Of a DNA stretch of 47,523 nucleotides, positions 1-47,523 are shown in pieces. Source of the DNA: Methylacidimicrobium tartarophylax (GTDB lineage: Bacteria; Verrucomicrobiota; Verrucomicrobiia; Methylacidiphilales; Methylacidiphilaceae); the NCBI RefSeq assembly GCF_902143375.2, contig NZ_CABFVA020000015.1, positions 1 to 47,523 on the forward strand, in the 5' to 3' direction. The position numbers and the translations under genes are program-made. The notes under the pieces are model-generated. The model did not search any database, was not told where the DNA came from, and saw only the letters and a list, made by a program, of their open reading frames with translations. Each line of letters starts with the position of its first letter. The stretch's first letter is position 1.

Positions 1-20
1 CCGATCCTTCGAAGGATCGG
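1..20. repeat. Perfect 20-base palindrome at the left edge
   Basis: The first twenty bases equal their own reverse complement, centred on a TTCGAA site between bases 10 and 11. They lie inside the reading frame of the kinase gene (encoding SDPSKDR), so coding function explains them in part. The location exactly at the edge could also mark a contig end. Confidence 0.8.
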
Positions 21-594
21 AAAGGATGTGGAAGAAGAGCTCATCCAAGCCATTCTGGCCGGTCGTTTGCAGAAAGGACATGCCCAGCGGCACGACCTCC
101 CCCGTGGCATCGAAGGCATCATAGATGCGCTGGAGCCCGATGTGGGCCAAGTCGTACGCGCTGCCCGGGTCCCCCAGGATGTGCCCCCAGCCTCCGGCTC
201 GCGCCCAGCGCCCTTCCCGATACCCCAGAACGTTCGAGCCCGTTCCCGCGATGACGATAATTCCCTCTCCGGAGCCGAATGCCCCCGCAAAGGCCGAACG
301 GGCATCTTCGGCGACTACGACGCGGACCGCCGATGGCCACAAGGCGCGGAGCATCTCGGCAATCGGCTGCCGCTGCTCCGGCAGACGACAGCCCGCAAAG
401 GCTGCTCCAATGGAATGGATCTCCCCTCCAACCTCCGACCGAATTCCGGCAAGCAGCTTCCGGATCTCGTCCTCCTGCAGCAGGCTGACATTTCCTGGCC
501 CGGCCAGGCCTTGCCGGCGCACCTCTCCTCCCGAATCCAGAAGAATCCAGGTCGTCTTGGTGCCTCCTCCTTCGATTCCCAGCGTGCCTTCCAC
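1..594 (-). CDS. BadF/BadG-type ATPase or sugar kinase, C-terminus outside window
   Basis: Open frame of 198 codons with no stop before the left edge, so the gene is truncated by the window. It begins at a GTG (592-594) behind a GGGAGGG Shine-Dalgarno stretch. Residues 6-15 form a glycine-rich phosphate-1 loop (GIEGGGTKTT), and a second nucleotide loop (GTGSNVLG) lies near residue 112, followed by the GGWGHILGDPGSAYD block. This pattern is that of the BadF/BadG/BcrA/BcrD ATPase family of the actin-like ATPase fold, which includes N-acetylglucosamine kinase. The single-domain layout and the block after the second loop fit an N-acetylglucosamine-kinase-like cytosolic sugar kinase better than the benzoyl-CoA reductase activators, as no Fe-S cysteines are seen. 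It is the last visible gene of the M20 peptidase operon (30 bases after the upstream gene). Substrate is not deducible. Confidence 0.85.
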   Translation of the reverse strand, partial: MEGTLGIEGGGTKTTWILLDSGGEVRRQGLAGPGNVSLLQEDEIRKLLAGIRSEVGGEIHSIGAAFAGCRLPEQRQPIAEMLRALWPSAVRVVVAEDARSAFAGAFGSGEGIIVIAGTGSNVLGYREGRWARAGGWGHILGDPGSAYDLAHIGLQRIYDAFDATGEVVPLGMSFLQTTGQNGLDELFFHILSDPSKDR

Positions 595-624
595 AAGCTC
601 CCTCCCGTTCCTCCACCGCCTGTC

Positions 625-1299
625 TCATCTTGGGATGTAAACGGTTCCTCCCCGAAAGGGAATGTAGGACTTCACAATCGCGTTAAAAGCGGAGAGAGAT
701 CTCTCATAGAAACCCTTGTCCTTTGCCCTGAGGACCACATAGTCGATCGTCGTCGCGCTCGGGATACAACCTACCCTCTCGAAGAGCGATTCTCCGCCCG
801 ACTTTGAAACCAGGCCGTAGATCTGTGCATGGAAACCTTTCCCGACTCGGGCCTCCTCGAGGGGCACGGCCTTGACCCCCTCTCCACGAGGGGGCGACAA
901 CGACTGCGCCATTTCCTCCAAGAGATTCTCGATTCGGCTGGGTCTGCCCGGCTCGGCACGTTTCGAGCCCGCCCAGATGAGCGTGGGGGTGTCTTTCGCC
1001 GTAAAACCGACTGGATAGAAGACCGGCTCCCATCGGCCCTTCCCTCGGGATTCCCGGTCGAGAATCCATCCCTCGGGCGCTTTCAGGATGAAGGCGTGCC
1101 CGGGAGCGTAGACGACCCCGACGCCCGCTTCGAATGGATGCTGTTGCGGGTAAGCCCGCGACAGGCAGACGACTGCCGATCCCACGAAAAGAAGAAGGAG
1201 GAAACACCACCATACGCGAGGAAATGCCTCTAGCGAGTTCGCTTGATCGCGTAAACCGGCTCCTTCCCTACCGCTTCCTCGGCTACGAAGGTTCCTCAT
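625..1299 (-). CDS. Membrane-anchored hypothetical protein, PsbP/DUF1795-like
   Basis: A 224-residue protein with a charged N-terminus and one hydrophobic segment at about residues 30-47 (WWCFLLLLFVGSAVVCL), read as an uncleaved anchor or signal peptide. The body contains an APEGWILD motif near residue 74 and a YPVGF motif near residue 96, which resemble the opening strands of PsbP/DUF1795-type folds; that family assignment is inference. The start is uncertain: ATG at 1299 is used here and has no strong Shine-Dalgarno. The gene begins 8 bases after the M20 peptidase stop and is followed 30 bases later by the kinase gene, so the three are probably co-transcribed. Function unknown; a periplasmic or envelope location is likely. 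Confidence 0.7.
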   Translation of the reverse strand: MRNLRSRGSGREGAGLRDQANSLEAFPRVWWCFLLLLFVGSAVVCLSRAYPQQHPFEAGVGVVYAPGHAFILKAPEGWILDRESRGKGRWEPVFYPVGFTAKDTPTLIWAGSKRAEPGRPSRIENLLEEMAQSLSPPRGEGVKAVPLEEARVGKGFHAQIYGLVSKSGGESLFERVGCIPSATTIDYVVLRAKDKGFYERSLSAFNAIVKSYIPFRGGTVYIPR

Positions 1300-1307
1300 C
1301 CGGCCGC

Positions 1308-2573
1308 CTATCCGCCTTCCCGGGAGCCCGGCACAAAATCGTGCAGGAATCGAGCGTATACTTTGGCGGTGGTCACGAGATCCGCAACGGAGATCCGCTC
1401 CTCGATGGCATGGATGTTTTTCCCTTCGACCCCGTAGCCGATCGTGTCAATCCCTCGTTTCCGCGCATAGTAGTGCATGTCGGTCGCGCCCCGGTTCACG
1501 GTGAAGCGCGCACGCCCTCCCCGCACCCCTTGCACCGCTCTTCGGAACGCCTGAGGCAATGCGGAGAGGGGAGAGAGAGCACACGGGGCCGTCGTGTGAA
1601 TCTGCCGAATCCGAATCCCCATGCGGCATTTCGCAGCGGCCGATTGGATGATCTCGCGCAACTCCCGCTCGACCACGTTCAACTCCTCGGACGGAGTGAG
1701 CCTCCGATCGACCGTGAAGCTCGCCTCTCCCGGAATGATATTCACCTTTGCCGCCTTCCCGGGGCCAAAGACCCCGCCCAGGTTGACCACGGGCTCCAGT
1801 TCTTCGCCCGACGGAGTCACAAAGCGCTTGCGAGGATCAGCCAGAGTCCGCTTGATCTCCGGTTCGATGCGCGAGACAAGCGCGATCATCTCCTCGAAGG
1901 CATTCACGGTCCGGCTTGGATAGGCGGAGTGACCTCCTTTGCCGAGCACCGTCACTTCCCACTGAACGATGCCATTGTGGCCGATGCCGATCTTACCCGC
2001 AGCTCCCCCTTCGCAAACGACGGCAAAATCCGGGGTTCTCCTCCGCTGGCTGACGAGATAGCCTGTGCCGAGTTCTCCGCCGATTTCCTCATCGGCCACG
2101 AAAGCCAACTCCACGTTGACATGAGGTTTGAGCGCCGTCCGCCGCAACGCCTCCACCGCAAAGAGGCTAGCGACCAGGGAGCCTTTCATGTCGGCGGTTC
2201 CGCGACCGAACAACCAGCCACCCTCGCGCTTGCCCGAAAAGGGAGGATGTTTCCAAATTCCCGCCGCGGGAACGACGTCGTAATGGGAGTTGAACTGGAC
2301 GGTCTTTTTCGCGCCAACGTCCCAGCGTCCGACCAGATTATGACGAGGAAAGTCCGCAAAGTCCGCCCGGAGAGTTTTGGCGACGATCTCCCGAGGCACC
2401 GTTACGATTTCCGTGGAAAGGCCCATCTCCCGAAGCTTGGCATCTAACCTCTCGACCAGATCCGTATAATGTTCCCCCGGGGGATTCACGGTCGGGATGC
2501 GCACGATCTCCGCGAGAAACGCACAGAGATCTTCCTCGTGTTCGGCAAGCCAGGTTTCCGCATCAGTATTCAC
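1308..2573 (-). CDS. M20 family metallopeptidase (ArgE/DapE/CPG2-like)
   Basis: A 421-residue cytosolic zinc hydrolase of the M20 family, which removes acyl groups or cleaves small peptides. Visible metal and catalytic positions follow the family order: H97 and D99 in NSHYDVVPA, D128 in GRGTADMKG, the DEE pair near 161-163, E188 in VCEGG, and a late histidine in TDMHYYARKRG. The bacterial dimerisation domain is marked by GHNGIVQWEVTVLGKGGHSAYP. A GTG start at 2573 is chosen because a strong AGGAGGGAG Shine-Dalgarno lies 7 bases upstream; the open frame extends further but without a ribosome site and into the divergent tldD region. Whether it acts on acetylornithine, succinyl-diaminopimelate or a dipeptide cannot be read from sequence. 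Confidence 0.93.
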   Translation of the reverse strand: MNTDAETWLAEHEEDLCAFLAEIVRIPTVNPPGEHYTDLVERLDAKLREMGLSTEIVTVPREIVAKTLRADFADFPRHNLVGRWDVGAKKTVQFNSHYDVVPAAGIWKHPPFSGKREGGWLFGRGTADMKGSLVASLFAVEALRRTALKPHVNVELAFVADEEIGGELGTGYLVSQRRRTPDFAVVCEGGAAGKIGIGHNGIVQWEVTVLGKGGHSAYPSRTVNAFEEMIALVSRIEPEIKRTLADPRKRFVTPSGEELEPVVNLGGVFGPGKAAKVNIIPGEASFTVDRRLTPSEELNVVERELREIIQSAAAKCRMGIRIRQIHTTAPCALSPLSALPQAFRRAVQGVRGGRARFTVNRGATDMHYYARKRGIDTIGYGVEGKNIHAIEERISVADLVTTAKVYARFLHDFVPGSREGG

Positions 2574-2687
2574 TTCTTGTCTCCCTCCCTCTTTTTGTTT
2601 TACCACGACCGCCGGCAACGGCAGCCTTTTTCGCTGCGGGCGGCGCAGCCCGTCACCTGCCGATTCCTTGCCCAAGTAACGCTGCCC

Positions 2688-2717
2688 TTGCCGCGACCCA
2701 GGCGCTCTTGCTATGGG
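2688..2717 (+). promoter_or_regulatory. Possible promoter for tldD-tldE
   Basis: TTGCCG (2688-2693) and TATGGG (2712-2717) are spaced 18 bases apart, 27 bases before the tldD ATG. The same divergent intergenic region (2574-2743) holds a small dyad, GCTGCG/CGCAGC, at 2633-2649. Match to the sigma70 consensus is only fair. Confidence 0.3.
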
Positions 2718-2743
2718 TAAATCGAGGATAGGTCCGGCATAGC

Positions 2744-4312
2744 ATGAGCATCTCCCGCAGAAAATTCCTGCAAAGCCTGGCTGCCGGCCTCCTCGGGGGC
2801 GGCGCGCCGCTGGCCGCCGCAACGTCGGAAGGACGATCTTCCCGTCGGGAGGAGGCCGCCCGGCTCGCGGAGGCCGCGCTGGATGCAGCCAGAACCGCCG
2901 GTGCCGGATACGCAGACGTTCGCGTCCTTTTTTCCGAATCCGAAGTGCTCTCCGCTCGGGAAGAACGAATCGAGAACGTCGAGGTCTCCGCCAGCAGCGG
3001 TCTTGGGGTGCGGGTTCTTGTGAACGGCGTTTGGGGATTCAGCTCCGCAAGCGTGCTCGACCCAGCGCACGCGAGCGCGTGCTCGCGCAGCGCGGTGGAG
3101 ATGGCGAAATCCAACCGTGCTCTGGCCACGCAACGGGTCGAGCTGGAGCGGGTCGAAGCGAGGATCGACCGTTGGCGCGTGCCGATCGAGCAGGATCCTT
3201 TCTCCATCCCCTTGGATCAAAAGGCAGAGGAGCTTCTCGGAATCAATGCGGCGGCCAGGGCGGCAGGCGCTCCTTTCTGCCGAAGCTTTTTCCTCTTCGT
3301 CCGGCAGGAAAAGTTTTTCGCCTCGAGCGGCGGCTCGTTTCTCGAGCAGCTCTTTTTCCGCACCTATCCGCGTCTCACCGTCACCGCAACCGATCCTGGT
3401 ACCGGGCGCTTTGCCAACCGCTCTAGTTTCCTTCCGCCGCGGGCAGCCGGTTATGAATATATCCGTTTGCACGACTGGAAACAGGAGGCACGTCAGGCAG
3501 CCGAGGATGCGAGCCGAAAGCTCAAGGCCAAGCCTGTCGCCGCAGGCAAGAAGGACCTGGTTCTCCATCCCACCAACCTATGGCTTACCCTCCACGAAAC
3601 CATCGGCCATTCCACCGAACTCGACCGCGCGTTCGGCTATGAGGCGGGTTTTGCCGGCACGACATTCGTCAAGCCCGCCGACCGGGGCCATTTGCGCTTT
3701 GCCAGTGAGATCGTCACGGTGATGGCCGACCGCGATCAGCCGGGCGGCCTGGCCACGGCGGCCTATGACGATGACGGGATGCCGGCTCGTTACGCCCGAT
3801 TCCCGATCATCTCCCGCGGGAGGTTTGAAAATTTTCAGATGGCCATCGGCCAGTCCCGCTGGATCGGCCTCCCTCACTCCAACGCCTGCTCCTTCGCGGA
3901 AGGACACGCCTACTTTCCGATCCAGCGCATGCCCAACATCTCTCTACAGCCCTCGCAACAGGATGTCTCCCTCGAGGAGTTGATCGCAGGCGTCGAGGAC
4001 GGGGTCTATATCGTCGGGGACGGAAGCTGGAGCATCGATCAGCAGCGCAAGAACTTTCAGTTCGGCGGACAGCTCTTCTACGAGATCCGGAAGGGGAAGC
4101 TCGGCGAGATGCTCCGTGATGTTGCCTATCAGAGCACGACCGTCCCTTTCTGGAATGCTTGCGATGGGCTCGGTGGGGTAAAGGAATACTGGCTCGGCGG
4201 AACGCTCTCCTGCGGCAAGGGTCAGCCGGTCCAGTCCGCACCCGTCTCGCATGGAGCCGTCCCCGCCCGCTTCCGGGGAATCCAGATCCTCAACACCGGG
4301 AGAGGCATATGA
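2744..4312 (+). CDS. tldD: TldD metalloprotease with Tat signal peptide
   Basis: A 522-residue TldD/PmbA-family protein. Family members form TldD-TldE heterodimers that degrade or trim unfolded and natural-product peptides (microcin B17, CcdA in E. coli). The zinc site HETIGH is at residues 284-289, and the typical NACSFAEGHAYFPIQRMPN block follows. Unusually, residues 4-10 (SRRKFLQ) match the twin-arginine consensus and are followed by a hydrophobic, Ala/Gly-rich segment ending in APLAAA (residues 21-26), a probable cleavage region. This predicts folded export by the Tat route, whereas E. coli TldD is cytosolic. The stop overlaps the tldE start by four bases (ATGA at 4309-4312), so the two are translationally coupled. 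Catalytic assignment is secure; periplasmic location is inference. Confidence 0.95.
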   Translation: MSISRRKFLQSLAAGLLGGGAPLAAATSEGRSSRREEAARLAEAALDAARTAGAGYADVRVLFSESEVLSAREERIENVEVSASSGLGVRVLVNGVWGFSSASVLDPAHASACSRSAVEMAKSNRALATQRVELERVEARIDRWRVPIEQDPFSIPLDQKAEELLGINAAARAAGAPFCRSFFLFVRQEKFFASSGGSFLEQLFFRTYPRLTVTATDPGTGRFANRSSFLPPRAAGYEYIRLHDWKQEARQAAEDASRKLKAKPVAAGKKDLVLHPTNLWLTLHETIGHSTELDRAFGYEAGFAGTTFVKPADRGHLRFASEIVTVMADRDQPGGLATAAYDDDGMPARYARFPIISRGRFENFQMAIGQSRWIGLPHSNACSFAEGHAYFPIQRMPNISLQPSQQDVSLEELIAGVEDGVYIVGDGSWSIDQQRKNFQFGGQLFYEIRKGKLGEMLRDVAYQSTTVPFWNACDGLGGVKEYWLGGTLSCGKGQPVQSAPVSHGAVPARFRGIQILNTGRGI

Positions 4313-5643
4313 TTTTGTCGGAAGGGGAGGCCCGGGAGCTCGGAACCAAACTTCTCTCCTATTCCCGAGCGGAAACCGCTGTCGCCGAAATTTCCGGCTG
4401 GAGCCGCCTCAATGTGCGCCTCGCCTGCAACACGGTCACGACGGACGGAGAGGACGAGGGCTTCCATTGCCGCGTCGAGTCCTCCTTCGGAAAACGGAGA
4501 GGGGAAGCAGCGGGAAACAAGGCGGATCCTAACGACCTTGCCGCGCTCGTCCGCCGTTCGGAGGAGGTGGCTCGCGTTTCTCCGGAAGATCCGGAATTTC
4601 TCCCCCCGCCCGGAGCACAGACCTATCCTCCCGCCAAGGGCTATTCCTCCGAGGCAGCCCGCCTTTCAGCAAAGGATCTGGCAGAAAAGGGGCAGACGGT
4701 CCTCGCCGCGGCGCAAGCCAAGCGAGTCGTTGGGGCGGCTTTCCTAGAATGCGAAAGCAGCTTTTCGGCCTATACGGCCACAACCGGCCTTTGGGTCTTC
4801 CAGCAGGCGACTCGCCTTCAATATACGGTCTCCGCCCGCACTCGGGACGGAGAGGGCGCGGGCTGGGCGGCGAGCGCAGCCTATTCTCCTAATGAGATCT
4901 CCCTCCCCGTCCTCGTCGAACGGGCAATGGAGAAGGCGCTCCGCTCACGCCATCCTCAACCTCTTGCACCGGGAAGTTACACCGTCCTGCTCGAGCCTTC
5001 GGCCGTATGCGACCTGGTCGGCATGCTCCTGTTTTCGCTCCACGCCCGTCCCGCGGACGAGGGGCGCAGCTTTCTTTCTCGCCCGGGAGGAAAAACGGCT
5101 TTGGGAGAAACGCTCTTCTCGGACCTGATTTCGCTCCGCTCCGATCCGGAAGACGCGGTGGCTCCCGGCTCCATCTATTCGACGGATGGTCTTCCGGCAA
5201 CACCCAGGGTCTGGATCGACCAGGGCAAGCTCCAAGAGTTGATTCGCCCTCGTTTTTGGGCGCAAGAGAAGAAGGCCCCAACGATTCCCGAACCAACCAA
5301 TCTGCTCCTGTCCGGCAGCGACCGCTCGACCGAAGAGCTGATCCAACGCATCGATCGAGGCGTGCTCGTGACCCGACTCTGGTATATCCGAACGGTCGAT
5401 CCTCGCACGCTCCTGCTCACCGGGCTCACTCGCGATGGGACCTTTTGGATCGAGAAGGGGAAGATCGCCCACCCGGTAAACAACTTCCGTTTCAACGAAA
5501 GCCCGGTGACCCTTCTCAAGAATGCCCTGGCTCTCGGAAAGCCCGAGGCTACCGTAGGATCGGAGGTCGACGATCTCCCCGCTCGGGTGCCCGCGCTGGT
5601 CGCAAAGGAGTTCACCTTCTCGTCGGTCTCGCAAGCCTCCTAA
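4309..5643 (+). CDS. tldE: TldE/PmbA-type partner of TldD
   Basis: A 444-residue member of the same superfamily as TldD but without an HExxxH zinc site, as expected for the non-catalytic TldE/PmbA subunit. The C-terminal block VTRLWYIRTVDPRTLLLTGLT and the later HPVNNFRFNES motif are characteristic. The open frame reaches upstream into tldD, but ATG 4309 is chosen because of the four-base overlap with the tldD stop and the family's usual length. There is no signal peptide, in contrast to TldD. In known systems both subunits are needed for proteolysis, so this protein either travels with TldD as a Tat hitchhiker or the pair is split across the membrane. Confidence 0.93.
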   Translation: MILSEGEARELGTKLLSYSRAETAVAEISGWSRLNVRLACNTVTTDGEDEGFHCRVESSFGKRRGEAAGNKADPNDLAALVRRSEEVARVSPEDPEFLPPPGAQTYPPAKGYSSEAARLSAKDLAEKGQTVLAAAQAKRVVGAAFLECESSFSAYTATTGLWVFQQATRLQYTVSARTRDGEGAGWAASAAYSPNEISLPVLVERAMEKALRSRHPQPLAPGSYTVLLEPSAVCDLVGMLLFSLHARPADEGRSFLSRPGGKTALGETLFSDLISLRSDPEDAVAPGSIYSTDGLPATPRVWIDQGKLQELIRPRFWAQEKKAPTIPEPTNLLLSGSDRSTEELIQRIDRGVLVTRLWYIRTVDPRTLLLTGLTRDGTFWIEKGKIAHPVNNFRFNESPVTLLKNALALGKPEATVGSEVDDLPARVPALVAKEFTFSSVSQAS

Positions 5644-5700
5644 AGAAGGCAGAGGGAGGTTGGACCTTCCGACCCGGGGACCGCAGGCTCACGGCATCGC

Positions 5701-8172
5701 CTATTTCCGGCCCAGCACGAAGTTCAGGAGCTTCCCAGGAACGAAGATCACCTTCTGCACGGGCTTTCCTTCGAGCCATAACTCGATCTCCGGTCGTTGG
5801 CGTGCCAGGGATTCGACTTCCTCCTGACCGAGATCCCGCGCCGCCGTCATCCGGCTTCGAACCTTGCCGTTGACCTGGATGACCCATTCCGCTTCCTCCT
5901 CGGTCAGAAGTAGGGGATCGGCTTCCGGCCATGGCCCATAGGCCAGGAATTCGGGATGACCCAGCACCGACCAGAGTTCTTCGCAGAGATGGGGAGCGAA
6001 GGGCGAAAGGAGCAAAATCAGCGTCTCGAGAGCGATCCGGGAGGGGACCGGCTGGCGCGTCAGGGCATTGACCAGAATCATCATCTGCGCGATCGCCGTA
6101 TGGAAGGAGAGGCGCTCCAGATCCTCTGTGACCTTGCGGATCGTACGATGAAGAAGTCGCTGGATCGCGAGGGGAGCCTCCTCCGTCGAAATGTCCGAAC
6201 GTGGCATCCAGCGGCCCTCGGCGTTCTCCTCCATCACCAGTCGCCAGACGCGAGCCAGGAAGCGGTGAGGCCCTTCGAGCCCTTGCGAAGACCAGGGCTT
6301 CATCTGCTCCAATGGTCCCAGAAACATTTCGAAGAGCCGCACGGTATCGGCTCCGTATTCCCGCAGCAGGCTCTCCGGGTTGACGATATTCCCAAAAGAC
6401 TTGGACATCTTCCGGCCGTCTTCTCCCAGGATGATGCCCTGGTTGACGAGACGGTGAAACGGCTCGGGCGTCGAAGCCACTCCGATATCGTAAAGGAACT
6501 TATGCCAGAAGCGGGCATAGAGCAGATGAAGCACCGCGTGCTCTGCTCCGCCGATATAGAGGTCGACTCCTTCGGGTCCCATCCAGTATCGTTCCGCTTC
6601 CCGAGACACCGGTTCTCTGTCGTTTCCGGGATCGAGATACCGCAAGTAGTACCAGCAAGAGCCCGCCCACTGAGGCATCGTGTTAGTCTCTCTGCAGGCT
6701 CCGTCCGGTAGCTCCACCCAGCCCTTTTCCTGGGAGAGCGGAGCAAAGCCGCCCGCCTCGGGAGAAAACTCTTTTCGCTCCGGCAGGAGAACGGGAAGCA
6801 CCGTCTCGGGAACCGGCTGCGCCTCCCCGTTCCGCCAGACAATCGGAAAGGGCTCTCCCCAATATCGCTGCCGGGAAAAGAGCCAATCGCGCAGCCGATA
6901 CTGGACGGTCCGCTTGCCTAGACCCTTTTCCTCGAGCCAAGCCGTCATCGCCTTCTTCGCTTCCGCTGTGGGCAAGCCGTCCAGAAACTGGGAGGAGCAG
7001 GCGATTCCCTCTCCGGGAAAGCAGCGTGCTGGCAGAGATGCCGACTCCTTTGGATGCACGACCGAGCGCACCGGGAGACCGAAGAGGGAAGCAAACTCGA
7101 AGTCACGTTCGTCATGCGCCGGTACGGCCATGATCGCTCCCGTCCCGTAAGACAAAAGGACGTAATCGGCGATCCAGACGGGAATTCTCTCTCGGCTTGC
7201 CGGATTGATCGCAAAGGCCCCGATAAAGACACCCGTCTTCTCCTGGATGAGCTCCGTCCGCTCCAAGTCGCTCTTCTTGGCAACCTCCCGTTGATAGGCT
7301 TCCGCAGCCTCCCGGCATTCCGGGCGAGTGATCTGGGCAACCAGTGGATGCTCAGGCGCCAAGACCAGATAGGTCGCGCCGAAGAGCGTATCGGGACGAG
7401 TGGTAAAGACCTCGAGGGAACTCTCGCTTCCCTCGATCGGAAATCGGATGAGGGCACCTTCGCTGCGCCCGATCCAGTTCCGCTGCATCTCCTTGATCGA
7501 TTCCGGCCAATCGACGAGATCCAAGTCGGCGAGAAGCCGCTCGGCATAGGCGGTGATGCGAAGCATCCATTGCCGCAGCGGTCGTCGCTCGACCGGGTGG
7601 TGGCCTCGCTCGGAAACCGGGCCTTCCGGTGAGGGGAGAATCTCCTCATTGGCCAAGACCGTCTGGAGCGCCGGGCAATACCAGACCGGCGCTTCGGCGA
7701 CGTAGGCAAGCCCGCGTCGGAACAGCTGGAGAAAGATCCATTGGGTCCAGCGGTAGTAGCGAGGATCGGTCGTGTTGATTTCCCGCGACCAATCGTAGGA
7801 AAAGCCCATTGCCGCAATCTGCTCGCGGAAGTTGGCAATATTGCGTTCCGTGGTGATTCGCGGATGGATGCCCGTCGCTACCGCATGCTGCTCTGCAGGC
7901 AAGCCGAAGGCGTCCCAGCCCATCGGATGCAAAACGTTGAATCCGCACATCCGCTTGTAACGGGCCACGATATCGCTCGCAGTATAGCCTTCGAGGTGAC
8001 CAACGTGCAGTCCCCGGCCCGAGGGATAGGGAAACATGTCGAGCACGTAATACTTCGGTTTTCCCGCACCCGGTTCTCCGGGATTGGCCGCACGGAAGAC
8101 GCCACGATTCTGCCAGGCTCGCTGCCATTTCGCCTCGATGCGGTCGAAAGGGTAAGCCCTACGAGCTTCCAT
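5701..8172 (-). CDS. leuS: Leucyl-tRNA synthetase
   Basis: Cytosolic class I aminoacyl-tRNA synthetase charging tRNA-Leu. The 823-residue product has the HIGH-type signature HVGH (residues 56-59, after FPYPSGRGL), the CP1 editing domain with [20 protein letters not shown], and the KMSKS loop at 588-592. The C-terminal region carries the anticodon-binding domain and the conserved [10 protein letters not shown] strand. ATG 8172 is chosen over an in-frame TTG 36 bases upstream because [17 protein letters not shown] is the usual LeuRS beginning and GAGGCGG lies just before it. It is the last gene of the minus-strand run that includes the hopanoid genes, separated from the Fe-S carrier by 117 bases, so it may have its own promoter. 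tldE converges on it from the left. Confidence 0.98.
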
Positions 8173-8289
8173 GACCGCCTCTACGCGATTTTCCACCGAA
8201 GGAAGCAAAAGGGATTTGCGCAGGCAAAGCCTTTGACGGCAGGAGAGAAGGAAATAAACACATTCCAGTGCGTACGGCTCCCTGACCGG

Positions 8290-8616
8290 CTATGCCTCGA
8301 AGGAGGTCCCGCAGCCGCACGTTCCCCGCGCATGGGGGTTCCGAAACCGGAAACCCGCCCCGGAAAGTCCGCCTTGATAATCGAGGACCGCTCCTTCCAG
8401 CCTCGCCACACTTTCGCGATCGACGGCGATCCGAATTTCACCATCCTGCCACTCGACGTCACCCGGTTGCGCCGTCGAAAACTCGATCCGGTATTCCCAG
8501 CCGGCGCAACCGCCCCGCAGTACGGCGATGCGTAAATGGGCAGCCCCCGGAACCGGGGCCAACCTCTTAATCTCATCCAGGGCCTTCGGGGTGATTTCGA
8601 TGAGCCTAGTTTGCAC
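8290..8616 (-). CDS. A-type iron-sulfur carrier (IscA/SufA/ErpA family)
   Basis: A 108-residue HesB/IscA-like protein that passes Fe-S clusters from the scaffold to apoproteins. All three cluster cysteines are present: one in RGGCAGWEY and two in the C-terminal CGCGTSFEA. Two GTG starts are possible; 8616 is preferred because GGAGG sits 5 bases before it, whereas the one at 8628 has its purine stretch too close. The start lies inside the last codons of hpnG (11-base overlap, or 23 with the longer form), so translation is probably coupled. The client protein is not evident; neither SHC nor HpnG needs an Fe-S cluster, but radical-SAM hopanoid enzymes such as HpnH do, and none is in the window. 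Confidence 0.93.
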   Translation of the reverse strand: MQTRLIEITPKALDEIKRLAPVPGAAHLRIAVLRGGCAGWEYRIEFSTAQPGDVEWQDGEIRIAVDRESVARLEGAVLDYQGGLSGAGFRFRNPHARGTCGCGTSFEA

Positions 8617-9325
8617 TCGTTCCTCCACTTCCTTCTAAGCTATAGACTAGCTCCAGGAGCCTGCGTGTCAATCGATGCCGGGCCTCGGGAAGAAATCGGG
8701 CAAACCGCAGAAGGGGTCTAATCTCCGCAGGGTGGGTCGCCAGATGAAGCGCCAACGGGATGGGACGAATGCTTCCTCCCTGACTCTCCCAGGCTGCAGC
8801 AATCGCATCCACCGGGATCCGGTCTTCGAAATCGTCGGTGACCACGCGAAGGCTCACGAAAGGAATTCCTCTGGATCGGGCGATGTTCGCCACGGCATCC
8901 GTTTCCATATCGACGAGATCTGCGCCCGTTGCCTCCGCCAGCTTGCGCCGGCTCTCCGGATCGCCGACGACGGCATCGGCCGTCGCAATGCGCGCTTCCG
9001 GCACTTCCGCTCCGGAAAACCAGAGCGCCGATCCTGCATCCAAATAGTTGGAGGCTACGGCGATTTGTCCCCGCTTGATCTCGGGCCGCAGCGCTCCGGC
9101 ATATCCCGCAAGGACGAGGAAACGCACGGGAAACTGCCCCAAGAACTGCTCGGTTCCCCTCGCCGCCCTCTCCCGACCCATACCGATGATGGCGACCGCG
9201 ACCTCCTGCTGCCTGAGCCAGCCGGTGCAGAGCGAAGCCGCGGCTGCTTTTTCCCACCGCTTCTTTTCGAGCGCGGCGAGGAACTCCTTGGCCTCGTGCC
9301 TGACGGCGAATGCAATTCCGATCAT
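8606..9325 (-). CDS. hpnG: Hopanoid-associated nucleosidase/phosphorylase HpnG
   Basis: A 239-residue member of the nucleoside phosphorylase/MTA-SAH nucleosidase superfamily, with the nucleobase/ribose motif DMETDAVANIAR and a following VVTDDFEDRIP segment. In hopanoid producers HpnG removes adenine from adenosylhopane on the way to bacteriohopanetetrol side chains. The assignment rests on family membership plus the four-base overlap (ATGA) of its ATG at 9325 with the stop of squalene-hopene cyclase. Without that context it could be called a generic MTA/SAH nucleosidase. The open frame extends upstream of 9325 but only as a shadow of shc. HpnH, which would make adenosylhopane, is not in the window. 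Confidence 0.82.
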   Translation of the reverse strand: MIGIAFAVRHEAKEFLAALEKKRWEKAAAASLCTGWLRQQEVAVAIIGMGRERAARGTEQFLGQFPVRFLVLAGYAGALRPEIKRGQIAVASNYLDAGSALWFSGAEVPEARIATADAVVGDPESRRKLAEATGADLVDMETDAVANIARSRGIPFVSLRVVTDDFEDRIPVDAIAAAWESQGGSIRPIPLALHLATHPAEIRPLLRFARFLPEARHRLTRRLLELVYSLEGSGGTSAN

Positions 9326-11385
9326 CCGAGTCTGCCGGCGCTGGAGCGAGAACGAACCGCGATGGAAAGAGTCGCACGAACCCAATTCTCGGTCTGCTCC
9401 TTGGCCAGGGAGAGCGCTTGAGCATATTCGGAAAGGGCGAGGAGAGGCCAGGCATTCCGGTACATGTCGTATTTCAGGTAGAAAACGCCGGGGAAACCCG
9501 TCCCGGTAAGAAACTCCTCCGGCCATGAGCCGTCCGGATCCTGCTTTCGCAGAAGATAGGCAACGCCCCGCTGCAAGCTGGGACGATCGACTTCCCCACA
9601 CGCGAGGATTCCCATGACCGCCCAGGCGGTTTGCGAGGCCGTGCTCGGCCCCCTGCCTTTGAGTTGTGGGTTTTCGTAGGAGTCCGGCGTCTCTCCCCAG
9701 CCACCATCCTCGTTTTGACAAGATTCCAGCCAGTCACGAGCCCGGAGGATCCACTGTTGATTCATGTCTTCCCCGATCGCCCGTAGCCCACGGAGGGACT
9801 GCCAGGTGCCGTAGACATAGTTGACTCCCCACCGTCCGAACCACGAACCGTCGGCTTCCTGGGTCTCCTTCAGAAACCGGATCCCGCGCTGAACAAAAGA
9901 CTCGCTCCGTTTGATTCCCCTCATCCCAGCCAGCTCGAGCGCCCTGGCCGTAATATCCGAGCAGGGAGGATCGAGAATCGCATTGTGGTCGGCGAAAGGC
10001 ACGTCTTCGAGCCAGGGACTGTTGACATCCTTGTCGAAAGCAGCCCAACCACCATTCCGGCACTGAAAGCTGATCACCCAGCGCAAGGCGCGCTCGATCA
10101 CTTCCTGCTTTTTCTCCTCGTCGTCCGTTTCGATGCGCAACAGAGCAAGAAGCACCATCAGCGTGTCATCGACATCCGGATAATAGACATTGTTGTATTC
10201 GAACGCCCAGCCACTGCATTCCGGATGAGGGTTGTTCACGTACCAGTCGCCCCTCACCTGAATTTCCCGCTCCATCAACCAGGCAGCAGCCTTTCGAAGT
10301 TCGGCTCGATTGGCGGCCAGTCCGGATCTCCCCAGGGCCACTCCCGCAACGGCGGTATCCCAGACGGGCGACACGCAAGGCTGGACCCGAAAGTCGCGCT
10401 CCTCACCTTCGTCCACCTCCAGACCCTCGAAGTCGCGAAGTGCCTTCTGGTAGAGGGGATTCTCCTCCGGATAGCCTAATGCCTTGAGCGCGACGATCGC
10501 ATAATGCATCGCCGGGAAGATGGCTCCGAGTCCATCCGATCCCTGGCCCATCCGTTGCACGATCCACTCCTCCGCCTTTTTCAAGGCGCGCTTGCGCAGC
10601 AGCTTCCAGGGAGAACGGTCCCAAATCTGGAGCAGCTTGTCGCACAATAAGAAGACGTTTCTCTTGGAAAGAAACTTGGTCGACCAGATCCAGGAGATCC
10701 CTTCCTGCTCTGTACCCGCAGGAAAGAGCTCGTGGAGCCGGAGGTGCGCAGGAAGCTGCCGGGTCGGCTTAAAATGGTGGATGATCGCCAGCGGGACAAG
10801 CATCGTTCGGGTCCATGCCGACATCTTGTAGAGATGAAAGGGAAACCAATTCGGGAGGAGCACGATCTCCGGCGGAATCACGGGAAGCTGATGCCAGGGA
10901 TAGATCCCAAGAAGGGCGAGCCCCAACTTCGTGTAGGTCATCGACTTGGGAATGCCACCCAGCCGCAAGATCGTAGACCGGGCTCGCTCCATGACCGGAT
11001 CTTCCGGAGCAAAGCCCGCAAGCTTGAGGGCGACATACGCTTTGATGGTGGCATTGAGCTCGCTGGGACCGCCGGGATAGATGTTCCATCCCCCGTCAGG
11101 AAGTTGCCGATCCAGGATGTGCTTCACGAATCGGGCCTGCTTGCGGTAGTCGACCTTGGCGAGCCAGTGCATCAGCAAGATCCGATCGCAAGCCAGGGTC
11201 ACGTCGGCAAAAAGCTCTCCTACCCAATATCCATCGGGCTTCTGGGTGGAGAGAAGATAGTTTTGCGCTCGTGCGATCGCCAGACCGATCGCTTGCGGAT
11301 GAGTCAACGTCTCCTCGATTACCAAGACGGGCTTCGTCTGAGCTTCTCTTTCGGAAGGTTGGGAATACAATTTTCCAGAGCGCAT
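9322..11385 (-). CDS. shc: Squalene-hopene cyclase
   Basis: Membrane-associated class II triterpene cyclase that turns squalene into hopene/hopanol, lipids that order bacterial membranes. At 687 residues it has the family's usual size. The protonating DxDD motif is present as DVDDT at residues 404-408 in the ECSGWAFEYNNVYYPDVDDT block. QW repeats are seen along the chain (QKPDGYW, QLPDGGW, QCRNGGW, QEADGSW, QNEDGGW, QDPDGSW). ATG at 11385 is used. It follows farnesyl diphosphate synthase by 74 bases and overlaps hpnG by four, so precursor supply, cyclisation and side-chain processing are encoded in one run. Squalene synthase genes (hpnCDE or sqs) are absent here and must lie elsewhere. Confidence 0.97.
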   Translation of the reverse strand: MRSGKLYSQPSEREAQTKPVLVIEETLTHPQAIGLAIARAQNYLLSTQKPDGYWVGELFADVTLACDRILLMHWLAKVDYRKQARFVKHILDRQLPDGGWNIYPGGPSELNATIKAYVALKLAGFAPEDPVMERARSTILRLGGIPKSMTYTKLGLALLGIYPWHQLPVIPPEIVLLPNWFPFHLYKMSAWTRTMLVPLAIIHHFKPTRQLPAHLRLHELFPAGTEQEGISWIWSTKFLSKRNVFLLCDKLLQIWDRSPWKLLRKRALKKAEEWIVQRMGQGSDGLGAIFPAMHYAIVALKALGYPEENPLYQKALRDFEGLEVDEGEERDFRVQPCVSPVWDTAVAGVALGRSGLAANRAELRKAAAWLMEREIQVRGDWYVNNPHPECSGWAFEYNNVYYPDVDDTLMVLLALLRIETDDEEKKQEVIERALRWVISFQCRNGGWAAFDKDVNSPWLEDVPFADHNAILDPPCSDITARALELAGMRGIKRSESFVQRGIRFLKETQEADGSWFGRWGVNYVYGTWQSLRGLRAIGEDMNQQWILRARDWLESCQNEDGGWGETPDSYENPQLKGRGPSTASQTAWAVMGILACGEVDRPSLQRGVAYLLRKQDPDGSWPEEFLTGTGFPGVFYLKYDMYRNAWPLLALSEYAQALSLAKEQTENWVRATLSIAVRSRSSAGRLG

Positions 11386-11459
11386 AGGAACGTCGGCTGA
11401 TAACGTGCGAATCCCGTCCGCGTCAACCCAAAATCGAGACTTTCTGGTCCTTCCGCCGG

Positions 11460-12344
11460 TCAGCTTTCCCTCGAGAGCAGATGGCCGGCTAAATTAGCAA
11501 GAATGGTGCCCTTCTCTCCCAGGGGAGCAAGCGCTCCGTGGGCGCGTGCGGTGTACCGTCGGGCCGCGAGCCGGGCGCCATCGAGCCCCAGCAGCCGGGG
11601 ATAGGTCGCTTTCACTGCCGCCAAGTCCTTCCCGGCACTCTTTCCCAACGTCTCCCTGGTCTGCGTCACGTCCAAAATATCGTCGATCACTTGGAATGCT
11701 AACCCGAGCGAGCGGCCGAACTCGGTGACCGCGCGCAGCGATTCGCGGCTCGCCTCGCCCGCCATGGCCCCCAAGCGGAGAGCAGTGGTAATGAGGGCGC
11801 CGGTCTTCCGCAAGTGAATGGCCCGAAGCTCACGGACCGAAATCTCCCTCCCCTCCGCCTCCAAGTCGGCCACCTGCCCACCCACCAGCGCCCGGCTGCC
11901 GGAAGCACGGGCCAGTTCGCCCACCACGACCCCCGGCCCATATCGCCCCCCGCCATAGCGGCAAGCGATCGCGAAAGCCTCGGCAAGAAGCGCATCCCCG
12001 GCCAGGATGGCAATGGCTTCTCCGTAGATCTTGTGGAGAGTCGGCTTCCCTCTTCTCCAATCGTCGTTATCCATGGCGGGAAGATCGTCGTGGATGAGCG
12101 AATAGGTGTGAATGCACTCCACCGCGCAGGCAAGCGGAAGCGCCGGAGCGTAGTCCCCGCCCACCGCTTCACACGCCGCCAAGCAGAGGATGGGACGCAT
12201 GCGCTTTCCCCCGGCAAAGAGGCTATGACGGATCGCCTCATGCAGCGCTTGCGGCTTCTTGGTACCCGGGGGCAGGTAGTGCCGCAACGCCTCATCAATC
12301 ACTCTCTTCCGCTCCGCCAGATAGACGGGCATATCTGTGTTCAA
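11460..12344 (-). CDS. ispA: Farnesyl diphosphate synthase (short-chain polyprenyl synthase)
   Basis: Cytosolic trans-isoprenyl diphosphate synthase condensing IPP with DMAPP/GPP. The 294-residue protein has the first Asp-rich motif DDLPAMDNDD at 86-95 in the DDx4D form with a Tyr five residues upstream, and the second motif DDILD at 221-225; KRMRP and GGQ motifs are also present. This combination fits bacterial IspA-type FPP synthases, though a GGPP synthase cannot be excluded. A TTG start at 12344 is preferred because GGAGGGA lies 8 bases upstream; the first ATG (12332) is too far from it. Its place ahead of shc suggests FPP for squalene. Confidence 0.93.
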   Translation of the reverse strand: MNTDMPVYLAERKRVIDEALRHYLPPGTKKPQALHEAIRHSLFAGGKRMRPILCLAACEAVGGDYAPALPLACAVECIHTYSLIHDDLPAMDNDDWRRGKPTLHKIYGEAIAILAGDALLAEAFAIACRYGGGRYGPGVVVGELARASGSRALVGGQVADLEAEGREISVRELRAIHLRKTGALITTALRLGAMAGEASRESLRAVTEFGRSLGLAFQVIDDILDVTQTRETLGKSAGKDLAAVKATYPRLLGLDGARLAARRYTARAHGALAPLGEKGTILANLAGHLLSRES

Positions 12345-12368
12345 CCTGCTTCCCTCCTCTTTTCCTCT

Positions 12369-12659
12369 CTAATCCCCGAAACGAATCACCCCATGCCACG
12401 CAGCGCCAATGGGCTCCTCTTCGAGCAAGCGCACCTGATTTTCGGCAAGGTCGGCAAGAGCCCGGTCCCACACCTCCTGGTCCATGGGCCGAGGCGATTT
12501 TTCCCTCCAGGACCGGGCCGCCTCTCGCCCAAGGACGACGGTAACGAGAAGCTCCGGATGCATCGACAATCCCGCAGCAACCCGGAGCCCCTCCGCCGCA
12601 CGAGGACTTCGCGCCGGATCGGCTTCCACCACCACGAGAACCTGCTTCTCTATTCCCAC
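12369..12659 (-). CDS. Small DsrE/TusD-like protein of unknown role
   Basis: A 96-residue protein starting at GTG 12659 after an AAGGA site. The first half (VLVVVEADPARSPRAAEGLR, then VAAGL and VTVVLG) reads as an alpha/beta nucleotide-like strand-helix-strand similar to DsrE/TusD proteins, with an SPRAAEGLRVAAGL helix. That resemblance is by eye. No cysteine is present, so it lacks the active Cys of sulfur-relay DsrE proteins. It begins the minus-strand run leading into ispA (24-base gap) and shc, so it is probably co-expressed with the hopanoid genes, but nothing shows a direct role. Upstream, an in-frame-open stretch overlaps its start by ten bases. Confidence 0.65.
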   Translation of the reverse strand: MGIEKQVLVVVEADPARSPRAAEGLRVAAGLSMHPELLVTVVLGREAARSWREKSPRPMDQEVWDRALADLAENQVRLLEEEPIGAAWHGVIRFGD

Positions 12660-12858
12660 TTTTCCTTGACGAAAAGGTGCGCCGTCTCCTCTTGTGGCAT
12701 AAGCAGCCGTTCTGGGTCAATCGCCCAACAGACCTGTCCGTTCCCGGAGAGGGGAGAGACACCGGAGCGACTGGCCGCGAAAGAAGACGACAACCTTCCT
12801 GACGAAGACAACCTTGGGCTACCGATAGAGGTCGATTCCGTAGTGGTTTTTCCTTCGA

Positions 12859-13890
12859 ATGAAGATTCCAGGTCCTTGGAGCCTTTTCCTTTTCTTGAGC
12901 TTGCTCCTCGCTTGGTTCGCACTGGCCCTCCCGGGAGGCGAATCGAAGCCTCTGATCAACGGTGCAGGCGCCTCCTTCCCCTACCCCCTTTATGCCCGCT
13001 GGTTCGCGACCTACGAGCGACTCGACGGTACGGTACGCTTCAACTACCAGGCAATCGGATCGGGGGGAGGGCAGCAGCTGCTGCTTCACCAGATCGTCGA
13101 TTTCGGAGCCTCAGACAGCCCCATGCGCCCGTCCCTCCTGCAGACCGCGCCCGGCAAGATCCTCCACATCCCGATGATTGCGGGCGCCGACGCGCTTGCC
13201 TACAACCTTCCCGGCTCTCCCCCACTCCGTCTCACCCCAGATGTCGTCGCCGATATCTTCTTGGGTCGGATCCAGAACTGGAACGACTCGCGGCTTGCCG
13301 AGATCAATCCGGGGATCACGCTCCCATCGCTGCCTCTGGTCGTCGTCCACCGCTCGGACGGAAGCGGCACCACCTACATCTTCACCGACTACCTCTCCAA
13401 GATCAGTCGAGAATGGTCCGGAATCGTCGGGCGGGGTACGGCGGTCCGGTGGCCGTCCGGGATCGGGGCCAAAGGCAACGAGGGAGTGGCGGGGCAGATC
13501 CGCTCCCTCCCGGGGGCAATCGGCTATCTGGAGCTCGCGTTTGCCTTTCAAAACCGACTCCCTTTCGCGGCCGTGCAAAATCGTGCCGGGAATTACGTTC
13601 TCCCTTCGCCCGAATCGATTGCCCAGGCCTTGGCACCGACATCGCTTACGCCGGGTGACTTCCCCATCTCGATTGCCGACGCAGAGAACACCGGAGCCTA
13701 CCCGATTGCCGGATTGACATGGCTGCTGCTCTACGAGAAGCCGTCGAATCGCCAAAAGGCGGAAAAGCTTCTCTCTTTTGTGCGCTGGTGTCTCACTGAC
13801 GGCCAGGCGCTCGCCTCCTCGCTCGATTACGCTCCCCTCCCCCCTCGCCTCCGAGAACGGGTTCTAGCCAGCTTGCCGGAGATCCGATAA
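12859..13890 (+). CDS. pstS: Phosphate-binding protein of Pst ABC importer
   Basis: Periplasmic high-affinity phosphate receptor, 343 residues. Residues 1-28 form a signal peptide (hydrophobic FLFLSLLLAWFALALPGG stretch). The mature start carries INGAGASFPYPLYARW, the family phosphate-loop motif, followed by GSGGGQQ and later GSGTTYIFTDYL, all contributing to the anion site. ATG 12859 has no strong ribosome site. It heads the pstSCAB cluster; the next gene starts about 80 bases later. I could not find a convincing Pho-box in the 200 bases upstream, and phoU/phoBR are not in the window. Confidence 0.96.
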   Translation: MKIPGPWSLFLFLSLLLAWFALALPGGESKPLINGAGASFPYPLYARWFATYERLDGTVRFNYQAIGSGGGQQLLLHQIVDFGASDSPMRPSLLQTAPGKILHIPMIAGADALAYNLPGSPPLRLTPDVVADIFLGRIQNWNDSRLAEINPGITLPSLPLVVVHRSDGSGTTYIFTDYLSKISREWSGIVGRGTAVRWPSGIGAKGNEGVAGQIRSLPGAIGYLELAFAFQNRLPFAAVQNRAGNYVLPSPESIAQALAPTSLTPGDFPISIADAENTGAYPIAGLTWLLLYEKPSNRQKAEKLLSFVRWCLTDGQALASSLDYAPLPPRLRERVLASLPEIR

Positions 13891-13969
13891 GAATGCGCGA
13901 TCAAATGAAGGACGGCAGACCGCGTTACGATGCCCTTGAGGGCAAGCAGGGGCTTGGCTCTCCTTGGGG

Positions 13970-15016
13970 ATGGGGAGGAAGGACAGGTTGAACCCCTTCC
14001 GGCGCAAGCCACCCTCGGACGAGCTTCCGCCCGACGCCGGCGCGAGAGCCTGGACCAGTTCCGCGCGCATCGGTCGAATCCTGGATCAGGGATTTGGGTT
14101 CCTGGTGGTAGGAGCGGGGATCTCCGTCTTGGCTCTCGCGGCTCTGCTCGGATGGGAGCTCTATCAGGGAGCGAAGGAGGCGATTCGCCGTTACGGCGCG
14201 GGATTTCTCGTCAGCTCCCACTGGGATCCGGTTGCTGGTCGATTCGGGGCTCTCCCTTTTTTGTATGGAACCTTTGTCTCTTCCGCCCTCGCCTTGCTCC
14301 TGGCCTTTCCGTTATCGGTCGCCACGGCCCTCTCTCTCACGGAATTCGCGCCCGTCCGGCTTCGCCGCCCTGTCCTGGCACTCGTCGATCTCATGGCCGC
14401 CGTTCCGAGCGTCGTCTGGGGACTCTGGGCCATGTTCGAAATGGTGCCGTGGCTGCGGCAGACCGCGTTTCCTTTCTTGCAGAAGTTTTTCGGCTGGCTC
14501 CCGTTTTTCCAAGGGACGATTTACGGAGTGAGCCTATTGGCCGGCGCCCTGGTCATTGCGATGATGATCACCCCCATCGTTACCTCCTTGGCGATTGAAA
14601 TCCTCCAATCGGTTCCGCTGACGCTGCGAGAAGCGGCGTGGGCATTGGGAGCCACCCGTTGGGAAGTCATGCGCGTGGCCGTGCTCCCCTATGTCCGGAG
14701 CTCCCTTGTGGGAGCCGGGGTTCTCGGCTTGGGCCGAGCCTTGGGAGAGACGATGGCGGTGACCATGGTGATTGGGAACCGCCCGGAAATCCTGCTCTCG
14801 CTTTTCGCTCCCGGCTATACCCTGGCAAGCGTCCTGGTCAACGAATTTGCCGAAGTGACCTCCGAAGAGCACCTTTCCGCCCTCTTCGAAATCGGCCTCA
14901 CCCTGGTCGCTGTGACCTTTGTCGTCAACTTCTTGGCCCGGCTGCTGATCCGTAGCGTGCCCTTCTTCTTTGCGCCCCGGCCGCTCCGCACCCAATCGAT
15001 GGAGACGAACGGATGA
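13970..15016 (+). CDS. pstC: Phosphate ABC transporter permease PstC
   Basis: Inner-membrane permease subunit of about 348 residues with six predicted transmembrane helices. The N-terminal cytosolic segment is polar and basic. The EAA-loop, REAAWALGATRWEVMRVAVLP, which contacts the ATPase PstB, is clear, as is the following GLGRALGETMAV helix. The start is uncertain: ATG 13970 is given, but TTG 13988 has a better GGAGGAAGGA site in front, and a TTG at 13964 is also in frame. Its last codon overlaps pstA by four bases (ATGA). Confidence 0.94.
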   Translation: MGRKDRLNPFRRKPPSDELPPDAGARAWTSSARIGRILDQGFGFLVVGAGISVLALAALLGWELYQGAKEAIRRYGAGFLVSSHWDPVAGRFGALPFLYGTFVSSALALLLAFPLSVATALSLTEFAPVRLRRPVLALVDLMAAVPSVVWGLWAMFEMVPWLRQTAFPFLQKFFGWLPFFQGTIYGVSLLAGALVIAMMITPIVTSLAIEILQSVPLTLREAAWALGATRWEVMRVAVLPYVRSSLVGAGVLGLGRALGETMAVTMVIGNRPEILLSLFAPGYTLASVLVNEFAEVTSEEHLSALFEIGLTLVAVTFVVNFLARLLIRSVPFFFAPRPLRTQSMETNG

Positions 15017-15924
15017 GCCCTCAGCCGAACCCCTCCCATCCGAAGCCGCATTCACAAAAAGAAGCTTCCAATGAGGAAAGGGCGGATTCCCGCCACTTTT
15101 GGATTCGAAAAGTCGTCGACCGTTTTTTCCAGATCCTTTCTATTCTTGCGGCAATCGTCGTCATTAGTCCGCTTCTCCTTGTCTTCGTCTTCCTTCTCTC
15201 TTCCGGAGGCTCTTCTCTTACTTGGGACTTCCTCACGCAGCTGCCGAAGCCGGTGGGCGAGACCGGCGGCGGAATGGCGAATGCGATTGTCGGAAGCTGC
15301 ATTCTGGTCTCCCTCGCCACCCTGGTCTCAACCCCCGTCGGCGTGCTCGGCGGAATCTGCGTCTGCGAATACGGCGACGCCCGCCTTCGTGCGGCCATCC
15401 GGTTTACCGCGGATGTACTCAACGGCGTGCCCTCGATCATCTGGGGTATCGTGGTCTACTCCTGGGTAGTCCTCCGAATGAAGACCTTCTCCGGCCTCGC
15501 CGGCGGGCTGGCCCTCTCCTTTATCATGATCCCCTTGATCTTACGAACGACAGAAGATGTCATCCGGCTCGTTCCCTCCGCCTACCGCGAAGCGGGACTC
15601 GCGTTGGGCCTCCGGCGCGGCCAAGTCATTCTCCACATCATCTTGGCGACCGCCCGAAGAGGGGTGCTCACGGGCGTCTTGCTCGCGGCGGCTCGTGTGG
15701 CAGGCGAGACAGCACCCCTCCTTTTCACCGCCTTCGGAAATCGCGTCTGGGCCGCTCACTTGCAAGAGCCGATGGCCGCGCTCCCGCTTCAGATCTTTAC
15801 CTATGCGATTTCTCCCTATCCCGATTGGCACAGGCAAGCCTGGGCTGGGGCGCTGGTTCTGCTCGCTTTAGTCTTTTTCATGAGTATTGTAGTCCGCGCC
15901 TTGGCCAAGGGAAAATCCCAATGA
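15013..15924 (+). CDS. pstA: Phosphate ABC transporter permease PstA
   Basis: Second permease subunit, 303 residues, six predicted membrane helices. It has a long charged N-terminus (residues 1-35, many His, Ser and Glu) before the first helix [20 protein letters not shown]. The family's [10 protein letters not shown] and NGVPSIIWG motifs and the EAA-loop [20 protein letters not shown] are present. Start and stop both overlap neighbours by four bases, so pstC, pstA and pstB are translated as a coupled unit. Forms the phosphate channel with PstC. Confidence 0.96.
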
Positions 15925-16748
15925 GCGCGAGTGCCTCCGATCCCAAACGAGCAGTGCCCGCCTCCTCCGAAGGAGCGGATCCGCAGAAGCAGTCGCCGGC
16001 CTTTCAAATCGAAGATCTGCATGTCTGGTTCGGGAGCCGGGCCGTGCTCCATGGGATCTCACTCAACATTCCCTCCCATCAAGTGACGGGAATCATCGGA
16101 CCCAGCGGGTGCGGCAAGAGCACCTTCTTGCGAGCGCTCAACCGGATGCATGAGTTTACTCCGGGCGCACGCGTGCAAGGGCGAATCCGCCTCTTCGGGG
16201 ACGACATCTATGAGTCAAGCGGCGATCCGATCCTCCTCCGCCGCCGTGTCGGCATGGTGTTTCAGAAATCGAACCCCTTTCCTACCATGAGCATCCAGGA
16301 AAATGTCCTGATCGGCTTGCGGCTGGCCGGCACACGAAACCGAGAGCTTCTCGAAGAGCGCCTCGAAGAGGCGCTCCGCATGGCAGCTCTTTGGAGCGAG
16401 GTCAAGGACCGGCTGCATGCTCCGGGTACCGAGCTATCCGGTGGCCAGCAACAGCGGCTTTGCATCGCCAGGGCCCTGGCCGTCCGCCCCGAAGTCCTGC
16501 TCATGGACGAGCCATGCTCGGCGCTCGACCCGATTGCGACGGCACAGATCGAATCGCTGATCCGGGATTTAGGGCAGCGGTATTCCATTGTGCTGGCCAC
16601 CCACAACTTGCAGGAAGCCGGACGAACGGCGGATCGTACCGCCTTTTTTCTGGAAGGCCGGCTGATCGAGTTCGGATCGACCAAGAAGCTGTTTACCAAT
16701 CCCAGCCAGAAGCAGACCGAAGACTATCTGACAGGCCGCTTCGGCTAG
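15921..16748 (+). CDS. pstB: Phosphate ABC transporter ATPase PstB
   Basis: ABC ATPase of 275 residues that powers phosphate import. Walker [10 protein letters not shown], the ABC signature LSGGQQQR, Walker [14 protein letters not shown] and the H-loop LATHN are intact; the PstB-specific RALNRM sequence follows Walker A. Compared with E. coli PstB it carries an extra N-terminal polar stretch of about 30 residues before [13 protein letters not shown] 15921 overlaps the pstA stop by four bases; the reading frame is open far upstream but only as a shadow of pstA. It closes the cluster with no phoU behind it; a convergent transporter gene starts 31 bases later on the other strand. Confidence 0.97.
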
Positions 16749-16779
16749 CCCATCCAAGGCAGGATTCGAAGACGCTTCT

Positions 16780-17853
16780 TCAAATCTTTCGGCGCGGAAC
16801 CCAGTAGCTGTAATACCATGCCGCGGTAATCTGCTGGAGGAGAGTGTAGAAAACGATGGGTAGAATCGCCAGCGGGTGGTCAGGAACCGTAAAGGCGGCC
16901 AAGACCAATCCACTGCCGTTATTGTTCATACCCAGGCCATAGACGAGCGCGGTCCTCTCCGGCATGGAGACTCGCAGAAGCCGTCCCAGCCAGTCTCCAC
17001 ATTGGAAACGGATCACGCAGAGAATGCCGGATCCGACCAAAAGCATTGCGAGAAAATCTGCGTCAAAATACCGGAATGCATAAGGGAGCGCCGCCGCGGC
17101 ATTCATGTAAATCAGCCAGAGGAGAATCAGCTCGTTGGCGGGACGCAGGGCGGGGCGGATACGGGCGAAGAAGGCTTCTCCCGCGCGATGCCGGACCATA
17201 ATCCCAAGCAAGGAGGGCAGAACCACGCAGAGGATGAGGAATACCCCCATTCCGCGTCCAGCCATCTCGCGAAGATCTTCCGCATAATCCCCCCCCACCA
17301 TCGAGGCCACGGCGTGAAGAGAAAGAGATCCTAAAAAGGGACTCAGAACCGTAGAGCTCAGCACCAGGCCCAAGGAGAGGGCCATATCCCCTCCCGCATT
17401 CTGGCACCAAGCCGCCGAAGCTCCCGCGATGGGCATGGCGACAACAATCCCGAGCCCCATCATAAGGTTCTCCACTTCCTCCTGGTTGTGCCAAAGCCCG
17501 AGAGCGGCTCGCAGAGCGGCCAGAAAGAGAAGGGGGAGAAAGAAATTGACCAGAAGACTGGGGATCAGCGCGCGAAGGTTGCCGAAGAGTTCTCTTAACC
17601 TACCTCCCGGCACGCCGAATCCCCCGTTCCAGAGCAAGAGAAAAAGGAGAACGACGGGCAGAGAAATCGAGAAGGATTCCCCGAAGATCGGAATCGAGCC
17701 AAAGGTGAATTGCCGAATCCGCTGCCCAAAAGCCGGAGCGAAAGCCGCCAGCCCGTGGGCGGCGATCAGCGCCCAGAAGAAGCGGCGATGGAGCCAGTCC
17801 AGAAGCCAGCCCAAACCTTGCAGGGCAGGACTCCCTTCTTCCTTTTTCTCCAT
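16780..17853 (-). CDS. Bile acid:sodium symporter (BASS) family transporter
   Basis: A 357-residue integral membrane protein with nine to ten hydrophobic segments. The block GLGIVVAMPIAGASAAWCQNAGGDMALSLG, split around the unwound helix, and GLGMNNNGSGLVLA near the C-terminus correspond to the two helix crossovers that bind sodium and substrate in BASS transporters. ATG 17853 is chosen (a GTG is the codon before it); the open frame continues upstream into sdhB. It follows sdhB by 59 bases on the same strand and may be the last gene of the sdh transcript. Substrates in the family range from bile acids to pyruvate and pantoate, so the solute here is unknown; a link to organic acids is only suggested by the neighbourhood. 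Confidence 0.85.
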   Translation of the reverse strand: MEKKEEGSPALQGLGWLLDWLHRRFFWALIAAHGLAAFAPAFGQRIRQFTFGSIPIFGESFSISLPVVLLFLLLWNGGFGVPGGRLRELFGNLRALIPSLLVNFFLPLLFLAALRAALGLWHNQEEVENLMMGLGIVVAMPIAGASAAWCQNAGGDMALSLGLVLSSTVLSPFLGSLSLHAVASMVGGDYAEDLREMAGRGMGVFLILCVVLPSLLGIMVRHRAGEAFFARIRPALRPANELILLWLIYMNAAAALPYAFRYFDADFLAMLLVGSGILCVIRFQCGDWLGRLLRVSMPERTALVYGLGMNNNGSGLVLAAFTVPDHPLAILPIVFYTLLQQITAAWYYSYWVPRRKI

Positions 17854-17912
17854 CACGTTTGTTTCTTTCCCGCTGGAAGCGGGGACGATCGGACACCCAG
17901 CGGGGGCAAAGC

Positions 17913-18683
17913 CTACCGGACCGGCTTGATCCAGCCCAGAAACTCCTTCGCCCGGGCGCGCCAATACGCCCTGTTGAGAACGGAGATCACCTCAACGGAA
18001 ATGTTTTTCGGACAAACCGCCTCGCAAGCCCGTGTGAAGCTGCATGCGCCGTAACCTTCCCGATCCATCGCCCGGACCATCCTTAGCACTCGGAGGTCCT
18101 GCTCGATCTTCCCCTGGGGAAGAAGCCCTAAATGGCCCACCTTCGCGCCGACAAAGAGGACGGCGGAGCTATTGATGCAAGTGGCTACGCAGGCACCGCA
18201 GCCGATGCAATGCGCGGCGTCGAAGGCTTCTTCGGCTACCGAATGGGGGACGGGAACGGTGTTGGCTTCCGGGGCCTGACCGGTCCCGACGGAAATGTAG
18301 CCTCCGGATTGCAGAATCCTGTCGAATGCACTCCGATCGACGACTAGATCTTTGATCAAGGGAAACGCCCTGCTGCGAAAGGGCTCCACGGTAATCCGCT
18401 CTCCGTCCGCGAAGCTCCTCATGTAGAGCTGACAGGTGGTCGTTCCTGCTCCGGGTCCATGCGGCCGCCCATTGATCATCAGGGAGCAGCTACCGCAAAT
18501 CCCTTCCCGGCAATCATGCTCGAAGGCGACCGGCTCCCTTCCCGCCCGCTCCAGATCTTGATTGAGCTCGTCAAGCATTTCCAGAAAGGAGAGGTCAGGG
18601 CGTACCTCCTCCCGAACGTACTCGACAAACCCGCCCTGTTCCGCCGGGGAGGATTGCCTCCAGAGCCGCAGCGTGATCCTCAC
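17913..18683 (-). CDS. sdhB: Succinate dehydrogenase iron-sulfur subunit
   Basis: A 256-residue subunit carrying electrons from SdhA flavin to the membrane cytochrome. N-terminal cysteines CREGICGSC plus a later Cys in GTTTC bind the 2Fe-2S cluster; CIGCGACVATC and CSFTRACEAVCPKNI supply the 4Fe-4S and 3Fe-4S ligands. It starts with GTG at 18683, immediately after the sdhA stop, with AGGAG about ten bases upstream inside sdhA. The gene order sdhC-sdhA-sdhB and the sequence style match the Bacteroidetes/Bacillus type of complex II that has one cytochrome b subunit. Confidence 0.96.
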   Translation of the reverse strand: MRITLRLWRQSSPAEQGGFVEYVREEVRPDLSFLEMLDELNQDLERAGREPVAFEHDCREGICGSCSLMINGRPHGPGAGTTTCQLYMRSFADGERITVEPFRSRAFPLIKDLVVDRSAFDRILQSGGYISVGTGQAPEANTVPVPHSVAEEAFDAAHCIGCGACVATCINSSAVLFVGAKVGHLGLLPQGKIEQDLRVLRMVRAMDREGYGACSFTRACEAVCPKNISVEVISVLNRAYWRARAKEFLGWIKPVR

Positions 18684-20600
18684 CTACTTGTAACTCCTGG
18701 CGACCGGCTTCAGGCTCTCGAACCGGAGCGGCTCGGCCGCCCGCTCCGGAGCCTCTCCTTCTCCCCGAAAGAACCAGACAGCAACCTGGGCGAAGCGGGC
18801 ATCATCTCGCAAGCATTCCCCTTCCTCCGTCTGATGCTCTTCCCGGAAATGGCAGCCGCAGGATTCTTCCCGAGAAAGCGCATCGAGGCAGAGGAGTTCG
18901 CCGAGCTCCAAGTAATCGGCGACGCGCGCAGCCCGCTCCAGCGCTTGGTTATAGCCCTCGCCCGAGCCGACCACCCGGGCATTCTTCCAGAAAGAGTCTC
19001 GGAGCTCCCGAATCTTCTCGATCCCCAATTTGAGCCCCTGGCCGTTTCGGACCATGCCACAATGCTCCCAGAGCAGTGCGCCAAGCTCTTTATGGTATTC
19101 CGCAGGACTCTTCGGCCCACGCAACGCGAGCAGCTTCGCGAGCCGCGCTTCCGAATTCCGTGCGCCGTCTCGAAAAGGAGCCGCGTCGATGGACAGACAG
19201 CCTGTCTTCTTCCGAGAGAGGTAATCCCCGATCGTGTAGGGCAGGATGAAGTACCCGTCCGCGAGACCCTGCATCAGGGCACTCGCCCCCAGTCGGTTCG
19301 CTCCATGATCCGAAAAGTTGGCCTCGCCCAGCACGAAGAGCCCCGGGACCGTCGACATGAGGTGGTAATCGACCCAAAGACCGCCCATGACGTAATGGAT
19401 CGCGGGATAGATCCGCATCGGCTGCTCGATCGGGTTTTCTCCGGTTACTTGGCGATACATGTCGATGAGATTCCCGTAGCGCTCCCGGATCGCCGCGGGA
19501 CCCAGCCGACTCAGGGCATCGCTCAGGTCGAGGTAGACGCCCAGACCATTGGGGCCGACGCCCCGTCCCTCGTCGCACATCCGTTTGAGCGCCCGGCTGG
19601 CAATATCTCGAGGAACGAGATTCCCGTAACTCGGGTAGAGGCGCTCGAGGAAATAATCCCGTTCGGCTTCCGGGATCAGGTTTGGAGGACGGCGATCATT
19701 CGCACGGCTCGGAATCCAGACCCGCCCGTCGTTTCGCAGCGACTCCGACATCAGGGTGAGCTTCGACTGGGAGCGGCCCGACGGCGGAATGCACGTCGGA
19801 TGAATCTGGGTAAAGCAGGGGTTGGCGAAACCCGCTCCTTTCTGATAAGCCCGCCAAATCGCCGTCGCGTTGGAAAGCTGTCCGTTTGTCGAAAGTGCGA
19901 AGACATTGCCGTAGCCCCCGGTCGCCAGGACGACTGCGTCGGCCGAGCAAGCGGAAATCCGGCCGCTGACCAAGTCCCGCACGATCACTCCTTGGGCGCG
20001 GCCGTCGCCGACGACCAGATCAAGGATTTCGGTGCGTGGATGCATCTCCACCTGTCCCAACCCAATTTGCCGATTCAGAGCGCCATAAGCGCCGAGCAAG
20101 AGCTGCTGGCCCGTCGCTCCGCGTGCGTAAAAGGTGCGGGAGACCTGCACCCCTCCGAAGGAGCGGTTGGCGAGAAGCCCGCCATACTCCCGGGCGAAAG
20201 GTACCCCTTGCGCTACGCACTGATCGATGATCCGCGTGCTGAGCTCCGCCAACCGATAAACATTCGCCTCGCGGGCTCGGAAGTCTCCTCCCTTGAGCGT
20301 GTCCTGAAAGAGCCGATAGACCGAATCCCCATCGTTCCGGTAGTTTTTCGCCGCGTTGATCCCACCTTGGGCGGCAACGCTATGGGCTCGCCGCGGGCTG
20401 TCTTGAATACAGAAGCAGTCGACCCCATATCCGAGTTCGCCCAGAGAAGCAGCTGCCGAAGACCCCGCCAGCCCGGTTCCCACCACGATCACACGCATCC
20501 GCCGCTTGTTGGCCGGAGCAACCAAGCCGAGCCGATCGCGACAGGTCTGCCACTTGCGGTCGAGCGGTCCTTCCGGAATTCTAGCATCGGGCACGTTCAT
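18684..20600 (-). CDS. sdhA: Succinate dehydrogenase flavoprotein subunit
   Basis: Catalytic subunit (638 residues) oxidising succinate to fumarate in the TCA cycle, bound to the inner membrane face. The dinucleotide fold [20 protein letters not shown] is at residues 36-55, followed by [15 protein letters not shown] around the covalent FAD site, the active-site regions FTQIHPT and [14 protein letters not shown], and [13 protein letters not shown]. The length and the [15 protein letters not shown]-terminus are typical of the SdhA subfamily that pairs with the five-helix cytochrome b558. ATG 20600 has GGAG six bases upstream. It follows sdhC by 31 bases. Confidence 0.97.
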
Positions 20601-20631
20601 CGCCCTCTCTCCCTTCGTTTTTCCCCGCGGG

Positions 20632-21321
20632 TCACCGGACCCACCCTAGCACGATCGCCACGGGAATGGCGGAAAAGCCGAGGAAAAAGACCCAGCCTAG
20701 AGCATGAGCGAGCCACCGCTCCCAGGGGAAGCTCCTCCGGTTGACCAGCCCAAGGGTGCTAAAGATCCCGTCGATCCCATGCCGGATGTGAAAGAAGAGG
20801 CACCCCATGCCCAGAAGATAAGCCGCCGCGACCCAAGGGTTCCTGAGCCCTTCGACCATCATGCGGTGCACGTCGGGCACTGAACGCGATGTTTCCTTAA
20901 GATGGGCGGTAAAGCCATCGAAAGCGGAAAAGGGAGGGAGGTGCCAGGTGAAATGATAAAGGTGAAAGAGCACGAACAGGCCGAGCCCGATCCCTGTCAG
21001 CAGCATGGAACGCGATTCCCAACTCGCCCCGTTGGGCTTGTGCTGATCGTAAGGCACCGGCCGAGCCAGCCGGCGAATCTGGGCAAGCCGCACGGCGCAG
21101 GAGACATGAACGACGAAGGAGGCGAGGAGCAGGAGACGGACGGTCCAGAGAAGAAGCGGAACCGATTTGAGCAGGTAGGCGTACTGGTTGATATACACCG
21201 CCGGGAGAAAGATCTGCCAGTTTCCCAGCATATGCAGGCTGATGTAGCCGACCAGGAAGAGACCCGTGACACCCATGAGGATCTTCAGGCCGACCGTTGA
21301 CAGGCGCGTCCGTTCCGTCAC
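20632..21321 (-). CDS. sdhC: Succinate dehydrogenase cytochrome b558 subunit
   Basis: A 229-residue membrane subunit with five predicted helices, the single-polypeptide anchor type that binds two hemes b. Candidate heme-ligating histidines lie in [30 protein letters not shown] and [10 protein letters not shown]. The GTG at 21321 is chosen since AGGA lies 8 bases before it and the product begins with the usual [20 protein letters not shown]; the frame remains open upstream only through noncoding and HAD-gene sequence. First gene of sdhCAB; no sdhD is present, as expected for this type. Confidence 0.92.
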
Positions 21322-21397
21322 CGGGGGTTTCCTATCGCACAGCGAGCACGAAAACGCAAAGGAGATCTCACACGACCCGCCGGCCGGAGAACGGCTA

Positions 21398-22105
21398 CTA
21401 GCGGCGCGCGGCTTTCGCCAATAGGAGAAGCAACCCCTGCAGATCGCTCTCGGGTCGCCGTACCACCCAGCTCGCATATCCGCAAGCCTGGGCTGCCGTT
21501 CCGTCTTTTTCCGGATCGTCGCCGACGAGAAGAAGCTCTCCGGTTGGGCATCCGAGTCTGTCGGAAACCAGGCGGTAGAGGCGCGGGTCGGGCTTGGCCG
21601 CACCCAACTCGGCACTCAAAAAGACTGCTGAGAAAAACTGAATCAGGCCCAGATCGGCCAGGACCCGCCGCGCCCGTCGATCCCAATTGGAAAGGATCCC
21701 CAGGCGCAGCCCCAAGCCCCGCAAATCCGCCAGCACGCTCCTTGTTTCCGGGTAGAGCCGCCAAGCGGTGCCGCGACCGTAGTACGCGTAAAGTTCTTCG
21801 ACAATCTCTTGTTGCCTCTCCAAGCCCGGGCCGGAATCGAGCGCGGGAGCCAGGCTCTCCCGGATGATTTCTCTCCAGAATAGACGGTCGTCCCCATCCG
21901 ATGGGACCGTGGCTTGCGGACGATAGCGGTAGCGCGATCGAGCTTGCCGGAATTGGTTGGCAATGATCTTGGGATCGACCTGGATCCCATGCCGGGCGGC
22001 TGAGGCCGCGTAGATCGCTCCCACGGGAGCTGCGGGCTCAAGAAGGGTCCCGACCAGATCAAAAAGAACCAGGCGTGGGAGAGTGGGGAGATTCGAGCAG
22101 CTCAT
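21398..22105 (-). CDS. HAD-superfamily hydrolase, REG-2/HDHD3-like
   Basis: A 235-residue HAD phosphohydrolase. Motif I is FDLVGTL with the nucleophile D16, but the usual second aspartate (residue 18) is Val; this DxVGTL form with a following EPAAPVGAIYAASAARHG cap is typical of the REG-2-like/HDHD3 subgroup. Motif II LSNWD, motif III lysine in AAKPDPRLY and motif IV GDDPEKD are intact. Loss of the second Asp normally weakens phosphatase chemistry, so the activity is uncertain. ATG 22105 lies 47 bases inside the end of folC, a long overlap; a later start is possible but would trim close to motif I. Substrate unknown. Confidence 0.86.
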   Translation of the reverse strand: MSCSNLPTLPRLVLFDLVGTLLEPAAPVGAIYAASAARHGIQVDPKIIANQFRQARSRYRYRPQATVPSDGDDRLFWREIIRESLAPALDSGPGLERQQEIVEELYAYYGRGTAWRLYPETRSVLADLRGLGLRLGILSNWDRRARRVLADLGLIQFFSAVFLSAELGAAKPDPRLYRLVSDRLGCPTGELLLVGDDPEKDGTAAQACGYASWVVRRPESDLQGLLLLLAKAARR

Positions 22106-23438
22106 TCGATTCGAACTCAGGAAGAAGATCCCAACATCCCGCCAGCACTTCGCCGACCAGGAAAAGAGAACCGGTGACCAGAATCGGGCCCAGGTCCTTC
22201 GCCAGCGCCCGCCTCGCCTCTTCCCACGAATCGTAAACTTGGCAGGGCAAGTGAGGAAAGCAGCCGGTCAGGCGAGCGGGAGAAAGCCCTCGTTCCGTCG
22301 ACAGTCTGACCAAGCTGACTTGGCTCGCCTGCCGGGAGAGAATGTCGGCCACCGTCATGAAATCTTTGTCCGTCAAAACGGAAAAGACCAAGTGATAGGG
22401 CCGCTTCCCAAAGCTTGCTTTCCACGTCTGGACCAGGGCTTCGGCTGCCTGAGGGTTATGAGCACCGTCCAGGACCCAGAGAGGATCATCCTGCAAGACC
22501 TGGAAGCGCCCCGGCCAGCGAATGGTCCGGAAGCCGGAGCGAAGCGCCTTTTGGGGAAGCGGTTTTCCTGAAAACAAGGGCAATCGAAGCAGCGCGTAGG
22601 CACAGGCCGCATTGCGTACCTGATGGCTGCCCAAGAGACCCAAGACGAGCCGCTGGCCGTCGATCCGCGCCTTTTGGCAAAGCCCTCCGTCCTGGCAGGA
22701 CTCCATCCCCAAGTCCCCGATCTCCCGTAAGGGACTGCCAACCCGGCGAGCGATCTCCCGGATCGCCTCCCGAGCCTCCTCTTGGCCCACCCCGATGATT
22801 GCCGATACGCCCGGCTTGAGGATTCCCGCCTTTTCCCGCGCAATCTCGACCAGGGTGGAGCCGAGGTGACGGGTGTGCTCCAGTCCGATCGTGGTGATGA
22901 TGCAGGCTTCCGGGCGCACGATGTTGGTCGCATCGAGCCTGCCGCCCAGGCCCGTCTCCCAAACCACCCAATCAACCTGCCCCTCACAAAAAGCGAGAAG
23001 AGCCACCGCCGTCAGCACCTCGAAAAAAGTGGGAGCGAATCCCGGCTGCTTTTCCTCCAGGTGGCGGATTGCCACTTGAAGAGTCCGAATCCAGCGAGTA
23101 AATTGCGCCTTTGAGGCGATGACCCCGTCGATTTGAATTCTCTCGCGAATGGTGCAAAGATGGGGCGAGGTATAGAGACCGACGCGGTAACCGCCGGCGC
23201 GAAGCGCGGAAGCCAAGAAGGAAGCGGTCGATCCTTTGCCGTTGGTGCCCGCGATGTGAAGAAAATGCAAGCCGTTTTGCGGCGATCCCGCTTCTCGGGC
23301 CAGAAGCTCCATGTTCTCGAGTCCGAGCTTCATACCCCACCGGCGGCACCGACCGAGAAAGGCGAGCGCCTCCCGGTACTCCTCCTCCTCTGACGAGCCT
23401 CGCGGGCGACCAGAGCAGGGTGAGGCCGCAAAATTCAT
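22059..23438 (-). CDS. folC: Folylpolyglutamate/dihydrofolate synthase
   Basis: A Mur-ligase-type ATP-dependent enzyme (459 residues) that adds glutamate to (dihydro)folate, keeping the cofactor in the cytosol. The P-loop HIAGTNGKGST is at residues 61-71; TSPHLCTIRERIQIDG, the ETGLGGRLDATN motif and the linker residues in VLDGAHNPQAA identify FolC. Start ATG 23438 follows a good sigma70-type promoter (23462-23490) read on this strand. It is the first gene before the HAD hydrolase and possibly sdhCAB. In an organism with formate-tetrahydrofolate ligase (32859-34538) folate supply would be central to one-carbon metabolism. Confidence 0.96.
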   Translation of the reverse strand: MNFAASPCSGRPRGSSEEEEYREALAFLGRCRRWGMKLGLENMELLAREAGSPQNGLHFLHIAGTNGKGSTASFLASALRAGGYRVGLYTSPHLCTIRERIQIDGVIASKAQFTRWIRTLQVAIRHLEEKQPGFAPTFFEVLTAVALLAFCEGQVDWVVWETGLGGRLDATNIVRPEACIITTIGLEHTRHLGSTLVEIAREKAGILKPGVSAIIGVGQEEAREAIREIARRVGSPLREIGDLGMESCQDGGLCQKARIDGQRLVLGLLGSHQVRNAACAYALLRLPLFSGKPLPQKALRSGFRTIRWPGRFQVLQDDPLWVLDGAHNPQAAEALVQTWKASFGKRPYHLVFSVLTDKDFMTVADILSRQASQVSLVRLSTERGLSPARLTGCFPHLPCQVYDSWEEARRALAKDLGPILVTGSLFLVGEVLAGCWDLLPEFESNELLESPHSPTPGSF

Positions 23439-23461
23439 GACGAAGCCAAGCGACTAGCCGC

Positions 23462-23490
23462 CATTTAACGGAAAATAGTCTTTAACCCAA
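23462..23490 (-). promoter_or_regulatory. Sigma70-type promoter for folC
   Basis: Read on the minus strand, TTGGGT (23485-23490) and TAAATG (23462-23467) are separated by 17 bases. The predicted start point lies about 17 bases before the folC ATG. This is the only AT-rich block in the folC/CorC-like divergent spacer. Confidence 0.45.
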
Positions 23491-23540
23491 GGGAATTCGG
23501 GCGCACCACAAACTTCCACAACCGGAAAGATAGAGAAAGA

Positions 23541-24887
23541 ATGGATACAGGGGGGGATTCGGGGTGGAGAGCCCTTCTGCTGCCGCTGTTGGTAGCGGCC
23601 AACGCATTTTTCGTCGCCATCGAATTCGCGATCGTCAAGGTTAGAGTCACCCAGCTCAAGCTCTTGTTGAAGAGCTCCGACTGGAGGCTGCCCTTCGCCT
23701 TGCGGATGGTGCGGCAGCCGGATCGTTTTCTTCCCGCGATCCAGATCGGTGTCTCTCTCGCGAGCATCGGGCTCGGATGGGCCGGCCAGCCGATCATGGC
23801 CGAGTGGCTCACTCCTCTCCTGCTCTCCAGCGGCCTGCCACAAGGGCCTTACCTCAACTCGCTGAGCTCCGTGCTGGGTTTTAGCCTGATCACCTTCGTC
23901 TCCATTGCGCTGGGTGAACTCGCCCCGAAGTTTCTCGCCCTGCAGCACTCTCAAAAGATCGTCCTTCTGCTCAGCCCTCCCCTGGTTGTCTTCTACTACC
24001 TCTTCTATCCGTTCGTCTGGATCTTACACCAGACGGCGGATTGTCTCCTCCGACTCCTCGGCTTCGCCCTCCCCAAGCCGGAAAGCGCGGGCCCTTCCCT
24101 TAGCCCCGAGGAGCTCCAGCAGATCCTCATTCATTCCCCACATCCTCACCCTTTTGATGAGCTGATCAACAAGATCATGGTCAAAGCGCTCCGGCTGCGC
24201 CGAACCCGGGCCGAGCAGGTCATGGTGCCACGGGAGCGAGCAGTGGTGCTCTGGCGGGATGCGCCGATCGAGGAGACGATCCGCGTTGCGCAGAGTTCCG
24301 GCTATAGCCGATTCCCCGTCTGCGGAGAGAATGCCGAACAGGTCGTCGGGATCATTCTTCTGCAAGAGCTTCTTTGGCAGTATATCGCCTTGGGGAAACA
24401 GACCACGCTGACTTCCCTTCTCCGTCCCGCTCTTCTCTTCTCGCCGAGTATTCTCCTGCCCGCGATGCTCGAACAGTTCCGCAAGGCGCGGACCCATATG
24501 GCCATCGTGGCGGATCCGGACAACCAGATGATCGGCCTGGTGACCTTTGAAGACGTGCTCGAAGAGCTCGTGGGCGATATTCGGGACGAGTTCGACATCG
24601 AAAAGAGCCCGATCTACGAATTGACCCAGGATTCGGCCACCGTGGATGGAGATTTGCCTTTACGGGATCTTGCGATCGAAACCAATTGGCCGCTGCCCAC
24701 AGAAACAACGCAGACCGTATCCCAATGGTGCCTCGCGCAATGGGGTCGGCAACCGAGACGATTCGAAACCCTCCATGTCGACGGTTTTCGTCTGATCGCC
24801 GAAGACGTGATCCCGCAGAAATTTCGGCGCGTGCGGATCGAACGCCTCAAGGAAGAGTTTTCGGAAGCAGCCGGCGAATCGGAATGA
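23541..24887 (+). CDS. CNNM/CorC-type membrane protein (DUF21, CBS pair, CorC_HlyC)
   Basis: A 448-residue protein of the family often labelled hemolysin, now linked to magnesium/cobalt transport. Order of domains: DUF21 membrane domain at about residues 8-180 with four hydrophobic stretches and the FVSIALGELAPKFLAL motif; two CBS domains at about 215-345 beginning at VMVPRERAVVLW and ending with GLVTFEDVLEELVGDIRDEFD; and a C-terminal CorC_HlyC domain (about 355-440) starting YELTQDSATVDGDLPLRDL. ATG 23541 is used. The stop overlaps the next gene by four bases. The transported ion cannot be read from sequence. Confidence 0.93.
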   Translation: MDTGGDSGWRALLLPLLVAANAFFVAIEFAIVKVRVTQLKLLLKSSDWRLPFALRMVRQPDRFLPAIQIGVSLASIGLGWAGQPIMAEWLTPLLLSSGLPQGPYLNSLSSVLGFSLITFVSIALGELAPKFLALQHSQKIVLLLSPPLVVFYYLFYPFVWILHQTADCLLRLLGFALPKPESAGPSLSPEELQQILIHSPHPHPFDELINKIMVKALRLRRTRAEQVMVPRERAVVLWRDAPIEETIRVAQSSGYSRFPVCGENAEQVVGIILLQELLWQYIALGKQTTLTSLLRPALLFSPSILLPAMLEQFRKARTHMAIVADPDNQMIGLVTFEDVLEELVGDIRDEFDIEKSPIYELTQDSATVDGDLPLRDLAIETNWPLPTETTQTVSQWCLAQWGRQPRRFETLHVDGFRLIAEDVIPQKFRRVRIERLKEEFSEAAGESE

Positions 24888-25600
24888 GATCGGACCTCGA
24901 AGCGGAAGAGAATCGCCCAGAGGAACGACGGTCGCAAAGCCTGGGTTCCTGGCTCGCTTCCCGGCGTCGTTCTCTGCGCAGAAACCTTTCTCCGGTGCTC
25001 GGGGCTTTTCTGGTCCAGCGGTTGACGGAGACGCTTCGGCTGACCATCGAAGACCCCCAGGGGATCGTGAGCCACCCTCCCCAGGAGCCTCTGATCTTTG
25101 CGTTCTGGCACAACCGGCTCCTGGTCATGCCGGCGCTCTACTCGCGCCACTTTCCCGGACGCAGGCTCGTGGCGCTCGTCAGCGCGAGCAACGATGGGGA
25201 GCTTCTGTCCCGGCTGCTCTCCCAATTCGGATTCGAAGCGGCTCGAGGCTCTTCTTCGCGGCGAGGGAGTCTCGGTTTCCGCACCATTCTCCGCTTGGGA
25301 CGGGAGGGACGCGATATCGCCGTGACTCCCGACGGACCGCGCGGACCTCGATACCGGCTGCAGGACGGCATCTTGCAAATCGCCCAACTGCTGGGGCGCT
25401 CCATTCTTCCCATCACCTGCTCCTTCTCCCGAAAGTCGGAACTGCGAAGCTGGGACCGGTTTCAGATTCCGCATCCGTTCTGCGCATGCCATATCCAGGT
25501 AGGGGCGCTCATCGCTCCGCCAAAAGACGGTTCTCTTACAGAGCTCACGGCCTGCCGTCTTGCCCTGGAAGAGGCGCTCAGCCGCGACGCGACCGGCTGA
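24884..25600 (+). CDS. DUF374 lysophospholipid acyltransferase-like protein
   Basis: A 238-residue protein with the DUF374 arrangement of the LPLAT superfamily: FWHNRLL (the acyltransferase His with Arg in place of the usual HxxxxD form), SASNDGELLS, ARGSSSRRG and TPDGPRGPRY. Such proteins are predicted to acylate lipid A/Kdo precursors or lysophospholipids on the inner membrane. The frame is open upstream into the CorC-like gene; ATG 24884 is chosen because it overlaps that stop by four bases and begins the family-length product. An arginine-rich segment at residues 26-34 precedes the body. Exact acyl acceptor unknown. Confidence 0.88.
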   Translation: MRSDLEAEENRPEERRSQSLGSWLASRRRSLRRNLSPVLGAFLVQRLTETLRLTIEDPQGIVSHPPQEPLIFAFWHNRLLVMPALYSRHFPGRRLVALVSASNDGELLSRLLSQFGFEAARGSSSRRGSLGFRTILRLGREGRDIAVTPDGPRGPRYRLQDGILQIAQLLGRSILPITCSFSRKSELRSWDRFQIPHPFCACHIQVGALIAPPKDGSLTELTACRLALEEALSRDATG

Positions 25601-25643
25601 AGCGGAATCCTCAAAAAGAGGCCCTCTCCCGAAAGCCCTTTCG

Positions 25644-25672
25644 TTGCACGGAAGTCGAGATTTTCCTAACAT
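25644..25672 (+). promoter_or_regulatory. Sigma70-type promoter for the aldo/keto reductase
   Basis: TTGCAC (25644-25649) and TAACAT (25667-25672) are spaced by exactly 17 bases and sit in an AT-rich patch 50 bases before the ATG at 25722. Four of six bases match the consensus in each hexamer. Confidence 0.55.
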
Positions 25673-25721
25673 AAACATTAAGGGTTTTGAACGAAGCCCC
25701 CCCAAAGAGGAATCAAGCCGC

Positions 25722-26702
25722 ATGGAATACACGTCGCTGCCAGGATTAAACAAGCGGGTTTCGCGTATCGGCCTGGGTACATGGGTCATCGGCGGCTGGA
25801 TGTGGGGAGGGTCCGAGGAGAAGGAGGCGATCGCCGCGATCGAGGCAGCGGTCGACGCCGGGATCTCCTTTCTCGACACCGCACCGGTCTATGGATTCGG
25901 GCGTGCGGAGGAGATCGTCGGGAAGGCGCTTCGGCGCATCGGCCGCGATCGGGTTGTTCTCGCCACCAAGGCCGGACTGGAATGGAACGATCAGGAAGAG
26001 ATCCGTCGGAACTCCAGTCCGGAGCGGCTCCGCAAAGAGATCGATGGGAGCCTGCGCCGGCTGGGAGTCGATTCGATCGACCTTTATCAAATTCACTGGC
26101 CCGATGCGCGCGTGCCGATTGAGGCGACGGCGCAGGCTCTGCTTTCTTTCCAAGCCGAAGGAAAGATCCGGGCCCTCGGGGTGAGCAACTACTCCCCGAG
26201 CCAGATGGAAGCCTGGCGAAAGGTCGCTCCTCTCCATACCGACCAGCCTCCGTACAACCTCTTCGAACGCGGGATCGAAAGGGATCTGCTGCCCTATTGC
26301 CGAGCGAACGGCATCGGAGTGGTAACCTACGGCGTGCTCTGCCGTGGCCTGCTGACCGGTAAATTTTCCGCAGACCATTCCTTTGCGGAGGGAGACCTCC
26401 GACGCATCGACCCGAAGTTCCAAGGCGACGCATTTCGGCGTTATCTTGCCGCTGTCGACGACTTTCGCCCCTTGGCCCAGGCTCATGGATGCACGCTGGC
26501 ACAATTTGCGGCCCGTTGGGCTCTGCAGCAGCCGGGAATTTCGGTCGTGCTCTGGGGAGCGAGAAGACCAACGCAGATCCTGGAGGGCGCCAAGATATCA
26601 CCTTCTCCCCTCTCGGATCGTGATCTGGGCGAGATCGACCGGATTCTCAAGCGGCGGATTCCGGAACCGATCGGGCCTGAATTCATGGCTCCAGCGCTTT
26701 GA
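25722..26702 (+). CDS. Aldo/keto reductase
   Basis: A cytosolic NAD(P)H-dependent oxidoreductase of 326 residues with a (beta/alpha)8 fold. The catalytic tetrad is visible: D52 and Y57 in LDTAPVYGFG, K83 in ATKAG, H125 in YQIHWPD. Coenzyme-contact motifs GVSNYS and the late LWGARRPTQI are present. The layout resembles YajO/Tas-like bacterial members. ATG 25722 follows GAGG by 11 bases; the open frame upstream overlaps only the acyltransferase end. It stands behind its own promoter and 58 bases before the ATP-grasp gene. Carbonyl substrate unknown. Confidence 0.94.
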   Translation: MEYTSLPGLNKRVSRIGLGTWVIGGWMWGGSEEKEAIAAIEAAVDAGISFLDTAPVYGFGRAEEIVGKALRRIGRDRVVLATKAGLEWNDQEEIRRNSSPERLRKEIDGSLRRLGVDSIDLYQIHWPDARVPIEATAQALLSFQAEGKIRALGVSNYSPSQMEAWRKVAPLHTDQPPYNLFERGIERDLLPYCRANGIGVVTYGVLCRGLLTGKFSADHSFAEGDLRRIDPKFQGDAFRRYLAAVDDFRPLAQAHGCTLAQFAARWALQQPGISVVLWGARRPTQILEGAKISPSPLSDRDLGEIDRILKRRIPEPIGPEFMAPAL

Positions 26703-26745
26703 TCGGCACCCAGCGTAGGTCCCCCCTAGTCGGCATGGTTTCTGC

Positions 26746-26751
26746 TATGAT
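26746..26751 (+). promoter_or_regulatory. Possible -10 element, short or absent leader, for the ATP-grasp gene
   Basis: TATGAT at 26746-26751 ends nine bases before the ATG at 26761. A start point 6-7 bases downstream would leave almost no leader. No matching -35 is seen, and an AGGGA ribosome site could instead serve a longer message. Confidence 0.3.
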
Positions 26752-26760
26752 AGGGATAGC

Positions 26761-28278
26761 ATGCAATCGGCATTTCCGGTCGATTCCGGCGTCGAACCTC
26801 GCGAGGAGAGTTGCCTGCCCGGTCCCCTCTACCCACTCGATTCGGAGTTCGACGAGATGGTCGATGCGGAGATGCAGCCGCGATTTCCCTACCGTGGGCT
26901 CTGGAAATTTCTCGGGAAACTCTCCCCCGAACTCTGGGAAGAGCGACAGAGGATCGCTGCCCAAGAGCTTTTTCGCGGCGGAGTCACGTTTGCCGTAGAT
27001 TCGAAGAACGAGAGTCGCGTCTTTCCGTTTGATCTTTTACCGCGAATCCTTTCCGCCTCGGAATGGCTCCACCTCGAAAAAGGCCTGATCCAGAGGGTGA
27101 CTGCTCTCAACTGCTTCCTTCGGGATATCTACGCCCAGGCCCGGATCTTGAAGGAAGGGGTCGTTCCCGCCGAGCTAGTCTTGGGCTCTTCCCACTTTCG
27201 GAAGGAAATGGCGCAGGTTGCCATGCCCCACGGAATTTATGCAATGATCGTGGGTTCCGATCTCCTGCGGCTGCGGGATGGCTTCGTCGTCTTGGAAGAC
27301 AATTTGCGGGTTCCGAGCGGGGCTTCCTACATGCTGACGAATCGGCGCGTCCTGCGCCGAGTCTTCCCTTCTCTCTTCGAAGCCGCCCCGGTGGCCTCGA
27401 TCGAGCCCTATCCCACCCTTTTGCGAGAAGCGCTTTCCGCGCTTCGCCCCGAAGGGGCCAGGGACGATCTCACCGTCCTGCTGACTCCGGGCATCCACAA
27501 TCCCGCGTACTTTGAGCACGCCTTCCTGGCTCACGAAATGGGCATCCCCTTGGCGGAAGGAAAAGATCTGGCGGTAATCGAGGGGAAGGTACAGCTCCGA
27601 ACCTCTTCCGGATGGAAGGGGGTGGGAACCATCTACCGACGTCTCAACGACGATTTCCTCGACCCGGTTGCCTTGCGCCCGGAATCGCTCCTGGGCGTCC
27701 CAGGGCTCGTAGCCGCTTGCCGCGCGGGCCGGGTGAATGTGGTCAACGCGATTGGCACAGGAGTGGCGGACGATAAAGCAATCTACCCATTCGTTCCTTC
27801 CATGATCCGGTATTATCTGGGAGAAGAACCCATTCTGCCCAACGTAGAAACCTTTCTTTGCGAACGGCCTGCGGAACGAGACCATGTTCTCGCCAACTTG
27901 AGCAACCTGGTCGTCAAGGAGGTAAGCCAAGCGGGAGGATACGGCATGCTCTTCGGACCGACGAGCAGCGTCCAGGAACGCGCCGCCTTTCGAGAAAAGA
28001 TCCTTGCCCAACCTCGCAACTACATCGGGCAGCCTGTCCTTTCTTTCTCCCAAGTCCCTTGTTGGATCGAGGGGCGGCTCCAGCCCCGGCGGATCGACCT
28101 GCGTCCGTTTGTTCTTTTCGGGCCCACTCCCACCGTCATCCCCGGAGGGCTCACCCGGGTCGCCCTGCGGGAAGGCTCCTTCATCGTAAACTCCTGCCAA
28201 GGCGGCGGCAGCAAGGATACCTGGGTACTGCGAGCCGACAAGCACGAGGGAAGGGCACAAAGCCTCGCAAGGCCATGA
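26761..28278 (+). CDS. Circularly permuted ATP-grasp protein (DUF404/DUF407)
   Basis: A 505-residue protein of the circularly permuted ATP-grasp group. Characteristic stretches are FYLPRILSASEW-type sequence (here PFDLLPRILSASEWLHLEKG), RDGFVVLEDNLRVPSGASYMLTNR, GVGTIYRRLNDDFLDP, NAIGTGVADDKAIYPFVP, and the C-terminal CWIEGRLQPRRIDLRPFVLFG. These proteins are predicted to form amide or peptide bonds, using ATP. Comparative work places them with alpha-E proteins, transglutaminase-like proteases and proteasome-like hydrolases in a proposed peptide synthesis/processing system. Here only the alpha-E gene follows, overlapping by four bases. Product is not known. Confidence 0.92.
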   Translation: MQSAFPVDSGVEPREESCLPGPLYPLDSEFDEMVDAEMQPRFPYRGLWKFLGKLSPELWEERQRIAAQELFRGGVTFAVDSKNESRVFPFDLLPRILSASEWLHLEKGLIQRVTALNCFLRDIYAQARILKEGVVPAELVLGSSHFRKEMAQVAMPHGIYAMIVGSDLLRLRDGFVVLEDNLRVPSGASYMLTNRRVLRRVFPSLFEAAPVASIEPYPTLLREALSALRPEGARDDLTVLLTPGIHNPAYFEHAFLAHEMGIPLAEGKDLAVIEGKVQLRTSSGWKGVGTIYRRLNDDFLDPVALRPESLLGVPGLVAACRAGRVNVVNAIGTGVADDKAIYPFVPSMIRYYLGEEPILPNVETFLCERPAERDHVLANLSNLVVKEVSQAGGYGMLFGPTSSVQERAAFREKILAQPRNYIGQPVLSFSQVPCWIEGRLQPRRIDLRPFVLFGPTPTVIPGGLTRVALREGSFIVNSCQGGGSKDTWVLRADKHEGRAQSLARP

Positions 28279-29180
28279 TCTTTCGCAAGGCAAGCCACTT
28301 CTATTGGCTCTCGCGCTACCTGACTCGCGCGCTCGACACGATCCGGCTCGTGGACGCTTATTGGCCTCTTTGCTGGGACGGCGGCAAAGGAAGGGGGGAA
28401 GCCTGCCTGATCCGACTGCGTCGGGCGTTGCGCATGGCGGTTCCCGGCCCCATCTTCGGACCGGCAGGCGAGCTCTTCTGGTTCCTGGAGGCCGAGGATA
28501 ATCCGCTGTCGATGAGGAGCTCGATCGAGGGCGCTCGGCTTAATGCTCGACACCTGCGGGTAGAACTTCCGGAAGAGCTTTGGGAGGTGCTCGGCCAATT
28601 TCCAGCCGGGCCACCGGTTTCGCCTGTCCCCATCGGCGATGTTCCGATCCCTCGCGCTCAGTTCCTCCAACGGGTAGAGGGAATCAGCTCCATCTACGAA
28701 ATCGCCCGATTCTCGCTGGAGCGGGGTGCTCCCCAGGATTGGCTCGTCCTGGGCCAGGGGATCGAAGGAATGGGAAACCTCGCCGCAGCTCTTTGCGCAC
28801 TCGCTCCGGACGACTCGGGAAGCCCCGCTCCCTCCTTGGAAGAAAAGACGGCGGTTCTCCGCGGATTTTCTTCTCTTCATGCCTACCGAGAGACCAGCGG
28901 TCCCTGCTACGAGGAAGAAGCCGTCTTCCGGTCTCTTCTGGGAGACCAACGGCTGCCCAGGAGCTTTGCTGCCCTGCTCTCCTCCACTTCTGCTTCCCTG
29001 GAGCGGCTGGAACAGAAGAGTTCGCACGCTCTCGCCTCTGCTTTCACGGCTGCCGGTGCGCTCGGCGCGGCTCTGAGTTCCCTGGGAAGCACCCCGAAGA
29101 AGAGGCTTGGCTATCTCTTGATGGAGCTTCAGATCGGCTGCAATCAGCTCCACCAGGAGATCGAAAAGGCACTGGTCTAG
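28275..29180 (+). CDS. Alpha-E domain protein (DUF403)
   Basis: A 301-residue, largely helical protein. It opens with the family signature KASHFYWLSRYLTRALDTIRLVDAYW and has a second repeat of the helical signature about residue 130 (QFLQRVEGISSIYEIARFSLERG). Alpha-E proteins have no demonstrated activity but nearly always sit next to the circularly permuted ATP-grasp. ATG 28275 overlaps the ATP-grasp stop by four bases; the open frame further upstream is a shadow. The gene ends 127 bases before lepA, with a strong hairpin in between. Confidence 0.88.
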   Translation: MIFRKASHFYWLSRYLTRALDTIRLVDAYWPLCWDGGKGRGEACLIRLRRALRMAVPGPIFGPAGELFWFLEAEDNPLSMRSSIEGARLNARHLRVELPEELWEVLGQFPAGPPVSPVPIGDVPIPRAQFLQRVEGISSIYEIARFSLERGAPQDWLVLGQGIEGMGNLAAALCALAPDDSGSPAPSLEEKTAVLRGFSSLHAYRETSGPCYEEEAVFRSLLGDQRLPRSFAALLSSTSASLERLEQKSSHALASAFTAAGALGAALSSLGSTPKKRLGYLLMELQIGCNQLHQEIEKALV

Positions 29181-29197
29181 CCGCCATTTCTCCCAAC

Positions 29198-29238
29198 CTT
29201 TCTCCTGCGGCGCGGCACCGGCCCGCCGGAGGAGAAAG
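29198..29238 (+). terminator. Strong hairpin after the alpha-E gene, no T-tract
   Basis: Fifteen-base arms at 29198-29212 and 29224-29238 pair with a single G-G mismatch, and GGC/GCC inside the loop extend the stem. It starts 18 bases after the stop codon and lies upstream of the lepA promoter. No U-run follows on either strand, so it may be a terminator of the non-canonical kind or an RNA-stability element. Confidence 0.5.
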
Positions 29239-29262
29239 CTTGAGAGAGAGCCGGTTTAACTT

Positions 29263-29290
29263 TTGCGCCATCCTCTTTCCCCCTTATAAG
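29263..29290 (+). promoter_or_regulatory. Sigma70-type promoter for lepA-lepB
   Basis: TTGCGC (29263-29268) and TATAAG (29285-29290) are 16 bases apart and end 17 bases before the lepA ATG. The GAGGGAAAG stretch between them and the ATG is a plausible ribosome site. Confidence 0.5.
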
Positions 29291-29307
29291 AGGGAAAGAA
29301 CGACCGC

Positions 29308-31116
29308 ATGTTTCCTCCATCCCGCATTCGCAACTTTTGCATCATCGCTCATGTAGATCATGGAAAGACGACCCTCTCGGATCGCCTGCTCCAGGCTACG
29401 GGCACGATTCCCGAACGGCAGATGCAAGATCAGCTCCTCGACTCCATGGACCTGGAGAGAGAGCGGGGGATCACGATCAAGGCTCATCCCGTGACGATGC
29501 GCTACCAGGCCGCGGATGGAGAAAGCTATCAACTCAACCTCATCGACACGCCCGGCCATGTGGATTTCTCCCACGAGGTTTCCCGAAGCCTCTCGGCTTG
29601 CGAAGGAGCGCTCCTGGTGATCGATGCCGCGCAAGGAGTCCAAGCGCAAACGGTTGCCAATGTTCATCTGGCCGCGCGACATGATCTCCACCTAATCCCG
29701 GTCATCAACAAGATCGACCTGCCGACGGCCAATCCAGCTTCGGTGAAACGCCAACTCGAGGAGGTCCTCGCCATTCCGGGAGAAGAAGCCGTCCTGGCGA
29801 GCGCCAAGGCGGGGATCGGAATCACCGAGATTCTGGAGGCGGTGGTTCATCGGATTCCTCCCCCGCAGCCGATCGACGACGGGATCATCCGCGCCCTGGT
29901 CTTCGACTCGGTTTTCGATCCCTACCGTGGAGTGGTCCTCTATGTCCGCGTCCGCTCGGGGGAACTCTCCCGCGGCCAGAAGATCCTCTTGATGGCCACC
30001 CAGGGGGTTTACGAAATCAAAGAGGTGGGCATCTTCTGCCCCAAGATGACCTTGCAGGATCGCCTCAAGGCGGGAGCGACCGGCTATGTGATCGCCAACA
30101 TGAAGAGTCCGCACGAGGTGAAGGTCGGCGATACGCTCACTTCCGCGCTCCGTCCCGCTCAGGAACCGCTCTCCGGTTTCCTGGAAGCCCGGCCGATGGT
30201 CTTCAGCGGCATCTATCCACTCAATCCGGCGGATTTTGAAAAGCTCAGGAGCGCTCTACTCAAGCTCCAGCTCAACGATCCCGCCATCGTCTTCACCCAA
30301 GAGAGCTCGGCGGCGCTGGGATCGGGCTTGCGCTGCGGCTTTTTGGGACTGCTCCATATGGAGATCGTGCAGGAGCGGCTGCGGCGCGAACACGATGTCG
30401 AGATTCTGGCCACCTATCCCAGCGTCGTCTACCAGGTGAAGCTCACGAATGGGACCCAGGTCGAGATCGACAACCCGCTGCGCCTCCCCGATCCTTCCCT
30501 GATCGAAACAATCGCGGAGCCGACGGTGCGCGTTTTTCTGCTGATTCCTACGGAACGAATCGGAGAGATTCTGCAACTGGTGTTGGATAAGCGGGGAACC
30601 TGCGAGTCGACCGAATCGGCGGGGGAGAACCGCGTGATGCTCCGATGCCGCCTCCCCTTGAGCGAAATCCTGGTCGATTTCAACGATCGGTTGAAGTCGC
30701 TCACGCGAGGGTATGGGTCGATGGATTATGAGCCCGCCCCCTACCAGACCGAAGACCTGATCAAGCTCGACATCCTCGTCAACGGAGAACCGGTCGATGC
30801 CTTTTCCTGCATCGTGGCGCGCAGCCGGGCCGAGGCGCGGGGAAGAGCGATTCTCGCCAAGCTGCGGGATTTCATCCCACGGCATCTTTTCAAGATCGCG
30901 ATCCAGGCTGCCGTCGGAAGCAAGATCCTCGCACGTGAGGATATCGGTTCCGTCGGGAAAAACGTTACGGCGAAATGCTACGGAGGGGACATCACCCGGA
31001 AGCGGAAGCTCCTGGAGAAGCAGAAGGAAGGCAAGAAACGAATGAAGACATTTGGCCGTGTCGACATCCCGCAGGAAGCATTTCTGCAGATCCTAAAAAC
31101 GGAGACCGGGACATGA
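29308..31116 (+). CDS. lepA: Elongation factor 4 (LepA)
   Basis: Ribosome-associated GTPase of 602 residues, the normal EF4 length. G1 AHVDHGKTT is at residues 14-22, switch I and G2 ERERGITIKA follow, G3 DTPGHVDFSHEV and G4 NKIDLP are intact. The C-terminal EF4-specific domain includes GYGSMDYEPAPYQ and the basic CYGGDITRKRKLLEKQKEGKKRMK segment. LepA promotes back-translocation or assists 30S assembly. It is transcribed from a promoter just upstream and overlaps lepB by four bases (ATGA), an arrangement seen in many bacteria. Confidence 0.98.
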   Translation: MFPPSRIRNFCIIAHVDHGKTTLSDRLLQATGTIPERQMQDQLLDSMDLERERGITIKAHPVTMRYQAADGESYQLNLIDTPGHVDFSHEVSRSLSACEGALLVIDAAQGVQAQTVANVHLAARHDLHLIPVINKIDLPTANPASVKRQLEEVLAIPGEEAVLASAKAGIGITEILEAVVHRIPPPQPIDDGIIRALVFDSVFDPYRGVVLYVRVRSGELSRGQKILLMATQGVYEIKEVGIFCPKMTLQDRLKAGATGYVIANMKSPHEVKVGDTLTSALRPAQEPLSGFLEARPMVFSGIYPLNPADFEKLRSALLKLQLNDPAIVFTQESSAALGSGLRCGFLGLLHMEIVQERLRREHDVEILATYPSVVYQVKLTNGTQVEIDNPLRLPDPSLIETIAEPTVRVFLLIPTERIGEILQLVLDKRGTCESTESAGENRVMLRCRLPLSEILVDFNDRLKSLTRGYGSMDYEPAPYQTEDLIKLDILVNGEPVDAFSCIVARSRAEARGRAILAKLRDFIPRHLFKIAIQAAVGSKILAREDIGSVGKNVTAKCYGGDITRKRKLLEKQKEGKKRMKTFGRVDIPQEAFLQILKTETGT

Positions 31117-32261
31117 GATCCTCGCCTTTCTCGTTCTCGGCCAAACGAGAACTCCGTCGCCTCTGCCGGGATCTGGACCACCTGAGGAAGGCCATTGGAC
31201 GGCTGCGCGTTCGTCAGAAAGACCTGCTCTCCTTGGATGCACAACAAGAGGCGGAAACTTTTGAGAGGGAGGTCGCCTCGTTTCTTTCGAATCCGCAAGC
31301 CTCCGGCACGACCGCTCCTCTTCTCTTCGACCGAGGAGAAAAGCTGGCCACGCGGCTCTTTCCGCCGAGGCGTTGGGCGGGGCTGCGAGAAAACGTGGAG
31401 ATTTTCCTGGTGGCGATCGCGGCGGCGCTGGCCATCCGAGCCTATTTCCTCCAGCCGTTCAAGATTCCCACCGATTCGATGAAGCCGACTCTCTACGGGA
31501 TTCAGACGATCGCCCGGGCGGAGCCACCTCCCTCGGCTCCCGTTCGTCTTCTCCATCTGTTCCTTTTCGGCAGGCAATATCACTATCTGCGCTTCTCCCG
31601 CGACGTGTCGCTCGTCGGTTTGGTCCCAGGAAAGTTCTTCGTCGAATACACCGATCTCCTCTTCGAGGACGGAGAGAAGCGGCGCGTCTGGGTGCCGGCC
31701 CCAATCTTGATCTACAAAATCGGCCTCCAGTCCGGTCTGTTCTTTCGGGCGGAAGAGCCCATCTTCAACTTCATGACCGTGGCAGGGGACCAGGTGTTGG
31801 TGAACAAGGCGGTCTACAACTTTCACCCCCCGCGGCGCGGTGAGGTCTTCGTCTTCCGGACCGCCGGCATCGAAGGCATCGAAGCGACCATGCGGGAACA
31901 CGGCCTCGATGGATCGCTCTTTTACATCAAGCGATGCGTCGGAGTTCCCGGCGATCGCCTTCAGATCGACCCGCCCTTTCTGCGCATCAACGGGAGCACG
32001 ACTCCTCCGAATGCGGCCATGGCGCGCGTCGAGGCCGGACGCAACGGCTACCACGGCTATGTCGTCCTCCCGGGCCAACAGTATCTCTTATCCCCGGAAG
32101 AGCAGGTGGTCGTCCCCAAGGACGGTTATTGGGCGATGGGCGACAATAGCCCTGATAGCCAAGACAGCCGCTTCTGGGGACCCGTTCCCCGCTACGATCT
32201 TGTGGGAACCGGCTCCTTCGTCTACTGGCCTTTTAGCCCGCGCTGGGGCTGGATTCACTGA
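31113..32261 (+). CDS. lepB: Signal peptidase I, long form
   Basis: Membrane-bound serine protease that removes Sec and Tat signal peptides. The 382-residue product has the catalytic Ser122 in IPTDSMKPTL right after the membrane helix (about 95-115), the general-base Lys273 in FYIKRCVGVPGD, and the box E motif GDNSPDSQDSRFWG. Compared with E. coli it has a polar, coiled-coil-like N-terminal extension (residues 10-60) before the single membrane helix. About 150 residues separate the Ser and Lys boxes instead of the usual 50-60, so an extra domain is inserted between them. The 3' end overlaps the convergent stress-protein gene by 7 bases. Confidence 0.95.
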   Translation: MRSSPFSFSAKRELRRLCRDLDHLRKAIGRLRVRQKDLLSLDAQQEAETFEREVASFLSNPQASGTTAPLLFDRGEKLATRLFPPRRWAGLRENVEIFLVAIAAALAIRAYFLQPFKIPTDSMKPTLYGIQTIARAEPPPSAPVRLLHLFLFGRQYHYLRFSRDVSLVGLVPGKFFVEYTDLLFEDGEKRRVWVPAPILIYKIGLQSGLFFRAEEPIFNFMTVAGDQVLVNKAVYNFHPPRRGEVFVFRTAGIEGIEATMREHGLDGSLFYIKRCVGVPGDRLQIDPPFLRINGSTTPPNAAMARVEAGRNGYHGYVVLPGQQYLLSPEEQVVVPKDGYWAMGDNSPDSQDSRFWGPVPRYDLVGTGSFVYWPFSPRWGWIH

Positions 32262-32725
32262 GCGGGCGCTTCGCCCTCGGTCCGCACCAGAAGGATCGGC
32301 GCTTCCGTGAGCCGCCGAACCGGCAAGGAAGTGCTTCTGCCGAAGAGTGCCCCCAAGATCGTGTGCGCGTGGCTACCCATGACGATCAGATCGGCGCCTT
32401 TTTCCTTCGAAGTCCGAACGATCTGGCTGACAGGATCCCCAAGAGCGAGTTCCACCTCGACGGAAAGACCTTGGCTCCGCAGTTCTTCAGCCCGGTCTTC
32501 GAGATATTGCCGCGCCCGATTCATCGCTTCGTCTTGACGCAGCGCAATCCGCTCGCCGGATTCGAGCGTCCACTCCTCGATTCCGGCGAGCGGGAAAGCC
32601 GGAAGGGGTGAGACATGCAGAAGGACGAGCCTCGCTCCCGAAAGCCGAGCAAACTCGCGGGCGTGGCTTAAGACCGCTTCATCCAACGGACTCTGCTCCA
32701 GCGGCACCAATAGGCAGTGATACAT
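32255..32725 (-). CDS. Universal stress protein (UspA family)
   Basis: A 156-residue single-domain UspA protein. It begins MYHCLLVPLEQSPLDEAVL, with the first strand and helix of the fold, and ends with the ATP-loop region DLIVMGSHAHTILGALFGRSTS. The nucleotide consensus G-x2-G-x9-G-S/T is imperfect: the second glycine is Ala and the third is followed by Arg, so ATP binding is doubtful. ATG 32725 lies 61 bases after a T-tract that may terminate fhs. It probably helps under stress or starvation, as the family generally does. Confidence 0.92.
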   Translation of the reverse strand: MYHCLLVPLEQSPLDEAVLSHAREFARLSGARLVLLHVSPLPAFPLAGIEEWTLESGERIALRQDEAMNRARQYLEDRAEELRSQGLSVEVELALGDPVSQIVRTSKEKGADLIVMGSHAHTILGALFGRSTSLPVRRLTEAPILLVRTEGEAPAQ

Positions 32726-32785
32726 AAAGAGAAGAGATCGACGTCAACTTCGTTAGTGTATTCGCAGCATTACCATTCTTCCGCC

Positions 32786-32830
32786 AAAAAAAACAGCCTT
32801 TAGCGAGACTCACTCCGCGCCCCCAGTCTC
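32786..32830 (-). terminator. Possible terminator of fhs
   Basis: On the minus strand, after the fhs stop, GAGACT/AGTCTC arms (32825-32830 and 32805-32810) enclose 14 bases, and a run of eight T follows at 32793-32786. The stem is short and is 11 bases from the T-run, so the call is tentative. Confidence 0.35.
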
Positions 32831-32858
32831 TCCTGCGAAACAGTTGGGCAAGGCAGGC

Positions 32859-34538
32859 TTAAAGCGCGCCCACGATCCGACCGTCCTCATCAATGTCGAT
32901 TTGCAGCGAGGCGGGATCCTCCGGCAGCCCAGGCATGGTGAGGATCTCTCCACACAGAGCGAGCACGTAGCGCGCTCCGGCCGCAAGGCGAACCTCCCGA
33001 ACGGGAAGCGAGTGCCCTTCGGGCGCTCCGCGGAGTCGGGGATCGGCGGAAAACGAGTACTGAGTCTTGGCAAAACAGACGGGCAACTTCCCAAATCCTT
33101 CCTCCTCCATACGGGAGAGCGCTCGTCGAACGGATGGCTTGGCCGTCACCTCTCCGGCTCCGTAGACCTTTTCGGCAACGGAGACCATTTTCTCCCACAG
33201 GGGAGTCTCGTCATCATAGAGAAAACGGAAGCGGGAGGGGGTCTGCTCCACCGCCTCCAGCAGCTTTCGGCCGAGCTCTTCGGCTCCCGCCCCTCCTTCG
33301 GCCCAGTGTCGGCACTCGGCGGAAGGCACACCCATATTCCTCGCTCCTTGCTCGACGCACTGCAACTCGGCGTCCGTGTCCGTCGCAAACCGATTCCAGG
33401 CGATGATCACGGGCAGTCCAAAAAGGTCGCGCATGATCCGCACATGCCTGCGCAAATTGGCGAGCCCCGCTTCCAAGGCCCCAAGGTCTTCCCGATCGAG
33501 GGCATCCAACGGAAGACCGCCATGCAGCTTGAGCGCCCGAATGGTTGCGACGATCACCGCCGCGGACGGCCGCAAACCCGATTGACGGCAGAAGATATCG
33601 ACAAACTTTTCGCCGCCGAGATCGCTTCCGAAACCCGCCTCCGTGACCACCCAGTCCGCGAGGCTCAACGCCGCTTCGGCAGAGATCACGGAGCTGCATC
33701 CATGGGCGATGTTCCCGAATGGTCCACCATGAATGAAGGCGGGAACCTGCTCGAGCGTCTGCGCCAGGTTCGGAAGAAAGGCGTGTCGGAGCACCGCCGC
33801 CATCGCCCCGGCCGCCCCCAGATCCCCGGACGACACCGACCCGCCGCCGAGGCGTGCACCGACGCGAATCTGCGACAAGCGAGTGCGAAGATCGTGATAA
33901 TCCCGGGCAAGACAGAGGATCGCCATCACTTCGGAAGCGGCGACAATTTCGAATCCTTCCTGCCTCACCCACCCTTTACGGCCATCGAGACCGACAACGA
34001 TCCGCCGCAAGGCCCGGTCGTTGATGTCGATCACCCGCTTCCACTGGAGGCGGCTCGGATCGAGGCGAAGCTCGTTTCCCTGATAGAAGTGATTGTCCGC
34101 GAGAGCCGAAAGTAGGTTATGAGCGAGACCGACCGCTGCGAAATCTCCTGTAAACTCGAGATTGATCTCCTCCCGGGGAATGACCTGCGCCCGGCCCGCT
34201 CCCGTCGCTGCTCCCTTTCGGCCGAAGATCGGTCCGATCGATGGCTCGCGAAGGCAGACCGCCGTCTTTTGCCCGAGGCGTTGCAAGGCATCGGCCAAGC
34301 CGATTGCGGTTGTCGTCTTCCCTTCCCCGGCTGGAGTGGGCGTGATGGCCGTAACCACGACCAATCGGCCTTTCGGCCGATGGCGCAGGCTTTTGAGGAG
34401 AGACCAGCGCAGCTTGGCATATCCTTGCCCGCAAAAAAGAAGGGCTTCCTTCGGGATGTCCAGCCTGGCCCCGATTTCCTCGATCGGGACGACCCGAGCA
34501 TGCTGTGCGATGGCAAGGTCGGTGAACGGATGGCTCAT
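32859..34538 (-). CDS. fhs: Formate-tetrahydrofolate ligase
   Basis: Cytosolic ATP-dependent enzyme joining formate to tetrahydrofolate to give 10-formyl-THF, used in assimilation of one-carbon units and purine synthesis. The 559-residue protein has the usual length. The ATP loop PTPAGEGKTT is at residues 67-76. Conserved segments include GAGRAQVIPREEINLEFTGD, KRVIDINDRALR, FGNIAHGCSS and TEAGFGSDLGGEKF. ATG 34538 has GAGGAGA at about 6 bases; longer open sequence upstream is noncoding. If the organism is a methylotroph this is a likely route from formate into the folate pool; that link is inference. Confidence 0.97.
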   Translation of the reverse strand: MSHPFTDLAIAQHARVVPIEEIGARLDIPKEALLFCGQGYAKLRWSLLKSLRHRPKGRLVVVTAITPTPAGEGKTTTAIGLADALQRLGQKTAVCLREPSIGPIFGRKGAATGAGRAQVIPREEINLEFTGDFAAVGLAHNLLSALADNHFYQGNELRLDPSRLQWKRVIDINDRALRRIVVGLDGRKGWVRQEGFEIVAASEVMAILCLARDYHDLRTRLSQIRVGARLGGGSVSSGDLGAAGAMAAVLRHAFLPNLAQTLEQVPAFIHGGPFGNIAHGCSSVISAEAALSLADWVVTEAGFGSDLGGEKFVDIFCRQSGLRPSAAVIVATIRALKLHGGLPLDALDREDLGALEAGLANLRRHVRIMRDLFGLPVIIAWNRFATDTDAELQCVEQGARNMGVPSAECRHWAEGGAGAEELGRKLLEAVEQTPSRFRFLYDDETPLWEKMVSVAEKVYGAGEVTAKPSVRRALSRMEEEGFGKLPVCFAKTQYSFSADPRLRGAPEGHSLPVREVRLAAGARYVLALCGEILTMPGLPEDPASLQIDIDEDGRIVGAL

Positions 34539-34591
34539 AAAGTTTCTCCTCAATGGCCTCTCGGCCGGTTCTTTCGCGAGCGCATTTCTCC

Positions 34592-34621
34592 TTGGCTTTC
34601 CCGCGCTTCTCCCCCTATCAT
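34592..34621 (+). promoter_or_regulatory. Possible promoter for the ResB-like gene
   Basis: TTGGCT (34592-34597) and TATCAT (34616-34621) are 18 bases apart. The -10 overlaps a TATGAT read on the opposite strand (34618-34623), which could serve fhs, so the divergent spacer may hold back-to-back promoters. A start near 34628 would give a leader of about 34 bases to the GTG at 34662. Confidence 0.4.
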
Positions 34622-34661
34622 ATTCGCCTCCAAACACGCGATAGGCTTCCCATCCGTCCGG

Positions 34662-36572
34662 GTGAAATTTTTCACTTCCCTCTCCGATCAGGCGCGCCAG
34701 GAGCTCATCGCCGAGCGTAAGCGCAAGTCCGCTTTTTGGAGAGTCGTTCATGCGCTGGGTTCTCTTCCGCTGGCTGTCGGCCTTCTTCTTAGCCTGGCTG
34801 CGGCCTGCGCAGCGGCGACCTTGATCGAGTCGCGCTTCGATTCGGCGGTGGCCCAGCACTACGTCTATCGCTCTCCATGGTTCCTCGGCTGGTTGGTCCT
34901 TCTCTGCCTCAATCTCTTCTCCGTCACCCTCACCCGAATCCCCTGGAAACGACGCCACCTAGGCTTCGTAGTCACCCATTACGGAATCATTCTCCTACTG
35001 ACGGGGGCCATGATCGGACGGCTTGGCGGCTTCGAAGGGTTCGTCCACCTGCGGTTGGGAGATCCTCCCGAAGATCGTGTGACGCTCAATCAAACCGCTC
35101 TTTTTCTGGAAGATCCGTTTCGCCGGGAAATCTTCCGGGTGGCCTTTCCTGCGGAGCTCTGGCGCCCCAGTCTTGACCATCCGCGCACGCTCGCCATTCC
35201 GGGGACGGACCTCCGCTTGGTGATCGACGATTTTTCCTCCGACTTGATTCTCGCCGAGGAGGTCGTTTCCTCCTCCGATCCTTCCGCCGGAGGCGGAGCC
35301 ACCCTCCTCCTGCAGAGCCGGATGGCCGGGCAAAAGACTCTTCTGGCACTTCTGGAGAAGGAGCCTGCCCACCAGACCCAGGATTTCTTTGGCCTCGCCA
35401 AGATCCACTGGCTCACCGAACCGCCCACTTCTTCTCCCGGGCGATCGCTGCATGAGGCCGAGGTGATCTTCGCCCGCGCTCCCGAGCAGCCGATCACGCA
35501 TGCCGTGGAGGGGGTCCCTTCTCGCTACCGCTTTTTCCTCGTCCCGGACGATCAGAGTCAGCAGATGCTTCTGGTCGCGATCTCTCCCTCGGGAGAAAAG
35601 AATGCTTGGGAAGTCACAAAGCATTTAGGCAAGCCGCTCGACTTGCCCGGCGGTGCGCAAGCGCTTTTGACCGGATATTGGCCCAACTTTGCCATGAGAG
35701 AGGGGAAGCCGACCTCTCTCTCGGAGAGTCCCGACAATCCCGCCGTCTTGGTGCAACTCAGCTGGACGGAAGGCGAGGGCTCCTCGCCCGGCCTTTCCTT
35801 ATGGAAATCTTCTGAAGGCGACCGGATCGGCTATCGGGCCTTCAATCGCCGGGGCCAGATCTCCGCAGAGGGGGCTGCCAACCCCGGCCAGATGTTTTCT
35901 CTGGGATGGGCCGACTGGGAGGCTGCGGTTCTCCGCTACGAGCCTCGCGCGTCGATTCAGACGACCGTTCGCAAACGGGAAGCCGGCACGGCCTTCACGA
36001 TGGCGATCGGATCGGGCGTCCGCGGCCGGGTGGAGGATCCCAAGAACCAGCTCCAATCCTCTCCTCTTTGGATCCTCTCCGGTCTCACCCAAACCTTCAC
36101 GATGCAAGGGATTCCCGTTCGAGTGGCCTACGGGCTGGAAAGCCGGCCTCTCCCCTTCCGGATTTCCCTGGAAAAGTTCGTTGTCCCGCGCGAGGAAGGA
36201 AGCGATGCGCCCGTTGACTTCCAGGCCACGGTCCGCTTCACCGATCCGAAAACGGGCGTGCAACGCCTCGAGACCGCTCACATGAACTCTCCTGCCATTT
36301 TTCCAGGGAGTTTCTGGCGCTCCGCTCTTGGACGTAACTACAAATTTTCTCAGGCTTCCTGGAATCCCCGGGATCTCCACGAAACTACCCTTCAAGTTCT
36401 CTATGATCCGGGCTGGCCGTTCAAGTGGATCGGCTCGATCTTGATTTGCGGAGGCATTCTCCTCATGTTCCTCCATCGTGGAGACAGACAGAAGGCAGGT
36501 CCGATTCCCACGGTTCTCCCGCCCGAAGAGGTTGCCTCGGAGCAGGGTGCCGGCGCTGCGCCGGCTCGGTAG
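34662..36572 (+). CDS. ResB-like cytochrome c biogenesis protein
   Basis: A 636-residue membrane protein. Three hydrophobic segments near the N-terminus (about residues 31-50, 68-85 and 98-115; e.g. LGSLPLAVGLLLSLAAACAAATLIESRF) are followed by a large periplasmic domain of about 470 residues and a last helix (WIGSILICGGILLMFL). This is the layout of ResB/Ccs1, which with ResC/CcsA holds and ligates heme to apocytochrome c (system II). No ccsA gene is seen next to it. The GTG at 34662 is chosen because it follows the promoter-like pair and gives a short cytosolic N-terminus; no clear Shine-Dalgarno supports it, so the start is uncertain. Confidence 0.83.
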   Translation: MKFFTSLSDQARQELIAERKRKSAFWRVVHALGSLPLAVGLLLSLAAACAAATLIESRFDSAVAQHYVYRSPWFLGWLVLLCLNLFSVTLTRIPWKRRHLGFVVTHYGIILLLTGAMIGRLGGFEGFVHLRLGDPPEDRVTLNQTALFLEDPFRREIFRVAFPAELWRPSLDHPRTLAIPGTDLRLVIDDFSSDLILAEEVVSSSDPSAGGGATLLLQSRMAGQKTLLALLEKEPAHQTQDFFGLAKIHWLTEPPTSSPGRSLHEAEVIFARAPEQPITHAVEGVPSRYRFFLVPDDQSQQMLLVAISPSGEKNAWEVTKHLGKPLDLPGGAQALLTGYWPNFAMREGKPTSLSESPDNPAVLVQLSWTEGEGSSPGLSLWKSSEGDRIGYRAFNRRGQISAEGAANPGQMFSLGWADWEAAVLRYEPRASIQTTVRKREAGTAFTMAIGSGVRGRVEDPKNQLQSSPLWILSGLTQTFTMQGIPVRVAYGLESRPLPFRISLEKFVVPREEGSDAPVDFQATVRFTDPKTGVQRLETAHMNSPAIFPGSFWRSALGRNYKFSQASWNPRDLHETTLQVLYDPGWPFKWIGSILICGGILLMFLHRGDRQKAGPIPTVLPPEEVASEQGAGAAPAR

Positions 36573-36589
36573 CGGGCAGGCGCAGCCCG
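36549..36589 (+). other. Two GC-rich hairpins at the resB-pheS junction
   Basis: A perfect 7-base stem with a three-base loop (36549-36565) lies in the last resB codons and a second CGGGC/GCCCG stem (36573-36589) directly follows the stop. No T-run is present. They could slow or end transcription before pheS, or protect the resB message. Confidence 0.4.
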
Positions 36590-36628
36590 TATGAGATCAA
36601 AAAGTTCTCGCAGCAAGGAGAGTGGTCT

Positions 36629-37669
36629 GTGGAAAAGAAATGGCAAGAACGAGAGAACGAGCTACGAGCAGCACTAGCAACTGCCGAGACCGAGGCCGCT
36701 CTCGAAGGGATCCGCCTCCGCTACTTCGGCCGAAAAGGAGAACTTCCTCGCCTGCTCGCCTCCCTCTCTGCTCTTCCCCCCGAACACCGACGCGAGAAGG
36801 GACGAGAGATCAACTCCTTCAAGGAGTGGGCCGAAGGGGCGATTGCAGAAAGGCGGGCGGCACTGGCGCCCGTTCCTCCGAGAGGCCCTTCCCTCGATGT
36901 GAGCCTGCCGGGCCGTCCGGTGTCCGAGGGATCGATTCATCCGATTTCCCGCATGTCACGGCGCATCGTAGAGGTGTTCCGCAGGCTGGGCTTTGCCTTG
37001 GCCGACGGCCCGGAAGTCGAAACCGAATTTTACAATTTCGACGCGCTCAACACCCCTCCGGACCATCCGGCACGCAACGAGCAGGATACCTTTTTTCTGA
37101 AGGATTCCCCTCTCATTCCCGCGACTCCTTCGAGAAACGGAGGGCGGCTCTTGCTCCGCAGCCAGACGAGCCCGGTGCAAATCCGCGTGATGGAGAAGCA
37201 GAGGCCGCCGATCCGTATCGTGGCTCCGGGGCGATGCTACCGCCGGGATGAAATCGACGCCACGCACTCGATCGCCTTCTTCCAAGTGGAAGGACTCGTC
37301 GTCGATGAAGATCTGAGCGTGCGCGACCTCAAGGGAACCCTCGAACTGGTCTTCCGGGAGCTGTTGGGCCGCGAGACCCGCTTTCGCTTTCGTCCTCACT
37401 ACTTTCCCTTCACCGAGCCCAGCTTCGAGATCGATGGCTTTCGACCCGGCCGGTCAAAAACGGGAAAAGAGTGGCTCGAACTTTGCGGGTGCGGAATGGT
37501 CCACCCGAAGGTACTCTCGGGCACCGGCATCGATCCCGATCGCTACTCCGGCTTCGCATTCGGATTCGGCATCGAGCGGCTTCTGATGATCGTCGAAGAG
37601 ATCCCCGACCTCCGGCTCTTTACGGAAAACGATCTCCGCTTCCTGCGCAATCAAAGCTCTCCGGTCTAG
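36629..37669 (+). CDS. pheS: Phenylalanyl-tRNA synthetase alpha subunit
   Basis: Catalytic alpha subunit (346 residues) of the class II heterotetramer charging tRNA-Phe. An N-terminal coiled-coil (about residues 3-80, with RLRYFGRKGEL) precedes the catalytic domain containing HPISRMSRRIVEVFRRLGF, GPEVETEFYNFDALNTP, HPARNEQDTFFLKD, motif 2 APGRCYRRDEIDATH and motif 3 GFAFGFGIERLLMI. GTG 36629 is chosen with AAGGAG 8 bases upstream. The beta subunit gene pheT does not follow; ileS begins 5 bases after the stop. A separated pheT is known in several phyla, so its partner must be elsewhere. Confidence 0.97.
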   Translation: MEKKWQERENELRAALATAETEAALEGIRLRYFGRKGELPRLLASLSALPPEHRREKGREINSFKEWAEGAIAERRAALAPVPPRGPSLDVSLPGRPVSEGSIHPISRMSRRIVEVFRRLGFALADGPEVETEFYNFDALNTPPDHPARNEQDTFFLKDSPLIPATPSRNGGRLLLRSQTSPVQIRVMEKQRPPIRIVAPGRCYRRDEIDATHSIAFFQVEGLVVDEDLSVRDLKGTLELVFRELLGRETRFRFRPHYFPFTEPSFEIDGFRPGRSKTGKEWLELCGCGMVHPKVLSGTGIDPDRYSGFAFGFGIERLLMIVEEIPDLRLFTENDLRFLRNQSSPV

Positions 37670-37674
37670 ACCTC

Positions 37675-40383
37675 ATGGATTACCGCGACACGGTCCTTTT
37701 GCCGCGCACATCCTTTCCGATGCGCGCCGAGTTGCCCAAACGGGAGCCGCTCCTGCTCGAGCGGTGGCGCCGGGAAAATCTTTACGAGCAGATCCTTCAG
37801 GCACGGAACCAGGGTCCTCGGTTCATCCTGCACGACGGCCCCCCTTTTGCGAACGGAAACGCCCACCTCGGGCACGCCCTCAACAAGACGCTCAAGGACC
37901 TCGTTCTCAAGTCCCGGAACATGATGGGCTTTTTTGCTCCGTACATTCCCGGCTGGGACTGCCACGGTCTTCCCATCGAGACAAAGGTGATGGCGGACCT
38001 CCCTCCCGAGGGACGGGACCCGCTGACCATCCGGAAACGCTGTGCGAGCTATGCTCTCCATTATCTTGGAATCCAGCGCGAGCAGTTTGAGCGGCTCGGG
38101 ATTTTCGGTGACTGGCAGCGGCCCTACCGAACATTGGATCCCGCTTACGAGGAAGGGGTTCTGCTTCTCTTCGCCGACCTGGTAGAGAAAGGATTGGTCT
38201 TCGAGGGACTCCGCCCCGTGTTCTGGAGCACCGGCTGCCGAACCGCGCTCGCGGAAGCCGAAGTGGAATACCAACCACGAACCGATCCCTCGATCGATGT
38301 CGAGTTTCCCCTCCTTCCGGAGAGCTGCCGGGAGCGCGGTCTACCGGAGGAGACCAAGCTCCTTGTCTGGACGACCACTCCGTGGACGCTGCCCGCGAAC
38401 CTTGCCGTCGCCCTGAATCCTGATCTCCCATACGGGCTTTACGTCGCCGGCGACCGCCATCTCCTCGTGGCGATCGACCGAGCGCACGCTCTGCCTGGAT
38501 TGGAGAATGCGCCCTGCGTGCGCCGCTTCCGGAGAGGCGAAGAACTGCGCGGGCTCCGCTACCGCCATCCGCTGTTGGCGCGCACCGGCCTAGTCTATCC
38601 CGCCCATTTCGTGACGGGGGACAGCGGCACCGGATTCGTTCACATCGCACCAGGTCACGGCATGGAAGATTACCTGCTCGGCCAGGAACATGGACTGCCT
38701 CCGCTCTCCCCCGTCGACGATGACGGGCGATTCACCGAAGAGTGCGGCCTTCCCGAGCTCGTGGGCCTCACCGTTTGGGAAGGCAATTCCCGCATCATCG
38801 CCCTGCTCCAGCAGGCCGGCCTGCTCTGGGCGGAGCGCGCCTATCTCCACGACTATCCCCACTGCTGGCGATCGAAAACCCCTATTATCTTCCGTTCGGT
38901 CCGGCAATGGTTCATCCACGTAAAAGCGTTTCAACCGGAGGCTCTTCGCCAGATCGACGCAGTTGCATGGCTTCCCCCTCGGGCGCGCAACCGTATCTAC
39001 AGTGCGGTCGAGAGCCGTCGGGACTGGTGTATCTCCCGGCAGAGATCTTGGGGCATCCCGATTCCGGTGTTTTACCGACAGGATGGGAGTGCGGTGCTGG
39101 AACCGGAAGTGATCCGCAGAATCGCGCGGATGGTAGGGCGAAGCGGAACGGATCTCTGGTATGCGACCGACGATGAGACCCTCGCCCGGAAACTCGGCCT
39201 GTCGGCGGGGCTGCGGAAAGGAACTGACACGCTCGACGTCTGGATTGACTCCGGTTCGAGCCATGCAGCCGTTCTAGCTCCCCGAGGCGAGTTTCCCGCA
39301 GACCTCTACTTGGAAGGAAGCGACCAGCATCGTGGCTGGTTCCAGTCCTCTTTGCTGCTATCGGTCGCTCGAAGCGGCAAAGCTCCTTACCGGACGGTCT
39401 TGACCAATGGCTTCGTCATGGATCTCGACGGGAGAAAGCTCTCCAAAATGGCGGGTGCCCGCGGTCTCTCCGACTTCGTTGCGCAATACGGCGCGGACAC
39501 CTTGCGACTCTGGGTGGCAAGCGCAGACTACCGGGATGACGTCCCCTTTTCCCAAGAGATCCTCTCCCGCATCTCCGACAGCTATCGCCTCTTGCGAAAC
39601 GCGTTTCGCATCCTGCTGGCCAACCTGCATGATTTCGAGCCCTCCCGGCACCAGGTCCGCGAGGAAGAGTTTCCGGAACTCGACCGATATATGGCCGACC
39701 GGCTGCGCGGTCTGGTTCGAATCGTAATCGAAGCCTACCGGCGCTACGAATTCCCGGCCGCCTACCATGCGCTCACCCGCTTCTGCTCGACCGAGCTTTC
39801 CGCTTTCTACATCGACCTGCTCAAGGACCGCCTCTACTGCGAGGACCAGGACGGACCCGCCCGACGCGGCTCGCAAACTCTTCTCTACCGAATGGCGGAA
39901 CACCTCTTCCGCCTAGCCGCGCCCATGATCCCGTTTACTGCCGAGGAAGCTTGGCAATCTCTCGGAAAGAGTGGCTCCATCCACCTGGAGCTCTTTCCAC
40001 CGGAAGAGTCCCCGCGAGGGGACCTCCCCTTCTCCGAACGCTGGACTCGAATTCTGGAGCTCCGAAGCCTTGTCAACGAAGCCTTGGAAGGCAGCCGCCG
40101 CGCCAAGGAAATCGGGAAGGCCTTAGAAGCCGAAGTGGAAGTGCAGACTCCCCATTTCCGTGCAAGGGACGAAGGACTACTCGCCGAGGTCTTTCTCGTC
40201 TCCCGAGTGCGCGTACTCCAGGCAGCGCCGGTTTTGATACGGGTCAGGCGAGCCACGGGCCGACAGTGCGCGCGCTGCTGGAAATATTCGGAAGAGGTCG
40301 GGCGGACCGACCCGGATCATCCCGATCTCTGTCCACGCTGCACCCGGGTGGTCCGGTCAATGGAGCAGAGGACGAGGACCTAG
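37675..40383 (+). CDS. ileS: Isoleucyl-tRNA synthetase
   Basis: Class I synthetase of 902 residues charging tRNA-Ile. The HIGH motif is HLGH at 64-67 in PPFANGNAHLGHALNK, the editing domain carries WTTTPWTLPANLAVALNP, and the KMSKS loop is KLSKM at 588-592 (in DLDGRKLSKMAGARG). A C-terminal zinc knuckle, CARCWKY then CPRC, marks the bacterial type. ATG 37675 lies 5 bases after pheS, so the two are co-translated or co-transcribed. ileS meets the L,D-transpeptidase gene tail-to-tail with only four bases between stops. Confidence 0.98.
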   Translation: MDYRDTVLLPRTSFPMRAELPKREPLLLERWRRENLYEQILQARNQGPRFILHDGPPFANGNAHLGHALNKTLKDLVLKSRNMMGFFAPYIPGWDCHGLPIETKVMADLPPEGRDPLTIRKRCASYALHYLGIQREQFERLGIFGDWQRPYRTLDPAYEEGVLLLFADLVEKGLVFEGLRPVFWSTGCRTALAEAEVEYQPRTDPSIDVEFPLLPESCRERGLPEETKLLVWTTTPWTLPANLAVALNPDLPYGLYVAGDRHLLVAIDRAHALPGLENAPCVRRFRRGEELRGLRYRHPLLARTGLVYPAHFVTGDSGTGFVHIAPGHGMEDYLLGQEHGLPPLSPVDDDGRFTEECGLPELVGLTVWEGNSRIIALLQQAGLLWAERAYLHDYPHCWRSKTPIIFRSVRQWFIHVKAFQPEALRQIDAVAWLPPRARNRIYSAVESRRDWCISRQRSWGIPIPVFYRQDGSAVLEPEVIRRIARMVGRSGTDLWYATDDETLARKLGLSAGLRKGTDTLDVWIDSGSSHAAVLAPRGEFPADLYLEGSDQHRGWFQSSLLLSVARSGKAPYRTVLTNGFVMDLDGRKLSKMAGARGLSDFVAQYGADTLRLWVASADYRDDVPFSQEILSRISDSYRLLRNAFRILLANLHDFEPSRHQVREEEFPELDRYMADRLRGLVRIVIEAYRRYEFPAAYHALTRFCSTELSAFYIDLLKDRLYCEDQDGPARRGSQTLLYRMAEHLFRLAAPMIPFTAEEAWQSLGKSGSIHLELFPPEESPRGDLPFSERWTRILELRSLVNEALEGSRRAKEIGKALEAEVEVQTPHFRARDEGLLAEVFLVSRVRVLQAAPVLIRVRRATGRQCARCWKYSEEVGRTDPDHPDLCPRCTRVVRSMEQRTRT

Positions 40384-40387
40384 CCTC

Positions 40388-41116
40388 CTAGCTTCCCCAC
40401 GGCCTAAGAAACGCCTCGTCCGAAATCAGGAAACCGTTGGCAGGGTCGGGCTCCCGAGAGTCATCAAACCTGGGAATACTCCGACCCACCGTCTCGTCCT
40501 CCGGCTGGCTTCTGCTGATGTGCACGGGTGTTCCCACTTGGACGAGCCGGTAGAACTGGCCTGCCGCCGCCCCATGCAGCCGCAGACAGCCGTGCGTGCG
40601 GGGTTGCAACCAGACAAAGCCCTCGTGAAAGCCGTATCCGGGGAGAAACTCTACCCAGTACGGCATAGGATATCCGACGTAGTGCCATCCGGAACCCGGA
40701 GATCCGCCCCTTCCGCTTTCGGTGGGGACGACACGGTCTCCGTTGACCCAAAACCCGTATGAGCCCGACCGTTTCCTCTCCAGTTTCTGGTTGACTCGAA
40801 ACGACCCCGTCGGAGTCTCATGCCCAGCCTTTCCCACGTTGGTGGAGGCGGCCCAGACCACCTGCCCCCCATCCAGAACGTATACCGCCTGGTTTTGGAG
40901 GGAAACCTTGACGACCCGGTTGGACGGAATGGCGCCCTCGGGAACGGCGCCCCACGCTACCTGACCGCTACTTCCTCGATTCGCGGTGTTCCCGTGGTTT
41001 GCGCATCCCGGAAGAGCGAAGAAGCATCCCAAGAGAAAGAGCGCAATCCCCACACGCCTCTGCCAGCCTTCCCGCGAAGGCGCATTCCCGTTGGTCTCGT
41101 TGGGAGAGGCGCTCAT
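40388..41116 (-). CDS. L,D-transpeptidase (YkuD domain) lipoprotein
   Basis: A 242-residue envelope protein. Residues 21-38 form a lipoprotein signal with lipobox ALPGC (Cys38). The YkuD catalytic motif is HGCLRLHG at 175-182 with nucleophile Cys177; a preceding conserved histidine lies in GYGFHEGFVW. Such enzymes form 3-3 peptidoglycan cross-links or attach proteins to the wall. ATG 41116 is preceded by a TTGACT promoter element (41131-41160). It lies downstream of tRNA-Cys on the same strand. The C-terminal 35 residues are polar and not part of the domain. Confidence 0.93.
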   Translation of the reverse strand: MSASPNETNGNAPSREGWQRRVGIALFLLGCFFALPGCANHGNTANRGSSGQVAWGAVPEGAIPSNRVVKVSLQNQAVYVLDGGQVVWAASTNVGKAGHETPTGSFRVNQKLERKRSGSYGFWVNGDRVVPTESGRGGSPGSGWHYVGYPMPYWVEFLPGYGFHEGFVWLQPRTHGCLRLHGAAAGQFYRLVQVGTPVHISRSQPEDETVGRSIPRFDDSREPDPANGFLISDEAFLRPWGS

Positions 41117-41130
41117 GAGAAACCATTCTA

Positions 41131-41160
41131 TACCTATGCGAAGCGCGCAAGCCGAGTCAA
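41131..41160 (-). promoter_or_regulatory. Sigma70-type promoter for the L,D-transpeptidase gene
   Basis: On the minus strand TTGACT (41155-41160) and TAGGTA (41131-41136) are 18 bases apart; TATAGA a few bases further is an alternative -10. The pair lies between tRNA-Cys and the ATG at 41116. Confidence 0.45.
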
Positions 41161-41192
41161 GTCTCGTTCCCGTCGTCACTTACGAGAAAGGG

Positions 41193-41264
41193 AGGCGGGG
41201 GTGGGAATTGAACCCACGCATGGGGCTTTTGCAGAGCCCGGCCTTACCACTTGGCTACCCCGCC
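41193..41264 (-). tRNA. tRNA-Cys (anticodon GCA)
   Basis: A 72-base cloverleaf on the minus strand. Acceptor arms GGCGGGG/CCCCGCC pair fully, the anticodon stem GGGCT/AGCCC closes a loop CTGCAAA with GCA at positions 34-36 preceded by U33, and the T-arm is GTGGG/CCCAC with a TTCAATT loop. The discriminator is U73, the known identity base for cysteine. The bases after U73 are CCC, so the terminal CCA is not encoded and must be added. It lies between the TPR gene and the L,D-transpeptidase gene, in the same direction. Confidence 0.96.
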
Positions 41265-41314
41265 GGAGAAACACACCCCCGCCGGCTCCGGCAGAAGAGT
41301 GAAACTAACGTAGT

Positions 41315-41998
41315 CTACGGGCGATCGGCAAACAAGAACTCATAATCGCGGAGATACTCGGCGAAGACAGTATTGCCGTACATCACCCGAGCGGTCTGCA
41401 ACAGATCCTTGTGATCCCTTGGCTCCCGCCCGCCGCGACCTTGGAAAATAGCCGCCTTTGCAAAATAGTACGCCGGATTTGCTTCGTCAAAAGGGCTCAA
41501 CCGTGCCAGAAGTCGCTCCGCCGCGCCCAAGTCGCCTAGCATGACTTGGCAATAGAGCATCTTGAGAATGATGTCCTTCTCGCCCGGCTCCTGTAGAAGC
41601 GCCTCGTTGTACAGGCGGAATGCCTCGGCAAAACGCCGTTGCTCAAAGGCGAGATCCCCGGAGACGAGCAGCGCCGGGCCGAACTGCGGCTTTCGCCGAA
41701 GGGCCTCGCCAACGTTGATTTCTGCTCCCGCGTAGTCCTTTTTCTTGAGCAAGATCTTGGCCGTTAACACCAAGCCGCGCGGATCGTCCGGATCGATCCG
41801 ACGCGCCTGAACGATCGCCTCCTGGGCAGCCCGCCAGTCTTGTCGATGAAAGGCGACGAGCGCATCCTGATAGGCCTGCGCGAAGAGCGCCTTTTTCTCG
41901 TCCGAGGCAGCCCAGCCCGCAGTCCTGCTAAAAAGAACTCCAAGGACGGCAAGGAGAATCCCAGCCGATAGGCGAGAGATATTCCAAGTCCCTCTCAT
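41315..41998 (-). CDS. Exported TPR-repeat protein
   Basis: A 227-residue protein with a signal peptide (residues 1-30, ILLAVLGVLFSRTAGWA). The remainder consists of helical tetratricopeptide-like pairs: AYQDALVAFHRQDWRAAQEAIVQARRIDPDD, then GLVLTAKILLKKKDYAGAEI and ALLVSGDLAFEQRRFAEAFRLYNEALLQEPG. TPR domains hold other proteins together, here probably in the periplasm. Its ATG overlaps the stop of the 6-phosphogluconolactonase gene by four bases, an odd pairing of envelope scaffold with central metabolism. No enzyme motif is visible. Confidence 0.86.
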   Translation of the reverse strand: MRGTWNISRLSAGILLAVLGVLFSRTAGWAASDEKKALFAQAYQDALVAFHRQDWRAAQEAIVQARRIDPDDPRGLVLTAKILLKKKDYAGAEINVGEALRRKPQFGPALLVSGDLAFEQRRFAEAFRLYNEALLQEPGEKDIILKMLYCQVMLGDLGAAERLLARLSPFDEANPAYYFAKAAIFQGRGGREPRDHKDLLQTARVMYGNTVFAEYLRDYEFLFADRP

Positions 41999-42678
41999 CC
42001 GTCGCGAACCCAGTAGAGCCGCTGGTCGACTGCCTGAATGCGGCCTGCCGGGAGTGTCTTGTCGCCGGAAAGCAGCCGCTCGACGATCTTTTCCTTTGCT
42101 CCTCCCGCAACGAGAAACCAGATGGAGCGGGCCGCATCAAGACAGGGATAGGTAAGGGTCAGCCGGAGCGGACCCTCTCCTCCCGGAGGGGAATTCGGAA
42201 CGGCATAGGAAGCCCGCTCTTCGAGTGCCGGGCTGCCCGGGAAAAGGGATGCGGTGTGTCCGTCCCCTCCGAGTCCCAGTAGCACGAGATCAAAAATGGG
42301 GGGATCGCCCAGCTCCCGCCGCAAGGCGCTGTCATACAGCCGTGCTGCCTCCGATGGCTCCACTCCTCCGTGCCAACTTCTCAGCAGAAGGCGTGCGCCC
42401 GCGGAAGCCCCCAAGCTACTGCGGATCATCCCTTCATTGCTCCTCGGATCGGTGACGGGCACCCAGCGCTCGTCGCCGATCCACCAGTCGATTCCCTCCC
42501 ACGGCAAATCGAGCCCTGCCCAGTGACGATAGAGAGGGATCGGAGTGCTTCCGCCGGAGAGCGCGACGCGAAACCGCCGAGCCAGAGGCCGGTTTTCGGA
42601 GAGCATACCCTGAAACTCGCTCGTAAGGCGATTGAGCCAGGCTTCCTGCTCGCGAAAGGAAAAAATAGAGATCGCCAT
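41995..42678 (-). CDS. pgl: 6-phosphogluconolactonase
   Basis: Second enzyme of the oxidative pentose phosphate pathway, hydrolysing 6-phosphogluconolactone. The 227-residue protein is of the DevB/NagB-like type: VALSGGSTPIPLYRHWA binds the phosphate, DWWIGDERWVP and SNEGMIRSSL follow, and LGLGGDGHTASLFPGS contains the catalytic His. ATG 42678 is 2 bases after the zwf stop. Operon order zwf-pgl is the common one. The stop overlaps the TPR gene by four bases. Confidence 0.96.
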   Translation of the reverse strand: MAISIFSFREQEAWLNRLTSEFQGMLSENRPLARRFRVALSGGSTPIPLYRHWAGLDLPWEGIDWWIGDERWVPVTDPRSNEGMIRSSLGASAGARLLLRSWHGGVEPSEAARLYDSALRRELGDPPIFDLVLLGLGGDGHTASLFPGSPALEERASYAVPNSPPGGEGPLRLTLTYPCLDAARSIWFLVAGGAKEKIVERLLSGDKTLPAGRIQAVDQRLYWVRDG

Positions 42679-42680
42679 GC

Positions 42681-44240
42681 CTACTCCCGTACCGATTCTT
42701 CCTCCTCACAGGGGGAATCACCCCATCGTCGTCCCTCTCGGCGTAAAAGCTCCTCTGCCTCCACCGGTCCCATGGACCCGGGAGCGTACAGCGGGAGCCG
42801 ATCGAGTTCCTCCTCGCGCCACGCCCCCTGCACCGCATCGATGATCCGCCAAGCCTGCTCGACCTCGTCGGATCGGGTAAAGAGGGTGGGCTCCCCGATC
42901 AGAGCATCCAAGAGCAGGCGTTCGTAGGCCTCCGGAAAGTAGTGATCCCGCTGGCGGTAGTAAAAGTCCATCCGCGCTTCTTCAATCAGAGGTTGCGCCG
43001 GCACCTTCGTGTTGAACAGCAGGTGTATGCCCTCGCTCGGCTGGATGCGGATCTTCAGCCAATTTCGAGCGATGTGCTTCAGGCTGTGTGCGAAAAGGAC
43101 GCAGGGAGGACGGTTGAAGACGATGCAAATCTCCGTGTACTGGCGGCTGAGCGCCTTTCCGGTGCGCAGATAGAAGGGAACTCCCGACCAGCGCCAGTTA
43201 TCGATCTCCAGACGTAGACAGACGTAGGTCTCCGTCAACGAGCGGCGGGAAACGCGATCCTCCTCCCGGTAAGGTCGAACCGTCTTCGCCCCCAATATGC
43301 CGGGGCCGTATTGGGCGCGCACACTGTTTCTTTGCACCTCCTCCGAACTCGGCGTCGGGACCGAACGGAGCACCTTCACCTTTTCATCCCGAATCGCTTC
43401 CGCCTCCAGGGAAGCGGGAGGCTCCATGGCAATCAAGGTGAAAAGTTGCATCAGGTGATTCTGCAGCATGTCTCGGGAAGCGCCGGCCATGTCGTAGTAG
43501 CCGCCCCGGGAGCCGATCGTCTGGGTTTCCGCCACGGTAATCTGCACATGGTCGATGTACCGCCTGTCCCAAAGCGGCTCGAAGATCGAGTTGCCGAAAC
43601 GGAAGTAGAGGAGATTTTGAACGTTCTCTTTTCCCAGGTAATGGTCGATGCGGAAGATGCACCGCTCGGGAAATACCTGGTGGAGAGTCTCGTTCAGACA
43701 CCGGGCCGAGGGAAGATCGGTCCCAAAGGGTTTTTCCACGATGAGCCGCCGAGAGCCGTTCACCCCAGGTCCCGCATGAAGACCTGCCTTGCCGAGGTTT
43801 TCCGCCACCACTGAGAAAAAATTGGGAGCGGTCGCTAAGTAGAAGAGATGATTCTGCCCAAACAGATTCGCTTCGGGCAATGATCGAAGGCGTTCCGCCA
43901 GCCCCTGATAGTCATCGGGGTTCGACAGGTCGCCCTTCTGGTAGTAGATATGCGGCTCCAATGCTGCCCAGACCGCGTTGTCGATGGGCTGGGTATGGGA
44001 AAAATCCGCGAGAGACTGCCGAAGCACCTCTCGAAACTGCTGCTCGGATTGCTCCCGCCGCGCAAAACCTACAAACGCCATCCCCTCCGGAAGATGTCCG
44101 TTCTTCTTTAAGTGATAGAAGGCAGGAAGAATCTTCCGATGAGTAAGATCTCCGGATGCCCCGAAAATGACGACCGCGGTCGGAGGAACCTTGCCCCCCA
44201 TCGTCTGTCCAAGCAATACCGGCTGGCGAACCGTCATCAT
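42681..44240 (-). CDS. zwf: Glucose-6-phosphate 1-dehydrogenase
   Basis: First enzyme of the oxidative pentose phosphate route, giving NADPH. The 519-residue product has the coenzyme fold VVIFGASGDLTHRKILPA, the substrate motif EKPFGTDLPSA and the active-site RIDHYLGKENVQN. ATG 44240 is preferred over an open extension upstream since GGAGAGGGG lies right in front; ATG 44237 is also possible. Two copies of AGGCGGTAC lie 32 and 66 bases upstream. The C-terminus (DSPCEEEESVRE) is acidic. It begins the zwf-pgl-TPR unit. Confidence 0.97.
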   Translation of the reverse strand: MMTVRQPVLLGQTMGGKVPPTAVVIFGASGDLTHRKILPAFYHLKKNGHLPEGMAFVGFARREQSEQQFREVLRQSLADFSHTQPIDNAVWAALEPHIYYQKGDLSNPDDYQGLAERLRSLPEANLFGQNHLFYLATAPNFFSVVAENLGKAGLHAGPGVNGSRRLIVEKPFGTDLPSARCLNETLHQVFPERCIFRIDHYLGKENVQNLLYFRFGNSIFEPLWDRRYIDHVQITVAETQTIGSRGGYYDMAGASRDMLQNHLMQLFTLIAMEPPASLEAEAIRDEKVKVLRSVPTPSSEEVQRNSVRAQYGPGILGAKTVRPYREEDRVSRRSLTETYVCLRLEIDNWRWSGVPFYLRTGKALSRQYTEICIVFNRPPCVLFAHSLKHIARNWLKIRIQPSEGIHLLFNTKVPAQPLIEEARMDFYYRQRDHYFPEAYERLLLDALIGEPTLFTRSDEVEQAWRIIDAVQGAWREEELDRLPLYAPGSMGPVEAEELLRREGRRWGDSPCEEEESVRE

Positions 44241-44264
44241 CCCCTCTCCAGTAGAACTTCCCGT

Positions 44265-44314
44265 CGGTAAAGTACCGCCTTCCCCTTGCCTCTGTCGAGC
44301 AACCGGTACCGCCT
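44265..44314 (-). promoter_or_regulatory. Repeated dyad motif in the zwf leader
   Basis: The nine-base word AGGCGGTAC (minus strand) occurs at 44272-44280 and again at 44306-44314, 34 bases apart or about three helical turns. Each copy is part of a dyad: CGGTA-AAG-TACCG at 44265-44277 and the palindrome CGGTACCG at 44304-44311. This could be an operator pair for the zwf operon. No consensus regulator site is recognised. Confidence 0.4.
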
Positions 44315-44341
44315 GCACACGGTCCCTTCGGAACGGCCCCT

Positions 44342-44767
44342 TTACTTACGGAACCAGTGATAGAGCATGAAATAGACGAGCACCCCGGTGACCGACACAT
44401 ACATCCACGATGGCCAAAGAAGCCGGGTGACTCGGGCATGCGCAGCAAAACGCCCCTTGGCTGCAAGGTAGAGCGCCGTAAGGATCGCAGGAAGGTTCAC
44501 GACTGCGAGCACGGTATGGGTGCTGAGAATGGTAAAGTAGAGTGGTCGCGACCAGTCGTGGCGAGGAAAGGCGGTTGCCCCGTGAATCGCATGATAGAAA
44601 AGGTAGCAGGCCAGGAAGACCATCGAGGTGGCAAAAGCCGCCACCATGTAGTTGCGATGATAGGCGATCTGCCTCCGCTTGATCGCAACGAACCCGGCCA
44701 TCAAAAAGCAGGCCGTCAGGGCATTGAGGCTCGCGTTGACCGCAGGGAGATCCGAGACCGGAATCAC
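44342..44767 (-). CDS. DUF420 membrane protein (CtaM-like)
   Basis: A 141-residue protein with four hydrophobic segments (for example LTACFLMAGFVAI and STHTVLAVVNLPAILTALYLA) and conserved histidines in IAYHRNYMVAAF, FYHAIHG and STHTVLA, as in DUF420. A member in Staphylococcus, CtaM, is needed for function of heme-copper oxidase. It starts with GTG 44767, overlapping the SCO stop by four bases, with AGGAG just upstream. The histidines could hold heme or copper. As the last gene of the ABC-SCO set it is likely to help in cytochrome oxidase assembly. Confidence 0.9.
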   Translation of the reverse strand: MIPVSDLPAVNASLNALTACFLMAGFVAIKRRQIAYHRNYMVAAFATSMVFLACYLFYHAIHGATAFPRHDWSRPLYFTILSTHTVLAVVNLPAILTALYLAAKGRFAAHARVTRLLWPSWMYVSVTGVLVYFMLYHWFRK

Positions 44768-45459
44768 CTGTCTCCTACTGGGGACGGAGGCACCGTCGCT
44801 CTCGCTGCCTCGGGCTGCTCGTCGAGGAGTTGCCGAATGTCCTGGGCCACCCTTGCCGGGGTGCCGGACTTCAATCCGTCATAATACGAACGGATGCGTC
44901 CCGCCTGATCGACGAGAGCGAATTGCGTCGAGTGGAAAACGGGTCCCTCTTCGGCCGGACGGCTCGGTGGATTCTCCCCTACGGCAAAGGCAAAGCTTTC
45001 CGAGGCCAAGCGCCAGATCTCCTTTACGCCGCCTGTGAGGAAGACCCACTTGGCCGGATCGGCTCCATGAGCATCGGCGTAGCGTTGCAACACCGTCGGC
45101 GTATCGGTCCCCGGGTCGACCGAGATCGAAACCAACCGGACATTCGGCAGATTCGCCACGAGATCTTGAACTTCCTTCATCCGGAGGGTCTCCGCCGGAC
45201 AAGGACCCGGACACGAGGTATAGATAAAATCCGCCACCCAGACCTTTCCTTGGAAGTCTTCCCGAGTCACGGTCTTCCCCGATTGATCGGTCAAGGAAAA
45301 GGGCTGGACCCGGCGCAGCACGGGCAGCGAAGCGGCCCCCTGCTTTCGATGAAGCAGCGCGTAATAACCCAGACTCAGGAACAGGGAAAGAACCACGGCC
45401 GTCGCTAGGCCGAAGGGAATCAGACCGATACCGAAGCGCGGCCTCGCGGTTTCGCTCAT
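44764..45459 (-). CDS. SCO1/SenC-type copper chaperone
   Basis: A 231-residue thioredoxin-fold protein anchored by one N-terminal helix (about residues 12-33). The copper ligands are all present: C83 and C87 in TSCPGPC and H176 in VFHSTQFALVD. SCO proteins deliver copper to the CuA site of cytochrome oxidase. ATG 45459 overlaps the permease stop by four bases and the stop overlaps the DUF420 start; the open frame upstream is a shadow of the permease. The oxidase genes themselves are not in the window. Confidence 0.95.
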   Translation of the reverse strand: MSETARPRFGIGLIPFGLATAVVLSLFLSLGYYALLHRKQGAASLPVLRRVQPFSLTDQSGKTVTREDFQGKVWVADFIYTSCPGPCPAETLRMKEVQDLVANLPNVRLVSISVDPGTDTPTVLQRYADAHGADPAKWVFLTGGVKEIWRLASESFAFAVGENPPSRPAEEGPVFHSTQFALVDQAGRIRSYYDGLKSGTPARVAQDIRQLLDEQPEAARATVPPSPVGDR

Positions 45460-46256
45460 GGATGCTTCACTCGGACCCGGTCGGTAATGACGACTGCCGC
45501 CAGTCCGACCGCAGCGGTAAAGAGGAGAGTGATGGCTCCAAAGAGCCAAAGGGGAGCGCTCGACCGTCCCGGCCAGAGCGCCGCTCGCAAGAGTTCCAGC
45601 CCATAATAGAGAGGATTGGCATGAATGATCGCACGCATCCAGCCGACTGATCCGTTCGGAGGAAAGAGCGCTCCGGAGAGAAGCCAAAGCGGCATCAGCA
45701 AAAGGTTCATGAGAGCATGATAACCCTGAACCGAGTCGAGCGGCCAAGCAAGCAGATAGCCGATCCCGGTGAGCGCGAGTCCCAAGAGGCAGAGAGTCAC
45801 GACGACGAGCGCAAAGGAACCCAGAGAGAAGTGGAGGCCCAAGGGGAGGGCCAGCAGATAGATCAGCAGGCACTGGAGGACACTGAGGGTCATTCCCCCC
45901 AGGAGCTTCGCTGCAACCACCGCCGACCGCGGGACAGGAGCCACGAGCACCGCCTGCAAAAAGCCTTCCCGGCGGTCTTCGATCAAGGAGATGGTCGAGA
46001 AGATTGCGGTGAAGAGGACGACCAGAAGCAGCATTCCCGGGAAAAAGTAGGAGAAGTAGTCGCCGGAGCCGGTTCCGCCGGTCCGAAAAGAACTCCCGAC
46101 TCCCGAGCCGATCAGGAACCAGAAGACCAGCGGGGTACCCAAAGCACCCACGACTCGGTTCTTCTGCCGCAGGAACCGGACGACCTCCCGGTTCCACAGC
46201 GTATAAACGCCCAAGCCGAAGCTGCCGGAAGCAATGCTACTGGTTCTAGGTTCCAT
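45456..46256 (-). CDS. ABC-2 type transporter permease
   Basis: A 266-residue permease with six hydrophobic segments. It has the ABC-2 pattern: a cytosolic N-terminal helix (YTLWNREVVRFLRQKNRVV), a first periplasmic loop, the motif EDRREGFLQAVLVAPVPRS after helix 2, and a final helix LFTAAVGLAAVVITDRV. It pairs with the ATPase encoded just upstream, overlapping by 11 bases. Co-location with SCO and DUF420 suggests export or handling of a factor for oxidase assembly, but the transported substrate is unknown. Confidence 0.92.
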   Translation of the reverse strand: MEPRTSSIASGSFGLGVYTLWNREVVRFLRQKNRVVGALGTPLVFWFLIGSGVGSSFRTGGTGSGDYFSYFFPGMLLLVVLFTAIFSTISLIEDRREGFLQAVLVAPVPRSAVVAAKLLGGMTLSVLQCLLIYLLALPLGLHFSLGSFALVVVTLCLLGLALTGIGYLLAWPLDSVQGYHALMNLLLMPLWLLSGALFPPNGSVGWMRAIIHANPLYYGLELLRAALWPGRSSAPLWLFGAITLLFTAAVGLAAVVITDRVRVKHP

Positions 46257-47232
46257 GCGATTCCTCGGTTTGGCTTTCGAAATGATGTCCGGTCAAGTGA
46301 AGAAAGACATCCTCCAGGGAAGGCTGGGAGACGGTGAGAGCGGTGACATCCGCGCCGAATCGCTGCAAGAGGCTGGCGGCATCCCGCATCACGTCCTCGA
46401 CCGACTCCTCGGAACGCGGCTCGATCCGCAGCGCCCCGTCGACCCGGCGGACCATCCGATCCGCCCAAAGCTGCTTGAGCGCTCCCTCCATTTCCGAAAG
46501 CTTGGGCGACCGGATCGAGAGCACCGATCCCGGAATGAGTTCACGGAGCCGGCTCGGCGTTTCCCACGCCACTCGTTTCCCTCGATCCAAGATCAAGAGA
46601 CGATCGCATCGCTCGGCCTCGTCCAACAGGTGAGTCGTCACGAGAATCGTCAGCCCCTTCTGCTCTTTGAGTGCGAAAAGATGACGCCAGAAGTCCCGCC
46701 GCGCTGCCGGGTCAATCCCCGTGCTCGGCTCATCCAAAAGCAGCAGTTCCGGCTCATGGAGAAGCGCCTTGGCGACCTCGACCCGCCTCTGCTGTCCACC
46801 CGAAAGGGTCTCCACCAGGTCGCGCGTCCTCTCTTCCAGGCCGAAGAGCCGGAGGAGTTCCTCGATCCTTTTTCGCAATCCGCTTCCCTGCAACCCATAA
46901 AGATGGCCTTGGTGAACCATGTTTTCGGCCACCGTCAGCTTCTTATCGAGGCTGGGCGATTGGAATACGATGCCCATCCGCCGTCGTGCGGCCGCTGCCT
47001 GCGCAGGATAGGCAGAGCCAGCCAGGGTGATCATCCCTGCAGGGGCCGCGTAGAGAGTGGAGAGCAGTCGAAAGAGAGTCGTCTTTCCGCTTCCATTCGG
47101 CCCCAGGATCCCGATGAGAGCCCCCTTCTCCACCTGAAAGGAGACGCGGTCAAGGACGACGCGGGTCCCGTAGGAATAGGACAACTCCTCCACACGGAGG
47201 GCGATCTCCTTGGCGACCGTTGTAGCCTGCAT
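46246..47232 (-). CDS. ABC transporter ATP-binding protein (ABC-2/drug-type)
   Basis: A 328-residue ATPase. Walker A GPNGSGKTT is at residues 44-52, then signature LSGGQQRRVEVAKAL, Walker B LLLLDEPSTGIDP and H-loop VTTHLLDEAERCD. Beyond residue 230 is a C-terminal extension of about 95 residues ending in SQPSLEDVFLHLTGHHF, the usual tail of the ABC-2 export ATPases. ATG 47232 follows GGGGAG. It is the first gene of the ATPase-permease-SCO-DUF420 operon, and is preceded by a long leader of about 185 bases. Confidence 0.95.
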   Translation of the reverse strand: MQATTVAKEIALRVEELSYSYGTRVVLDRVSFQVEKGALIGILGPNGSGKTTLFRLLSTLYAAPAGMITLAGSAYPAQAAAARRRMGIVFQSPSLDKKLTVAENMVHQGHLYGLQGSGLRKRIEELLRLFGLEERTRDLVETLSGGQQRRVEVAKALLHEPELLLLDEPSTGIDPAARRDFWRHLFALKEQKGLTILVTTHLLDEAERCDRLLILDRGKRVAWETPSRLRELIPGSVLSIRSPKLSEMEGALKQLWADRMVRRVDGALRIEPRSEESVEDVMRDAASLLQRFGADVTALTVSQPSLEDVFLHLTGHHFESQTEESHGT

Positions 47233-47423
47233 TGCTCCCCAGCCTTCCTTTTACGGTCCTCGAAGCAGACCTGCCTGCCTCGCCGGAACAGATTCTCCAC
47301 CCCTACCGCACGTCCGCATCCATCCTCGGGCGAAGCACGCCATCCCGCCGCGCTTCCCTGCCCCTTTGCACCGGATCGAAGGCGAGAAGTGCAGGCCAGA
47401 CGCGAGCGCAGTCATTCCCATTC

Positions 47424-47453
47424 ATCTTGAAAGAGAATCCGCCATCCTGTCAA
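47424..47453 (-). promoter_or_regulatory. Promoter for the ABC-SCO-DUF420 operon
   Basis: A consensus TTGACA (47448-47453) on the minus strand is followed after 18 bases by CAAGAT (47424-47429). A start near 47417 would leave a leader of about 185 bases to the ATPase ATG. I see no recognisable riboswitch and no convincing leader ORF in 47233-47423. Confidence 0.45.
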
Positions 47454-47464
47454 ACGTCCAGAAG

Positions 47465-47521
47465 TCAGGACACTTTCGCCTGTGCCTGGAGGAGTCCCAA
47501 GATGTCGCCCGCTGCGCGGGC
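47465..47521 (-). CDS. Possible C-terminal fragment of an unidentified gene
   Basis: Only 18 sense codons and a TGA are visible at the right edge, ending DILGLLQAQAKVS. Composition and the open frame fit the end of a protein on the minus strand, but the two other minus frames are also open for about 85 bases from the edge, so the choice is weak. No function can be given. Confidence 0.3.
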   Translation of the reverse strand, partial: ARAAGDILGLLQAQAKVS

Positions 47522-47523
47522 GG

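Follow-up and report, generated by a model that had tools for sequence, protein, structure and literature searches.

A Tat signal conserved on TldD and absent from TldE points to probable hitchhiker export of a TldD/E metallopeptidase

Introduction

TldD and TldE are treated as cytoplasmic proteins. The tldD gene of Methylacidimicrobium tartarophylax described here opens with a predicted twin-arginine (Tat) signal peptide and the overlapping tldE gene opens without one, which raises the question of where the two proteins work and how an untagged subunit would reach the compartment of a tagged one. The gene pair lies within positions 1 to 47,523 of a contig (NZ_CABFVA020000015.1), read on the forward strand, a stretch hereafter called the window, with positions counted from 1. 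The original prediction, made from these letters alone, held that in this lineage the folded pair may be exported together, with TldE as a hitchhiker on TldD.

Roles ascribed to TldD/E include the maturation of peptide antibiotics and the turnover of antitoxins, and the general role is called elusive by Ghilarov et al. (2017, PMC5810440). No exported TldD features in the titles and abstract openings of the matches listed, though an account of one may be found in the family review by Vobruba et al. (2022, PubMed 36155963).

Results

The TldD N-terminus

The tldD gene (positions 2744..4312, + strand) codes for a 522-aa subunit of an M103-type metalloprotease with an N-terminal Tat signal, an assignment based on the open reading frame, the AlphaFold match described below and Pfam, which matched all three PmbA_TldD domains (1–3). 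The protein begins MSISRRKFLQSLAAGLLGGGAPLAAA or, in a longer form of the opening, MSISRRKFLQSLAAGLLGGGAPLAAATSEGR. Its predicted signal peptide comprises residues 1–26 (positions 2744..2821, + strand), with SRRKFLQ at residues 4–10, a hydrophobic h-region and APLAAA at residues 21–26; the cleavage site is put behind residue 26 as a guess. These two motifs and the HETIGH at residues 284–289 are all present in the translation, just as the original prediction had them, and by our own script and the sequence the features of a Tat substrate, a twin-arginine pair, a hydrophobic stretch and an AxA-like end, lie at the true N-terminus. Proteins of this kind have probably been marked as carrying Tat signals in public annotation already.

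Homologues starting at a downstream Met without the arginine pair had been named as evidence that would count against export. For the window TldD, ATG 2744 is the sole in-frame ATG, GTG or TTG from the stop at 2729 to about residue 40, so that the signal is no artefact of start choice and a signal-less start slightly downstream is ruled out. The AlphaFold model of TldD (mean pLDDT 90.5) draws a helix at residues 5–17, falls below 50 at residues 1–4 and 10–30, and is confident from about residue 31; that of TldE (mean pLDDT 95.4) is confident from residue 1.

The signal assignment rests on relatives and on the invariance of R5, R6 and F8 as well as on this low model confidence. Across 11 aligned TldD rows, the window and ten others down to 44% identity, no column ahead of residue 45 is invariant except M1, R5, R6, F8 and L12, and the remainder of the signal region drifts while RR-x-F stays; conservation of the arginine pair, a check proposed at the outset, thus extends to all 11 rows. 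A further family member (L004) shares the TldD start of the window, and in another genome of the same order (L184) TldD reads VNRRSFLRSMGG.

The Tat test and its background

The frequency of such signals was assessed with a script of our own, which is neither SignalP nor TatP and which tries any start codon and scores a twin pair, an uncharged stretch and hydrophobicity. An alignment-based scan of species genomes returned at least 586 relatives, and the best 80 loci were analysed; together with the window's family, the window included, and locus L015, they supplied 130 full-length TldD, from which canonical TldD and short pieces were excluded. The test was passed by 113 of these 130 rows and failed by 17; the rows are not independent, since closely related sequences and tandem duplicates are numerous among them. 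It was passed by 0/120 TldE frames (four of them from canonical pairs, some cut short) and by 20 of 611 other frames at the same loci, most of which are no real genes; these background rates rule out a chance motif. The bare RR-x-hydrophobic pattern, which is less specific than the full test, matches 110 of the 130 TldD and a single one of the 120 TldE frames, with RK or KR in 18 more TldD and no pair in 2; the matches include L052, yet its N-terminus is garbled and untrustworthy. TatC was found in the window's genome (G000) and in all 30 other genomes searched.

TldE and the gene overlap

The tldE gene (positions 4309..5643, + strand) codes for a 444-aa non-catalytic partner without a signal peptide, as judged from Pfam PmbA_TldD_3rd and a model match to 6j6a. 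Its ATG at 4309 falls within an ATGA (positions 4309..4312, + strand) whose last three bases, 4310–4312, are the tldD stop codon. The claimed four-base overlap is therefore real, as is the signal-free start of tldE: the protein begins MILSEGEARELG, and neither a Tat nor a Sec signal is visible in its sequence. The overlap would be expected to couple translation of the two genes. Within TldE, Pfam matched the C-terminal domain, placed the central domain just under its cut-off and returned no match for domain 1; HExxxH is absent from the sequence. The window thus presents what a hitchhiker pair should, an adjacent partner gene without a signal.

In the 118 frames measured, TldE begins 8–16 residues ahead of the core, a figure that describes and does not test, because the start codon nearest the core was the one chosen. 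One TldE (L055) has a fairly hydrophobic start. In the draft genome G004, of the same genus, a single in-frame stop breaks the tldE of L004 into two frames, 210 and 296 codons long, which may reflect an assembly error or gene decay.

Fold and active site

The best PDB match of TldD is E. coli TldD (5njc; TM 0.75 by query, 0.82 by target) and that of TldE is Thermococcus TldE (6j6a; TM 0.85/0.86), and the predicted mass of the pair is about 102–105 kDa. The window proteins share with E. coli TldD/TldE (PmbA; MEROPS M103) the same folds, the HExxxH and third ligand on TldD, and a motif-free TldE. They differ in that window TldD adds the Tat signal, is only about 21% identical to E. coli TldD in the structural alignment, and scores far under the NCBIfam equivalog cut-offs for E. 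coli and archaeal TldD (44.3 against 513 and 121.5 against 635 bits).

For E. coli TldD, Ghilarov et al. (2017) named the residues that bind the metal or act as a clamp; their counterparts in the window are H284, E285, H289, E292, D294, C490 and K492. In an alignment of 144 TldD, canonical proteins included, H284, E285, H289 and E292 are identical in 144/144, D294 in 143/144 and K492 in 142/144. The HETIGH (residues 284–289; positions 3593..3610, + strand) supplies the metal-binding HExxxH, and Cys490 (positions 4211..4213, + strand) aligns with E. coli Cys454, to which the same paper assigns the role of third metal ligand (PMC5810440). The zinc site, described as intact in the original prediction, is so.

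Position 490 is Asp in 109 of the 144 aligned TldD, Cys in 34 and a gap in one. Among these sequences Asp is confined to the Tat-bearing branch; the rows that retain Cys are those of the window's family, the Verrucomicrobial ones except L015, the canonical ones, one Chlorobial row, one Ignavibacterial row and two with the label Alphaproteobacteria or Methylocystis. Asp as third ligand in Gemmatimonas has already been noted in PMC5810440. The exchange of Cys for Asp might, as a guess, be an adaptation to an oxidising compartment; window TldD itself retains the Cys.

Distribution of the tagged branch

In the window's family one TldD was found in 12 of 13 genomes (genus g3 has none), and the same 12 hold exactly two PF19289 places each, one TldD and one TldE. 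TldE is therefore left without a visible untagged TldD partner, and a second, cytoplasmic TldD/E in the family is ruled out for each of the 12 genomes. Beyond the family TldD is patchy, with 12 of 141 sampled genomes of the class matched, two of them outside the family.

Contrary to what had been supposed, the trait is not special to this lineage. The record labels of the best 80 of at least 586 relatives place the branch in eight phyla, namely Bacteroidota, Chlorobiota, Ignavibacteriota, Acidobacteriota, Gemmatimonadota, Pseudomonadota, Myxococcota and Verrucomicrobiota, although labels may err where, as for many relatives, the records are metagenome bins; a lineage quirk is thereby ruled out. 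Within the stretch examined, 78 of these 80 distant loci have a TldE downstream of TldD, and in the remaining two the sequence stops just past TldD (a contig end in L091, the end of the stretch in L070). More than one full-length TldD is present in 35 of the best 80 of at least 586 loci, and the Bacteroidota rows (L045–L111) show tandem TldD-TldE-TldD-TldE arrays.

A quick tree of 66 rows, built with the N-terminal part removed, set the tagged branch apart as a clade separate from its 12 canonical rows; E. coli TldD itself is absent from the tree. A row without a signal (L016) fell at the base of the branch, and its placement is unsure because it sits on a very long branch. Other signal-less TldD are L034, the third copy in L066, and a Nonomuraea homologue (L179) that starts directly at the core and is 43% identical from residue 66 on. 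By eye, an untagged canonical pair accompanies the tagged pair in three genomes, one from Stenotrophomonas, one from Luteimonas and one from Archangium.

Gene neighbours

Upstream of tldD and divergent from it lies a gene for a peptidase of the M20/DapE-ArgE type (positions 1308..2573, − strand; Pfam Peptidase_M20), with a probable GTG start at 2573 and no visible signal. In the original prediction it would fit further breakdown of peptides in the cytosol; the case for export does not depend on this neighbour. The adjacency itself recurs, in 11 of the 12 loci of the window's family, but over the stretches examined no M20 peptidase was found near tldDE at the 80 distant loci (best 80 of at least 586), nor at L007 or L015; with 11/12 in the family set against 0/80 elsewhere, it argues only weakly for a shared pathway.

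Around the Bacteroidota loci a MoxR-type ATPase and a DUF4159 protein recur at 18 loci each, a membrane protein without a Pfam match at 15 and a DUF4175-like protein at 12, and a further neighbour family, DUF58-like by eye only, is found at 17 loci. A MoxR/DUF4159 link was rejected for the window, whose genome holds no DUF4159.

Tagged TldD in other clades

In a Pyrinomonadaceae locus (L114) a TldD of canonical type carries a Tat signal by eye, and 83 of 119 sampled Acidobacteriota genomes matched this protein. At the Acidobacteriota loci L149–L178, 5 of 30 TldD pass the script and 9 of 30 are Tat-like by eye, and at the fetched loci 0/20 TldE pass. The canonical-type TldD of this phylum are mixed, some with a Tat signal (in L171 and L172 followed by a lipobox, by eye) and others with none. 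Two clades of TldD thus include proteins with Tat signals and none of the TldE examined has one, the outcome expected if TldE rides along.

A TldD-related family of Myxococcota (L116, L119–L148) is TldD-like and has the HExxxH in common with the window protein, but differs from it in that the N-termini of many members look hydrophobic and Sec-like by eye. Of 30 loci, a partner was found in two, L119 and L120, and there both partners have such an N-terminus; the other stretches are short and reach about 1.5 kb beyond the gene.

Discussion

Probable hitchhiker export and its alternatives

The signal and its conservation, the untagged TldE, the active-site residues, the lack of a visible second pair in the family and the presence of TatC are firm. 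With a signal conserved on TldD, none on TldE and no other partner visible in the family, hitchhiker export of TldD/E is the best-supported reading of the locus, and we consider it likely that the folded pair is co-exported by the Tat system to trim unfolded peptides beyond the cytoplasm; that the proteins pair, leave the cytoplasm together and act on substrates there is inferred from sequence. TldD and TldE would be translated from the overlapping genes and would fold, load metal and pair in the cytoplasm. The twin-arginine signal on TldD would then bring the folded pair across the Tat translocase, with TldE as its hitchhiker, and the closed shell would, once outside, admit only the N-termini of unfolded peptides and trim them.

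A variant of this reading, and one that does not exclude it, is that exported TldD retains an uncleaved signal, so that the pair would stay tethered to the inner membrane on its outer side. Many Bacteroidota TldD signals lack an obvious AxA site by eye, and in some relatives a lipobox follows the Tat signal (L098 by script; L088, L171 and L172 by eye), an arrangement that makes sense only if TldD is exported. In the window TldD, by contrast, APLAAA stands right ahead of the mature start, and we regard the anchored form as possible but doubtful.

Less probable is that TldD travels alone and acts outside either as a homodimer or alongside some other partner, while TldE stays in the cytoplasm, for example as a chaperone or proofreader released before export. 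Besides the lack of a Tat signal on TldE, three loci (L092, L097, L106) in which two tandem TldD precede a single TldE would suit this scheme. TldE need not travel, moreover, if a Sulfolobus TldD homodimer is active as claimed, a report that is cited and disputed in PMC5810440. In the same paper, activity of the E. coli proteins was seen only with both subunits; the window's TldE retains the TldE fold, and in the tagged branch the gene follows tldD almost without exception among the best 80 of at least 586 loci (78/80); we therefore think solitary export unlikely.

Least credible of all is a non-working signal on a TldD/E that is cytoplasmic as in E. coli. In its favour, five sister-genus TldD, which read MNCDRRNFIK, require a TTG start and keep RRxF, yet fail the Tat test because a Lys interrupts their weak hydrophobic stretch, and the bare RR pattern occurs in 3 of the 14 canonical TldD taken from the same phylum. 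Against it, 0/14 of those pass the full test, the branch passes it far above the rate of background frames, the N-terminal stretch lies outside the confidently modelled fold, and lipoboxes follow Tat signals.

Implications

Hitchhiker export of a TldD/E pair would have its closest counterparts in the Tat hitchhiker complexes, among them periplasmic NiFe hydrogenases and formate dehydrogenases (PMC10924467) and PaoABC (PMC4273604). The likeness is that there, too, the signal is on one subunit only; the difference is that those are redox enzymes, whereas TldD/E is a metallopeptidase.

The wider proposal, which we hold to be evenly poised, is that the tagged proteins form a second, extracytoplasmic TldD/E branch in eight phyla, often tandem-duplicated, which would be carried by Tat as a preassembled, metal-loaded heterodimer, would trim unfolded N-termini and has mostly exchanged Cys for Asp, perhaps as a fit to oxidising surroundings, with Tat signals on TldD elsewhere as well and on no TldE examined. 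If hitchhiker export is true, it would add to the known complexes a case with a peptidase in place of a redox enzyme, and a branch exported across many phyla would mean a second job for TldD/E, in the cell envelope.
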